Positions 1 through 64,000 of a DNA stretch of 64,000 nt are shown one piece after another (position 1 is the stretch's first letter; each line of letters begins with the position of its first letter). Under the pieces are notes generated by a model, which worked only from the letters and a program-made list of their open reading frames with translations, ran no database searches and had not been told where the DNA came from. Source of the DNA: Blepharisma japonicum. Taxonomy: Eukaryota; Ciliophora; Heterotrichea; Heterotrichida; Blepharismidae. The DNA is taken from positions 496,001-560,000 of the forward strand of contig CATKHK010000013.1 of assembly GCA_949751835.1 (NCBI GenBank), written 5' to 3'. The position numbers and the translations under genes are program-made.

Positions 1-2997
1 TTGATCAATTTCAGGCTGTGCTTCCTTGGTTTCTTCTTCAGCTTGGAGTTCAATGTTTGAGTCTTCAGTTTTTGCCTCTTCTGAAATTTCAATGCTTTGC
101 TCTTCGCTTGGACTTTCTTGAGCAGTTTCTGCAACTTCAACTTGGGCATCAGACTGCTGTGGTTCATCTTGCTTTACTTCTTCAGTTTCTATTGTCTCCT
201 TTACTTCTAATTCTGATTGAAGTTCTTGGGTTTCAGGGATTTGCTGCACACCTTCTTCAGAGACTTGAATTTCTTGCGAGCCAGTTTGGATTTCTTGAGG
301 GGTTTCTTGGGTTCCTGAATTCTCTATTCCTTCTTCAGCTACAACACTTTCTTTATTTTCTTCAGATGTGGGTTGAGAGTCTTGAGTTTCAATTGTAACC
401 TCAGGCTGAGAGTCAACTATAGGCTCTGAATTTTCTTCAACATCATCAAATTCAACAGATACGATTTCAACAGTTTGAGTTAAATTTTCTTCCTCTTTAG
501 CCTCAGTTTTTGCTTCCTCTATTGAAGGCTGAGCTGCTTCAGATGTTTCTACAACTGTATCAAATTCAACAGATACAATTTCCACTGTTTGAGTTACTTC
601 TGACTGATCTTCAGGCTGGGTTTTTATTTCTTCAACTGCAGGCTCTACTGTTTCAGATTCAATATTTTCTTTAATTTCAACAAATTCAACTGATACAATT
701 TCTGCTGTTTGAGTAACCTCTGCTTGCTCATTTTCATTGGTTTCATCCCATTCAACAGATACAACTTGCACTGTTTGAGTTTGTTCTGTTTGCTGCTCGC
801 CCTCATCCTTAGTTTCTTCAGCTGTCGGTTCCTCTGCTTCAGGAATATTATTATTTTCTTCAGTAGTCTCAGCTTCTTGTGCTTTTGGCTCTTCATCATT
901 TTTCTCAATTTCAATGATTTCATCAATATGACTTTCTTCATTTTCAACCTCTTCTTTAGGTTCTTCAGTTGTCTCTACTTCTTCTTTTATTTCTTCATGC
1001 TGACCTTCTGTGACTTCTTCTTGAATATTCTCAGGCTCAACTGCAGGCTGCTCTTCTTTAATTTCAAACTCTAATTCGTCTTTAGTCATTGGTCCATCTG
1101 TAGGGACATCTTCAGGGTTTTCTTCAGGATTTTCTTCGGGGTTTTCTTCATTTTTTTTAATCTCAAATCCATAATCCTCTTGATAGTTTCCAGCAATTTC
1201 TTCTTGCTTCTCATCTTTAACCTCGAACTCAAACTCGTCTTTAGCTGGCTGTGGGATTTCTACATCAATTTCTTGGTTTTCGTCTTTTTTTATTTCTTTT
1301 TCTTTTTCATCTGGCTCATATTCGAGATCTTCCTTGCTAAGTGGATCACTTTGCTCGATTTCTTCTTCTGGAGATTCTGCATCTTCATATTTGGTATTGT
1401 CACTGCTTTGGTAAGAAGAAAATATGTGCTCTTTATTCTCATGCTCGTGCTCGTGCTCTTGCTCTTTTTCTTCATCTTCTGAAAAATTATCGCCAAATGT
1501 AGGGATTCTTTGATCTCCGAGATTAGCTTCTTCCTTTTTATTTTCAACCTCTAAATACTGAGTCTTAAAGCTTTCCCAATTTTCTGACCTTAATAAAACT
1601 TCATTTACTTCAGGTTGGGCTTGAGAAAGCTTATTGATTAAGTTTGCAATTCGTTTTAGATGGCCGAGATAGCCAGGTTTTAGCTTAGAAGACGATTTTA
1701 CCTGCTCAAGTCCTTTTTGTGCAATTTTTTCTACGAGTTTGGCCTCCTCAAGAAGCTGCTTTTTAAGATCGCTATGATTGATATATAAAACTCCTTGAAC
1801 GATATTTTCAAAAGACGAATGGAGCATGGAGTTCCATGAAAACCTGAAAAATAAGTCTACAAGCACTTTCATTGCCCCAGCTTCATACAATTTAGTGTAG
1901 ATTTCTTTCTTTTCCATTTTAATAGCAGCGTTTAATGCTTCCACTATTTTAAGTCTCCCTTCTCCGAGTACCTCAATTGTTTCTTTAAAGGTTGTCGCAA
2001 ACTTAACATCATTTTCTTTTACTAAAATCTTGATAAATCCATCTAAAGACTGTATAAAGCAGTCAATAAATGTACAGGTTTGTTCAGATTCTTGAATGGT
2101 CACCATTTCACTTTCTGAGCTATCTTTATCTTTCTGGTCAAGTGTAAAAAGTTCGTCTCTATATTGGCTTGACATGATAGATTTTAAGACGCTTACACAA
2201 GCATTTACAACCCCTAAGTTAGCTTCAACAAGACCGCTGAACAAGTATTCTAGCGTTTCTTTGCTCATTATTACTTCAACAAGTGATCTCCATGAGTTAG
2301 CTTCTGTGACTTTATTAATTAAATCTGTCAGGATGTGGCTGGCATGATGTTGGATTTCTCTTTTTTCGTCTTTAAGTCCTTTGAGTAGCCCTTTTACTAT
2401 TTCAATTCTTTGAGGGAGATAAACAGGCTCGCCAGGAATATCAACTAGCAAGAGCTTAAAAATTACATCTGCTACTGATTTGTATTCTAGATGCTTCAAC
2501 AATTCTTCGATGAAATTGTTTTCAGTGACAAATTTCATAATCTCCCTTATATTTCGGTTGGCTAGAGTTAAAGCGACTTTCCCGAAGTATCCTGCTAGTG
2601 TTGGATGGATGTAATCAGCGTGCAAAAACGAAAATAGCTGTTGGAGAAGGGGCTGAAACTCGAAAAACTTATCTAAAACTGGTGGAACGTCGCAGCTTAA
2701 GAGCTCACAGGAGATGAAGGGGTATTTATTTTCTCGTTCCTTTGGAGAGTTCTCTGGAGGGAAGACTGTAATGTACTCAATGAGTTGTGCAAGTCGCTCT
2801 TGATTCAAGCTGAATAATAGTTACAAATCAATCAGTTTTTGGTTATGGCTCTTCAATTCTTGGATTGTTTCTTCTTCGTTAAGAACTTCGGACAAAGTGG
2901 CATCTTCTTTGTCTAAAAGCTCATCCAATGCTGAGTGGCTTTGAAAATTACGGAAAGTGGACCAGAAGGACCCACCAAGAGCAGACATCATTCTCAT
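1..2997 (-). CDS. SAPS-family PP6/Sit4 phosphatase regulatory subunit (C-terminus beyond window)
   Basis: At least 994 codons are in the window and the gene runs off the left edge. The N-terminal ~450 residues match the SAPS (Sit4-associated/PP6 regulatory subunit) helical-repeat fold. Visible signatures are 'HPTLAGYFGKVALTLANR' near residue 110 and 'GYLGHLKRIANLI' near residue 436, both hallmarks of the family. SAPS proteins bind and target the catalytic subunit of PP6/Sit4 in cell-cycle and membrane-traffic signalling. One 15-nt intron lies at 2810-2824 (GTAACTATTATTCAG on the coding strand). The start is ATG at 2997; further Mets follow at codons 3 and 4. After residue ~470 the protein becomes a long acidic Glu/Pro/Val/Thr-rich low-complexity tail with internal repeats (separate entry). 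All five Trp codons seen are TGG and none is TGA, unlike many neighbours. Family assignment is firm; the acidic tail has no assigned function. Confidence 0.88.
452..782 (-). repeat. Four degenerate tandem repeats (TQTVEIVSVEFD) in the acidic tail
   Basis: On the minus strand four copies of a 12-residue core (TQTV-E/Q-I/V-VSVE-F/W-D) begin at about 782, 717, 597 and 481, near protein residues 734, 756, 796 and 835. They are separated by variable acidic spacers of about 10-28 residues. The matching DNA copies are recognisable on the plus strand as 'caacagatac-att-c-actgtttgag'. Slippage or unequal recombination within a low-complexity acidic tail would explain them; a repeated binding peptide is possible. 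Confidence 0.75.
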
Positions 2998-3649
2998 TTT
3001 TGTACTTATAATTGGGTGAAAGTTTAATATGATATGAAGTTATTTTCAATGAAAATTTAGGTGAAGATTCAATTAAATGCTTTTATATAAGAATACTGAT
3101 GAAATGATGCAATAAAAGAAGAGGTTAATATTAATTTGTAACCATTTCTATAATGTAATTAAACAATTATATTTCATTTGGGGATTAAGCAACCAAATTA
3201 GGATTTTGTTATAAAATTGAAAAAAATTATAGAAGGATGCAAATTAAGATCTTATTTATAAAAAAATATTAATTAGTGTAAAACGAATAGCACCTCTTTC
3301 AATGATAAGGTTTTCTATTTATTGAGGAGAGTTTATAATAATGCTAGAATTAGGATTTTTGATTTGTTTATTCTACAAAGGACTGAAATCCTCAATTTTT
3401 AGCTTAGGCGATATAGTGAAATATCCATATTGACCTTATATTTTATTTCGCTTCATAAGCTTTTAATGTAATATATCTGCTTAAAATACTTATTATAAAT
3501 TATCTATTGCCAATTAATTTCCTCTATATTTTTAGTTATATTTCTTTATACGATATAATAATAATTTTTATATTTCTAATTAAAAACTCTCTAAAGTAAA
3601 AACCAATAAAAGGGATTTAAAACTGTTAGAACTTCATAATTTTTGAAAA
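2998..3649. other. Intergenic, AT-rich, no gene seen
   Basis: Divergent interval of about 650 bp between the SAPS gene (minus) and the PH-domain gene (plus). It is very AT-rich, with stops in all frames even when TGA is read as Trp. No RNA gene or clear promoter element was recognised; it should contain both promoters. Confidence 0.6.
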
Positions 3650-4915
3650 ATGATCACCACATTTAACAATCAATCGCCAAGCCAACAGCCTCCTTCAAAT
3701 GTACAAAGCTACCTCAAAAAATTGAAAAGCCAAAACGCTGTGGCAAGATTTGTGTCAAACTTTACAAAGCGATGGTTTGTCTTAGATTTCAAAGAAGACT
3801 GTTTTTATTATACCCCAAACGCAAATAAAAAGAAAGCAGAGCGAACACACAGTATCAAAGACTTGATTTCTTTTGAAGCAGATCCTAAATTTTTAGATCC
3901 ATGTGACTGAAAATTTGCATTTACTGTTGAGTTCCCCTCTAGAAAGTATACATTATATGCAGAAACTAAAGAAATTTATGACAGTTGGTGCCAAGCATTC
4001 CAATTTTTAGCAAAGCCGAAAGAAGGAAACTCAGACGATTGCTCAACATTATCAAGTGACTTGAGCAGAAAAACAGCATCTCTTGAAATTCAAGCTAGAC
4101 AAGAAGATTCTCCAGCTCAACCAGCCAAGCCACCCCAAGATAGTTCTTGCTTTTCTCCTCGTTTCGGCGTTGAACCTCTGCAAGAAAATAATGCTATTAA
4201 AGACCCAGTCCCGGAAGCTAGCCCTGCTCCTAAAATTTCTCCTGTCAAAAAATCCTCACATCGCAAATTGCCATCCAATCCTGAGCCTTCTTCCAAGGAC
4301 ACTGTATTAGTGTTCAAGCCAAGGTCTTCTAAAGAAGATGTAAATCAAATCAAGCGAGAAAGAATTAGTACCTTTACCGAAACTAAAAAGGAACCAACTT
4401 TACGATCTGAAAATGTACATAAAGAGTTTACTATGAGTTCTACGATAAATTGGGCCGAACAGCCATATGTCAGAAAAGATTCTTTTAGAGAAACTTTTAA
4501 TCAGCCAGCAGGTATGCTGGATCTATTATCTGATATGGATCAATTAGGGTTGGAAGAGGTAAAACAAACAAGTACTTTAAGGAGAAGAGAATTTTCTGCT
4601 CCAAGACCTCGGCCAAGCCAAGATAATGTGATTGTTAACAAAACTGATTTGAGCAGCAACAATCCTACTCAAGCAGGCAGCCAAAGACATAAGCACTCTT
4701 CATCAAAAGATCAAGGGAAAAAAATGATGAAAACTGATGTGATCGACAGGAAGCAGTTTACGTTTATTAGAGACTCTAAAAGCAAAAATCAAGAAAACGG
4801 GCCAACATTGCGTGGACCTATCTATGGGCATCATGCTCCTACTTATAGAGAGCAAACTATTCCTACTAATAAAGCTCAAGGGTGTGATAAAAATTGGGAT
4901 TCATGGGATGATTAG
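3650..4915 (+). CDS. PH-domain protein with a long disordered tail
   Basis: 421 residues; one TGA (3908-3910) is read as Trp. Residues ~22-122 form a pleckstrin-homology domain: 'KRWFVLDFKEDCFYYTP' gives strands 2-3, and the C-terminal helix carries the canonical Trp in 'IYDSWCQAFQFLA'. PH domains usually bind phosphoinositides or proteins at membranes. The remaining ~300 residues are Ser/Pro/Lys-rich and probably disordered, ending in 'CDKNWDSWDD'. No catalytic domain is visible, so an adaptor role is inferred. Under the standard code the gene is split into two ORFs, with the split inside the PH domain. Confidence 0.85.
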
Positions 4916-5680
4916 TATTTTTTTCTGATATATAACTTTCTAGATTAAATCCAAAATTTTATAATAAGTTTTTAAAATAGAAAAATCAAAGTGGAAAATG
5001 TTATGCAGTATGATGAATCTCTCACAGTCATTATGAAAATTAGGGAGATTTCAGCGATAATATTTTTACGCTTTAATAATCTTCAATCAGCATCTTAAAA
5101 TTTTATAATTATCAAATTTTAAATTTTTATTAATGCTCTTTTCTTTTCACTAAATCTTGAAGGTTATTTTAATTGACTCATTAAGGTGAAAACAAAAGGC
5201 GATTTTTATTGAGTTTAATATTATTTAAAATGCTTCCTATTTTATCTTTCGCCCAATTATATGCCCTTTATTAGTTAAATTTCTGAAATTTCAAATCTTC
5301 GCCATCATTTAGCATAAACTTTTATTGCTTTCGGTTTATAAAATACAAGCAAAACATCAATTTTTGTTGTTAGGGATAGTTTATTTCTAAAATTTTTGGG
5401 GTTTTAAGTGAAGAGCATTGAGTTATTCTATTTTTCGATAAAATAAATAATACCATATTTCTATTTCCTTATGAATTTAACAAGCATTTTTATTAAAGCT
5501 TTCTAGTTCCTTAGTTTATTTAATGACTTTTAATCACAGAGTTTCATTTTTTGTTCAAAGATTTGATAATTATTTATTAAGGGATGGTAATATATAAATA
5601 TAGTATTTTAATATATTTTTTAATGAATTCATCTAAGCTATCTTAAGACTTAAAAACATTTATATATTTCATAATCCAAA
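4916..5680. other. Intergenic, AT-rich, no gene seen
   Basis: About 765 bp between two co-directional genes. It is strongly AT-rich with homopolymer tracts. I found no ORF (TGA as Trp), tRNA-like element or convincing repeat. Confidence 0.6.
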
Positions 5681-6608
5681 ATGGTCACTCGCAATCGCAT
5701 GGATAAATACCAAAAACTTGAAAAGATAGGAGAAGGCACTTATGGAGTCGTATATAAGGCGCGTGAAACAGCCACTGGCGACTTAGTCGCTTTAAAAAAA
5801 ATTCGACTAGAAACAGAAGACGAAGGAATTCCCAGCACTGCAATTCGAGAAATTTCCCTTCTGAAAGAGCTGAAACACCCTAACATTGTACAGTAAGAGT
5901 TTATTTAGACTCTATGATGTAATTCACACAGAGCGTAAACTAACACTGGTGTTTGAATTCCTCGACCAAGATCTAAAAAAGCTAATTGATGCATATTCTG
6001 GGCAAGGTTTAGATATCGCAACTACCAAATCCTATCTATTTCAATTACTTCGCGGTGTCGCTCATTGCCATGCCCACAGGGTCCTTCATAGAGATTTGAA
6101 GCCTCAAAATTTATTGATAAATCGAGAAGGAGCTTTAAAATTGGCAGATTTTGGGCTGGCAAGAGCTTTTGGGATCCCAGTAAGAAGCTATACTCATGAA
6201 GTGGTGACTTTGTGGTATAGACCACCAGATGTTCTGATGGGAAGTAGAAATTATAATACATCGGTGGATATTTGGTCAGTTGGGTGTATTTTTGCTGAAT
6301 TGCTAAATGGAAAACCACTATTTCCAGGGACATCAAATAATGATCAGATTAGAAAAATTTTTAAGGTGATGGGAACACCCTCAGAAGAAACGTGACCAGG
6401 GATAAGCCAATTGTCGGAATATAATCGAAATTTCGAAAGATTTCCAGGGGAAGATCTAAGGTCTCTTGTGCCGAGGCTTGATGATGAAGGGTATGATTTG
6501 CTGAATAGAATGCTGCAGATTAACCCGATTAATAGAATTAGTGCTGCTGAAGCCTTAAATCATCCTTATTTGAGGGATGTGCCAGATTCAATCAGGGATA
6601 TGAGGTAA
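5681..6608 (+). CDS. Cyclin-dependent kinase (CDK1/CDK2-like)
   Basis: 303 residues from two exons (5681-5892 and 5909-6608) around a 16-nt intron, GTAAGAGTTTATTTAG. Complete protein kinase: Gly-rich loop '[11 protein letters not shown]' near residue 17, 'VALKK' lysine, a 'PSTAIRE' helix (canonical PSTAIRE with one substitution), '[10 protein letters not shown]', 'DFGLARAFG', and the T-loop '[14 protein letters not shown]' with the activating Thr. The site after 'MGTPSEET' is TGA (6393-6395), matching the conserved Trp of 'WPG' in CDK1/2, which is strong evidence for UGA=Trp. The family drives cell-cycle entry with a cyclin partner. 'PPDV' replaces the usual 'PPEI/V' in the APE-equivalent motif, a mild oddity. 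The start may be codon 1 or Met7 (5699). Confidence 0.95.
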
Positions 6609-7005
6609 ATAATAATTATCTTAGAATAATAAGTTTAGAGATTAGTTAAATGGATAAATCTAAGCTTAATTTCATGGAAAGTGTTTTTATTATTTCATAA
6701 GGAGATTTTGAAGGCTTTTTCATTGTTTGATTAAGTATATAAGAAAAGGTATTTAAAATTATGATTCTTTGAAGAAAGCTGTAACCAAGCCGATTTAAAT
6801 AGAGGTAATAATAAAATTTATTCATAAAAACTTTATTAATTGAAAATTTTTGCAATGAAATTGAGCACAAAGAAATATTTTTAGAGCTTTTGATGGATTA
6901 AATAATTGAATATTATCAAAAATTTTAAAAATCATATTATAATTAATCTTATACACATCTTGGGGAATAAGACTAATCGATGCAGAAGAAAAAAAATTTG
7001 CTGCC
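6609..7005. other. Intergenic, nothing recognised
   Basis: About 400 bp of AT-rich DNA between two plus-strand genes. No coding frame or structural RNA was recognised. Confidence 0.55.
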
Positions 7006-7602
7006 ATGGAAGAATGCCCAGACTGCAAACAGAAATTCACTTGTCTCGGCATCATGAAATTACATACCTGCCCAAAACTCGAAATAGAAATTTATAAGTC
7101 TGGGAATTTTGAAACTAATTACTATAAAGGAGGTGCTGCACCAGAGGAAATGCAAGGCTTGAAATTTTCAAAGCCTCAAGTTAAGCCTAAAGGTATTTTC
7201 TGTCCAAATTGCCAAGAAGGCTTCACAGAATCTACAGAACTTATTTCGCATTTTCTTACTGCTCATAGTGATAATAATAAAAGCAAGCCTTCACAAATAA
7301 GCAGTTTTAGCAGAGTGGAAGAAGAAAATATTGAAGCCTTTGATCAGTGATTTTTATGTACGGACGATTACGAGGAGCCCCAAATTTATGACACTGAAGC
7401 CATAGAAAACAATTGAATTTCAGAGAAAAAAATGCTGGAAGGCGACCTTAATAGCAGAGAGATTACTTTTCCTCGAAAAAGAGGAAGACCATCCAAAGAT
7501 GCAAGCTTATTTGTTGATAGATCTATGAAGCCAAAAAGCGATATTGCAGCCATTTTTGATTCGCTGGCGAGCAAATCTGCTTTAATGAAGAAGAAAAAAT
7601 AA
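7006..7602 (+). CDS. Zinc-finger protein with an AT-hook
   Basis: 198 residues with TGA as Trp at 7348-7350 and 7414-7416. An N-terminal C2HC-like finger ('CPDCKQKFTCLGIMKLHTC') is followed by a C2H2 finger ('CPNCQEGF' with H-x4-H). Near the C-terminus 'RKRGRPSKDA' is a classic AT-hook core (GRP flanked by basic residues), followed by a Lys-rich end. This points to a small nuclear DNA-binding protein; target and process are unknown. The ATG at 7006 is the first in frame after a TAA at 6940. Confidence 0.78.
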
Positions 7603-7971
7603 TTTAAAATAAATTATGGATTTTTTGTATCATTTTATACCAAATGGTTGCTTTTAATATTCAAAATAAACTTAATTATTTAAAAAAACTCTATTTCAAA
7701 TATTAAGCACACAATCAGATTGATTAAACTTGTTTGATAACAAAAATCTATAAACTTGAAACTAGAGTTTGGTAGAAAGTGAAATTTATGCATCTCTGAG
7801 CATTTAATTTTGTTTGCAAGCAATCTTGGCTTAGATTTTGCAATGAATGTGATATTATTTATGGAAAAGAGAAAAGGAAGTGAATTGATTTCTTTTAATC
7901 TATTCTAATAAAATAGCTATTATAAAAATAACTCCAGAGAGTCTGGATAATTGAAAAAAATATAATTTTAT
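7603..7971. other. Convergent intergenic interval, nothing recognised
   Basis: About 370 bp between the stop codons of convergent genes, so it holds two 3' ends. AT-rich, with no gene seen. Confidence 0.55.
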
Positions 7972-9093
7972 TTAAACTTGAATTCTCTGTAAAGTAAGCA
8001 ATTTTTTCGACTTTTTTAAAATAAATGTTTTGTTTGCATAATCAACAGTAGCTATAACAAACCCAAATTTATTAATAATTTTTCGCTTGGGTTCTCTATT
8101 TTTATATCCAAGTTCTATTTGTTCTTCAATATAGCGCTCTTGCCTTCGGTCTCCAGTTTTTGGATCAATTGTATGCCACTCATAATTTTCTAAGTTTTCC
8201 ATGGCTTTTGGGGTCGCTGACATAACTTCTAGCGCCTTTAAATTAAATTTATCTAGGCTACTCTGTGGGGCTGCAATTGTATAGTTCCAATTTGCTTCAT
8301 ATACATTTGTATAAAATTCTATATCAGTTCCAGGGATCTCATTTGTCGATATCTGGCTCAATTGATTATTAAGGGTATTTCTGTCTATATTACCTCCTCT
8401 CAATGCATTTTGTAAAGTCCTCAGACAGCTCTGCACTGCCTTTCTTTTTGTATCGATTTGAGAAATACTTTCATTAACACTGCTTACATTGTATTCTATG
8501 CAGCTTTGGGAGCCCTCAATACACCATTTTTCAATCTCATCAATAAATTGTTTCGCTTTTTGGACTTTTTCGAGGAGTTGGGATCTTGATTTAAGATTTA
8601 TGTCATTTGCGTAGGCACATCATTTCTTCAAGTTTTCTTTTGATTTTTCAAGTGATTCGTCAAATTCTGAGAGCTCTTTTACTTTGGCATTAGCAAAATT
8701 TTGCATTTGCTTTCTCTCTTCTTGCAAAGCTCTCTCTTGCTGAGGCAGGATAGTAGGGACACTTCTTGTTGCTACATTTGAATATGCACTCGAATATGTA
8801 TTGTATTGAATTGGGTATCCATATGCATCGAATTTTGTGATAAATTGAGCATTATTAGCTACCCTTGATCTAGGAGCAGGGTTATTTGGTATTAAAGCAA
8901 AATTTGTGGGAATTCCCGAAACAGATATTTCTCTGATTTCTTTTTGGCACATTGGGCAAGGCTGTGCAAATTTTAGAGTTTTTATAAGGCAAGCTTCACA
9001 AAAAGTATGCCCACATGTAAGGACTTTTGGTTTGTTTATATTATCATTATACGGTTCTGTACAAAGCAGACAATCGCTCATACAACTTTCCAT
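7972..9093 (-). CDS. RING-finger protein with C-terminal WWE-like domain (tandem copy 1)
   Basis: 373 residues; TGA at 8620-8622 is Trp. The N-terminal RING has 'CLLC' (residues 8-11), 'CGHTFCEAC' and 'CPMC'. A coiled-coil/helical middle follows. The C-terminal ~70 residues begin 'YEWHTIDPKTGDRRQERYIEEQIELGY' and end in a beta-rich segment, resembling a WWE domain (the fold that reads ADP-ribose or iso-ADP-ribose in RNF146, TRIP12 and Deltex E3 ligases). The likely role is a ubiquitin ligase whose substrate selection depends on ADP-ribosylation; RING is firm, WWE is a pattern-based inference. The next gene on the same strand is a diverged paralogue with identical architecture. Confidence 0.78.
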
Positions 9094-9155
9094 AATTATC
9101 TATTTAAAATCTTTATTTTTAATGTTAAGACGTATTAAATGTCGATGAGGTTTAG

Positions 9156-10451
9156 TTAATAGCTCGGAACCCTTTCTAACTTGAAAACCTTATTAGTTGA
9201 AAAGTATTTGAAGGTCCGATCTTCATAATTAACGATCGCGAAGTATTCTCCGTGGTCTTTATGATGAATCCTCCATGTCTTGGCTCCCTTTTTGTAGCCT
9301 TTTTCAATCTGCTTTTCAATGACAGGCCCAGCTCTTCTAGATCCTTTGTCATTGTCAATAGTGTACCATTCATAGTTTGAGCCTTTTTTAGTGAGTTTAG
9401 GGGTATATTTACCAAGAGGGCTTATGCTTCCTGAGGACTGAGAATTAAAACTAGAGCTTCGGTATATTGAAGGCATCTGCTGGCTGTCCAATTTTCCTAC
9501 TTTAAAGCTGGGTTCGCTTTCTAATGTCCATTCTGGATCATATTTGTAGGAATAGAACTCTATGTTAGTCCCAGGAATTGTCATCATTGATAGTTGGTCT
9601 AATTCCATTTGGAGAGACACGCTGATTCCGCCTGAATTAGAAAGAACTTTCGATAAGCTTCCGAGACATCTATTAATTAAATTGATTTTGTCGTCGATCT
9701 CTCCGATGCTTTTCTTAGCTACAATCTGATTCAAAGTGATGTAGTTTTCGGCGTCTTTATTTGATTTTTCTTCCAAGTCTTGGAGAAATTTTTTAGCGTA
9801 TTGGATTTTTTGACAAATTTGATTTTTAGACTCAATTGTAATGCTGTTCGCATAAGTGCAGAACTGCTTTATATTCTGCCTGGATTTCTCAAGTTCATCC
9901 ATATATCCATTCAGTTCTCTGATCTTTGAGTTGGCCATATTGTGTGTTATCGTTTGTTCTTGATTGAAGCCATTATTTGAAATCTTATTTGAAATAGTCC
10001 ACGGGTCTTCAGTGATGGTTTTCCATCACTGCGGGTATCCATCGTTACTGCAATCATTTCCCCATGGGGGATAACCGTTTTCTAAAGTAGAGCTTGTCGC
10101 TTGGGAATTGTTTGAAACCTTTCGTTTTATGCCTGTTGAGTTGACGAAGTAAGGATCAAAGTCTTGCTGAGGATACATCCAATTGAAATCGCTACTTGGG
10201 AAACCCTTATTCTCAGTCACAGTAGGCTTTGTTGGAAGATCTGTAATATTCTCAACCACAATGTCTAAGTCGCATAGAGGGCATTTTCTAACCGATTTAA
10301 AGACTGTTTTTAAACATTCTTCACAAAATGAATGTCCGCAAGCAAGAATTTTGGAGTGGTTCTTGATATTGTAATTTTCGCAACAGAGTGGACATTCGTA
10401 TCGATGATCCGACATTTTATTAACAATATTTGTCGCTGATATTTTATGCAT
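9156..10451 (-). CDS. RING-finger protein with C-terminal WWE-like domain (tandem copy 2)
   Basis: 431 residues; TGA at 10026-10028 is Trp, directly followed by a TGG. RING near residues 20-60: 'CPLCCENY', 'CGHSFCEEC', 'CPLC'. A Ser/Asn-rich linker is followed by a helical region containing 'KQFCTYANSITIESKNQICQ', which aligns with 'KKWCAYANDINLKSRSQLL' in the neighbour, then 'IPGTNIEFY' and a WWE-like end 'YEWYTIDNDKGSRRAGPVIE'. It lies 62 bp upstream of its paralogue in the same orientation, so a local tandem duplication is the simplest origin. Met13 (10415, 'MSDHRYECPLC') may be the true start because it matches the 'MSDCLLC' of the neighbour. Confidence 0.78.
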
Positions 10452-11477
10452 AATGGAAGCTTACTGCTTATTATAGGAAAATTGAATGAAGGCCTAATAC
10501 TAGAGTTGTCGACGATAAAACTTAAACGATAATTCAAATATAAGAAATTTAATAAAGGAATGCACTTTAGGCGTTTAAAAATGGGTAAAACTAAGAGTCA
10601 AGATTTGTAGTAAAAAATAAAAATAAGGGCTAGCCATCATGCAAATATAGAATTATGGTAGCGTTATCATTTAGATAAAAGTCGTTTGGCTTTTACATCT
10701 AACACTTGATAATTTAATCTCTTTTTGACTATGATAGTCTTAGAATGCCATTTGGCAAAATAAGTATAATATTTCATGGGCTAATTTAAAAAGATTGACG
10801 GATTATATGAATTAGGCGCTCAAGTCTTCTTAATTAGCTATAATTCATCTAAATTATAATGTTATAAAAATTTGACTAAAATCTCGAATCAAGGCTTTCA
10901 TTCGAAAATTATAGCGATATTTTGATACTTTATCACATTGAAATAAGGTTTATTTGAGGAATGCCAAGATTATTATAATTTTCACAGTTTTTCCAATTTT
11001 AACCGAATTAGGGAAAATCAAAGCCCTTATACTGATTTATCTAAATTATCCTTACTTCTAAATTCATCATTTTTTATGAACTCTCCATGAAAATGATAGC
11101 TAATTAATTTCTCGACTAATAATTATATTTCGAAAAAGATGAAGCGGAAATATTTCATGTTAACCTTGCTAGCCGTTTTTGGCCCTTAGCTTATAAACTT
11201 GTCTTAGAAAATTGACTAAATGTATTTTTATCATTATCTCTTTAGGAATTTGTCATTTAATTTTTTTAATAACTAAAAAAATACTTAAACAAAAGATTAT
11301 TTATACAGTAAAAATAATCTTAATAATTTATTTTAAAAATAATTTCATAATTATTTCATACTTTGTCTAATTTTTAATTGACATTTTTAAAAATTTCTGC
11401 TTCTTCATATATGATTGTTATCCCATTCAAAATTATCATTAATTACTTGGAATTTACAGATTATCCATTAAATAATA
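10452..11477. other. 1.0-kb divergent intergenic region, nothing recognised
   Basis: Between the RING/WWE gene (minus) and a small basic protein gene (plus). AT-rich, with no frame longer than noise with TGA as Trp. No tRNA/rRNA-like motif was spotted by eye. It is one of the two longest gene-free stretches in the window. Confidence 0.5.
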
Positions 11478-11939
11478 ATGGCTGATTCTAGGCAAGAGAA
11501 AATTAAATCGTTTACACTTTCTATCCCATCATATCTCGCATCAAAACGAAAACTTGTGCTGAAGCCTCTAAAAATAAAAGAAATCACAAGCTGAGATGTT
11601 AGAAGAAATTCTGAAGCTTTTAAGCTTCCACCGATTTTTTCAGCAAGAGAACGTATAGAAAGCTGAGATAGTCCTATAAGTCCGGCCTTAGATCTTTTGC
11701 ATTCGCCAAGAAGCTTGAGAGGCTCACCAGTCTCTTCTAAATATTTACCTTTTATATATGCCCAAAATGGGCTCGAAACACCTAACGAAATCATGCAAAA
11801 TTTGAAGTTGAGAAGGGATTGTATTATCCCTATAAGTAGAAAAAAGAGTAGTGTAAATTTATTAGCAGATTTTAAGCAGCAGCCGCGGAATTCAGAATTC
11901 CATAAACGACATAAGTCGTTCTTAATGCAAAGTGTATAG
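11478..11939 (+). CDS. Small basic protein of unknown function
   Basis: 153 residues if the two in-frame TGAs are Trp ('ITSWDVRRN' and 'IESWDSPIS'). The protein is Ser/Pro/Arg/Lys-rich with 'HSPRSLRGSPVSSKYLP', typical of short disordered ciliate proteins; no domain was recognised. The opposite strand holds a competing 158-residue open frame (11468-11944). The plus frame is preferred because both TGAs fall in matching 'SWD' contexts, composition is protein-like, and the stop is TAG. Confidence 0.62.
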
Positions 11940-12334
11940 AGCATGTAAAGCGATTACCTACATTAAGATCAACACATAAATATAATTAGTGTAATTTTTG
12001 CTGCTTAATATTAAAAATCAGTAAATTGTTATTTTGCTATATTAACTCTTAATCTGTGGATTAATAAATGGAGACTTTCGTTAAATGTCTAATTAATTGA
12101 TTTTAAAGTGAGGAATAAATATTTTTTAGCTTATGCATATGATTTTGACATCAATCTACATTTATTATCATAATCATAGCCACACGAATAGGTTGCAAAT
12201 CGCTATAAAATAAACATCTTCTATATAGCATTAGTTTCAAAATCTTAATCTACCAAAAAATTATGCTTTTTAAGAGCCCATAATCTTATATTTATTTTTC
12301 AAAAAACGAAGTACTATAGCAGAATGGCGCGAAA
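11940..12334. other. Convergent intergenic interval, nothing recognised
   Basis: About 395 bp of AT-rich DNA between the stops of convergent genes. No coding frame was seen. Confidence 0.5.
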
Positions 12335-12968
12335 TTAATTATCAAGCTCGATAACTACATCTTCTACTGGCTCTTGGATTTGATATGAAAGTCCGCCAAT
12401 TCCTTCAGTCCAATAATTCGCCATGATATCTTCGGGAGTGTACATCCCAAACTTCTCCATGCTCCTTTTCCAATTCTCGTAAGTTTGGCCTTTGCTATGG
12501 ACGTCATTCGTAGAGCGTCCATGGGCCTTAATTCTTCTGATATCTGGCCTTGATCTCAGCAAAGACTCAATTTTTTCTGAATGAGAGTGGAATTCTTCAT
12601 AGACTTCATCATCAGTGTTTTCAATGGATTGGTTATCAGAAATCTCTGAAGGCGAGATTTCTAGCTACATAAGAATTACCCCTAAATTGAGGGACAATGA
12701 TTTTTTCTTTATCAGGGCTGGCCTTCTCTGCCTTTGGAGATTTTTTAACGATTTTAGGCTTTTCTTCAATAATCTTCTTTGGACGACCTGTTTTTTTCAT
12801 TGGTGGTTTGGGCGACGACATCACTATTTTTGCATCTGGATCTACCGATCTGATAATCTTTTCAGTATTTGTTATGAACTTTGAAATGGCTTTTTTGATG
12901 TGAGCAATAGAAAGTTTATGCTTTCGCGGTCTACCCTTTGCAACTTTTGTGACTGTTGTATTCCTCAT
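12335..12968 (-). CDS. AT-hook protein of unknown function, with an unusual 19-nt intron
   Basis: 204 residues if an intron at 12661-12679 (coding strand GTAATTCTTATGTAGCTAG) is removed. Two AT-hook cores are visible, 'KGRPRKHKL' near the N-terminus and 'TGRPKKI' in the middle, separated by Lys/Pro-rich sequence. The C-terminal part ('YENWKRSMEKFGMYTPEDIMANYW', ending 'VVIELDN') is in a different frame, which requires an intron length of 1 modulo 3; the only GT-AG option seen is 19 nt. Removing the usual 15 nt (acceptor TAG four bases earlier) would give a stop soon after 'FRDFW'. The upstream Met-like start at 12983 is a TTG; the first ATG is 12968. Probably a nuclear DNA-binding protein (inference). 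Confidence 0.7.
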
Positions 12969-13047
12969 TCGATATTTATCCAATCAAAATGGTGATAGGG
13001 TCTATGAGGGATGTAGATGCTGGGGAATTTTTTAGTTTAGTTTGTAA
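12969..13047. promoter_or_regulatory. Compact bidirectional promoter interval (79 bp)
   Basis: Only 79 bp separate the ATG of the AT-hook gene (minus) from the ATG of the DUF229 gene (plus). Both transcription starts must be here or inside coding sequence. No specific element was recognised. Confidence 0.4.
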
Positions 13048-15285
13048 ATGGCAAGTAATAAGGGTCTTAAAAGGGCGTTTATAGGAGTTGGGAGTTTTGT
13101 GCTGATTTTTCCATTGATACTTTATTTTTGGGGATTTTCTGAGGAAGAAAAAACTCAGAAATTAGTAACTTTGGCTTACGAAAAAACTGAATTTTTAGAT
13201 AAAAATCAGGAAAATGAAACAGAGACAAGAAATTTAGTAGTAAAAGCGAACTTTACATTGAGTGATAGCAATGTGACATATGAAGTAATCCCTATTAATT
13301 TTTCTTCTATTTCGATTGACTATATAAAATCTTTGCCTCTAATAAAAGACCCACAAAATCAGCTTGATAACAGTGTCAGCTGTAAACCCGCAGCATTTGG
13401 ATATACACAAGACCAGGCTAAAAAATATTTCAAAGAAACCAATTTCCGAAAATGTGAAAAATTTGGTAATGACGAAGAAAAATATTTAGAATTCGCCAAT
13501 GATACCTTAATTTTGCACTGCAAAGAAGGGGAAAGCACACAGTATGCTTTGGGAACTTATCCAGATGAAGAAGTATTTGGGGATGTTAAAATGCTGCCTA
13601 TATGAAGAGTATTTCAAAGAGAAGTAAAAATTGGGAATATGGAATTTGCCTTTGGAAAATGCTCTACAACTAATATTATGGCTAAACTTCAGAATAAATT
13701 TAACCAAAAAGCATCAGAAAGAGCTCTAAAAAGAATGGAAGAAATTAAGCAAAACCTTGGAATTAATAAGGTTAAACCACTTACAGTGATCATATTGCTG
13801 CTTGATTCAGTGTCAAGATATCATTTCTACAGGAATTTAAATCAAACTGTGGATTTTTTCAACTCAAATATAGCAACAGGGGAATTTTCAAAAAAATTGG
13901 CAATTTATGATTTTCTCATAAATAATGCACAAGGCGATACAACAAGACCTAATATGATTCCTTTGCTATATGGCTATGAGCTAAGCGAACTTGAAGAGAA
14001 ATTGTCAAATTATACAATTTATAACCCATCAAATTGATTTAAATTTAAGGAAGCTCAAAAAGATGCCATATGAAATCACTATAAAGATCTAGGATTTGTT
14101 ACAATGTTTGGATATGACACTGTTAACGATTTTTTATCTCTTTGTACAGGTAGGAAAATTTCTACTGATCATGTCGTATCAAATTTCTACCACGGAGCAA
14201 GCAAAGTATTTAATTATCAAGATTTTGCAACAAAAGAAAGATGTATCGGAAATAAAAATGCTCATAAATATCTGCTGGATTATGCATATGAATTTGTGCA
14301 AAATTATTCAGGACATAATAGGTTTGCATATCTTCATATTTCTCCTGGGCATGAAGAAACAGGAAGGGTGATTATTACTGCTGATGAAGATATTAAAGAA
14401 TTTTTCAATGAAATTTTAGGCTATTTCAGTAAAAATAATGAAGATTTTGTCATTCATTTTATGTCTGATCATGGAAAACATTCTGGATTCTGAGATTTAG
14501 ATTATGAAGGATATATGGAAAACAGGCTTCCTATGCATTTTATGATAGCAAACAAAGAATTAATTTCAAAAATCGGTAAAAATACTGATGAAATCATAAA
14601 ATACAACACAAAAAGGCTGGTAAGTCGATATGACTGGTATTTGACATTTAAGCACTTGGCCGTTCTTCCTTATGGAAACTTATTTTTAGATTCCGAGACA
14701 TACATGCACTGAAAGAGTTTTCAGCACACACATAACGCTGTCTCTCTTTTATTAGAAAAAATTGGCGATAATCGAAATTGTGCTGATCTTGAAATTCCTG
14801 ACATTTCCTGCACTTGCAAAGAATTTAAAGAAATTTCGATTGAAATGGCAAAGCAAACCGTGGCTATCCAGAAACTAATAGATATGGGATTTTCAGCATT
14901 AAATGAAAAAATTAGAGATAAAAACAATGAAGATGATTGTAGAGAAGTTACCTTTAAAGAAATAGTCAAAGCTGAAGTATCAGCCTTAAAACCAATAATT
15001 GAAGGAGGGAACAAAAAATACAAAATCACTGTATCTATTAATGAAGGAGGAGAAATTGAATTTAACGGATATTTGGTAACAGATCAATTCAAAAAACGAT
15101 TTATGGTATTAAATTGAAATCACTTACTACCTTATCTATGATTTGACGAGGATCACAATGGAACTACACACAGAATGTTTTTACAATTAAGAGAAATCAA
15201 AAGAGTCGATGATCCCACATGCAAAAAATTAGACAACGAGATGAATATTGACACAAACAATTGTTATTGTTTTAAATCAAATTAA
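13048..15285 (+). CDS. DUF229-family sulfatase/alkaline-phosphatase-like membrane ectoenzyme
   Basis: 745 residues. A hydrophobic segment at residues ~10-30 is an N-terminal signal anchor, and the remainder has many N-glycosylation sequons and Cys residues, so it should be luminal or extracellular. The catalytic region resembles DUF229 (alkaline phosphatase superfamily): 'VIILLLDSVSRYHFYRN' near residue 245 (metal/nucleophile strand), 'GDTTRPNMIPLLYGYE' near 300, and 'HFMSDHGKH' near 470 (metal-binding Asp-His). Seven Trp codons are TGA and two are TGG, so the standard code splits the gene into many ORFs. The stop is TAA at 15283-15285, 22 bp before the next start. Substrate unknown. Confidence 0.85.
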
Positions 15286-15307
15286 TTAGTAATTATTTAA
15301 ATAAAAA

Positions 15308-18300
15308 ATGATTTTTCTCTTGCTAAGCCTCGCCGCAGCAAGCTGTAAGACATTAATTAGTAATCAAGCCAAATCCTGTCAAATGGCAAAGCTATGATAA
15401 ATCTTCCAACACCTTAACAATTCAATGAAATGCATATTCAGGCGGATCATCGCCAGTTTACTATGTTTCTTATACACATTCAGGGACGAGCTATTCATTG
15501 AGCAGCACCTCATCAACTTCGGCCACTATCCAATGCAGCAGCAGTGATGGTAGCTTTTTAGACGTTTATTATCAAGCGACTGTGACTTCTGGGACTTCAC
15601 CGACTTCAGACTCAGTCTCTATGATGTGTGCAGGAACCCCAGCAGATGTAGTCAACTTATCATATTCAGCTTCCTTAAATACTGTAACAGTAACATGGTC
15701 AGCGAATGGCATTTCTAATGGAGGAACCCCAATTTTAGGCTTTAACGTATATAAAATGACATCAAGCTGAGCATTAGTATCAACAATATCAAGTCCTACA
15801 ACATTTTCTTATGTGGACACTGTAAGTTATGCAACTCAATATTATTATAAAGTTACTGTTTATAATTGAGTAGGAGAATCCCCAGGTGCTACCTCTATAA
15901 GCGTTTTAATATCTCAAGTCTCTGATCCTAGTAAATCCACTATCACTTATCCAACCAGTCCTTCAGCATTATATTCTTTTACCGTAAAAGTTAGCATGAA
16001 AGACTCTTCAGGAAACACTGTGACAAGTCCTTCAACTTTTTTGCTTGAAGTCAGAGATGTATGTGAAGTAAATTATGGGTATGAGTGTATAAGGGTAAGC
16101 TCGACAAATGCAAATTATGTGGCTGACTTGATGGATGGGTTTGATTATTCTGCCTTTACTGATAACGGAGATGGATCAATGTCAGCTAGTTATACGCCAC
16201 AATTAGCTGGACCTTATACTGTTTCAGTAATCCAATTGCAGCAATATGGGATTTTAGGAAATTATTGGGACAATGCATGATGGTATTCAAGCATTGATAG
16301 CTCACAGATTGATAAAACTTTAAGCTTCAGCTGAAGCTCAGCTGATTTTATTACATCTTATGCCTCAAATTTTGTAAGTATTAAATGATTTGGCTTTATT
16401 TTGCCTTTATATTCAGAAACTTATACATTTTATGTTCTGGCAGACGATTATGCGCAGCTTTATATTGATGGAATTTTAGTTGTGGATGCTTCTTCTAAAT
16501 GCTGCATAGAATACAATGGAAATGTTGCGCTAACAGCAAACTCTTATGCATTTATTCAAATAAATTATAAGCAATTAGAAGGAAATGCTAACATACGAGT
16601 AGGATGGAGTAGCTATTCACAAACTAAAGAAACGATCCCTTCAAGCAAAATTTATTCACCTACAAGAGTCAATGGGTCTTTGTATACATTAGAAGTAGGG
16701 GTTGGGCTTAGTTCGCCTTCTTTATGCTATTCTACTACAATAAGCTCGACTACTGTAGGAGTCAGCAATCAACTCAGTATATATTCTGTCGATGCAAATG
16801 GAAATTTGCTTGATAATCCAACTGATGTGTACTCGCTGAGCTTTTCAGGTCCAGCAACAGTGAATTTTAATAGCGTCTATGGAAGTGCTGGGAAATCAAC
16901 AGCAACATTTATATTGACAAAATCAGGGACTTATACTGCTACAATAACATTATATGGGACATCTATAAAAACGAGTCCATTTCAGCTGACTGTAAACCCA
17001 GGATCTGCAAGTACTGACACTTCTACATCTTCTATGTCAACACTTGCATCCTCTTCTCTAACAGCAGGAACCGTATATACAATAACTTTTTATCCGCTAG
17101 ATGCTTATTCCAATTCTATAACTTCAAGTGTCTCAGGTGTAAATTTGGCTATAAACTTTGTCGACAATAATTCTTATCAAAGCTCTTTAGGAGTTTCTCA
17201 ACCTAGTAACTGGACTACAGTATACGGGACTAACTATAGCGGCACTTTTTCAGGAACAACCATAACTTTTGTGATTTATAGGGCTGGGAATTATAAAGGG
17301 TATATTTATATAAACCAAGCTGTGCTATCTGGCTATCCTCTGTCATTGTCCATTATTCCTTCATCAATTTATGCACCTTATTGTGTAGGAGTTTTTTCCA
17401 CAACTCAAGGAACAGCTGGAACTCAATTTAAATTTAGCCTACAGACAAGAGATTTGTATTATAATAATCTTGTTATTACTAGCATTTCTTCGTATACCTT
17501 AACAGCTACAGGACCTTCGACTGTTTCAGGATCTTTAGTTAACACTGGAAGTGGTACTTTTGATGCGACTTTTACTATACAGACCTCAGGGACTTATTCT
17601 CTTTCACTTTTAATAAATAGCTTATATGTCCCGAATCTTAGTGCCATTACTATTAGCCCTGGCTCTACTACAAGCTCAACTGCCTCTTCATTTATTTTAT
17701 CATCTACTAGTGTGACAGCAGGAACTACTATTACTGGGACTATTTATGCTCGAGACCAATATTCGAATATTAGGACTTCTTCATCTGATACCTTTACTAT
17801 AACTATTTCAGGGAATACAGGAGCCAGCGTATCAAGCTCTATTACAAATAATAATGATGGGACATACACGTTTATGTTTACTCCAACAGTGGCTGATACA
17901 TACACCGTTACTGTGCAATTAAGTTCGTCTAGTCTAAGTTCTTCTGGGTCTACAGTGACTGTGTCTGTTTCCTTAATTGCTGCATTACAGTCAACATTTT
18001 CTAGCTATTCTTCACAAGAAGCAGGTACAGCTTATTTATATATAGCCCCAAAGGATAAATATTCGAATTCGATTACAAGCATCCCAAGTGCTTTAGGTGC
18101 TCAGTACTTTTATGCGAATGTTCAAGGATCACCCAATACACAAATTAAAGCTGCTTATGAAAATTTTACAAAGCTAAAGGTAGATTTGTCGTCTTTTTCT
18201 GTATCTGGAGATTACTCAATATTGCTTACACTTGTGCAGCAAGGAGGACTTATAGGGTTTTATTATAAAGATCAAGCATTTACTAGCTTGCAAGCTAATA

Positions 18301-20183
18301 ATCCTTACTATAACTTTAATGGAGCTAGCCTACAATACTATACAGCAATAGACTCACAAATAAATTTTGATTGGAAAAACTCAGGCCCAAGCTATTTTTC
18401 GACAGCGATCATTAATTTGTTTTCTGTTAAATGAATAGGGAGAATCTATGCTGCTGCGACAGAAACGTTTACATTTTATGTTACTTGTGATTATCAAGCG
18501 AAACTTATTGTGAATAGCCAAACTTTGCTAAATAGCATTGGCTCCACAGTTACTAATGTTCAGAGTGGCACAATTAGCTTAGTATATGGAACTTTTTATG
18601 ATATAGAACTTGATTATATAGCAGGCTCAGGCTCAGAAGTATATATAAAACTTGAATGAGAGTCCACAAGCATAGCTCGTCAAGTGGTTCCTTCAAATTA
18701 TTTATTTTCTGATTTGAATTCAGCATCAAGCCCTTATTCGCTTACTATAAACCCCACCTCGACTCGTGCATCTAGCTGTAATGTCCTGTCATACCCTGGA
18801 GACTCTAGTGGAATTTCCAATGCAAAATCTCAAGTTGCTAAAAATTTTAGAATTGAAGCCAGAGATAGGTATAGAAACTTACAAACTACCACGACTGACA
18901 CGTTCTATGGAATTATAACTACGGGATCTTCACCAATATCTTGTACATTTACTGCTGATTCTGCAGGGCTTTACAAAGGTACATTTACAGCTTCTCCTGC
19001 AGGTTCTTATACCTTGTATGTATATTTGCAAGTAAGCAGTGTCAATTATTTCATATATTCAACTTCTGTGACTGTCATCCCGGGAAATACAGATCCTACC
19101 AAAGCCAAAGTAACGGGAATTAGCAATACAATAGCAGGACAGGAAGGAAGCTTTTTAGTAACTGCTTATGATTCAGCTGGAAACCATATTACATCAGGCT
19201 TAGACACTGTTACAGTCACTATTTCTAGTTCTCAAAACACTGTCTCATCCTCACAGATTCATGTTACTGACAACTCTAATGGCACTTATTCAGTGACTTA
19301 TATAATCTATATAGCTGACACCTATAGTATTTCAACCTCTATGAATGGTGTTTCAGCTTCCACAAGCTCTGCAACAGTTGTCCATTCTGACTTGAGCATA
19401 AAGGATTCTACAATTTCTGCACCAAGCACTGCAACTCTAAATAAAGTTCTAAACATGGACATTTATTTAAAAGATATGTATGGAAATGCTGTTAATCAGA
19501 CACAAATCTGGTATGTTTATATGACAAAGGAAGATAATCCAAATTTTAATCCTTTATTTTTTGATGTAACAACTACAAGTTTGATTAATGGACAGTTTAC
19601 AGCCTCTAAGAATTTCAGCCAGTATGCAGTGGATAAGAGTGGAGCTTGCTATTCATCAACTCCGCCTAGTGACCTTTCTTGGTGCGATTTTTCTGGGAGT
19701 TTGTCATTTTATGCATTTATTTTAACTTCAGGAGTATATGGTGAGTATTATGGTACTATTGATTTCTCTGGTGCACCTCTAGAGAGCGTTGTTGACTCTT
19801 CAATAAATTTTGACTGGACCTCACAGACGACAGTACAAGGAATTTCTACTACAAATTTAGGGGTTATTTGGAGTGGATTTCTATTGCCTACTACTTCTGA
19901 GCAATATACATTTACTTTAACTGCACAAGATTGGAGTAGTGTATATATAAGTAACCAGCAAGAAGTCGATACAACCTCAGGCACAAAATTTCAATATACT
20001 TTTACAAAAGATTTTTACTATGCTTTTAAGCTAAAGTATTATTGTTCAAGTGGAGCTGCTAAAATGCAAATTCATTGGAATTCCACTACAATAGCAGACG
20101 AATCAGTACCTTCATCGGCTTATTATCATTATCAAGATAACATACCGATTGGGTCATCAGCAGTAGTTATCACAGGAGATTAA
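15308..20183 (+). CDS. Giant secreted FN3 / PA14 / filamin-like repeat protein
   Basis: 1,619 residues. Exon 1 (15308-15344) encodes a signal peptide 'MIFLLLSLAAAS'; a 16-nt intron follows at 15345-15360 (GTAAGACATTAATTAG). Order: two FN3-like domains (~20-210); a filamin/Ig-like strand region; PA14 domain 1 (~306-446, 'GILGNYW', 'FGFILPLYSETYTFYV'); several filamin-like units with 'DGTYTFMFTPTVADTYTVTV'-type ends; PA14 domain 2 (~973-1130, 'GLIGFYY'); more filamin-like units; PA14 domain 3 (~1471-1606, 'GVYGEYYG', 'WSGFLLPTTSEQYTFTL'). PA14 modules commonly bind glycans, so a surface or extracellular matrix adhesin is plausible. There is no C-terminal membrane or GPI-type segment, so it is probably secreted. 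Several Trps are TGA, including conserved PA14 positions. Confidence 0.87.
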
Positions 20184-20390
20184 TAAAATTATAATTAAAA
20201 AAGAAATATTGTAAGCTTTAAGAGTGAAAATTTAAGGAAAAACAATTCAAAGTAATCTTTTGATATTGAATATTTTACACATTATTTGCTCTGCCAAATA
20301 AAATCTTCTATTAAGACAGCTTAAAAGCTAATTAGCATTAATTTAGTTTATATACACATTCTCATATTTACGTATTATAAGAAATATTGG

Positions 20391-20921
20391 TTAAATTGAT
20401 TTTAATATGGTATTCGCTGAAGAAATTGCAGTCAATTGTCCACCATTTTCATCATTTACCTGCGTTATGACTCCATTTTCAACAAGTGCAGTAAACCTTC
20501 TTGTTCTATATCCCAAACCTTTTTCAGTTAAATCAAGTCCTGCATCTAAAGCTCTGGTGAAATAGCCTGAACCATCTGCAATATAAGCTATTTTTCCTCC
20601 CATATCTTGCCCAAACTCTTTTAAGACAAATGGGTCATTTACAGCTAGGCCAATTAATTCAACACCTTTTTGGTCAAAATTTTCCTGAAGCTTCACAAAC
20701 TCAGGAATATGAGTTCCAGTACACGTAGGTGTATAAGCACCAGGGAAGCCTATAAGGACAATTTTCTTATCAGCAAAATAAGTTTGGGAGTCTATGTCTC
20801 TTTCAATGCTGTATTTTCCTTCTTTCCCTGAGCAAACTACAAGTTTTAAATGTGGGATAGACTGATTGATGTGGAGAAGACGCTTGCTTATTCTAGCTAA
20901 CATTTTTATTATTAAAACCAT
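20391..20921 (-). CDS. PRDX5: Peroxiredoxin-5-type peroxidase, probably mitochondrial
   Basis: 176 residues. 'GFPGAYTPTCTGTHIPEF' is the Prx5 active-site motif, with peroxidatic Cys67 in PTCTG. 'GLAVNDPFVLKEFG' and 'DLTEKGLGYRTRRF' are also typical of the family. It reduces hydrogen peroxide and organic hydroperoxides using thioredoxin or glutathione. The N-terminus 'MLARISKRLLHINQS' (from Met7, 20903) looks like an amphipathic basic mitochondrial presequence. No in-frame TGA. Confidence 0.92.
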   Translation of the reverse strand: MVLIIKMLARISKRLLHINQSIPHLKLVVCSGKEGKYSIERDIDSQTYFADKKIVLIGFPGAYTPTCTGTHIPEFVKLQENFDQKGVELIGLAVNDPFVLKEFGQDMGGKIAYIADGSGYFTRALDAGLDLTEKGLGYRTRRFTALVENGVITQVNDENGGQLTAISSANTILKSI

Positions 20922-20998
20922 GAAATTTCATGTTAATTTAAGAATTATTATGTGAATCAATAGCTTAATATTTATTAAAGCAGACATTTTTGATATAT

Positions 20999-21514
20999 TT
21001 ACAAGGAGCTGAATATATCTTTCCCTTTGATTTTCTCTATCAATGCTTGCTTCTTTCGGTTTGGGTTTTTCAACTTTGGAAGGATTTTTGGTGTAAAAAT
21101 TGAAGCTTTTATTGCAGATTTTTCATTTTTTATGTCTCCTTTAGGAGATATTGGGATGCTACTTTTTTGAGTGTAGGATAAGATTGGGTTGTGAAAAGTT
21201 CTTTCTAATGGTTTATATCCATGCATAATGTGATCACATCTTGAGGTCTCAATTTTTATCTTCTTATTCTGTTTTAATGAGGGCAAAGAGCAGCTGGATT
21301 TTAGTTTTATATCAGCAGTACCACTGATTTTTCCTTCTTTTGGAATTTTTTCTTTCCCTCATTTTGAACTCCCTTTATCAACTTCTGGAATATATAGATT
21401 TCGAATAGGAGAGATTTGTGGAGACTTAAAGGATGCCTTATTTCCTCTATAGCTCCAAATTTTGTCTACGTCTTCGTATGAAAAATTGTAAATTCCTGAA
21501 TGCTCAGATATCAT
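20999..21514 (-). CDS. Small basic protein of unknown function
   Basis: 171 residues with one TGA as Trp ('GSSKWGKEK'). Lys/Ser/Pro/Ile-rich with 'SPKGDIKNEKS', no recognised domain or membrane segment. ATG at 21514 gives a continuous frame to TAA at 20999. It sits co-directionally 77 bp upstream of the peroxiredoxin gene. Its style resembles other disordered cytoskeleton-associated ciliate proteins, but no function can be assigned. Confidence 0.7.
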
Positions 21515-21684
21515 TCTTAATGTATTAATTTTATAATGATAATGCCGTTTTTAGACACATAAAATTATCTTATAAAAAATAACTTTCTAATTGATTTTTA
21601 GAATTTTTCACAATATCTTATAACTCTTTGTAGCTTTATATATTATCTATTTTCTTACACTTAATTATATGCTTTTAATTAAGT

Positions 21685-22344
21685 TTACTTAAGAAAGTTA
21701 ATCAATTTTTCATACAGCAAACTTTCACATTTCTCATATCCCATATGTATTATTTCATTGCCTTTAATTTCTTCCTTTTCCATCACATTATCATAATTTT
21801 CTCTATTAAAATTTGTCGAAGTTCCAGACAGTCATTCCATTAAAAATATTTTTCCTTTTCCAGCAATATGATGCATACCTGCACTTTCGTCTCCATCATT
21901 AGTTTCTGGGCTGTAATGAGTACTATGATCATTAATGATATCTTTTTCATAATTTCTGCAATCTTTACACTTACAGTTGTCAGAACATAAAATTCCAGCT
22001 TGGAAGCACTCACAATACTTCTTGAGACAGCTTGATCTTTTGCATGCACAGCCTCTTATATGTTGGCCTTCTTTATCAGCCTCCAGACTGATTTTCGGCC
22101 TAAACGCGACTGGGTTGCGCTCAAGTATGGCCTGTATTGCCTTAGTTCGAAAAAGCTCATAATTTTTATTATTATAGCAATCAGAACAATTGCAATCTTT
22201 ACAATAATCTCCTGATGAAAAGCATTCACAGTATAATTTCAAGCAATGGGAATTACGGCAATTGCAATTCTTCCTGTTTTGGTGTTCTGAGGAAGTTAAG
22301 ACTGGCTCAATAAGCATACTATTTGAGTCTTCCACTTTTTGCAT
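21685..22344 (-). CDS. CXC-domain (tesmin/TSO1/LIN54-type) DNA-binding protein
   Basis: 219 residues. Two Cys-rich CXC motifs ('[16 protein letters not shown]' from residue 27 and '[16 protein letters not shown]' from residue 99) flank the diagnostic linker 'RNPVAFRPK' (residues ~76-84). This CRC arrangement defines LIN54, tesmin and TSO1. LIN54 is the CHR-element DNA-binding subunit of the MuvB/DREAM complex that works with Rb-family proteins. TGA at 21832-21834 is Trp, and the frame continues to TAA at 21685-21687, extending the standard-code ORF by ~50 residues. The ATG at 22344 is preferred; the upstream open frame begins at TTG. Family firm; DREAM role inferred. Confidence 0.9.
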
Positions 22345-22791
22345 CTTTTGAATTTGTAAAAAAAGGAGTATCAAGAGGAAAATGGCTTATTTAGATAAAA
22401 TGAATCTGGATTAATAGGATAAGAATTAAATAGTAACAAAATATATTAATATGATTATTAATAATTTGGATCATTTAGTGTATCCTTGAAAAATTTAAAA
22501 TCATATTAATTAATTGAATCACTGTTTTGTGAGATTTTATCTTCTAATGCTTTATAAATTTTTAAGTTCATATTGGAATTTCTAGAATTTTAGCTATGCT
22601 AGCAATTCGTATTTTATATTTTTTCATTTTTTCTGTGCTGCACCATGATGTATTTTAATTAATCCACTCAGAAAGAATTATACAATTCTTAGCATGGGAT
22701 TTACTATTTTTTTAAGCAGATCCCAGTTTTTATATTATAAGAAAATATCCTGCTTCTCTTACTATATGAGCTTTGGAATATAATTAAACAA
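22345..22791. other. Divergent intergenic interval, nothing recognised
   Basis: About 450 bp between the CXC gene (minus) and an unknown gene (plus). AT-rich, no coding frame or RNA seen. Confidence 0.5.
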
Positions 22792-23625
22792 ATGGAACAT
22801 CTAATAGTGAAATCTAAAATATCGAAAAATAACTCAAGTGAGCATTTTGGAGCTGACTTGGACTCCAAAAAAAGCTTTGAAGATGCAGCAAAAAGCTTGA
22901 CCGATCATGTACAAAAGAGAAAGAAAATTGATGCAGGCCTCTTGTCTACAGCAGATGCAATTTCAATATCAAAAAAATTAAAGCATTCACTAAGTCGGCT
23001 TGAAAAAATGCCTCCAGCTTATTTGCAAACTTCAACAACTAATCCTAGCAAATTTATTGTCAATGAAAAACAGAAGTTTTCATCAGTCAGACACAGGCCC
23101 TCTTTTAGCTTTGGAAGTTCTCCTCCACTTTCAAAGCCTCTTACTAAGCAAAAAAGCATAAACCTACATTTGCAGCTTTCAGAAATAAAAAAAATAAATA
23201 AATTGCCAGCTCCAGAAAATAAAAATTTTGAATTACCAATAAACACCTTTGTAACTGGCTCTACTTGTACTTTTAGGCCTACTTCATGTGATTTATATCA
23301 AACGACTGCAAATTCACCGAGAAAACCCAAAACAACAAGAAATAGCTCCCAAGTTTGTCTTGATACAATAATTAATGAATGTCAAGAGCTCGTAAAGTCG
23401 AATAGAAAAGAGACAGGCAGAATAATTGAGGAAGATAAATTTATTAAATCGGCTTTTAAAAGGTTAACTAAATGTGTGGAGAAACCTAGAGAAAATTTGA
23501 ACAAAGACTATATAAATGAGTTTGTGAAAGATTTTAAGTCAGATAAAATCGCTTTTGTATATGGAAGAGGGAACCAAGGGCTTTATCTAAGATCTTCTAA
23601 AAAAGAACTGATTAAAATGCTATAG
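22792..23625 (+). CDS. Unknown Lys/Ser-rich protein
   Basis: 277 residues, no in-frame TGA. Lys- and Ser-rich with a predicted disordered centre ('FSFGSSPPLSKPLTKQKS') and a more ordered C-terminal third ending 'FVYGRGNQGLYLRSSKKELIKML'. No domain recognised. The stop (TAG, 23623-23625) is 20 bp before the MORN gene start, so the two may be expressed together. Confidence 0.75.
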   Translation: MEHLIVKSKISKNNSSEHFGADLDSKKSFEDAAKSLTDHVQKRKKIDAGLLSTADAISISKKLKHSLSRLEKMPPAYLQTSTTNPSKFIVNEKQKFSSVRHRPSFSFGSSPPLSKPLTKQKSINLHLQLSEIKKINKLPAPENKNFELPINTFVTGSTCTFRPTSCDLYQTTANSPRKPKTTRNSSQVCLDTIINECQELVKSNRKETGRIIEEDKFIKSAFKRLTKCVEKPRENLNKDYINEFVKDFKSDKIAFVYGRGNQGLYLRSSKKELIKML

Positions 23626-23645
23626 TTTGAATTAAGTTTTATAAA

Positions 23646-24596
23646 ATGGGTTGTAGTGCTTGTTCCTGTGTCGGCCAAAGCATTGATTTTAATGTTGATA
23701 ATGACCTAGAAGTCATTAACATTGAAGAATCATTTTACAAAACCAAACGTCAACAAAGTTTAAGCCAGGAACCTTATCAAGTTACAAAATCCCTTCAATC
23801 AAACCCTTATACCGTTTCTCAATCCCCAAAAATGCAAGAAATACTCATTGCCTTACTTCCTTATGAGTTTGATAAAAATGATGGATATCCTGACTATATG
23901 AATCCTGCAGAAAAATATCCTGATCGCACTGTCTATATTGGGCAAAAAAATCATTTAGGCGAAAAGCATGGTAGAGGCGTCTATATATGACAAGATGGAT
24001 CTACATACACGGGCTATTGAAAAAAAGATAAAGCTGAAGGTCATGGCAGACTAGTGGACTCGGAAGGAAATGTTTATGAAGGGATGTGAAAAAATGACAA
24101 AGCACATGGGAAAGGAAAATATGTCCATTATGGCGGAATCAGCTATGAAGGAGATTGAATTGATGATAAGCAAGAAGGAAAAGGATTAGAAAGATGGCCT
24201 GATGGAGCTTATTATGTAGGAGATTATAAAGATGGTAAGAAAACTGGAGTCGGCCAATTCCATTGGGCTGATGGGTCAAGCTATAATGGGGAGTTTAATG
24301 AAAATCGAATAGAAGGATATGGAGTATATAGGTGAAAAGATGGAAGAAAATTCAAAGGAGCTTGAAAAGACAATAGGATGCATGGAAGAGGAATTTTTAG
24401 ATGACCTGATGGTAGGACTTATAATGGAGAATATTCGTTTGATAAGAAAGAAGGGTATGGAGAATTTAGATGACCAAATGGGAAAATGTATAAGGGCTAT
24501 TGGAAAAATGGAAAACAGCATGGAGAAGGACTTTATAGAGATGCATATGGAAATGAAAAAGTAGCAGAATGGGTAGATGGAAACCGTGTAAATTAA
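23646..24596 (+). CDS. MORN-repeat protein with acylated N-terminus
   Basis: 316 residues. From residue ~95 to 305 there are about nine MORN repeats of the form YxGxWKxxKxxGxGxxxxxDG ('TYTGYWKKDKAEGHGRL', 'VYEGMWKNDKAHGKGKY', 'FKGAWKDNRMHGRGIF'). The N-terminus 'MGCSACSC' predicts Gly2 myristoylation and Cys palmitoylation, placing it on a membrane. MORN proteins scaffold membrane-cytoskeleton junctions and can bind phospholipids. Eight of its 12 Trp codons are TGA, many at the invariant Trp of the repeat, which is direct evidence for the code. Standard-code prediction recovers only the first 114 residues. Confidence 0.92.
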
Positions 24597-24922
24597 ATAA
24601 AATATTGAAAAATTTCATTAACTAGCAATCTTTTCTTGAAGCAGTCTTTTAAAGATATCGACAAGCAGCCTATGATATATTTTAAATAAATAATAGCAAA
24701 ATTGTATATTATTATGTAGAGCGCACCCAGTTCTAGCCAATATATCTCATGGCCATATATAAATTTGAATTTTGCTATATAAATTTGGTTGATCTAAAGC
24801 TCGATAGTATTTTTCTTAAACTTTTAACTCCTTTGCATCTATAAATTTTTGCCAAATCCATGATTACGGGTTGATGGAGCATTAGTTTTCAAATTAAATT
24901 ATTTCCCAGTCTAATAGATAAA
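24597..24922. other. Intergenic, nothing recognised
   Basis: About 325 bp between co-directional genes. AT-rich apart from a short patch around 24720-24745; no gene or RNA recognised. Confidence 0.5.
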
Positions 24923-25966
24923 ATGAACAAAAATCGTAATAATTCTAAGGACCAAAATTTGATAAACTCCTTAAAAGCTGAATTATCGAAAGAAAAAAAG
25001 GTTAATGAAGCAGCACAACAGCAGATTTTATGCTATCAAAACGAAGTTTTCTATTTAACTGAGAAATGCAAAACCATGGAAATGAGGATAAGCATCAAAG
25101 AAAAATCAATTCAAAAACTTGAAGAAAGAAATGCATTACTCTGCAAAGATTTAGCACTGAAAAAAAATAAAAGCGAAATTTTAGAGCTAAGCACTTTTTA
25201 TACTACAGAAGGAGAAAGGCCAGCTACAGAACGACCATCATCAAGTTTTGAGGTAAAAGTTAGAAATCTGTCACAGGAATTAAAAGGAATTAGCTCAACT
25301 TTTGACTCGAGAAATATTCAGAATTTTGAAAAAAATTATAAAGAAGACTTTGAAAAAGAGATACAAAAAAACAAAAACTACAGAGCTAAAATAAGAAATT
25401 TAAAAAAGCAACTCAAAGACTCAGCTGAAGAAATATCAAAAATCAGGCAATTACAGCTTGAGCTACAAGAGTGTAAAGATTTAATTGAAATAAAAGTAGA
25501 AAATAATTCCGTAAAAGAACAAAAAATTTCGGAGCTAAATTCACAAATTGATAATTTAAAGTCTAAAACTCAAATCCATACATCCAACAGCTTCGAAAAT
25601 GCAAAAGAAATTGAAATTAATAAGCAAAGGATAAAAGACTTGGAAAATGAAAATTTTTTATTATCTTCTGAAGTAGCTGAGCTTAGATTTAAAGTGGGTT
25701 TAACTGAAAAAGTGACTCAAACACAAAGATCAATATGCAGCAGAACTTCTATAAGCCCAAGATTTGATTGCAGAAGCGAAGAAGGAAGATCAATGGTAGG
25801 TTCAAAATTAATGGAAAGTTTCCATGATGAGGCATTTGTTCATATTTCTGCCTTAAGTAAACTCATGCATAAGCTAATGCAGAAGGCAAAAATTTCGGAG
25901 GAAGAAATAAGAGGCTATATGAAAGCATTGGAAGGTATTGAGGAATATTTAGAAAGGATAATTTAG
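24923..25966 (+). CDS. Coiled-coil protein
   Basis: 347 residues. Heptad-like Leu/Glu/Lys-rich sequence covers residues ~10-75 and ~120-250, with a Ser/Thr-rich break ('TEGERPATERPSSSF') between them and a compact helical C-terminus ('EEEIRGYMKALEGIEEYLERI'). No Trp and no in-frame TGA. Probably a cytoskeletal, basal-body or centriolar structural protein by composition only; no family recognised. Confidence 0.8.
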   Translation: MNKNRNNSKDQNLINSLKAELSKEKKVNEAAQQQILCYQNEVFYLTEKCKTMEMRISIKEKSIQKLEERNALLCKDLALKKNKSEILELSTFYTTEGERPATERPSSSFEVKVRNLSQELKGISSTFDSRNIQNFEKNYKEDFEKEIQKNKNYRAKIRNLKKQLKDSAEEISKIRQLQLELQECKDLIEIKVENNSVKEQKISELNSQIDNLKSKTQIHTSNSFENAKEIEINKQRIKDLENENFLLSSEVAELRFKVGLTEKVTQTQRSICSRTSISPRFDCRSEEGRSMVGSKLMESFHDEAFVHISALSKLMHKLMQKAKISEEEIRGYMKALEGIEEYLERII

Positions 25967-27360
25967 AATTTATTTTGGAAGCTAATAAAACAAACAAGTA
26001 TTATTTATTAAGGTAGTAAAATAATTCAATCATTATGATATCGTTAATTTAATTTTATTATTTGGATTGGAATACTATAGCAAAGATTAGTTTAATGCCT
26101 TAGAATTTAAAATGATAGATTCTAATTTTTAAAATTTAATTTTTTTATTATTATGGATGTTAAATTTCTTAAAAGTTGGAGAATTAAAAAGAATTTTAAG
26201 CTCGACACTAATCCATATTTAGATACGTTAAAAGCTTTATAAATATTATTTGCCATATATGTGGAAAAAAATTTCTAGAAAAATAAATGATTATTTTTCC
26301 AATAATAAGGATTAAAAAAATGATGTCGACTTGCTGAGAACACACAATTTTAGTTTTCGAGAAAATTTTCGTTAAAGAGCTGGTTTAATCTTTTGCAGGA
26401 GTAATAATTCTTTACGTGATAAAATCGTCCAAATCCTTAATAAAAAATACATTTGTTTAAAGGTCTCTACTATTATGCTTCAAACTATACATTTTATTTT
26501 TTTCCAATTGAGAGCATTATTTTAATATTTTTTGATTCTTCTCCCTTACTAAGTCAATAATAAAGAAGAAATCTATAAAACATATAATTTGTTGTCATAA
26601 TTAAATATTTATGGTTAAAAAAATACAAATTTTTCATTTAATATTCATAGATCACTAATGGCTTTGCTTTATCTTAATAAAATAAATATTTGAATGGCTA
26701 ATAACTATTAAGCTTTTTATTCAACAAATTATTATTCTTCAAGATTTACCTTAAATTATTAATTATAATATCCATATATTAATTCAAAATTGAGAGAAAT
26801 ATTTGATTAATGATAAAAATGAATCAGGTTACAGAGATTATTTTTGGCTCATTTAGTCTTATTAATTAAAAAATAATAAGTTGCAACGAAAGCAATTTTA
26901 ATTTTTATTAACCTTAGTCCTAAACATATAAAGCTCAATTAAAAGGATTCTTGGAAATCCATATTTTTTCTGAATTAAGGTAAAAATAAAATATTAAAGA
27001 GAATTCAAAAAATGATAACTTGAAATTTAACTTAGAATATTTGTAAATTATTTGAGTCTTAAATTTTCTTGTCTACACAAACGGTATGCTTTAATTAATT
27101 TATTTTTAGACTTCAGTTAAGAAAAGTCAAAAAATTTGCTATAGAAGCCTATGTTATGATAACTCTAAATCTTCCTTTGGTTATTGCCTAGCCTTCTTAG
27201 TTCAGAAGATTTTCTTGTTTTCAATCCATTATCAATGGAAACTATTATTACAATTTAATGATTTATTCGATTAAAGCTTTGCCCCTCTAAACTTCAAGCA
27301 AACTATTAATTGTAATTATTAGTCCTTAATAATATTTCAATATTCTTTGCGGAGCAATTT
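25967..27360. other. 1.4-kb convergent intergenic region, longest gene-free stretch
   Basis: Lies between the stops of a plus-strand coiled-coil gene and a minus-strand unknown gene. AT-rich throughout, with no frame of note even with TGA as Trp. Neither U1/U2/U4/U5/U6 signature blocks nor tRNA boxes were spotted by eye. It may still contain an ncRNA I cannot recognise. Confidence 0.5.
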
Positions 27361-28053
27361 CTAATCGCTGTCATCGTAGCACTTTAGTTCCCTCTTTGAT
27401 TGTACATAGACATGCTTTATAACTAAGGGTTGGAAAAGTTCATTGAAATTTCTGTCACCAGCAGCAGTAATCAATAAAAATACTCATCCATTCATAAAAT
27501 GCGATGTCACTTCTGTGATCTTTACTTTAAAAAATGCTAAATGTTTTTTTCTTCTGCTGTAGAACTTCAAGCTGCAGGTATCATTTATAATTAAGTCTCT
27601 CCCTGACTTGTTGTGGAGAAGTCGTTTCGGTGGGCATTCTGCTGACCAGACTTCTACCTTGAGCCTTACTTCAGAGTTTTCTGCAAGTGACTCTCCATTA
27701 TAAGCTTTCACTGTGACATGAAAATCAAAAAACATTGATTTACTGACGCGCTTGGGAAAAGATGAGTCAAGCTTGAGTTTGAATTGATAATTTTTGTTAT
27801 CACAAATTATCACATTTATTAAATCTTGTTTTCTGGGAACTTTCTGGAGCCGATTATCTAAGCTTGGGGATAGCTTCTCTCTTACCTCTCTAAGTAGTAA
27901 TGCAAGCTCATCAGCATTTTTTTTCATATCCTCAGATGTTTGCAGCATAGCATTTATTGTATTGATTCTGCTCAATGCGGTATGTATGAACCATTCTTCT
28001 GGAACAAAACCTACTGGAAATTGTAGGTTATCAAAGTTGAAGATGTTTGCCAT
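27361..28053 (-). CDS. Unknown protein with helical N-terminus and beta-rich C-terminus
   Basis: 230 residues; TGA at 27484-27486 is Trp ('HFMNGWVFLLITAAGD'), extending the frame to TAG at 27361-27363. Residues ~15-75 are helical ('HTALSRINTINAMLQTSEDMKKNADELALLLREVREKL'). Residues ~85-225 have alternating hydrophobics like an immunoglobulin-type beta sandwich ('SKMFFDFHVTVKAY'-like strands, 'RLKVEVWSAECPPKRLL', 'LVIKHVYVQSKR'). No family recognised. The apparent start at 28110 is a TTG; the first ATG (28053, 'MANIFNFDNLQF') is used. Confidence 0.72.
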
Positions 28054-28418
28054 GTTGTCAGGTCTTTTCGATTCAGAATTTATATATATGGTAAAAATTT
28101 GCTGATTCAATAAAGAAATAACACAAATATTTGATGAATTTCTGATGACTAAAAATTATAAAATTCGTTTAAGAAACAGAAAGTAGATTCTATAATATGA
28201 AGGCTATGAGTAATTGGGTGATTTTATATCAAAATTTTTGATTTTTGTTATATAACCAAAGTTGCGTATTAATGCGTTTTTATCAGTTTTCTAATTTGAA
28301 GAAATATAATTTTCCTTTATAGGTCTTTAATATAATAAAATGATTAAATTCAATAGATTTATCAAATCAGTGATTTTCGTATTATATCAAAAAATTATTA
28401 AAAAATAAATAAAAAATC
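28054..28418. other. Divergent intergenic interval, nothing recognised
   Basis: About 365 bp that should contain both promoters of a divergent pair. Extremely AT-rich; nothing specific recognised. Confidence 0.5.
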
Positions 28419-29009
28419 ATGCTGGCATTACCAGGACCACTCTTTGATATTAGGCATGGAGTTGATATCAAAGGAACTCATATGATAATTGATCTAAATG
28501 AAGCTATTTCTGGAACAGGAGGTAGTTTTTGGGACTCAAGCATAATTCTAGCTAAATTTTTGGAAGAAAATACTAGCCTTATAGAAAATAAAATAATTCT
28601 TGAACTAGGTGCAGGGATAGGGATAACTAGTATAGCATGCAAAATTTTGGGAGCTTCTAAAGTTATAGCAACTGATTTAGAAGAAGTACTAGTTGGTACG
28701 AGAAGAAATATTGATAGAAACTGTGTAAGTGTAGATTGTATAGAATTAGATTGATTTAGACCTTTCAGAATTGATGCTGATGCTATTATATCAGCAGATG
28801 TAGTCTGGATTAGAGAATTGATAAAGCCTTATGTCCAAACATTAAGATTGCAATTAACAGCAACGAATTATGCAATTCTTTGCAATAAAATTAGGAGCTT
28901 ACCTATTCATAGAGAATTTAAGGCAGAGCTTAAAGAAGCTGGAATAGAGATAAGAAAATTTAAAAAGGAGATAGATTTCAGAATATGAAGGCTATCTTTA
29001 TTGCCTTAA
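28419..29009 (+). CDS. METTL21/FAM86-like protein methyltransferase
   Basis: 196 residues with TGA as Trp at 28752-28754 and 28986-28988. The class I SAM-binding motif is 'IILELGAGIGITSIACKILGASKVIATDL', preceded by 'GTGGSFWDSSIILAKFL' (the 'G...W..s..La..l' motif of Methyltransf_16). 'DAIISADVVWIRELIKPYVQTL' corresponds to the D-x-x-x-x-D/ADV-Y motif region of this family. It probably methylates a lysine on a non-histone protein such as a chaperone or elongation factor; the substrate cannot be told. Confidence 0.85.
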
Positions 29010-29220
29010 ATAATTAATTATATAAGAGTGATTAAGTCCAATTATGATTGGCACCTTGATAATAAAAGTTAGCATCAAAAATATGTGAAATTATGAAATA
29101 GATTTCAATATAAACTTATTGATAAAAAACCAAAAAAAAATATTTTAAAGTCTGTTTATATCATTACTATCAATTTTTCTTCAATAGTCCTATACTTTTC
29201 TCACCCAACTTATAATAAAA

Positions 29221-29688
29221 ATGCCTAAAAAAGGGAAAGGTGGCAAGAACAAGCGTCGCGGGAAAAACGAAGCTACAGAGTTCAAGCGAGAGCTAACTTT
29301 CAAAGAAGATGGTCAAGAGTATGCACAAGTTCTCAGAATGCTTGGAAATGGTCGTTTAGAAGCATACTGTTTTGACGGTGTAAAGCGTCTCTGCCACATT
29401 AGAGGTCAAATGAAAAGGCGAGTTTGGATAGGCATGGATGATATTGTATTGGTGGGTTTACGAGATTACCAAGACTCAAAAGCTGACATCATCCTTAAAT
29501 ACACACCTGACGAAGTCCGAAATTTAAAGTCCCTTGGTGAGCTTCCTGAAAATCTTAAGGTAGCTGAAAATCAAGAAGAAGATCCAAACGATCACATTCA
29601 GTTTGCAAGGATGACAAATGTTGCAGAAGAGGACAGTGACTCAAGTGATGAAGAACGAAAAAGCGATTTAGATATAGAAAATATATAA
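29221..29688 (+). CDS. EIF1A: Translation initiation factor eIF1A
   Basis: 155 residues. The N-terminus '[17 protein letters not shown]' is nearly identical to other eIF1A proteins. The OB-fold (residues ~30-105) has '[21 protein letters not shown]', '[23 protein letters not shown]' and '[14 protein letters not shown]', and the C-terminus is acidic. It acts in 43S scanning and start-codon selection with eIF1. The single Trp is TGG and no TGA is in frame. Confidence 0.97.
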
Positions 29689-29939
29689 GTTTTATTATAA
29701 CTACTTATAAAGTAATTTTGATCGACATATCTAAGAATAGTATTCCTATATGCTTGATTTATAAAGTGAATAGTGTTGGATTCTGAGTAATTAATTAGTA
29801 TTATTAAGAGAAATTATTAAAAAATTTGATGTACACTGAAAATATGATGATTATGATTTCATTTATGGAAAGGAAGCATTTTGCCGAATTTTTCCAAGGT
29901 TTTTAAATGATGTATAGAAACTAATGTTTAGTTTACATA

Positions 29940-30629
29940 TTAAGTGCCTTCAAGTATTTTTCTTATCAGTGGCTCATTTCCTATAAAATTACAAAATTCT
30001 TCAGGCGTTAAAATATCACCAGAATTCGGCGTAATAATATCATTCAAAATCTCATCAATTGCTTCTTCTCTTTCCTGTGGTGAAATCCCATGAACTTCCA
30101 TTTGCAAATTTTGAATCTCAGGGGAATCCATTTCTACCTCCAGCATAGAATTTAATATTGACAGCAAAATTCTCTTTAAGTCACTTCTGTCAATTACATT
30201 GGCATTTTTTACATCAAAAATCTTAAAAACCAGCTGAAGCCTTTCATCTAGAGACCCTTTGCATAGTACTCCGACTGCATTTAAAAATTTTTCGAAGTCT
30301 ATAGAGCCTTGAAGGGCAAAAGCTGTGTAAAGTCTGTCACCAATTAAGGTCCCTTCAAGCTCTTCTATTTTAAAAAACTCAAGAAAAGCTCTTCTAGTCA
30401 TAATTTCCATTTTGTTGCAAAATTTTCGATAATCAGTCCTCAGTCGTTTAATTTCAATAGGATTGAAGCGTTCTCTAGGAATTTTGAACTCTTTGTCTTG
30501 ATAGTCACTTGCATGTCTTCCATAATTTGAAGAGTTGTAACTTAATTTCATTGAAGTACCTGTTTGAGATAAATTAGATTTTTCTCCTTTTAGAGTTCTT
30601 GAAGATAATTTCATAGGAATTCTATCCAT
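29940..30629 (-). CDS. EF-hand (calcineurin-B-like) calcium-binding protein
   Basis: 229 residues. After a Ser/Arg-rich N-terminus (~1-50) comes a helical EF-hand fold: 'FKIFDVKNANVIDRSDLKRIL' is one EF-hand with a degenerate loop (DVKNANVIDRSD), and 'ITPNSGDILTPEEFCNFI' is a second partial one. Spacing and 'ERLQLVFKIFD' resemble the CNB/NCS group. Loop acidic positions are incomplete, so calcium binding may be weak. Partner unknown. No in-frame TGA. Confidence 0.78.
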   Translation of the reverse strand: MDRIPMKLSSRTLKGEKSNLSQTGTSMKLSYNSSNYGRHASDYQDKEFKIPRERFNPIEIKRLRTDYRKFCNKMEIMTRRAFLEFFKIEELEGTLIGDRLYTAFALQGSIDFEKFLNAVGVLCKGSLDERLQLVFKIFDVKNANVIDRSDLKRILLSILNSMLEVEMDSPEIQNLQMEVHGISPQEREEAIDEILNDIITPNSGDILTPEEFCNFIGNEPLIRKILEGT

Positions 30630-31512
30630 TTTATTTACTAAACCAATTATTCATTCAATAATAACTAAAATGAGATTATTTGATACTAAAATTTATGAAT
30701 CCAATGCTTCTTGATTAAGAATTAATTTTGAGGTAATCTAATCTCAAGTAAGCTTAAAGAGTTTTGGCTAATTTAAGGTAATTTTCTGTATTCAAATTGC
30801 TATCAATAATTTCTTATATTATAATTATTTAGCCAAAAGTACTCGTTTTTGTTAGTGATTTAGAAGAATTCATTTGTTTACCTATATAAAAACATTTTAC
30901 TATATACCAAAATTAATATAGTAAATTAATACTGGATGAAAAATATTGTAGCTTTTCATAAACCAAGAGCTATGGAAATTTATACTTACCATTTTCTGGA
31001 TATTTATTCGAAAGCTATTTAATTAGAATTCCCATTTTTATATATAAGTTGGCGAATCAATTTTTGATTCCTTTTTTTGTCGGTTTAAATTCGCTTCATC
31101 AATGATTTTAAGGTATTTTTATAATTTTCCCAATCTATATATTAGAATTGAGTAACTTTAGAACATTTTGTCCTAGCTTCTTGCATTTAAATAAATAAAT
31201 ATTTTTCTTTGAATTATTAAATATAGTGACTTAAGATCACTAACCAAAGCTTTATATAATTTGCACTTTTCTCTATACGCTGACTCTACTCTTCTAAAGT
31301 GAGGATAATATTCTGTTCATACGTATAGCATAATTGTTATTCAGTCATCAAAGATTATAAAAATCTTTGATTACTTGTTTATGAAGGTTAAACTTGAGAA
31401 AATACGAAACTTTTGCTTTATTTTGTTTTCCTCATAGAGAAGATTAAACAAATTTTTGTCATATTTGCATCTATTCTTCTTAGCCACCATTTATTTGTTG
31501 AATAATAGTGTA
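30630..31512. other. Divergent intergenic region with two small hairpins
   Basis: About 880 bp, AT-rich, no coding frame. It contains a perfect 9-bp inverted repeat with a 5-nt loop at 31348-31370 (TCAAAGATT / AATCTTTGA) and a 7-bp one at about 31054-31070 (GAATCAA / TTGATTC). They may be chance in AT-rich DNA or structured 5' leader or operator-like elements of the sphingomyelinase gene. Confidence 0.5.
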
Positions 31513-33162
31513 ATGAGGATAATTTTACCCTTTGTTTTACTCCTCTCGCAAATTACTGCTGAGCAATCTTCAGCTTGTCTTTCTTGCCATATTATAATGG
31601 ATGCAGCAAGAGATACAATTAACAACGGAATTTTCATGGACTCAGGTGCAGAATTCCTAATTAAAGTTTGTTCACTCTTTCAACATCATGAAGTTTGTCA
31701 AGGACTAGTTGATATGTATGGACGTGGATATGCTGAAAATGTTATGGCAAAGCTTCTCGAGACTGGCCATATTTGTTCCAAAATCGGGCTTTGCCAGCAT
31801 CCAGAATATTTATTGGATAATTTAACACAATACGAGCAAGAAGTGCTTAAGGATATGCCACCAATCCAACCTTGGCCGGAGACAGGATCTGAAACCTTTT
31901 TTGTGCTTCAAGTAACAGACATGCACATTGACTATTTTTATCAGCCAAGATCAGAAGCTGAATGCTCCTATCCTGTTTGCTGTAGATCAGGCAATGGAAC
32001 TGCTGGATACTGGGGATCTCGAGCTTGCTGTGACACTCCTCCACAAACTGCGATAGCCTTTCTTGAGCAAATCAAAAATCTTCCCATCAGTTTTGTTGTG
32101 TGAACTGGTGATAATCCCCCTCATGATGTATGGGATTATGAAAGAGAAAAAGAAATGGACGTGACAAGAAAAATCACGAAAATGTTCAAAGACCATTTAA
32201 AAGTTCCTGTGTTCCCCATTATTGGAAATCATGATTGCTTTCCTATGGATTTTTTTCATCCAAATCATGAACAAGTTTTATTGGGAAATTTAACTGAGCT
32301 TTGGCAGGATTGGCTTGGATATGAAGAAATTAAGCAGTTTGCTCAAAATGGCTATTACTCGACCTTAGAATCAAAAACAGGATTTAGAATTATAGGGCTT
32401 AATAATCAGCTAGGAGATAATATGAATGGATGGCTTATTCAAAACAATACAGATCCTGCAGGAATGCTTTTATGGCTTAAAAATGAGCTCTATAAGGCTG
32501 AATTAAATAATGAAACTGTTATAATTATTGGGCATATCCCCCATGGAGATAAATATATTGACTCAATATGGTCAAGGCACTTCAGAGTCCTTGTGAATAG
32601 GTTCCGAAATATAATCAGAGGGCAATTTTTTGGCCATACTCATGCTGACGAGTTCTTTGTAGTTCATTCCTTAATCTCTGAAGCTGATCCTGCTGGTGTT
32701 TATTTTGCGGCTCCTTCCTTTACAACTTATTGGTATCAAAACCCGTCATTTAGATTATATGAATACGATGTAAAGACACATCATTTATTAAATATTCACC
32801 AATATAGATTGCCTCTTCATAGTGCGAATAAAAACACTGAAAGTGCAACTTTTGAGCTCGCTTTTAATTTCAAAGAAGAGTATAGTATGACTGACATGTC
32901 ACCCTCATCATTTGCCAATTTGGCTGATCAAGTACTTAAAGATGAGGCAGTTGCTCAAAAATACTATGCAAACTGGCTCGGCCAATATCCATTTGAGTCT
33001 AAAAAATGTGATAAAAAATGTCAAAAATCTCTTTATTGCAGGCTTTCTAACGATGTTTTTAACGATGTATTTGCATGCGATGAGCGAGCTGGGTTTGGGA
33101 CATATGTTTTCGGGCTTGTCTGGGAAGCGGTCCAAGGTCCTTGGGAATATTTAGTTGAATAA
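31513..33162 (+). CDS. Acid sphingomyelinase-like phosphodiesterase (saposin B + metallophosphatase)
   Basis: 549 residues. Signal peptide 'MRIILPFVLLLSQITAEQ'; a saposin-B domain with paired Cys (~residues 20-100); then a calcineurin-like metallophosphatase with all metal motifs: 'TDMHIDYFY' (DxH), 'WTGDNPPHD' (GDN), 'IIGNHDCFP' (GNHD), 'IIGHIPHGD' and 'GHTHADEF'. The Trp of 'WTGDN' is TGA at 32101-32103; the other 12 Trps are TGG. Family members hydrolyse sphingomyelin to ceramide and phosphocholine in lysosomes or after secretion. The open frame extends up to a TTG at 31456; the first ATG is 31513 and gives a clean signal peptide. Confidence 0.95.
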
Positions 33163-33264
33163 TTAATCCCAAGTATTTATTTTAAATTTAAATGAGTATT
33201 TATATCATTTGTTAAAGCTTCTTAATCTTAGTAATCATTGTGCAACAATTTTAAACATTTAAAA

Positions 33265-33669
33265 ATGTCATTCGAAAATTCAAAAATCAAACAAATATCC
33301 ACAATAGGCAAGCCTATGAATTTCAAGCAAGCTCTTCTATCAAAATATAAGAAAAGACTTGAAAGAAACATGAGTTTTTCATCAAGAGATACAATTGAAG
33401 AATTAAATCCGAGGCAGTCATGCATAATCCCAAATCATATAAAACATCCAAGCCAACCTATAAGTTTTATCGCTTGTAACAAAGAAAATATTCCGTTAAA
33501 ACAAAAATCATTACCGAGAATTAAAATTCCTTTAGGTAAAATTCAAAACTCGTTTTATTCAAAATTAGAAATTCTTGAGCAAAAATTAAATTCATCGAGT
33601 CAACATATTTCCATTCCTCAAGGATTTTTTTCACCTGCACAAAGTAATAAGAATAGTAATTATGAATAA
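33265..33669 (+). CDS. Small basic protein of unknown function
   Basis: 134 residues from ATG 33265 (the upstream open start at 33238 is a TTG). Lys/Ser/Ile-rich with 'PLGKIQNSFYSKLEILEQKLNSS' as a possible short helix; no domain recognised and no TGA. It follows the sphingomyelinase gene by 102 bp. Confidence 0.65.
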   Translation: MSFENSKIKQISTIGKPMNFKQALLSKYKKRLERNMSFSSRDTIEELNPRQSCIIPNHIKHPSQPISFIACNKENIPLKQKSLPRIKIPLGKIQNSFYSKLEILEQKLNSSSQHISIPQGFFSPAQSNKNSNYE

Positions 33670-34114
33670 ATTTATGTTTTAGTATTATTTAAATTTTTTT
33701 TCGCTTCAAATTCTTCATCTTTAGAAGAATATTTATAAATAATTTTAAATCGAAATTTAAGCTTATTTATAGCATATAAAATTTTATTTATTATTTTTCA
33801 GCAATTTATGTTAATCTGCACTATTAAATTTTTAATGAGTAAGATTAAATTAAAATACTCCATTTAGATGATTATCAAATATTAAAGGTAAAGCCCTAAT
33901 GCTATTTATTTATTAATATGCATGCATGTTTACTATTTAGCTTTGAAATGAGAAAAATAATTTCTGAAGGAATATGCAAGAGATTTGTGATGGATTTATC
34001 ATGATGATAGAACAGGTAGCTGATCTCTGATCGAAGACTATTCTGAAAATTATGTAAATCATTTTATTTCGTCAGTTTATAAGATTACTTAAATAATCCT
34101 TAAAAAGAAATTTT
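33670..34114. other. Intergenic, nothing recognised
   Basis: About 445 bp of AT-rich DNA between co-directional genes. No coding frame or RNA recognised. Confidence 0.5.
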
Positions 34115-35998
34115 ATGTTACTTCAAGTAGATCATCCTACAGAAGAAATTGCAAGTGCTGCTCTTAAAGAAAGTAAACGCATGGAACACAAAGGCAAGCT
34201 CCAAGAAGCTCTAGATGCGATTGAACGAGTTTCTTCTGATGCCATAAATCTTTCAGTTCCTAGTTCTCTTGATATAACAGAACAGATCGCATCATTATGT
34301 AACAAGTTAGTTTCAACCTCAGATTCCCCAGTTTCTTACCTTCGTAGAGCTGAGCAAGTATTATCAAATTGAATGAGTCTTTGTAAAAAGGAAAATGTTT
34401 CAATGAATGAAAGCACATTTCGCTTAGTTCTTTTGACTTTTAACAATTGAGGCACATATCATCAAGCAATGAAAAACTATCATATGGCCTTGAATTATCT
34501 TATGAGAGGGCTTAAAATAATTGAAGAGTTTCATGCAAATCAACCTGATTCATTACAATTTATAGCGAAAACAAAACTCAACATAAGCGCTTTATATTCA
34601 GAATTGCGCCGCTATAAAGAAGCAATAAGTCATGCTGAGCAGGCATTAGCAACTCTGCAATTAGAAAATAAACAGAGGTTAGATGGGAGACCGTTATCTA
34701 TGCTAAGCAGCAAAGAGAAATATAAGGTAGAAACTATGATTACCACCTATGTGATAGCATTTTACAATATTGGTGTTGCTGAAGAATCCCTTGGCCATAG
34801 AAAAGCTATGATTCAAGCCTACACAAATGCTGTGAACATTGGATCGCAATTTTTATCTGATGAAAACCACATACTAGAAACTGCTAAAAAAGCATTAGCA
34901 GAGTCACAGATCATTAGGCCGGACTCTCAAAGAACCAAAGGGATGAGACCTCTAACAAGCAGAGAATTCATAACAGTCCTAGAAGAGCAGAAAAAAAGCT
35001 TAGAAGAGCCTTTTGAGTTTAAAACTAGCATTCAGCCTGACTCTCAGCTAAATACTGAACAAGACAAGCTTCATACCCAAATTTCTCTACCAAGCTTAAA
35101 CCTATCTGTAGTCCCAAAAGAGTCTAAGCCTGAACGATATTATTCCCCAGAAGAGCTAAAAAGGCTGCAAAAAAGACTAACAGAAGACCCTACTAACCGA
35201 TTTGTAAGCGCAGACCAATATTTCTATACAAAAATAAGCAAAACTCTTAATATTGGCTCTGATGTCAAACATATGAGGCCACTATCTACAAGTGGGGCTA
35301 TGAATTTGTGAGAAAAAGAAAAAGAAGACAAGCGAAAAATTTCAGATTTGAGGCTTAGAAAGCATTTTAGGCATATGATTCCTCCACAAGGAAATACTGA
35401 TGTAATTGTGCACAGAATAGCGAGGCTAAAAGCAGCAGATGAGGAAAATATCAAAAGGCAGGAAATTAAAATGAAATCGAAAATGAAGACTAAAGTTTAT
35501 AAGAATTTATTGAAAATGCTGAATAGTAACAATACAAGCGCGGTTCCAGCTCAAAGACTGTTCTTTAAGCCTCCAGTGATTACTAGCAATCAAGCATCCA
35601 AAGATAATTCTGTAAGAATTGATGAAAGCACTATACAGCCTAAGAAAGGAACTAGCTTTAAGGTGGCTAATGACGAAATTGAGTCAATCATGGACAGAAT
35701 TCATGACGAAATTAAAGCAATTGATATTGAAAAAGGGATATCCAAAGAAAAAGTCATTGAAAAATTCGAAGAAAGTGCATTCGATTCAAGGCTTGCACAG
35801 TCCACTTTAAGGAAAAATATTGAAAATAACTATATGCAAGATATTTTATTTGTAAAATCTTCATCAAGCCCGATGATATTAAGCAGTGAAATCATCGTAA
35901 ATTCATTGAAGAGCTCAATAAAAAGGTTCAATAGATCTAAAAGACCTCAGACTGCTGCTTATAGAAGACAGCAAAAATTAGAAAATGCTTATGTTTAA
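34115..35998 (+). CDS. TPR-repeat protein, possibly ciliary
   Basis: 627 residues; in-frame TGAs at 34370-34372, near 34447 and near 35309 are Trp. TPR-like helices span ~residues 5-270: 'AMKNYHMALNYLMRGLKIIEEF', 'KLNISALYSELRRYKEAISHAEQALATL', 'AFYNIGVAEESLGHRKAMIQAYTNAV'. The rest is charged and partly coiled, ending 'SKRPQTAAYRRQQKLENAYV'. TPR proteins act as scaffolds; the 'RPLTSREF' and 'RPQTAAYRR' stretches recall axonemal proteins in protists (weak inference). It is the first gene of a tight co-directional run to 38441. Confidence 0.83.
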
Positions 35999-36086
35999 TA
36001 TATTTATTCTCTTAATTTAAAGCATTTATCTGATTTATGTCCAAGTTGTAAGGATAAAATCATATGGTCATAATATTTTTGTAATA

Positions 36087-37454
36087 ATGAATAATGATAT
36101 TACAGAAGAAATAAAGGATAGCACATCTATAGAAGAATCACAAAATATTGATAGTGTTATAAACAAGCTCGAGCTGCCGCTTATTGTTGTAGTTATTTAT
36201 CCTCCTCAATGATTCTCAAATGAAGATATTGAAACTATAGCTTTAATTATTCATCCGACTGAGATAACTTATTCTTGAAATCCAAGGATGTCTATAAGCG
36301 AAGGGTTAAGACTTTGCTTAATTTCCCATAGAGTTCGAATTCCTCAGGATCTGAATTTAAAGTACTTAATGGTATATTGTGGAATTAATGATGAAGGAAT
36401 TAATAAAGCAGAAGAAAACATTAGATATTTTGTATCAGCTAAATCAAGTGAAATTCCTTCTTATGCGTTGCCTTATATGAAATGTGAAGATATTCGTTCA
36501 AAACTGGTACAGTTAATATCATGCTGAAGAGAAGATATGGCACTTTTAAATTCAAAATACCCAAATAATGTGATTACTGGGGATAGCCTAAAACCACAGG
36601 AAATTGGTCAATTAATTTTATCTAAATTTTCAATAAAAGATCCCCAAATTATAAATAGCCCGAGAAAAGGATGCTATCTGATTATGCCATTAGGAATTCC
36701 AGGTATGGGGAAATCAAGCTTGATCCCTGTTCTTCAAGAAGTTTTGCATAGCTTAAATTTTACTCTAACTATTATATCTCCTGACACAATAAGAGCTGAA
36801 AATATCAGCAAGCAGACGAACACTGAATTTGATTATAATTTCGATTATAATAACAAAAATACCAGAACTATTCTGCTTAAAAAACTGAAAGACGAAATTT
36901 ACAAAAATGCTGACAATCATGTAATTTTTCTCGATAAAAATCATTCGCCAAAATCACTCGAAATGGTTTATAAAGAAGTAAAAAAATTTTCCAATGTTAA
37001 CTTTATCTGTTTAGTTCCTAAATGCAACTCTCCATATTCTATACAGAGATCGAGAGAAATGTATAATTATGAATTCTCTATCTCTTTCCTTATGCAATGC
37101 TTAATTAGAATAAGAGATCGAGATATCCACGAGACATTAAGAGGATCTCTTAGTCATAAAATTTCTGTAGTCCTTATGATGTACAATATTTTTAGAAACT
37201 TTCAATTTCAGGATTGCTTGAAATTTGGTGATTTAATGGAAATTCCTTTCACTGATGAATCTTATACAGAAATCGATCCAATGCTAGAAAATCTGATAAA
37301 ATACACCCTCTTGTCATTCTCTCCAGAAGAAAAGCCAGATCTTTCTCGACTCCAAGACATTACCAATGCAATTATAAGTACAAGCTTATCATTTCAACAC
37401 ATAAACCAACATGAGTTTGTATTAAATGAATTTAAAAGAATATTTAACTTATAG
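36087..37454 (+). CDS. P-loop kinase related to the tRNA-ligase kinase domain
   Basis: 455 residues, with TGAs as Trp in 'PPQWFSNED', 'TYSWNPRMS' and 'ISCWREDMA'. Walker A is 'PLGIPGMGKSSLIPVLQ' near residue 203. 'HVIFLDKNHSPKSLEMVY' near residue 281 matches the D-[KR]-N-[NH] motif that follows the P-loop in the 5'-polynucleotide kinase domain of plant/fungal tRNA splicing ligases. That domain phosphorylates RNA 5' ends during tRNA exon joining or UPR mRNA splicing. The N-terminal ~190 residues are unassigned, and no adenylyltransferase KxxG motif was seen, so it would be a kinase-only protein. Kinase call moderate; tRNA-ligase relation inferred. Confidence 0.65.
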
Positions 37455-37504
37455 GAATTAATTAAAAAGTATAAAACTTATATTTATTAAGGGCATAGCA
37501 AAAA

Positions 37505-38119
37505 ATGAGGCCAACTGATCTCAAATTTCGTAGTCCTAAAGAAAAAACTCCTGAGTATTATGATGTTGGGGTTACAATTACAGGGAATACTCTTTTTGAT
37601 TCTCCAAGCCGACTAAGGCCTAATTTTTCCAAAGCATCAAGGTTCCCTCAATATGAAATTAACGCCAAAAGAACTGGCTATCGAGTTGGTCCTGGTTCCT
37701 ATGAGCTTAAGCATGATATTACCAAAAAAGGCCCAATATATAGAAAAAATCATGCAGAAAAGGATCTCTCAAATAACGGGTATTATTACCTTGGCGATCA
37801 AATAGTTTTTGAGCCATCATTTGTCTTGAAATCTAAAAGAGCAAGCATAAATGATATCACCCCAAGGATTGACGCTTCTCAAGTGCTTCCAAATCGCCCT
37901 CCACGACCTGCAAGTGCCATTGAAGTTGGAGATAAATCTCCATGGTTTATGAGAAAATCAGTTGATTTTACTCTTACAGACGAAACCAGAACAAAAACCC
38001 CACAGTCACCAGAAAGGCCAAGAACAAAGCCAAGTTTTCCAAAACGAGCATTTATTAGGTCACCTTATTTCAGTACTCTGAATCATAAAAGAGCAAATAG
38101 TTCTTTTGAAAAATATTAA
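37505..38119 (+). CDS. STPGR (SHIPPO/ODF3-like) axonemal protein
   Basis: 204 residues, Pro/Arg/Ser-rich. 'RTGYRVGPGSYELKHDITKKGP' is a sperm-tail PG-rich repeat (x-PGPxxY type). Basic Pro-rich segments such as 'RPPRPASAI' and 'KPSFPKRAFIRSPYF' resemble other STPGR family members that line doublet microtubules. No in-frame TGA. The next gene starts 13 bp after its stop. Confidence 0.72.
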   Translation: MRPTDLKFRSPKEKTPEYYDVGVTITGNTLFDSPSRLRPNFSKASRFPQYEINAKRTGYRVGPGSYELKHDITKKGPIYRKNHAEKDLSNNGYYYLGDQIVFEPSFVLKSKRASINDITPRIDASQVLPNRPPRPASAIEVGDKSPWFMRKSVDFTLTDETRTKTPQSPERPRTKPSFPKRAFIRSPYFSTLNHKRANSSFEKY

Positions 38120-38132
38120 TAAATTAAGTAAA

Positions 38133-38441
38133 ATGACAACCAAAATCACTTTTCAAGTGAAATTTGAGCATGATATTGAAGATATAAGTGAGTCTTTTTT
38201 GGCTAATATACTGAATTTTGCTGTTATTTCTTTATATGGGCAGGTTGGGGGAAGCCAGATTCAATATAGGCTGCTTGATATAGATGCTGAAAATCATCAA
38301 GTAGCAATAGAAACTCCAAATGAAGATGCCTCAAAATTATGATGTGCACTTACATTATTAGGGTATTATGGTTCCTCACGAATAAGAGTTAAAGTCACAT
38401 CTGAGGCTCTTTTACAAGAAATTGAAGAGATTATGGTTTAA
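38133..38441 (+). CDS. Pop5/Rpp14-like RNase P/MRP subunit
   Basis: 102 residues. Fold signatures of the Pop5/Rpp14 family: 'SFLANILNFAVISLYGQVGGSQIQYRLLDID', 'NHQVAIETPNEDASKLWCALTLLGYYG' and 'RIRVKVTSEALLQEIEEIM'. The Trp in 'KLWCALTLL' is TGA (38340-38342), so the standard code truncates it. The family supports pre-tRNA 5' processing (RNase P) or rRNA processing (RNase MRP). The ATG at 38133 is only 13 bp after the upstream TAA; the apparent earlier start at 38106 is TTG. Confidence 0.78.
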
Positions 38442-38578
38442 AAACAAGAATTTTTCTTATAATAAGATTAAGTAGATAAAGGATTCAATACATATCAAAA
38501 TTATGCAGAAAATAGAGTAATTTAACTTGGAAATTCTATGGAAGCTTATTTGTTCAATTTAGCATTAATTAAATGGAG

Positions 38579-41500
38579 TTAACTATTATGCTTAGAGATC
38601 AAATGTAAAGCTGTTTTATCAGGGTAAGATTTTATTCTTCTTGCACAAGTTTCTCTTTTTTGTTTTATTTCTGAACAAGAGTAAAGGTTTTCTGGGTTTT
38701 TTCGCTGATGAATTATTTTTATTCTTTCTTTTAAATGGTTATCATAATCTGCTCTTTTTTGCTGTGAATTATTTGAATTTTTTGCATTTGATAATTCTAC
38801 TGTTTTATTAGGTGGGATTCATGGTGGCCTTTTGGGAGAACTTTTGGATTTTTCTTGCAAATACCCTGCTTTGGCCATTATGTTTCTGATAATCTTTTGT
38901 TGGTATGTAAGCTCTTTTTCAAAAACTATTGAAGTTTGGATACCTGAGGAAGTTTGCCGCTTTTCTCTAGGAGTTTGAAGTACGCTAACAGATGGAAAGG
39001 TGAACAATTCAAGATTTTTAGATTTTGAGTCTGATGATTGCAAAGAAATATTGAAATCTGGCTTTGTTTCTATTGTTAAGTCGTTGGATGTCTGCAATGT
39101 AGATAGTTTTTTATATCCACTGGTAGCAGAGGTAGTTAAATCACCAATGCTTTCTATTGATTGAATTAAAACCATATCGCTTTCTTGGAAGATTGAAATA
39201 TCTGGAGTTTCAAAGGTCTGGTATCGAGAATTTACTTTTTGCCTGCAGGCTTGGGACAAAAGTGTAAAAGCAGCTTTTAGAGGCTTATTGATATACATTT
39301 TAAGGAGATCAGATAAGATAACCAATTTTTTGGAGGCTTTAAAAAATCTATAGAAATTCCCGATCATATGTATTCTAACAATATTTGCAATCTTACAAAG
39401 TGCTGGCTTGTAAGATGACAATTTATTATAGAATATCAATGATTTATAATGATTTTTGAGAGAAGACGCAGCTATATTTCTCACTTTTTCACTTAGCTTG
39501 ATTCCAAGACTTTTTAATTTTTCTGCATTTGAAGTTAATTTTATAGCTGAAAAAGCCTCCTTTCTTCTATTTTCAATACATGATACTAATAACACAGCAA
39601 AGTTTTTAAGATAATTTTCCGTTTTTTTCTTAATATTTTCAATATAAATTCTTATTTTTTCTGTTTTTTCTTTTCATATATTCAATCCATATCTAATTGT
39701 TCGTAATCGTACAACATTCATTATTTTTAAAAAATCCTCGAGCTTACTAATATCTGCTTTGCTAATTTCTTTTTTTCTTTTAATTTCATTCTGTTTTTCA
39801 ATACTCTTCATTCTTCTCAAATAATATTTCCATTTCCCAAAAGAGCATTTAACTCTATGCCCAATAAAATTTCTCATTGTTTTTCTGATAACCATAACAG
39901 CATTTTTCTTCTGGAGATATAAAAGTTGATATTCCTTAATTTGAGAAAAAGCAAACCATTCTTCTCTAAAAATGCAATCTGATAGCATTTTTATCAGTAA
40001 TTTAGTGCCTTCTTTTATTTTCAACTGTCTTTTTTGCTTATTTCTTTCATTTTGCTCTTGAATTATTATTAGATTTTGCACATAATTTCGTATAGTTTGG
40101 AAGGCACTAGATTTTGAGCTGATTTCATACCGATTTAATACTTTTTTAATTGACGTTGGAACTAAAGTCGCTGCAAGAGTTCTTTTATGGATAATTTTCA
40201 TTATTGTATACTCCTTAATCTTTTTGAAAGCTCTTTGTAAAACATTAAAAACAGTAGGCCTAAATGCATTCAATAATTGCTTTTCTTGTTCCTGATTTAT
40301 ATGCTCTAAAAATATTTTTTCCATTTCGTTTTCTTCTTCTGGTATAAATGCAGGCGACTCCATCCGAATTGTTTTATTGAACATACGAGGAGTTACTGGG
40401 GCACTATTTCAGAGATCTAAAGAATTTCTGACTGCTCGCTGAGCAATTTCGGATCGTTTATAAGGATAGACAATAGAAAGATAGTATCCTATAGGCTCTA
40501 TAAACCCAATTGATGTTTGGCATGCAAAAAGAGAGTATATGCTTTGAGAATTGAAAAGCGCTATATTTGTGTATTCTTCATTAGCTGCAAAAACTGTTGC
40601 AGACCAGCATGAAAGCTGACAGATATTAGACTCAAAAGAGGAAGAAAGTCGAATTTTTCTATTATATTTTCATTCAAAAATCAGCCCATTATTTTTATCC
40701 ATACCATATACAGCATTTTCTGTGCAAGATATCGTTTCTATGATCGAATCTTGATAAATTGGTGCCTTGATTAAAGTCATACAGTCATCAAAGAAAAAAA
40801 CTTCTCCTAAATCTGTCAAAACACCGACAAAACCTTTCCCACAGCACATGGAAACTACTGCATATCTTTCTAAGTCTGGAACTGTCGTCAAAATTTTATT
40901 ATCTCTTGATTTTTGTGATACCCCAATACTTGGCTTTGGTGTCGATATTAGCCTGCCTCTTAAATGATGATGCGAGTTTCCTAAAGACCCAAAGATATAA
41001 ACATAGCACCCATCAGTGCAAATGCATGTAAAAGTATCCCCACATAAAATTTGATTAATTTTGAATTTTTCTGCTTTTGTAACTATTTGAGGACTTTGCC
41101 TACAAATTGGTCCCGAAGTCCCTAGTTCTCCATGAAATCCGCTTCCCCATGTTATAAGTTGTCCTTCTTGATTAATAGCAGCTGCATGCGAAACTCCAAT
41201 TGAAACTTGTGTGATATTGGATAAACCTTGAATTTGGGTAGGAGATGAGGCTTCATATAAATCAGGAATACCAAGAAGACCAGTTTGGTCTTGATCGTAA
41301 CCCCAAGAATACATATTTCTATTGGATCCTATAGCTATTGCTATTGAATCATTGCAAACCACTTGTATAAGCTTAATAGGAGTAGGTATTTCAACGGGAA
41401 AGGCAAGGCCCTGACTATTTGCGATTTCCCAAAGTTTTCCATCAGCTGACAATAAGAACCCTCAGTTTTGAGAAAGGGTGAAAGAAATGATAGGGCTTTG

Positions 41501-41605
41501 CTGGTCAGTAATTAGGGAAGGTATTTCTAAGTTTCTTTTGGATGAATCTGAGTCTGGTTTCCAGAATCCAGCTGAATATGATTTCACATATTTTTCTTCT
41601 TCCAT
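38579..41605 (-). CDS. RCC1-repeat protein with long helical C-terminal half
   Basis: 1,008 residues in one continuous frame when TGA is Trp (for example at 38819, 39671, 40403, 40670 and near 41463); the standard code splits it into three or more ORFs. Residues ~40-330 carry RCC1 blades: 'NRNMYSWGYDQDQTGLLGIPD', 'QVSIGVSHAAAINQEGQLITWGSGFHGELG', 'YIFGSLGNSHHHLRG', 'VVSMCCGKGFVGVLTDLGEVFFF'. From ~400 the protein is long, basic and alpha-helical with repeated 'LLxKxxxxxxxxAFxxIK'-like segments. RCC1 proteins act as Ran GEFs or in varied ciliary and ubiquitin roles; the helical tail argues against classical RCC1. Role unknown. Confidence 0.85.
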
Positions 41606-41978
41606 AGTAAGTTTACAAAAAATACAAATTTTAATAATAAAATATAACTAGTAGACATGGTTTTGTGGATAAAAAAATAATCGTTTTTTAAGATGTTGTA
41701 ATTTACACTTTTTGATTTATATTTTAATGAATAATTATATATGTTATAAAAATTTCACTTTTGATTTCATACGTATATTTGAAATTAAAAATATTAAATG
41801 AAATATATTTAAACATAGAAATTGATTATTAATCTTTCACAAGATATTGTGCTACTTAATAATGAGATCTACAAATCCGTGTAGGATTAAATATACTATC
41901 ACAACTCTGAGCTTTTATCATAAAACTTTTCTTTAATTTAATCATTTTATTTTTTTAACATAAGTTTAGTTTTTATCA
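41606..41978. other. Intergenic, nothing recognised
   Basis: About 370 bp of AT-rich DNA upstream of the RCC1-like gene and downstream of the next minus-strand gene. No coding frame recognised. Confidence 0.5.
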
Positions 41979-42755
41979 TTAGAGGTCAGATTTCTTGCTT
42001 AATTTTATTGCTTCCAAACTCCAAGAATTATTGTAATCAATTAAATATTTGTCAAGCACATTTACAGTATCTGCTTGGTCGTAATTAAATACAGATTTTA
42101 GTTTGAAGTCATTTATGGTTTGATCGAAAATTTCATCAATTTTTTCTTTTTTTGATTTATAATACGATAAATTTGGGCATTTTGGAGAGTTATTTTCAAA
42201 TACTTTGTTTTCATTAGTTTGTGATATCTTAGGCTCATAATTTGATATTTTAGGCAGTTTATTTATTTTCTTTGCATAAACTTGTCCTGAATAAGCAAAA
42301 GAGTCAGTCCTAAAACTTTTTTCTAAAATACTATTAAGAGTTTTTCGAGTTTTCAAATCATCTAATAAAGTTAAACCAATAGTTTTGCTGATAGTAAATT
42401 TTGAAGGAGGCTTTAATGATGAAATTTTATTAAGCTTTTTTTCTGTTTCTCTCACAACTAAAGATTTATTGACCGGGTATTTTTTTATTGTGGAATTAAA
42501 TCTTGGAGAGTTCGGGCCATTAATATATTGCCTCTTGTAAAATGATAGGTTTTCTATTCAGTATTTTGAGTGTACCGGACTATTATGCTGAGAAAAATAT
42601 GATCTATGTATAGATCGCTCAAGATCCTTTATATTGGTATCAATTTTTGCTAAGGACTTGGATTTTGTTAGTTTAAAGTCTGAAAGAATATCTTTATCAG
42701 ACTTGTGGTCGAAGCGTGAAACTTTATATAATGGTGATTTCTTATTTTTCGACAT
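41979..42755 (-). CDS. Lys/Ser-rich protein of unknown function
   Basis: 258 residues with TGA as Trp in 'VHSKYWIENLSFY'. Basic, Ser/Asn-rich, with no clear domain. 'TISKTIGLTLLDDLKTRKTLNSILEKSF' may form a helix, and the C-terminus 'KYLIDYNNSWSLEAIKLSKKSDL' uses TGG. Shares a 104-bp divergent intergenic region with the following coiled-coil gene. Confidence 0.72.
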
Positions 42756-42859
42756 ATTTTATTTAAATATAAACATTTCCCTATTCGACTTATCAAAGTT
42801 ATTAAAAAAATATTCAACCTTAAAATAATATTTTATGTTAAATATTTTTATTAAATTAA
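42756..42859. promoter_or_regulatory. Compact bidirectional promoter interval (104 bp)
   Basis: The whole space between two divergent ATGs, very AT-rich. It must contain or overlap both promoters. No defined element recognised. Confidence 0.4.
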
Positions 42860-44308
42860 ATGTCTCTATTACAAATCGATCTTGAAGGATCATCAGAAGA
42901 AGATTTTTTAAAGTATACTCAGCAGTTAGCAACTCCTTCATCAGGCTCTCAAAGAGTCATTAATTATTTCCCTTCGGGGTCAATTAATTCTCATTTTTAT
43001 TCATTAGATGATACAGATGAAGAATTTGAATTAGCGAACACTCCAAAAATCACGCAGGAAGAAGAAGGATCAGCTGTTTTAACTTACGAAAATTTTATAG
43101 AATACGAAGCATCGACACCAAAAGCTCCAGTTTACTCAATGAGTAATTCAGTGAATTGTCAAGAAGGCTCAGCAACAGATAGATTTTATGAAGAAAAATC
43201 AATAAAAGAAGATGCAAATATCTTAGAAATTCAAAATCTTAATGTGAAATCTGAAAACTCTCAAATTATTGAAAAATTTTCAAACAGCAAAACTAAAGAA
43301 CTTGAAGATGAAATTCAAAATTGGAAAACGGAATGTGAAAGATATGAAAAACAAAACCAGCAGCTTAGGTCTGAAATTCAGCTTATCACTAATGACTTTC
43401 TTGAAATGGAATTATCTTTAAAACAAACTAAGCAAGACTCACAAAAACTTTTAGAAAAACAAAAAACTTACGATGAAGAAATTTTAAAAATTTATGATAT
43501 AGTAGAAGACATCAGCCAAGAAGATGGAATACCTCGAACAAATAAGATAAGTAAAGCAGATGGCCACCTCTATAATCATATTGCTAGTAAACTTGAAATT
43601 CTAAGATCAAGAATGCATAGATACCGAGCAAGAAACGAAAATCTTCAAAATGAAATTGAAAGGCTGAACCTTGAAATTAATGAAAATAAAGATGATGGAC
43701 TTAAAGATAAAATCATAGAAGATCTCCACAAAAAACTAAAAATTTCTGAAGAAATCAGAATGCAGAAATTTGAAACTGAAAAAGATTCTATGATTTCTGA
43801 GTTAACAGTAAGATTAGAAAATAAGGACAAATTAATCTCACAATTAGAAAATCAAGTACAGCTACTAAAGCTAGGGAAAGATAGAAGTCATTCAAGTAGG
43901 CAGTCATTTACAACTGATGGCTCTTTAACCGCGAGACAAGCTGGGACTTTTGATTCAGATACTGACCAAATAACTAGAAGGCCAGATTCAAGTAATCAAA
44001 AACCTTATGAGCATTTTAATTATAATGATGTTTTAAAGGATTTAAGGGAAATTACATCAAGAGCTTCGAAAGCACTTGACCAAAGAAATAGCATTAGGAA
44101 TTCTCATAATGTAGGAAAGCCTAGTCAGCATCATAGTAGCTCTCCCTTTATTATGAAAAGTAAAGAAACAACTTCTAAAAATCAGCCGAGAAGAGCAAGA
44201 GAAGATGCTGCAAAAAAAACTAGCAATTATAATAAATATCAAGAATATGAAGAATTAAAGCGGAAATATGGCGGAATTGCAAATATGAGTCCAATCCATA
44301 GAAGTTAA
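42860..44308 (+). CDS. Coiled-coil protein, acidic N-terminus, basic C-terminus
   Basis: 482 residues, no in-frame TGA. Residues ~1-140 are acidic and Ser/Thr-rich. A strong coiled coil runs ~145-340 ('SKTKELEDEIQNWKTECERYEKQNQQLRSEIQL', 'RENLQNEIERLNLEINENK'-type heptads). The tail is Ser/Arg/Lys-rich and ends 'KYQEYEELKRKYGGIANM'. The layout fits a centrosomal, basal-body or cortical structural protein, but no family was recognised. Confidence 0.8.
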   Translation: MSLLQIDLEGSSEEDFLKYTQQLATPSSGSQRVINYFPSGSINSHFYSLDDTDEEFELANTPKITQEEEGSAVLTYENFIEYEASTPKAPVYSMSNSVNCQEGSATDRFYEEKSIKEDANILEIQNLNVKSENSQIIEKFSNSKTKELEDEIQNWKTECERYEKQNQQLRSEIQLITNDFLEMELSLKQTKQDSQKLLEKQKTYDEEILKIYDIVEDISQEDGIPRTNKISKADGHLYNHIASKLEILRSRMHRYRARNENLQNEIERLNLEINENKDDGLKDKIIEDLHKKLKISEEIRMQKFETEKDSMISELTVRLENKDKLISQLENQVQLLKLGKDRSHSSRQSFTTDGSLTARQAGTFDSDTDQITRRPDSSNQKPYEHFNYNDVLKDLREITSRASKALDQRNSIRNSHNVGKPSQHHSSSPFIMKSKETTSKNQPRRAREDAAKKTSNYNKYQEYEELKRKYGGIANMSPIHRS

Positions 44309-44375
44309 ATAATAATGGTTTAATAAGATTTCAAGAGATTTATTATATTAAATCACTCTTGCAGCATTTACAACT

Positions 44376-45974
44376 TTAACTCTCAGAAAAATCATATGGT
44401 AATGCTTCTTCCATCTCACTGTCTTGAAAAACTTCATTTCCATGTTTTGGCCTCTTTGTTGGCTCCCCAAGGAGCTCATCCTCATCATAACTCAGTCTTT
44501 CCCTTTCAGTGTTTTTCATCATTTCATTGATTCCATCAAGCACACATGATGGTGATTCTCCAAATGCATATCTTCTAGATCTGGGTGTTAAAAATGGAGA
44601 TCGCGTTGGCGATCTTATATGCTGTCTGCTAGGGGATGGACAATAAGATATCATCGGCAATGGCAAATTACATGCTAATGAGCTTGGAGGATTTAATGAC
44701 GGGACTCTCGGTGACTGCTGAATTTTTTCACTATTTTTGCTTATAGCCAAAAGGCTTGATTTCATATGAGCTACATACACATTATTATAAAACTTGATGA
44801 TATCTCCTGTATTAGTTAGCCCATCTATCCTTACATTTCTAAAAATTTTCCCAGGGTCATTATAGCAATCTGTGTATTTTGCAATCAAAGCATTAAAAGT
44901 GACATTTAAATTTTTAGCTTTACAAACCCCATATATTGTGCATATTATTATTTGGTCCATATGTCTATTAATAAAAAGCTCAGTATTGTCGCTTAAGGCA
45001 TTTTTCATAACATTTCAAATTTCTTCTTTCAGAGGTTCAGGAATTTCTAATAAATTTGATAAATCTGAAATTCTTAAGGCAGCATGTGACAGGACTCTTC
45101 TGCAAAACATCTGAATAGCTGGGTGAGTATTTTCTTCCTTGGTATTAAAATGCTGCTTTATTAGTGATAAGGCAGGGGAAGACTCAGCCCATGCCAGGTA
45201 GGAGATTGTACGAAGCTCAAGAGTTTTGAAATAGGTACGGAGAGCAGTAGGAATTTTGGGGTCAAATTCAAGAAAACTCTTCATTAGCTTCCATGAGTCA
45301 AATGCAGAAACTCTGCATAAGTCTAAAACTTGTTCATAATCAATTACTGTTATATTGCTTACAAAAAGCACGGTTTCTAGGCAGCAAGATAGCAAAGCTC
45401 TATAGAAAGTTTCATTTTTCAATATATTTGTGAGTGGACCTTTGACCTCAGGTCGAATTTCTTGCTGTTTTTCTTCATTTCTTATGAGTTCAAGTAATAC
45501 TTTGTGAAATAATTTTACTGTTAAGTCTGCTTTTAGATTTGTGTCTGGATTATTTATTTCATGGCTTTCTTCACTTCTAATGAAATGATCCATAAATAAA
45601 GCAGGAGCATGGATTTTTCCTGATTTTTTGGTGATTTCTTCTAGCTCAATCTTAAACTCTTCTAGTAAATTAGTTAAAAGGGAAAGAGCTTCGCAGCCAA
45701 TTTTTTGCTTAATTTCTTGTGGAATCGAAGAATTTTCGTATGTTTCTAGATGGGAATTAATCCAAGTTTCTAGCTCAACTGAAGTTGAGTAAGGAGTCAA
45801 GGGTGGAAATGATTTGACAGAATATGGAGAGTTACTAACGATAGAAGGAAAATCGATTTCTTGTAGCTTAGAATTTACTGGTAGCTTGCTTCCATAGGAA
45901 GATCTTTGGTTTGATACTTCATAGTCAAGAGATAGCTCATCTTTTGGGTTTTTTTGAAAATCCAACATTTTCAT
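44376..45974 (-). CDS. Retinoblastoma-family pocket protein
   Basis: 532 residues; TGA at 45015-45017 is Trp ('EEIWNVMKNAL'). The A pocket spans about residues 60-230. The B pocket is clear near 325-400: 'INRHMDQIIICTIYGVCKAKNLNVTFNALI' and 'DIIKFYNNVYVAHMKSSLL' match the Rb B cyclin fold. The C-terminus is Ser/Pro-rich ('QSPRVPSLNPPSS', 'SPSRQHIRSPTRSPFLTPRSRR') with several S/T-P CDK sites. Pocket proteins repress E2F/DREAM targets until phosphorylated by CDKs. The N-terminal cyclin-like domain of animal Rb is absent or very short. No full LxCxE-cleft analysis is possible by eye. Confidence 0.92.
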
Positions 45975-46407
45975 TAGATAGCTTATATTTTTATATATGT
46001 CGTATCAATTATATCCTAAAATCAATTTGATTTCTACTTATATTTTTGAAATAATTCCATAATTATCTCAAGCTTCAGTTAATGCATGGGAATACTGATT
46101 GGCCTACATCTTTCATTGCCTTTTGAGAACTTTCCATAAATCTAGTTTGAATTCTAAGCCTTTAAATAATGCAAATAAGAGAATTGCATTGGTTTTATAT
46201 TGTTTTTTGACTATCCCTAAAATTTTCCTGAATTGGAACCTTGAATGCAAAATCCTAGAGCCAACATCTACTTTTCAGTGAAATTCTCTAAAATGCAAAT
46301 TTTCATAATGCTGTCCTCTGTTTAAAAAGTGTATAAATTTAAATATCTTCAAATATATTCTAAATTTGTGTTGCAGCTAAAGAGCTTAATTAATCTCTAT
46401 TATATAA
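45975..46407. other. Divergent intergenic region with ambiguous short open frames (46070-46310)
   Basis: The outer parts are AT-rich, but 46070-46310 is less so and is open with TGA as Trp on the plus strand (~80 codons, no ATG). A minus-strand frame (ATG near 46306) is also open if a 17-nt GT-AG segment is removed, then meets TAG. Neither has a recognisable domain. It could be a small gene, an extra 5' exon or a remnant. Confidence 0.3.
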
Positions 46408-48952
46408 ATGTCTTTTATTCCAAGCACAAGCTTTTTTGATGTAAAAATTTATTTAGTCTCCTGGAGATATTGAAAAACCGCAAGTCAACCAACCTAAAAA
46501 AATTGTAAAAAGACCTCCACCTACAAATAAGTTAAAATTTCTTACTGAAGCCAAAAGTGAGCCTATTATTCCTGATCAAAAAAATAGCGCGGTTCAATTC
46601 TATGAGTCATCAGTGTTAAAGCTTATGCAAAATGATGATGAAGAAGTAAAAGAGCCCGAAATTTTGCAACTTGATATGCCACTAATAGATGAAGAGATCA
46701 AGGATGAAACCTTTAATAAAGCACTTAACCAAAATTTCGCAGAAATCCCCAAAAAGGCTAAAGAAAAACTAAAGCAAAAGCCAAAATTTAAAGAAAACTT
46801 CGTGAAGTTAAATTTAAGCAAAGGGAAAAGTTTTTCTAAAATGGGAAAAACGAGATATGGAAAAAAGGGTAAAAATAAAGCATTATTTGATCCCACATCT
46901 TATGGAATGGAGCAAAGAAATATTGTCTCATATTCTGAAGGATTTACAAACAAAGTAAGAACTGAGCATACAGATTGAACGGAAATCTTAAAAAATGAAT
47001 TTGGGTTTAATGATTGGAGAGAAGGACAACTTGAGAGCATCCAAAAATTGACAGAAGGCAATAATGTTTTGACAGTATTGCCTACTGGTGCTGGAAAAAG
47101 TTTAATTTATCAATTTTCCGCAAGAATTTTGTCAGGACTCACAATTGTAATAACGCCTCTTGTGTCGCTTATTACTGATCAAATTTTAAGGCTGCCAGCA
47201 TGCTTATCAGGAGCTTGCATTCATGCTCAATTGCCACCTCAACTGCAATTTAAAATCTACCAAGAAGCGAAAGAAGGGAAAATTGACATTCTTTATTTAA
47301 CTCCAGAAAAATTTCTTTCAGATTGCTTTAAATTCCAAAATATTTCTTTATTTTGTATAGACGAAGCTCACTGTGTTTCACAGTTATCATTTTCATCCAG
47401 ACTTTCCTATCTACTAATTCCTAAATCCACAAATTCTTTAAGAATTCTTGCACTAACAGCTACTGCACACAAAGATACTTGTAAAGACATATCAGAAATT
47501 TTACACATTACAGAGGTAATTTCTTATGGCTTCCCATTGCGTAAAAATATTGAAATAAAAATTTCTAGAGATCCTGACATTATTACAGCAATTGGAAGAC
47601 TAATTAAAACTGACGAATTCAGAAGAGGAAGTATAATCATATATTCTCCATTTCAATATCTAACAGACAGTGTCGCTCAATGGCTTAAAAGCAAAGGAGA
47701 ATCGGCTGCAAGCTTTCATGGAGGAATACCAGACTATAAAAAAGAAAAAATTCAAGAAAATTTCATGACAGGAAAAATTAGAATCCTAGTGGCTACTGTT
47801 TCATTTGGGATGGGAATTGATAAAGCTAATGTAAAAGGGGTTATCCATATGTATTTACCTAAAACCCTAGAACATTTAGTGCAGGAAACTGGAAGAGCAG
47901 GAAGAGATGGCGAAATCTCATATGCCCACATTATATTGAATGAAAGAGATATGCATCAATTGCGATCATTAGGCTACACAAATCATATAACAAAACGACA
48001 CATAATCCAGCTAGTGAAATCTATAAATCGCAATGGATTCAAAAGGAAAAGAGGTGACAATGATGTTTTATCAAAAGATCCATCCATAATAAAACTGCAA
48101 GAAACATGCGAAGACATGGGCTTAGAAAAAGATACTCTTTCTTCTTTACTATTGGAGCTCGAAAAAAGAGATGTGTTAGCTTTAAATCCTTTAACATATA
48201 CAGCTGTTCAAATCCGATTTCATAAATCACAACCTGATCAATTAGCAGAAAAATATTCTATCATAAGCCATGTTCTTGCAAAATCCAAAAACTACGCAGG
48301 AGTAAGAAAACTTTATATTCCTGATATAACAGAAGGCATAGGATTGTCTGTACAAGATATTATTCAAGTGCTAAGAAGGCTTGCAGCCACAGGAGAAATT
48401 TCATGTGAATTCTCTGATGAAGCTTTTATTCTAGAGCCAAAAAATGTCCCAGAAGAATTCGAGCTACTTAAACTAGCAAAAGACGTGGAGGCATATTTTT
48501 CACGAATAGAAGAGGTTTATAGAGAAAAAATTGAAACATGTTATAGTGTTTTAAATAAATTCGCAGCAGATTCTTATGCTTCCAGCAAAAATTGCAATGA
48601 AGAACTTGGGAATTATATTAATACTTATATGAATGGCAACGTTAAAGAAATGCTCCCTGAGCAAAGGCTGCCTTTGGATATTGATATGGATATTCACGCG
48701 GTAGTAGGAAACTTTGATGGCATCCCAGATACAAAAGATATAGTTTGTGTGATGCAAGGAATTAATTCAAGGAGAACGCCTTCTACAAGATGGAAAGACC
48801 ACCATATGTGGGGAAGATATATGAAATATCCATTTAATCTAGTATACGAAGCAGTTAATGAATTTCTTCTTGATGAAATTGAAAGTAAAATCGAATATCG
48901 AGTGAAAAAACAGAAAGAAGAAACAGGTGAAATTATTGAACAAGATAATTAA
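46408..48952 (+). CDS. RECQL4: RecQ4-type DNA helicase with Sld2-like N-terminus
   Basis: 842 residues: exon 1 46408-46440, 16-nt intron 46441-46456 (GTAAAAATTTATTTAG), exon 2 46457-48952. TGA at 46976-46978 is Trp. The N-terminal Sld2-homology stretch 'ENFVKLNLSKGKSFSK' corresponds to 'YVRLNMK' in human RECQL4. Helicase motifs: I 'LPTGAGKSLIYQ', II 'CIDEAHCVSQ', V 'VATVSFGMGIDKANVKGVIH', VI 'QETGRAGRDG'. The C-terminus 'DIVCVMQGINSRRTPSTRW', then 'HHMWGRYMKYPFNLV', matches the RecQ4-specific C-terminal region. RecQ4 works in replication initiation and repair. The aromatic-rich loop after motif II ('SQWxHxFRPxY' in the family) is changed to 'SQLSFSSRLSY'. Confidence 0.93.
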
Positions 48953-49116
48953 TCTCTTATCTGTATTAACTAATTCTGATGCTCTTTTTTAAGCACTTTA
49001 ATGATAAATTATGCATTCATTCCAATATTTAAAATTAAATAGCATCTGCTAGAATTCTGGAACAAAGAAAAAATAATTAAAATAAATTTAGAAAGCCAAA
49101 ATTAATGAAGATATTT

Positions 49117-50427
49117 TTAGAATATTGTCCCAGAGCAATGAACTCTTTTTGCACCTGCAAACCTTGGGTCATCGTCATCTTCTTCTTCATCTTTATAGTC
49201 AGAATGAATCTTTGTATCATTTTCAGTCACATGGTATTTTTCAAATTCGATCGTGGAGTGTTTTTCTACCCCAGGAGTGTCCTCAATTTCCATTAAATCA
49301 CCAGGTAAAACAGTTCTTAATTGGTTAATTTGTGCAGGAGATAAAGAACGTGGAGCTGGAAACTCAACTTCAAAGGTAATGAATAAGTTTCCGAACTTGA
49401 ATGGAGTCCTCATAAGCGGCATTCCGAGATCTCTGACAGTCCTAACATCTCCAGGCTTTATGATGTCTTGTGGCTCAGATTGAATCAATTTTTGTGTGCC
49501 ATCTAAGTGTTTGATAAGGAATTTATAGCCTGTCAGTGCTTCTTTTAGTGAAATTTTCTGTAGCATAACCAAATCTGCCTTTTTTCTCTTAAAAAGCTCA
49601 TGCTCCTTTTCTTCAACCACCACTATCAGATCTCCAGCTTGCATTCCTGGCTTTTCATCACTTTCACCCATAAATGAGTACTTATGGTGGTTTGGCACAC
49701 CTTTATCAATAACAACCTCAATGATCTTCTTTTCCTGGAGAATCTGTTTTCCTTTGCAAGTTTTGCATCTGTTTTTGGCATCATATGTTTTCCCTGTGCC
49801 ATTGCAGTTGTCGCAAGCTCCAGTACTTTGTGAGACAATTCCATGACCAATTTGAGTCATTTTGGTAACAATGCCTCGACCTTTGCAATAACTGCAAGTC
49901 TTAGCATTGTGCCCACCTTCGCCATTGCAGGTTTGGCAGTTCCTGTCTCGGTTTATAGCAATTTTTCTGGAAGTTCCATTGTAAATATCTTCTAGACTGC
50001 ATTTCAATGAGTAAGTTGCGTCTGGGCCACGCCTTGGGCCTTGCTCTCTTCTTTGTCCTCCACGACCTGCTAATAAGTCAAAAATGCTGGTTGCTTCACT
50101 TTCAGCGCCACTCATCCCTTGGTTGATGCCTTTTTCACCATATCGGTCATAGACTTTTCGTTTTTCAGGATCTGAAAGAATTTCTGCTGCATGTGTGATT
50201 TCTTGGAATTCTTTGGGATCTCCACCTTTGTCTGGGTGCTTGGTTTTGGCTAGTTGTCGGTAAGCTTTTTTGATATCGCTACATGATGTGTTCTTGTCGA
50301 CTCCCAGTAATGTATAGAATCTTGTGTTATCAACTTCCTCTTCTTCATGAGGACCCTGTGGGACTCCTCCACCGAAGAAATCGCCGAATGGAAATCCACC
50401 GCCGCCACCACTACTGAAGAAATGCAT
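49117..50427 (-). CDS. Type I (DNAJA/Ydj1-like) HSP40 co-chaperone with N-terminal G/F segment
   Basis: 436 residues. J domain at ~35-100 with 'KTKHPDKGGDPKEF' (HPD). Four zinc-binding CxxCxGxG repeats: 'CQTCNGEG', 'CSYCKGRG', 'CDNCNGTG', 'CKTCKGKQ' (the last one imperfect). Two C-terminal substrate-binding domains and an acidic tail ('YKDEEEDDDDPRF') with a final 'VHCSGTIF'. The J domain stimulates Hsp70 ATPase. The Gly/Phe-rich segment ('SSGGGGGFPFGDFFGGG') lies before the J domain rather than after it, which is unusual. No Trp and no TGA in frame. Confidence 0.93.
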   Translation of the reverse strand: MHFFSSGGGGGFPFGDFFGGGVPQGPHEEEEVDNTRFYTLLGVDKNTSCSDIKKAYRQLAKTKHPDKGGDPKEFQEITHAAEILSDPEKRKVYDRYGEKGINQGMSGAESEATSIFDLLAGRGGQRREQGPRRGPDATYSLKCSLEDIYNGTSRKIAINRDRNCQTCNGEGGHNAKTCSYCKGRGIVTKMTQIGHGIVSQSTGACDNCNGTGKTYDAKNRCKTCKGKQILQEKKIIEVVIDKGVPNHHKYSFMGESDEKPGMQAGDLIVVVEEKEHELFKRKKADLVMLQKISLKEALTGYKFLIKHLDGTQKLIQSEPQDIIKPGDVRTVRDLGMPLMRTPFKFGNLFITFEVEFPAPRSLSPAQINQLRTVLPGDLMEIEDTPGVEKHSTIEFEKYHVTENDTKIHSDYKDEEEDDDDPRFAGAKRVHCSGTIF

Positions 50428-50679
50428 TTAAAATATATTACAAAACACATTCTCATAAGCTTATATAGGTGATTCTAGAAAGTTCCATTAATTTTAAGCC
50501 ACTTATACAATAATCAATTTTTGATAGCTGAAGTTTATAATAATTTACCTTTTACCTATGATATTTATAATTTTACTCAGTTGATTTCTGTATTATTCGG
50601 ATAAAGATGTTTATTTGCTTAATTTTATAACTCCACATATGAGATAAAGAGCTTATTATTCTTTTCCATATAAAGCTTA

Positions 50680-51054
50680 TTACTCAAATCTTAACGAATG
50701 AATACTCACGAAATCATTCCACCCACTAGCAATCACAAATTTCACATACTGAAAAACCTTGGTGCTATTGATCTCTACAGTTTCTCTCTGCAGATCTCTC
50801 GAATCCCCTATTTCAGTTTCCCCGATTTTTACGAAGTTGCCTAGATGTGGGCCTTCGCTTCCTTCAACTACAATCTGCCGCACTTTTGTTGATACAAATC
50901 TGATACTTCTGAGAGATTTGGCTGGGGTCAGCTGAATTAAAATTTCTTGAGGATAAACTCCTGTGCTCATCCAGAACTCTCGGGTAGGCTGAGAGAGGAT
51001 ATTATCAGCTGGAAACTGCTCATCATAAGAGGTTGCCATAAGAACTCGTGCCAT
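50680..51054 (-). CDS. IFT25: Intraflagellar transport protein IFT25 (HSPB11)
   Basis: 124 residues, a galactose-binding-like (F5/8 type C) beta sandwich. 'PTREFWMSTGVYPQEILIQL' corresponds to 'PETFWTTTGMFPQEFII' of human IFT25, and 'QYVKFVIASGWNDFVSIHSLRFE' matches its C-terminal strand. IFT25 pairs with IFT27 in the IFT-B complex and links to BBSome export of ciliary cargo. Both Trps are TGG. It shares a 103-bp divergent intergenic region with the BPI-like gene. Confidence 0.93.
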   Translation of the reverse strand: MARVLMATSYDEQFPADNILSQPTREFWMSTGVYPQEILIQLTPAKSLRSIRFVSTKVRQIVVEGSEGPHLGNFVKIGETEIGDSRDLQRETVEINSTKVFQYVKFVIASGWNDFVSIHSLRFE

Positions 51055-51157
51055 TTAATAAATTTATGAATTTAAATTGAATTCTTATAGTAGATGCGTG
51101 GTAAATATATGAAGACACAATGAGAAATAGCAAAAACAATGATTTGGCATAATAAAT
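51055..51157. promoter_or_regulatory. Compact bidirectional promoter interval (103 bp)
   Basis: Entire space between the ATGs of IFT25 (minus) and the BPI-like gene (plus). Both promoters must be here or overlap coding sequence. No defined motif recognised. Confidence 0.4.
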
Positions 51158-52645
51158 ATGTCGAAGAATTGGGTTTTTGCTGTTGCGCTTATTTTTTTGA
51201 TAGCAAAATGTTCGGCTGCCAACCCAGGAATGAAAATTTCTCGAAGTCTTGAAGACGCTTCTTCATTAGTAAGAGATTTGATACCTATTGCAGCAGAGTA
51301 TATATCAGCAGAAAACTTAGGCAGTCTCAATTTCAACGGAGTTGATAATGGCATAAATGTAGCTGTCACTGCTAAAAATATTGCCCTTACAAATTCCACA
51401 ATTAATCCTTCCAATGTGAGTGTTATTATTGTGCAGCCAAACTGGTTTAATATCACTTTTTATAATTTCACAGGGGATTTGTCATTTCAGTACTCTGAAT
51501 ACAACACAAGTAAAAATATTAACAAAACAGGAACTGCTGATGCATTTTTCACTGGCGTTTTAATAATGGATGCAGAAATTCAAAACGATGAAGGAGTTCC
51601 TCAGCTTTATACTGACGTTATTACTCTCAGCATATATGAAATTACGTTTCAAGACTTGAGCTTCTCTGCAAACTTGACGACGCAGTTTACAACTCGTATT
51701 ATCAATTTTTTACAGGCAAATACTGGGCTAGTTTTTCTTCAGGCATTTGAATCAAGAATAAATAGCTATACTCAGGGTCTCAACTGGTTCCCACAGGTGC
51801 CAGACTTGCCTATATATTTGAATAACTTGTGAATTGGAACACCAGTAATTAGCTATAATCCAGCATATTCATGCATCAATAATTATGTTACTGCATGGTA
51901 TAATGGAACATTTGTTACACAAAATGATAACTCAGCTAAGATGCCTTCTATAGCTCCAGCTATTGCTATGCCAGATCGTTATACTAATCCTAACGGAGTC
52001 GGGTCATCCCAGGTAATGATTTCTCAATATATGCTTCAATCATATTATAATGCGATCACAACTAAATACGCATATCATTTCATTACAAAACTGCCTAATG
52101 GCTATCCTAATATATTAACTTCTACATCTGGGTATTATCCTGAGCTTTACCAAACATACGGTAATGTCCCTGTGAATCTAAACATTTCTACTGTAGGAGC
52201 TCCTATTGTTACAATAGTTCCAGAAATTGGTCTTTTGGTATCTGGGACAGTAGATGTCCAGATTTTGATTTATAATTCCATGCTCAACCAATGGTCATAT
52301 CCAGTCTATTTTAAAGCTAACTTATTATTTTTGGTGACTCTACAAGTGAAAAATGGAGTTGTTAAAGGATATGCCTACAACCAAAAAGTCACATCAATTT
52401 ACAGTGTAAACTCTATAATTGGCCCAATCAATACTTATAACCTAAGAATGCTGACAGCTGATCTTATGAAAAGTTTCATACAAAGCTACAATGGCGCTGT
52501 TTTCTTCCCAGTATTTACCCTTCCATACCCATCTGGTACGACGTTTGATAATATTCATTTACGAATGGAATCTGGATATATGGTGATAGATTATGATGCA
52601 AGTTTACCGCTTCCAGTATTTCAGCTTCAAGGACTAAATTGCTAA
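51158..52645 (+). CDS. BPI/LBP-family lipid-binding secreted protein
   Basis: 495 residues; TGA at 51830-51832 is Trp ('YLNNLWIGTPV'). Signal peptide 'MSKNWVFAVALIFLIAKCSA' is followed by 'NPGMKISRSLEDASSLVRDLIPIAAEYI', which fits the first helix of the BPI/LBP fold. Alternating amphipathic strands and N-glycosylation sites fill two ~200-residue halves; the end 'ESGYMVIDYDASL' corresponds to the conserved 'hxxgyxxlxtdf' terminus. The BPI family binds lipids or lipopolysaccharide; in a bacterivorous protist a role in handling bacterial lipids is plausible but inferred. Confidence 0.82.
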
Positions 52646-52725
52646 AAGAATAATTATCATATTTTAGAATAGCCTGATAAGTTAGATATTTAATGCTTCT
52701 GATTATTATGGTTTCATATGTGTAT

Positions 52726-54450
52726 TTAAGAATGATTTGGCTCCTTATCAACAGCTACTGATACAATAACCGTGGTGTCATCTAGTTTCCCTCCAATGAA
52801 CCTTTTTCCTTTTTTTGAAGCATTTCTGGCAAAAGGCGACTTATATGACTTGTCCCATCCTTTTATTATAGCTTTTTCTACCAATGTGTGAGCTAAATTG
52901 TCAGCAAAATCTTGTGGGTCATCAAAAAATTCCAGCATACTTTCAGCGCTTTTTATTATATCTTCTTCATATAAATTGTCAAAAAGTCCATCCGTTCCTG
53001 CAATAATAATATCTCCTACTTTTAAAGGGATCATTTCAGTTTGGGCATCTAGTACTGAATCGTTCAAAGTATGATTTGTTCGTGATAACAAGTTTATAAG
53101 TCTGCCAAGCCCTTGTTCAATTAACTCTTGGAATTTGTTCGATTTAGGAAGATTTGAGAGCTGATAAGGGCAGTTAAAAGAATGCTGCTGCTCTGTTGAT
53201 CGATAGACCGAATATAAAGCCTTATTATTTTCTCGTGGTCTGAGCACCAAAAAGCTTGAATCTCCAAGACAAAAAGAATGAAGCATAGAGTCATAAAAAA
53301 TACACAAAAGCAGTGTACTACTGCCATATGAAGTCACCCTTCTATGTGCCTCAAGAGCAACTTGCTCAAGAAGATCACAATATTCTGAATCTTGTGAAAC
53401 AGTTTCTAGTAAAACATCTTCGCAATATCTTATGAGCTCTTTGGAAAACCTGCTTTCATCTAGCCCGTAGGAGCTTCATTCTCCAACACCATCTGCCAAC
53501 CCAAATGCTTGTAGTTCAAAGTTAATGAAATATGCATCAGCACTTCCTTGAGGATTTATTGGTGATGATTTTATTTTTGGCCTCGCACACATAGCTGCAC
53601 CAGTTATTAAAGCGACAGGAGCTTTTTTGTTTTTCCCTCTTATCACACCAAAGCCTCTTGGAGAGTCTAAATTTCCACTTAAGGTGCGAGCTAAAATTAG
53701 AGGAGATTGGCTACCTTCAGTGATGATTTGTTTAGAAAGCTCAGAGTCAATGACAGCATTGAAGGAACGGACACTCATAGATCTCGATAGCTTTTTGGCT
53801 TTGTCTTTGACTATTATGATATTGTTATAATTTCCCAGTATGTCTTGTGAAACAGCTAAATCTCCATCACAAACCCAGGAGCCGTCAACATTGAATTTTA
53901 CACAATACGTCCCTTCAGGCAGTTTTCGGTCCTCAACAACTGTAGAGATAAATTCTTTGAGGTATTTAGAGTATCTTAAATTTATTTTTTCTTTTCATGT
54001 AGGCTCAGTAAAATTTCCTATCATTTTCACATCTTTTCCTCCATGTCTTCATCTTATTAGTCTCTTATTATCAATCCCTTTAAGAAATGATAAGTCTTTC
54101 CTCACAAGTCATCCTCTAGCATATCTTTGTATGGTAATTGCATGCATTTTTCGAATTAATATCAATCGATTTATTACTGCATAAAACCTGAGCCTTTTTT
54201 TAGTTAGGAATATTCTGTAATTTCTGATGATAAAATTTGATGCATTTTTTCTTATCTCAAGAAGTTTATTTACTAATTCCTGTACAGGCATGCCAAAATT
54301 ATCATCAATTTGAGGTATAATTTCTAAAGATTTTACTTCTGGCTCTGATGATTTCAGCATATAAGTTAAGCCATTCCCATTGCAGTCTTCGTGGCAGATT
54401 ATTTTACAGTTCTGAGGGGATGTATGATTGCTTGTTTCTGTGTTTATCAT
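52726..54450 (-). CDS. IQ motif - AMPK-type glycogen-binding (CBM48) - PP2C phosphatase fusion
   Basis: 574 residues in one frame with TGA as Trp; the standard code cuts it into three ORFs and hides the middle domain. IQ motif at ~108-120 ('AITIQRYARGWLVRKDL'). AMPK beta-type glycogen-binding domain at ~135-215: 'HGGKDVKMIGNFTEPTWKEKI', 'LPEGTYCVKFNVDGSWVCDGD', 'LGNYNNIIIV', with the two ligand-stacking Trps conserved (one TGA, one TGG). PTC7/TARG-type PP2C from ~255 to the end: 'FGLADGVGEW', 'AGTDGLFDNL', 'GGKLDDTTVIVSVAV' supply the metal-binding aspartates. Predicted Mn/Mg-dependent Ser/Thr phosphatase targeted to glycogen and possibly tuned by calmodulin-like proteins (inference). Confidence 0.88.
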
Positions 54451-54692
54451 TAATTTTATTATGTGAATTTCAAAAGAGGCCAGTGATGGCTATATAAAAA
54501 TGAGGTATAAAACAATTATAAAACTATGAATAGGATTTAGACTCAATAACTTAGTATTTACTTATCAGAATATTTTCATGTTATTATTAAAATTAGAATT
54601 TCTTATTTTATGTTGCTAAATAACTATTTTTAGTTGCTCTATATAATTTAGCGTTAATGAGAATAACTCTCTCATTGGTTAGACTAATATAA

Positions 54693-55014
54693 ATGGAAAA
54701 AGAAGAAGCTAACCACGAAGCATTCATGGTAAAAGCCATTAAGGATAAAACCAAGCACATCATTCCTGCCCATCAAGCAAGCGATGTTTTAGAGACTTTA
54801 TCCAATCTTGAAAGGTAAAGAAAAACTTAGAGATTACCAAGAAATGAAAGAAAAAATTGATAATGCAACTGAATTGCGAGGAGGGATCCCTTGCAGTGAA
54901 TTAAAATCTGTTTATAAATCCAACTCAAAAGAACTTAGAATTTCAGAAGAGACCTTGCAAGCTATGGAACAAGCATGCCCTGATCATCCCCAGCAAAAAG
55001 CTCAAACTCAGTAA
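54693..55014 (+). CDS. Small helical protein of unknown function
   Basis: 101 residues from two exons (54693-54814 and 54831-55014) around a 16-nt intron, GTAAAGAAAAACTTAG. Without the intron only the second part is open. Mostly helical and charged ('EAFMVKAIKDKTKHIIPAHQ', 'DYQEMKEKIDNATELRGG'); no membrane segment and no TGA. Size and helicity resemble small BLOC/MICOS-type subunits, but no family could be recognised. Confidence 0.72.
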
Positions 55015-55193
55015 TTAACTGAAATTTCTTTTTAGAACTGATTTTTTGATTTTTACTTAAACTCAATTTATTTTTCCAAAATTCCCTTAAGTTTGCGCTG
55101 CTTCTACTCTATTTCCTTATGATTATTTCTTAAAGTTCCTGATCTGATCTAAAAGGCTAAAATTTATATTTAAATTTGTAATTGATATTATAC

Positions 55194-56329
<1,136 letters not shown>

Positions 56330-56950
56330 ATGTTCACAAATATGGATGCCTTGCCAGATCGGATGCAAAGAAAAAGAAAATATGCAGGAATAGGGTGCAT
56401 TTTTCAATTTATCAGTGCAATAGCTGGGATTTTTGTTTATTTATTCCTCAGGCGAGTTCCTATGGTTTTAATCATAAATTTGTTTACAGCATGCCTCTCA
56501 ATAGTAGGTTATTTAGGTGCAAATCATATGAATAAGACACAAATTTCAATTCATGGATTTACCACAGTTGTTTTACTTGGTGGATTCTTTATATATCAAA
56601 TTATAGAGCTTTTATTTTTAACAAATTCTGCATCAGATAAGATCCTGCTTTTATTGATAAGCATTCCTTATTTTGTTGATTTTATTGCAGGATGCTTAAA
56701 CTTAAGTTTATACTTTGATATATTAGAGCCACCTACTGTATCTGAAGTGCCTGAGGAATATCAAATTCCTCTTATAGAAAATTCAAATACTTTATGCAAA
56801 ATTTGTTATGATAGGCCTTGCACTATGGTGGTTTATCCATGTGGGCACAAGTGTCTATGTGCCCCTTGCTCTAGAAATTTGATAAAATCGCTATCTAAAT
56901 GCCCATTTTGCAGAGGAGTGATAAGGGATATGATTTTGGTTTATGAATAA
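56330..56950 (+). CDS. Multi-pass membrane RING-finger E3 ligase candidate
   Basis: 206 residues. Four hydrophobic segments at about 20-38, 44-62, 75-95 and 105-126 ('IGCIFQFISAIAGIFVYLF', 'VPMVLIINLFTACLSIVGYL', 'ISIHGFTTVVLLGGFFIYQI', 'ILLLLISIPYFVDFIAGCL') are followed by a C-terminal C3HC4 RING: 'CKICYD', 'PCGHKCLCAPC', 'CPFCR'. The RING-HC placement at the extreme C-terminus resembles MUL1/IAP-type ligases. Probably an organelle-membrane ubiquitin ligase; the compartment is unknown. No Trp and no TGA. Confidence 0.87.
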   Translation: MFTNMDALPDRMQRKRKYAGIGCIFQFISAIAGIFVYLFLRRVPMVLIINLFTACLSIVGYLGANHMNKTQISIHGFTTVVLLGGFFIYQIIELLFLTNSASDKILLLLISIPYFVDFIAGCLNLSLYFDILEPPTVSEVPEEYQIPLIENSNTLCKICYDRPCTMVVYPCGHKCLCAPCSRNLIKSLSKCPFCRGVIRDMILVYE

Positions 56951-57143
56951 AGAAAATGTAAAAGAAATAATTTTAAAAATAAACCCAATAAATTTAATTG
57001 GCTTGTTCAGATACTGAAAGCAATTATAATCTATTTAATACCCTTAAGAAAGTAGGAATTTTATAATTATTTAGACTTATTAAAAGTTTAATTTATGATT
57101 TATATAAATTTTAATTGTAATTAGTCAATTTCATATACATTAA

Positions 57144-57158
57144 ATTGATATTAATAAT
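57144..57158. repeat. Left copy of a 15-bp target-site duplication
   Basis: ATTGATATTAATAAT, identical to 58143-58157. The pair brackets the insertion between them. Because the element tail is itself ATTG-repetitive, the true boundary may shift by a few bases. Confidence 0.75.
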
Positions 57159-58142
57159 TGTAGTTTTATTTTCTTCGAAGATGTCCAAAGAAAACAAACC
57201 AATAAGAGCTGCCCAGGGATCCAAAAAATACTTGGGAATAAACGAATATGGATTTTTTTTGGCTATTCGACTTCATGTGAAGATTTGCCTATTATAGAAG
57301 AAAAGAAACACATAGAGAAAACGGTAAAGATTTAACTGTCAAAGTTTGTAGGAAAAGATGACTAGGAAGAGAAGAGAAACTTATATGCGGCACTGACTGT
57401 CAAGCTTGAAATGGTGACGAACAATGGCGATGTGCTGAAGAGTATGCGGCTTCTATCAGGAGATGCCATTGCCACTTTTGCAAATGGCAGAATGATAAGG
57501 AGAGAGGATTAATTGCTAATTACAATGGAAACAAGCTGATTGTACCACTAGGAGTGGATTTCAAAGGTGGTGGCATCAATTACTCCAGATATCGAATAAA
57601 GTGGAAATTCCTGCAGGTGTAGCACTTGGAGATGCATTGAAAAATTGGGGGAAAGATGCAGGGTTATGGAAGTGGTGGTAGAAAATGTGCTTCAAGCAGG
57701 AGAGGAGAGGTTTGTGGTGCACTTTGCGCTAAACTCGAGATACCTGGTAGATGGTGAATTTGCTCATTAGAATCGCCATTAGACATGCCGGATGAAATTT
57801 ACATGGTGGAAGAATGCACTAAGTATGACAGACAAAGAGAGATACTCATAAGGAGGCTGAAGGAGTTGGGAAAAGGGTTAGATAAGCTGAGGCTAGCAGA
57901 AATAGTACTTTACGGACAACAGATTGAGGTGAGGATGAGGGATTTGGAAGTGGAGTGACCTGGTGAAGAGAGTGGACCTAATGAAAATTTTTCACACCGA
58001 AGTATTGAGCTCTAAAGCCAAGGAGCATTAAAAAAAGGAATAAGGGGGGAAAAGTATTGAGACAAACGAGCATAGATAGTTTATTAAGAAGTCCATAAGG
58101 ACTTGTGGAGAGCAAAAAAACTCTCTGAATAAAAATTGATTG
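57159..58142 (+). mobile_element. Decayed non-LTR-retroelement-like insertion (984 bp)
   Basis: Flanked by a perfect 15-bp direct repeat, G-richer on the plus strand than all neighbours, and ending in two small hairpins (58089-58104, AAGTCC/GGACTT; 58108-58125, GAGAG/CTCTC) followed by an A-run and a (TTGA)n tail. These are the expected marks of target-primed reverse transcription. It carries one broken protein-coding frame (next entry) but no reverse transcriptase or endonuclease, so it is a non-autonomous or internally deleted copy. No terminal inverted repeats were seen, which argues against a DNA transposon. The element class is inference. Confidence 0.68.
57181..58011 (+). pseudogene. 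Broken ORF of the insertion: Cys-rich plus coiled-coil protein
   Basis: An ATG at 57181 opens a frame that is lost at an 8-T run (57253-57260); the frame one base over (ATG 57248) then stays open with several TGAs as Trp to a TAG at 57620-57622 and continues in the same frame to TAA at 58009-58011. The first half has a Cys/His/Trp-rich cluster ('CGTDCQAWNGDEQWRC', 'CHCHFCKWQND') like a zinc-finger; the second has a helical, basic/acidic segment ('REILIRRLKELGKGLDKLRL'). This resembles ORF1 proteins of non-LTR elements in general layout only. The TAG could be spliced out as a 15-nt GT-AG segment (57617-57631), but its sequence is not AT-rich like real introns here. Confidence 0.55.
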
Positions 58143-58157
58143 ATTGATATTAATAAT
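58143..58157. repeat. Right copy of the 15-bp target-site duplication
   Basis: ATTGATATTAATAAT, identical to 57144-57158. It contains the TAA stop codon (58150-58152, minus strand) of the neighbouring gene, so the insertion happened immediately 3' of that coding region. Confidence 0.75.
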
Positions 58158-59811
58158 AGTAACTATTCTCAGGCTTATACTCTTTAATCTTTGGACTAAA
58201 TGTGCATCCTTGAACCTGCCTTTCAGCGAATTGCAATCTCTCTTTTTCAAGCTTAGCAGCCCTCAGCTCTTTGTTTTGCATTCCTCTCTCATATATATTT
58301 GTCCTGTTCAAAGAATCATGAGAAACGCTCTTTTTAAGTGAAAGTGGCTCACTTTCAATGATTTTCTCTTCTCTTTTTTTAAGTGTAATTACACTTTTAT
58401 CTACTGGTGTAAGGGTTTTTGATAGATTATCTAAAGCATCACAGACTTCTTGGAAGTTCAGAGGCTGGCCATATCCTTCAAGTTCTTCTAGCAAAGGTTT
58501 AATAACTTTGAGTATTTTAGGATCAATGCTATTTTTATCAATATTTTCAAAGCTTATGCAGCCTTGCATATCTGGGTTCAGCATTTGGAATATTTCAAAG
58601 TACCTTTCAATTTTCATTTTTTCTACAACTCTGCTCGTTCTCTTTTTGCCTTCCATATCTACTGGCTGATGTGGGAAATCAAGAGGCTTTACAGGCTTCT
58701 TTTTAAGCTTATATAGATATTCACTAACCGGCACCTCTTTTCTATTTCTATCAGAAGTAGGAGGCCTTCCAATGGCAGGTTTGAAAAGTTCTTGACCAGT
58801 ATTTTGGTCAATAGGAAGATTATTTATAGACCTTTGGTGCTCAATCTTGTTATCCCTTTCCTGCTTTGCAGACAACAACCTCTCCACGACTCTTGTGCCA
58901 CTTTCATGAGGAAAAACATCTGAAATATCAGGCTTAAAAGTGCCTGTTTTACGAAATCTAAATATTTCTTACCCTTGTACTGACAATTCTTCTCGCTTTG
59001 CCTCTCTAACTTTTGCTTCTTCATATAAATCATTTCATATATTCCCTACTCCGTTTCTTCCTACTTGCTGAAGAATTTTGTTGCTCATTTTATTGAGTTT
59101 TGGGCTAAATGGGCATTTGGCTTTTTCTTCAATAAATTTCCGTTCAACCTCCTGGGCTAGTTTGTGTTGCCGATCAGCTTCTCTAGATAGCAAGCTTTCT
59201 TCGCATTTTCCAGATGATCTTTTAGTAGATGCTAAGCTTGTGTTTATTGTTGGTTTAAATGTAAGCTCTTTACTTTCTGCTTCTTGTTTCATTTCGACCC
59301 ATCTTTGGTTTAACAGTTCTTTTTGCTCTTTATGTTGGAGTTCTTTTGTGTATAAATATTCACCATAGTTTGCTGATTTTTGCCGAGCTGCACTTATAAA
59401 TGAACTGGAAATTGCTGGCGAGTTGCAAGACTTTGGAGAAACTTTGTCTTGGATTCTTTGAAAAATTGGATTGTTAGTTTTTTTAGGGGATGTAGCTTTG
59501 CTAGGGTTTTTAGAGATAATTTCTTGTGTTTTGTCGCCCTCTTCTTGTATCAAAACTTCTATTTCATGTAGAATTTGATGGATCAGCGCATTTTCGATTC
59601 TTTTTGGCAAACTGTGTTTTCTAGCAAATTGATAGGCTAAATCTTCAGGACTATCAGCTTCATGAACTATTATTTGATCTTTTTGGCCATCCCTTATATT
59701 AACAGACATTACTAGTATTTCTTTCCCTTTGTCTTTGGCCTTAGGACTGTTTTGGTTGCTTGATGCAGCACTTTGCCTATTTGAGTTTGAAAACTGGTTG
59801 ATGTTTGCCAT
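58150..59811 (-). CDS. FxPxI-repeat cytoskeletal/ciliary-type protein
   Basis: 548 residues from two exons around a 15-nt intron at 58958-58972 (GTAAGAAATATTTAG); TGA at 59035-59037 is Trp. The N-terminal region has 'MSVNIRDGQKDQIIVHEADSPEDLAYQFARKHSLPKRIENAL', a ubiquitin-like-looking module. Repeated 'F[KS]P.I/L' motifs occur: 'LTFKPTINTS', 'CPFSPKLNKM', 'GTFKPDISDV', 'CTFSPKIKEY', a pattern common in protist axonemal/cytoskeletal proteins. A central EF-hand-like helical region ('IFQMLNPDMQGCISFENID') is also present. The start is uncertain: 59811, 59823 (overlapping the next gene's ATG) or 59709. The upstream open start at 59892 is TTG. Confidence 0.8.
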
Positions 59812-59821
59812 TATTATAATC

Positions 59822-60577
59822 ATGTCTGAAAAAAGAAGAAAGCAATGAATTCCTTTAGAATCTAATCCAGAAGTTATTACCAAATATATCAATTCATTAG
59901 GCTTCCCAACATATCTTTTTTCTTTAACTGATGTTTTATCTTGGGAAGAATGGGCAATCGATATGCTACCTCAACCTGTTTTAGCATTGTTTTTGCTTTA
60001 TCCTATATCAGAACGCTCAAGAACTGCTCGTCAAGAAAGAGTTAGCCTCTGTGAAGCAGAAAACAGAGAAATCTCTCAGAATTTATATTATATGAAGCAA
60101 ACTGTAGGAAATGCTTGTGGGACCATAGCAGCGATCCATGCAATTGCAAATTCCTTGAATTCTGAGCTTGTGGGACAAAGAATTACTCTAGGAGAAGGAA
60201 GCTTTCTGCAGAGATTTCTTGATAGAACGTGAAATTTAACACCTGAAGAAAGAGGAATACTATTAGAAGAAGGCGAAGACTTAGAAAGTGACATAGAAAA
60301 TGAGCACCAAAGGGCTGCAGCAGAAGGCCAGTCGCGAGTTCCTGGCCACAACGAAAAGGTTGATCTGCATTTTATTGCAATTGTCCCTAAAGATGGGTTC
60401 ATTTATGAGCTGGACGGCCGAGCTGGGATACCTATAAATCATGGCAGATACTCAGCTCCTCAAAATTTCGCTAAAGAAGCCTGCTTAAAAGTAATTAAAG
60501 AAGGATTCATGGACGTAGACCCTGACGAGCTAAGATTCAATATCCTTGCCTTGGCATCTGCTGAAAATTCTTTCTAG
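59822..60577 (+). CDS. UCHL3: Ubiquitin C-terminal hydrolase, UCHL3 type
   Basis: 251 residues. 'KQWIPLESNPEVITKYINSLG' is the UCH N-terminus, with its Trp encoded by TGA (59846-59848). Catalytic Cys lies in 'QTVGNACGTIAAIHAIAN', His in 'KVDLHFIAIVPKDG', and Asp in 'YELDGRAGIPINHG'. 'DPDELRFNILALASA' closes the domain. A second TGA is in 'LDRTWNLTPEERG' of the crossover-loop region. It removes small adducts from the ubiquitin (and NEDD8) C-terminus. Its ATG lies 10 bp from the divergent neighbour's ATG. Confidence 0.95.
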
Positions 60578-60612
60578 CTTAACTTTAATTATTCAATTCC
60601 GTTTCCTTAAAT

Positions 60613-62406
60613 ATGATATCAAATAATTCACGAACAAGGATTGTTAGTGCAGGAAATTTAGAAAAGGATAGAGATGATATAACCTCACATCTAAACCTTA
60701 AAAAAATAGCAATTGCGCATCAAGCTTTTAAACGTCCAAGCTCTGCAGGACTAGTAAAACAAAAAAGAAGTGAATCCATGGACAAAGGAGATCCTGATAC
60801 AACTATTTATGATATTGTAGCAAATAAAGCAAAAAATAAAGGAAATGTAGATGCAAAAATTGGGTCAAAATTTCCTGAGGAATTTAAGAGAAAAGTTCAT
60901 ACTAGAAGAATTAGCTGTCCTAAAACACCAATTGTGCCTTCTACCTTATTAAGAAATAATGATGATAATAAAGCTCAAGCAAGGTGCTACACTCCTATGC
61001 CAATTTCTAAACCACAGACTATTCGAAGGCCTACTGGAGAGTCACCAAGAGATGATATCAAAGTGGAATTTCGATCTCCTATAAAAACTCCTCAGAATGC
61101 TACAAAATTAGGATTTAACCAATTTGCCAATGCAAATAAAGATACAAGCTTAATTGCCAAGCCAAAAGAAACAATTGTGGTAAATCTTACAAAAGAATCC
61201 AGCCCCATAGCTAAAAATAGAGACGGCTCTTCTAATAATTTTACAAAGGATTCAAGCCCAATATCAAAGCCAAAAGAAATAAACATCACAAGCCCTATTT
61301 CAAAGTCAAAAGAGATTTTTAACACTGATAATAGGTGCAAAGGGAATATAGAAGAATATGTTTTAGGTAAACAAATTGGTCAAGGGGCTTATGCTTCTGT
61401 AAAACTTGCAACACATGCTCCAACAAACAGAAAAGTTGCATTGAAAACTTATGAAAAAATTAAATTGCTTGATATTAATAAGAAGAAAAATGTTTTAAAA
61501 GAAATTGAAATATTAGAAATGCTGGATCATCCAAATATTGTAAAATTTTATGAAATTGTAGAAACCTCTCGACAGCTGCATATTGTGATGGAATATGTGA
61601 CTGGCTGCTCACTTCATGGATATTTAAAAAGAAAGCCAAATAGAAGACTAGAGGAAAATGAAGCCAAGAAATTAATCACACAAATAGTAAGTGCTATCGA
61701 ATATTGCCATAATAAAAATGTGACACATCGAGATCTTAAGCTAGAAAATTTGCTACTAGATGACAAAGGAGAAATAAAAATAATTGATTTTGGGTTTTCT
61801 ACAGTTCAGGATAAGAAAACAAGAATTTTTTGTGGCACTCCCAGCTATATGGCTCCTGAAATTGTGACTCGAAAGGAATATTCCGGCCCTCCTGTAGATA
61901 TTTGGGCTATTGGAGTGTTATTATATGTATTTTTAACAGGGACATTTCCTTTTAAAGGAAGCAATGATCACGAGCTCTACAGAAAAATCAGGCAATGCAG
62001 TTATTCACTACCCCAATATCTCTCAAGAAGTTCTAGCAGCCTAATTGCAAGAATTTTAAAATCTGATCCAAATTCCAGACCCACAGCCCACGAAATTCTT
62101 TTAGACCCTTGGCTTATAAATATAGAGATAGAGCCAGCCCAAAAAGAAGACCCATCTACACAAGCAATAGTCTATGCCTGCTCCATTAATGGAGACGCCT
62201 TAGACTTTGGTTTAATCAGAAGCATTGTAATTTTAATTTAGAAAAAGCTCGGTTTCAATGATAGCGAGTTGTTGCATGAACTGCAAGACGAAAACAGCAA
62301 AATTTCTAAATTGTACAGAAAATTAAAATCAAATAAAGATTTGTCGTCAGATGGTCACTGGGATTCTCATAATAAAAATTTTTTGAGTGCTGGAAATAGG
62401 TTATAA
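60613..62406 (+). CDS. AMPK-related (CAMK-like) Ser/Thr protein kinase
   Basis: 592 residues: exon 1 60613-62226, 15-nt intron 62227-62241 (GTAATTTTAATTTAG), exon 2 62242-62406. The N-terminal ~245 residues are Ser/Pro/Lys-rich with repeated 'SSPI[AS]K' blocks. Kinase at ~248-510: 'IGQGAYASVKLATH', 'VALKTYEK', 'HRDLKLENLLL', 'DFGFSTVQDKKTRIFCGTPSYMAPE', 'DIWAIGVLLYVFLTG'; the T-loop 'FCGTPSYMAPE' is the AMPK/SNF1/MARK form activated on the Thr. The C-terminal tail is joined only after splicing. No TGA in frame. Upstream activator and pathway not evident. Confidence 0.92.
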
Positions 62407-62423
62407 AATAAAAATAATTGTAA

Positions 62424-62987
62424 ATGTTCCCATTAATGAAAACAAGAAACTGTATCAAGATTACGCCAGTGAATCAGCCTGATTCATTCACACTGTTCAA
62501 ATCCAAGTTTTGCACAGAAAAAGCAATAGAAGCAGTAAAAAAAGTAACCGATAGGACTTTAAAACTGCCTAAAATCACAAATCCAAAAATAAGACTGAAC
62601 ACAAAAGAGCCTTCAAGCCCAAGCTCGCTAGGCCCAACATATAGAACATTTAGCAAGGAAAAACAAAGCTACCCATTAAAAGCGTCTAAATCTGCCACAA
62701 TGCTTATTGAAATTGATAACATAATCCAAGAATGCAATTCTCATAACCCTAAAGGCTCAGAAAAATTTATCCATGAAATTTCCAGAAGTGAAGGAGAAAT
62801 GCTAGGAGTCATAAAAGAGCTTGAAAAATATGATAGAAAAGATAAAAGGAGTCCCAGAGGAAAGCCAAGGCAAGGCATGGATAATGAAGTATATATCAAT
62901 AGGTCACAAATAAAAAAAATGATAGTTGATTTAAGAAGACAAACAAAGAGGATTGGGGCTGAGACTTATTATGAGACTACGTGCTAA
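62424..62987 (+). CDS. Small basic protein of unknown function
   Basis: 187 residues, no TGA. Lys/Ser/Pro-rich N-terminal half ('KEPSSPSSLGPTYRTFSKEK') and a more helical C-terminal half ('MLIEIDNIIQECN', 'QIKKMIVDLRRQTKRIG'). No family recognised. Begins 17 bp after the kinase stop in the same direction, so shared expression is possible. Confidence 0.72.
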   Translation: MFPLMKTRNCIKITPVNQPDSFTLFKSKFCTEKAIEAVKKVTDRTLKLPKITNPKIRLNTKEPSSPSSLGPTYRTFSKEKQSYPLKASKSATMLIEIDNIIQECNSHNPKGSEKFIHEISRSEGEMLGVIKELEKYDRKDKRSPRGKPRQGMDNEVYINRSQIKKMIVDLRRQTKRIGAETYYETTC

Positions 62988-63273
62988 ATTATAAAAATTT
63001 CAATTCAAGAAACAATTAATGCAAATAAATAATCCATATTTTAATCAATATCTTTAGCTCTCTTTTCTCTTCTTTTTCCATTTCTTTTATCCAATGAATT
63101 ATGCATAAGAAATGATCTGAAGAACTATGATATAAATATATAAAAGAAAAATCTTTTTATAAGACTGATCCTTAGTAATGAGCACATCAAGATAGAATCT
63201 CTTTAATCTTAATAAAATCTTAATGCTTTATCATTTATTTTAATGCTGAATTCGAATATTTATTGATTATTGA

Positions 63274-64000
63274 ATGAAATTAATTTCCAGTATATTTGAC
63301 TTGACCCTTAAAGGCTGATTCCTTATTGGTGGTAGTGTTTTTGCTATAAGTGGGCTTGCATTCTATTTATATAATCGACCCAAAGCTAAAACTTTGATTC
63401 TTGAAGTCTTGCCTGAGGAAACTCTTATTGATCTCTTACATCTTATGAAGAAGCAATATACCAAATACTACAAAAAAAACCAGCTTCACGCAAGAAAGCA
63501 GCGTAGAAAGCTGTTGAGAGGCTCAGAAGAGTATTTCAAATATATTAAAGAGTGTTTTGGAGTCCTTAACAAGCTATTGGATGATGCAATAGATGAGGTT
63601 CTAAGTGAAAAAGCAATAAAGCGAGAAATTTATGACGACTCTATAAGATTATTAAAGCATGAAATAAGCATCTCTGAAATTATTCAGGATTTTAAAAAAA
63701 TAGTCAATAAAGGTCCAGTTTCAACAGATCTTACCCCTGAGAGACTATTTGAAATTCTTTCATTTTACAGAAACAGATTCGACTCGGAGCCACCTACACG
63801 GAATCCTTATTCATTGCCTTTAATTCTAACTCTTATAGAAGACGACGTATATGATGAATTTAAGGTAGAAATTGAAGAAATCGAAAGAGCGTATGATATG
63901 CATTATGCTTATCTAAGCGATTTTGATCCTTTAATGCAAATGATAGAGCAAGCGAAGCTAGTGGATGAAGTAGAAGATATAGAAATTCCCATAATGAGGG
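63274..64000 (+). CDS. Single-pass membrane protein of unknown function (partial, runs off window)
   Basis: At least 242 residues, open to the end of the window. TGA in 'LKGWFLIGGSVFAISGLAFYLY' is Trp and lies in a membrane segment (residues ~14-36). A positively charged, helical region follows ('MKKQYTKYYKKNQLHARKQRRKLLRG') and then acidic helices. It looks like an N-terminally anchored organelle-surface protein; no family recognised. ATG 63274 is the first in frame. Confidence 0.72.

Follow-up and report, generated by a model that had tools for sequence, protein, structure and literature searches.

The question raised by this locus is whether one reading frame joins an IQ motif, a carbohydrate-binding module of the AMPK-β type (CBM48) and a PP2C phosphatase in a single chain, as a reading of the sequence without database searches had proposed, and, if so, what such a protein would do. 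The gene lies at 52726..54450 of the window (the whole 64,000-nucleotide stretch of DNA analyzed here) and is read on the minus strand, from 54450 to 52726, as 574 residues with UGA as Trp, the stop codon being included in the coordinates. The sequence-only reading had the single 574-residue frame right and was silent on the minus strand; the plus-strand reading of the same interval contains stops throughout and was rejected. From stop to stop the frame covers 587 codons, whereas the longest TAA/TAG-free frame in each of 20 mononucleotide shuffles of the window covered 131–215. A pattern scan for GTA..AG stretches of 15 or 16 nt found one in the gene, at codon 565, and NCBIfam gave no match to the protein (P0001). 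In Pfam, the adjoining gene (51158-52645, plus strand) carries an LBP/BPI/CETP C-terminal domain, and a C2H2 zinc-finger gene occupies 55194-55907 (minus strand).

Modules of the predicted protein

The N-terminal residues 1–57 (54280..54450, minus strand) are poorly conserved among the paralogs described below, with a Ka of 0.937 against paralog C25 over the 42 codons compared. The IQ motif follows at residues 104–119 (54094..54141, minus strand; core 107–117, IQRYARGWLVR) and scores 22.6 bits against PF00612, for which the cut-off is 20.3. Shuffling residues 1–140 a total of 10,000 times yielded 14 occurrences of the strict IQ pattern and 337 of the standard one. Residues I107, Q108, R112, G113, and R117 are invariant in five of five IQ-CBM proteins, and the Pfam IQ match is above the cut-off in sisters C76 and C40 and below it in C25 (18.0 bits). 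Further upstream, residues 74–84 (54199..54231, minus strand; IIRNYRIFLTK) form an incomplete IQ-like stretch that matches the loose pattern only and contains no Gln; IQ is present at this position in C25 and C76.

The profile search placed AMPK1_CBM (PF16561) at residues 131–217 (53800..54060, minus strand) with 64.7 bits against a cut-off of 26.8, close to the span of about 135–215 that had been suggested for the CBM48. The same module is matched in the PDB by AMPK β2 chains, from 8.3e-9, and by LSF1 (8j5d) at 6.3e-5. Four codons of the gene are UGA read as Trp (W114, W134, W152, and W325), and two of them, W134 and W152, fall inside the CBM. UGA and UGG interchange among the four fusion genes at these positions and at position 192, which bears out the proposal that UGA encodes conserved Trp residues of the module. 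A structure model of the IQ-CBM region built from one sequence reached a pLDDT of 41, which is low confidence.

AMPK contacts β-cyclodextrin through W100, W133, K126, N150, L146, and T148, among others (PMC9788615). The first five are all matched in the alignment, by W152, W192, K185, N209, and L205, respectively, and the T148 equivalent is Asn (N207). The W100, K126, and N150 equivalents are present in all five intact CBMs, including that of a relative that has no phosphatase domain (C103). The W133 equivalent is Trp in the window gene and C40, Met in both C25 and C76, and Leu in C103, and just two of the five, the window gene and C76, retain the L146 equivalent; since W133 is replaced in three of these proteins and only C76 among the sisters keeps L146, the sugar contacts vary across the family.

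Beyond a linker (residues 218–298; 53557..53799, minus strand), residues 299–574 (52729..53556, minus strand) form a PTC7-like PP2C domain, defined by PDB 6ae9, the family profile and the table of conserved residues. The solved PP2C 6ae9, labeled Probable protein phosphatase 2C 1 in the PDB and belonging to a family that we take to be the one named PTC7, PPTC7, and PBCP, was the best PDB match, at 5.2e-20 with the protein and 5.5e-41 with the family profile. The Pfam models PP2C_2 (19.6 bits, cut-off 24) and SpoIIE (19.2 bits, cut-off 25) both stayed below their cut-offs in the window protein; among its sisters, PF00481 (cut-off 20.3) was above in C25 (22.3 bits) and below in C76 (17.9) and C40 (18.5). 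We assign the window gene to the PP2Cs because of the 6ae9 match, the family profile and the C25 score above the PF00481 cut-off. The proposed combination of an IQ motif, an AMPK-β-type CBM48 and a PTC7-like PP2C in one frame is therefore supported by Pfam and PDB matches together, with Pfam by itself recovering AMPK1_CBM and IQ and leaving PP2C_2 and SpoIIE sub-threshold. As a separate observation, PTC7-like PP2C matches occur in IMG/VR viral contigs at four loci (L067–L070), covering the PP2C part only, at 27–30% identity.

A family of fusions and its decayed relatives

The genome searched comprises 45.2 Mb in 224 contigs, and the family is known from this one genome. AMPK1_CBM was found in at least 19 places, whose frames are three AMPK-β, two starch/glycogen-synthase-like proteins, six glycogen debranching enzymes, three short CBM48 proteins, four IQ-CBM48-PP2C fusions, and one IQ-CBM48 protein without a PP2C. 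Pfam was used to check all four fusions, C103, both synthases, a single frame each from the three AMPK-β and the six debranching enzymes, and two short proteins, the others being classified by eye. In the short proteins (L022, L023, and L028) a possible IQ and coiled coil come after the CBM48 as judged by eye; the IQ of L022 is below cut-off, and Pfam lists the CBM only for L023. The Blepharisma telomere repeat CCCTAACA (PMC9942806) was absent from eight contig-end stretches of 800–848 bases each. The use of UGA for Trp suggests that the cell is probably a ciliate.

Searching the genome with the window protein gave 17 matches, itself included. Three are further full-length IQ-CBM48-PP2C paralogs, each in a single frame: C25, C76, and C40, with 64%, 62%, and 46% identity, respectively. 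The rest are the PP2C-less C103, six other PP2C genes, an AMPK-β CBM on C18, and five pieces, of which C15 holds three and C44 two, that represent plain PTC7-like genes and one broken C15 fragment. This PP2C fragment (C15:120428), which has an internal TAA, was left out of the counts and the tree, and C103 was left out of the PP2C tree. The family as tallied therefore comprises four intact fusions, six genes with a decayed CBM, and one IQ-CBM protein without a PP2C. The last of these (C103; L019:1409-2671, plus strand) contains IQ repeats and has no PP2C in its own or nearby frames listed, and it may be an adaptor or a family member whose phosphatase has been lost. Over the whole genome PF00481 gave at least 122 matches; among the matches listed, the present family is represented only by its two C155 members. 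Judged from these comparisons, IQ-CBM48-PP2C is a family and not a lone fusion, which the sequence-only reading had missed. By the same comparisons the window gene is real, and because three full-length sister genes share the arrangement, so is the fusion.

The six other PP2C genes (two on C155 and one each on C52, C34, C14, and C12) have, in one frame with the phosphatase, a CBM-related domain at the N-terminus. When this domain was aligned by hhalign with the intact CBMs (five rows, C103 included), the probability was 97.2 and the E-value 3.3e-11, compared with 18.7 and 0.0013 for three AMPK-β CBMs. AMPK1_CBM was detected in only one of five of these genes scanned at E up to 5, at a sub-threshold 15.8 bits, and the sixth had no match at E up to 0.1. 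None of the six has the strict IQ pattern within its first 140 residues, and one (C52) has the standard pattern there. A PP2C tree of 12 rows resolved three clades: the four intact fusions (support 99/98), the six genes with decayed modules (98/97), and the genome's two plain PTC7-like members (100/99). With the plain pair as outgroup, the simplest reading is that one fusion preceded the split and that the module then decayed in one branch. The tree of the IQ-CBM region settled neither the placement of C103 nor the root.

The M2 metal site and the proposed function

The residues noted in the PP2C domain are A304, at the position of PPM1A Glu37, and D305, D320, D397, D487, D491, D557, and D558. 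The metal-binding residues D305, D320, D487, D491, and D558 are present in each of the four intact fusions. The position immediately preceding D305, which corresponds to Glu37 and lies beside M2, is Ala in all four, whereas in eight other family members compared it is Glu (seven) or Asp (one), in line with the conservation of Glu/Asp at this position in most PP2C members (PMC5390078). One genome thus holds a natural experiment, with an intact-CBM clade that has Ala at the M2 side and a Glu-keeping clade with a decayed module. According to the same source, Glu37 and Asp38 of PP2Cα both reach M2 via water, and the D38A substitution loses M2 and lowers activity; Glu37 is solvent-exposed, and Asp38 is the more conserved of the two (PMC5390078). 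The probable effect of Ala at this site is a lower or retuned dependence on metal, with catalysis not abolished. Because the Glu37 equivalent is Ala, the Asp ligands are present, and Glu37 and Asp38 have these roles in PP2Cα, reduced or retuned PP2C activity is likely and loss of activity possible.

We consider it fairly probable that the window gene encodes a PTC7-like PP2C tethered by its CBM48 to glycogen or another α-glucan, with an IQ helix just upstream of the module, and thus a predicted Ser/Thr phosphatase tuned via calmodulin. In this mechanism, the CBM48 would dock the enzyme on glycogen, Ca2+/calmodulin binding to the IQ helix would alter the CBM or the phosphatase, and the PP2C domain would dephosphorylate Ser/Thr residues of glycogen-bound proteins, which might be the synthase-like enzymes, the debranching enzymes or AMPK; in the same genome, CBM48 is also found on the two synthase-like genes and on the debranching and AMPK-β genes. 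The main doubt in the mechanism is whether Ala at the M2 side would leave an active enzyme, since its presence at the Glu37 position in all four intact members could mean weak or no catalysis.

That doubt leads to the strongest competing explanation, a glycogen-bound pseudophosphatase or adaptor in which the altered M2 site leaves a weak PP2C and the protein serves as a calmodulin-responsive scaffold, as C103 presumably does. The split between Ala in every intact-CBM member and an acidic residue in all eight others argues for it, as do the existence of an IQ-CBM gene devoid of PP2C and the D38A phenotype of PP2Cα, given that Glu37 also touches M2 via water. The Asp ligands, however, are retained, including D305 as the equivalent of Asp38, the residue that has been replaced is the exposed and less conserved one of the pair, and the lowest Ka in the comparison of C25 with C76 (0.07) falls in the PP2C segment. 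On balance we regard a pseudophosphatase as unlikely, though as an alternative to be taken seriously.

Removal of phosphate from the glucan itself would be a different role, in which a PP2C-type glucan phosphatase stands in for laforin and reverses the action of glucan water dikinases. We know of no PP2C that acts on glucan. The genome contains four glucan water dikinase genes (L063, L064, L065, and L066), identified by PPDK_N matches and all with GWD1_pHisD, and the CBM would present the substrate. Because the closest pair of dual-specificity phosphatase (DSP) and CBM matches is on opposite strands, with 1296 bases between their starts (at least 96 DSP, at least 18 CBM20, and at least 19 CBM48 matches), no laforin- or SEX4-type CBM-DSP gene is seen among the matches listed, where a divergent or intron-split copy is possible. 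Laforin, however, is reported in three copies each in two other ciliates, Tetrahymena and Paramecium (PMC2714694), and the job could fall to a DSP that lacks a CBM. We consider this role improbable, and give an equally low probability to the broader proposal that a PP2C family specific to this lineage, bound to glycogen, gated by calmodulin and with a remodeled M2 site, took over the work of laforin, perhaps by dephosphorylating glycogen.

Carbohydrate modules also occur in other enzymes of this genome. A 1423-residue frame (L033:2719-6987, minus strand) has a starch-synthase GT5 domain, a C-terminal CBM48 and a long N-terminal part with no Pfam match at 0.001. Pfam identified a trehalose-phosphate-synthase-like (GT20) protein with an N-terminal CBM20 (L042:1474-3261, plus strand), and L039, L057, and L059 appear likewise by eye.

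Substitution rates bear on whether the modules form one protein. Between C25 and C76, the closest pair, Ka is 0.123 overall and Ks about 2.0, with synonymous sites near saturation; Ka ranges from 0.07 to 0.15 across IQ, CBM, linker, and PP2C and is 0.58 at the N-terminus, so purifying selection between these two sequences is clear. When the window gene was compared with C40, its most distant sister, Ka was 0.45 in the CBM, 0.46 in the PP2C, 0.68 in the IQ part (Ks 1.16), and 0.886 in the linker (Ks 1.85), with Ks saturated or 1.2–1.9 across segments; this linker value suggests that constraint on the linker is weak between distant members, and the same grading applies to the IQ part. Weak linker constraint against C40 is what would favor two neighboring genes or a gene-prediction artefact, a reading that we reject as highly improbable because the linker is open in all four fusion genes and has a Ka of 0.148 against a Ks of 1.68 in the closest pair, and against which six further genes also place a CBM-related domain before the PP2C in one frame.

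Relation to known glycogen-directed phosphatases

The window gene shares with the PTC7-like PP2C 6ae9 a common core with DGVG, GDS, TDGxxDN, and GGKxDD motifs, and differs from it by the added N-terminal IQ and CBM48 and by Ala in place of the usual Glu/Asp beside M2. With AMPK β it has in common the CBM48 and its W100, W133, K126, L146, and N150 equivalents, but here the module sits in one chain with a phosphatase and AMPKBI is not listed by Pfam, whereas the genome's own AMPK β (L029) has AMPKBI.

Laforin, SEX4, and LSF1 likewise combine a carbohydrate module with a phosphatase, in their case a dual-specificity one, in one chain; the expected target of the window protein, as predicted from its domains, is protein Ser/Thr rather than glucan. 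The SEX4 module was later moved from CBM21 to CBM48, which agrees with the family given by the sequence-only reading. PMC2714694 gives CBM21 for it, and the phosphatase of laforin and SEX4 as dual-specificity, whereas the window gene encodes a PP2C with no DSP match in Pfam. The SnRK1 β subunit carries a starch-binding domain and the PP2Cs are separate (PMC4102169). Fusion of a PP2C to a carbohydrate module was not found in the open-access literature searched, preprints and most subscription journals being outside this scope; the earlier statement that no IQ-CBM48-PP2C arrangement is known agrees with this result. That interpretation is partly supported overall, in its architecture, its UGA-encoded Trp residues in the CBM and its lack of literature precedent, and departs from the cited source in the detail of the SEX4 module.

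Among known systems, PP1 glycogen-targeting subunits serve glycogen-targeted dephosphorylation, and phosphorylase kinase has calcium input via calmodulin. Those systems use separate subunits, CBM21, and PP1 or a kinase, whereas the window gene has one chain with CBM48 and PP2C and no CBM21 match in Pfam; a CBM21 profile search of the genome gave no matches, as did the control genomes. Animals divide glycogen docking, calcium input and dephosphorylation among PP1, the subunits that target it, and calmodulin. If the proposed function is true, a single chain would dock on glycogen, receive calcium input and dephosphorylate Ser/Thr, and this cell could thereby tie calcium signals to glycogen turnover.
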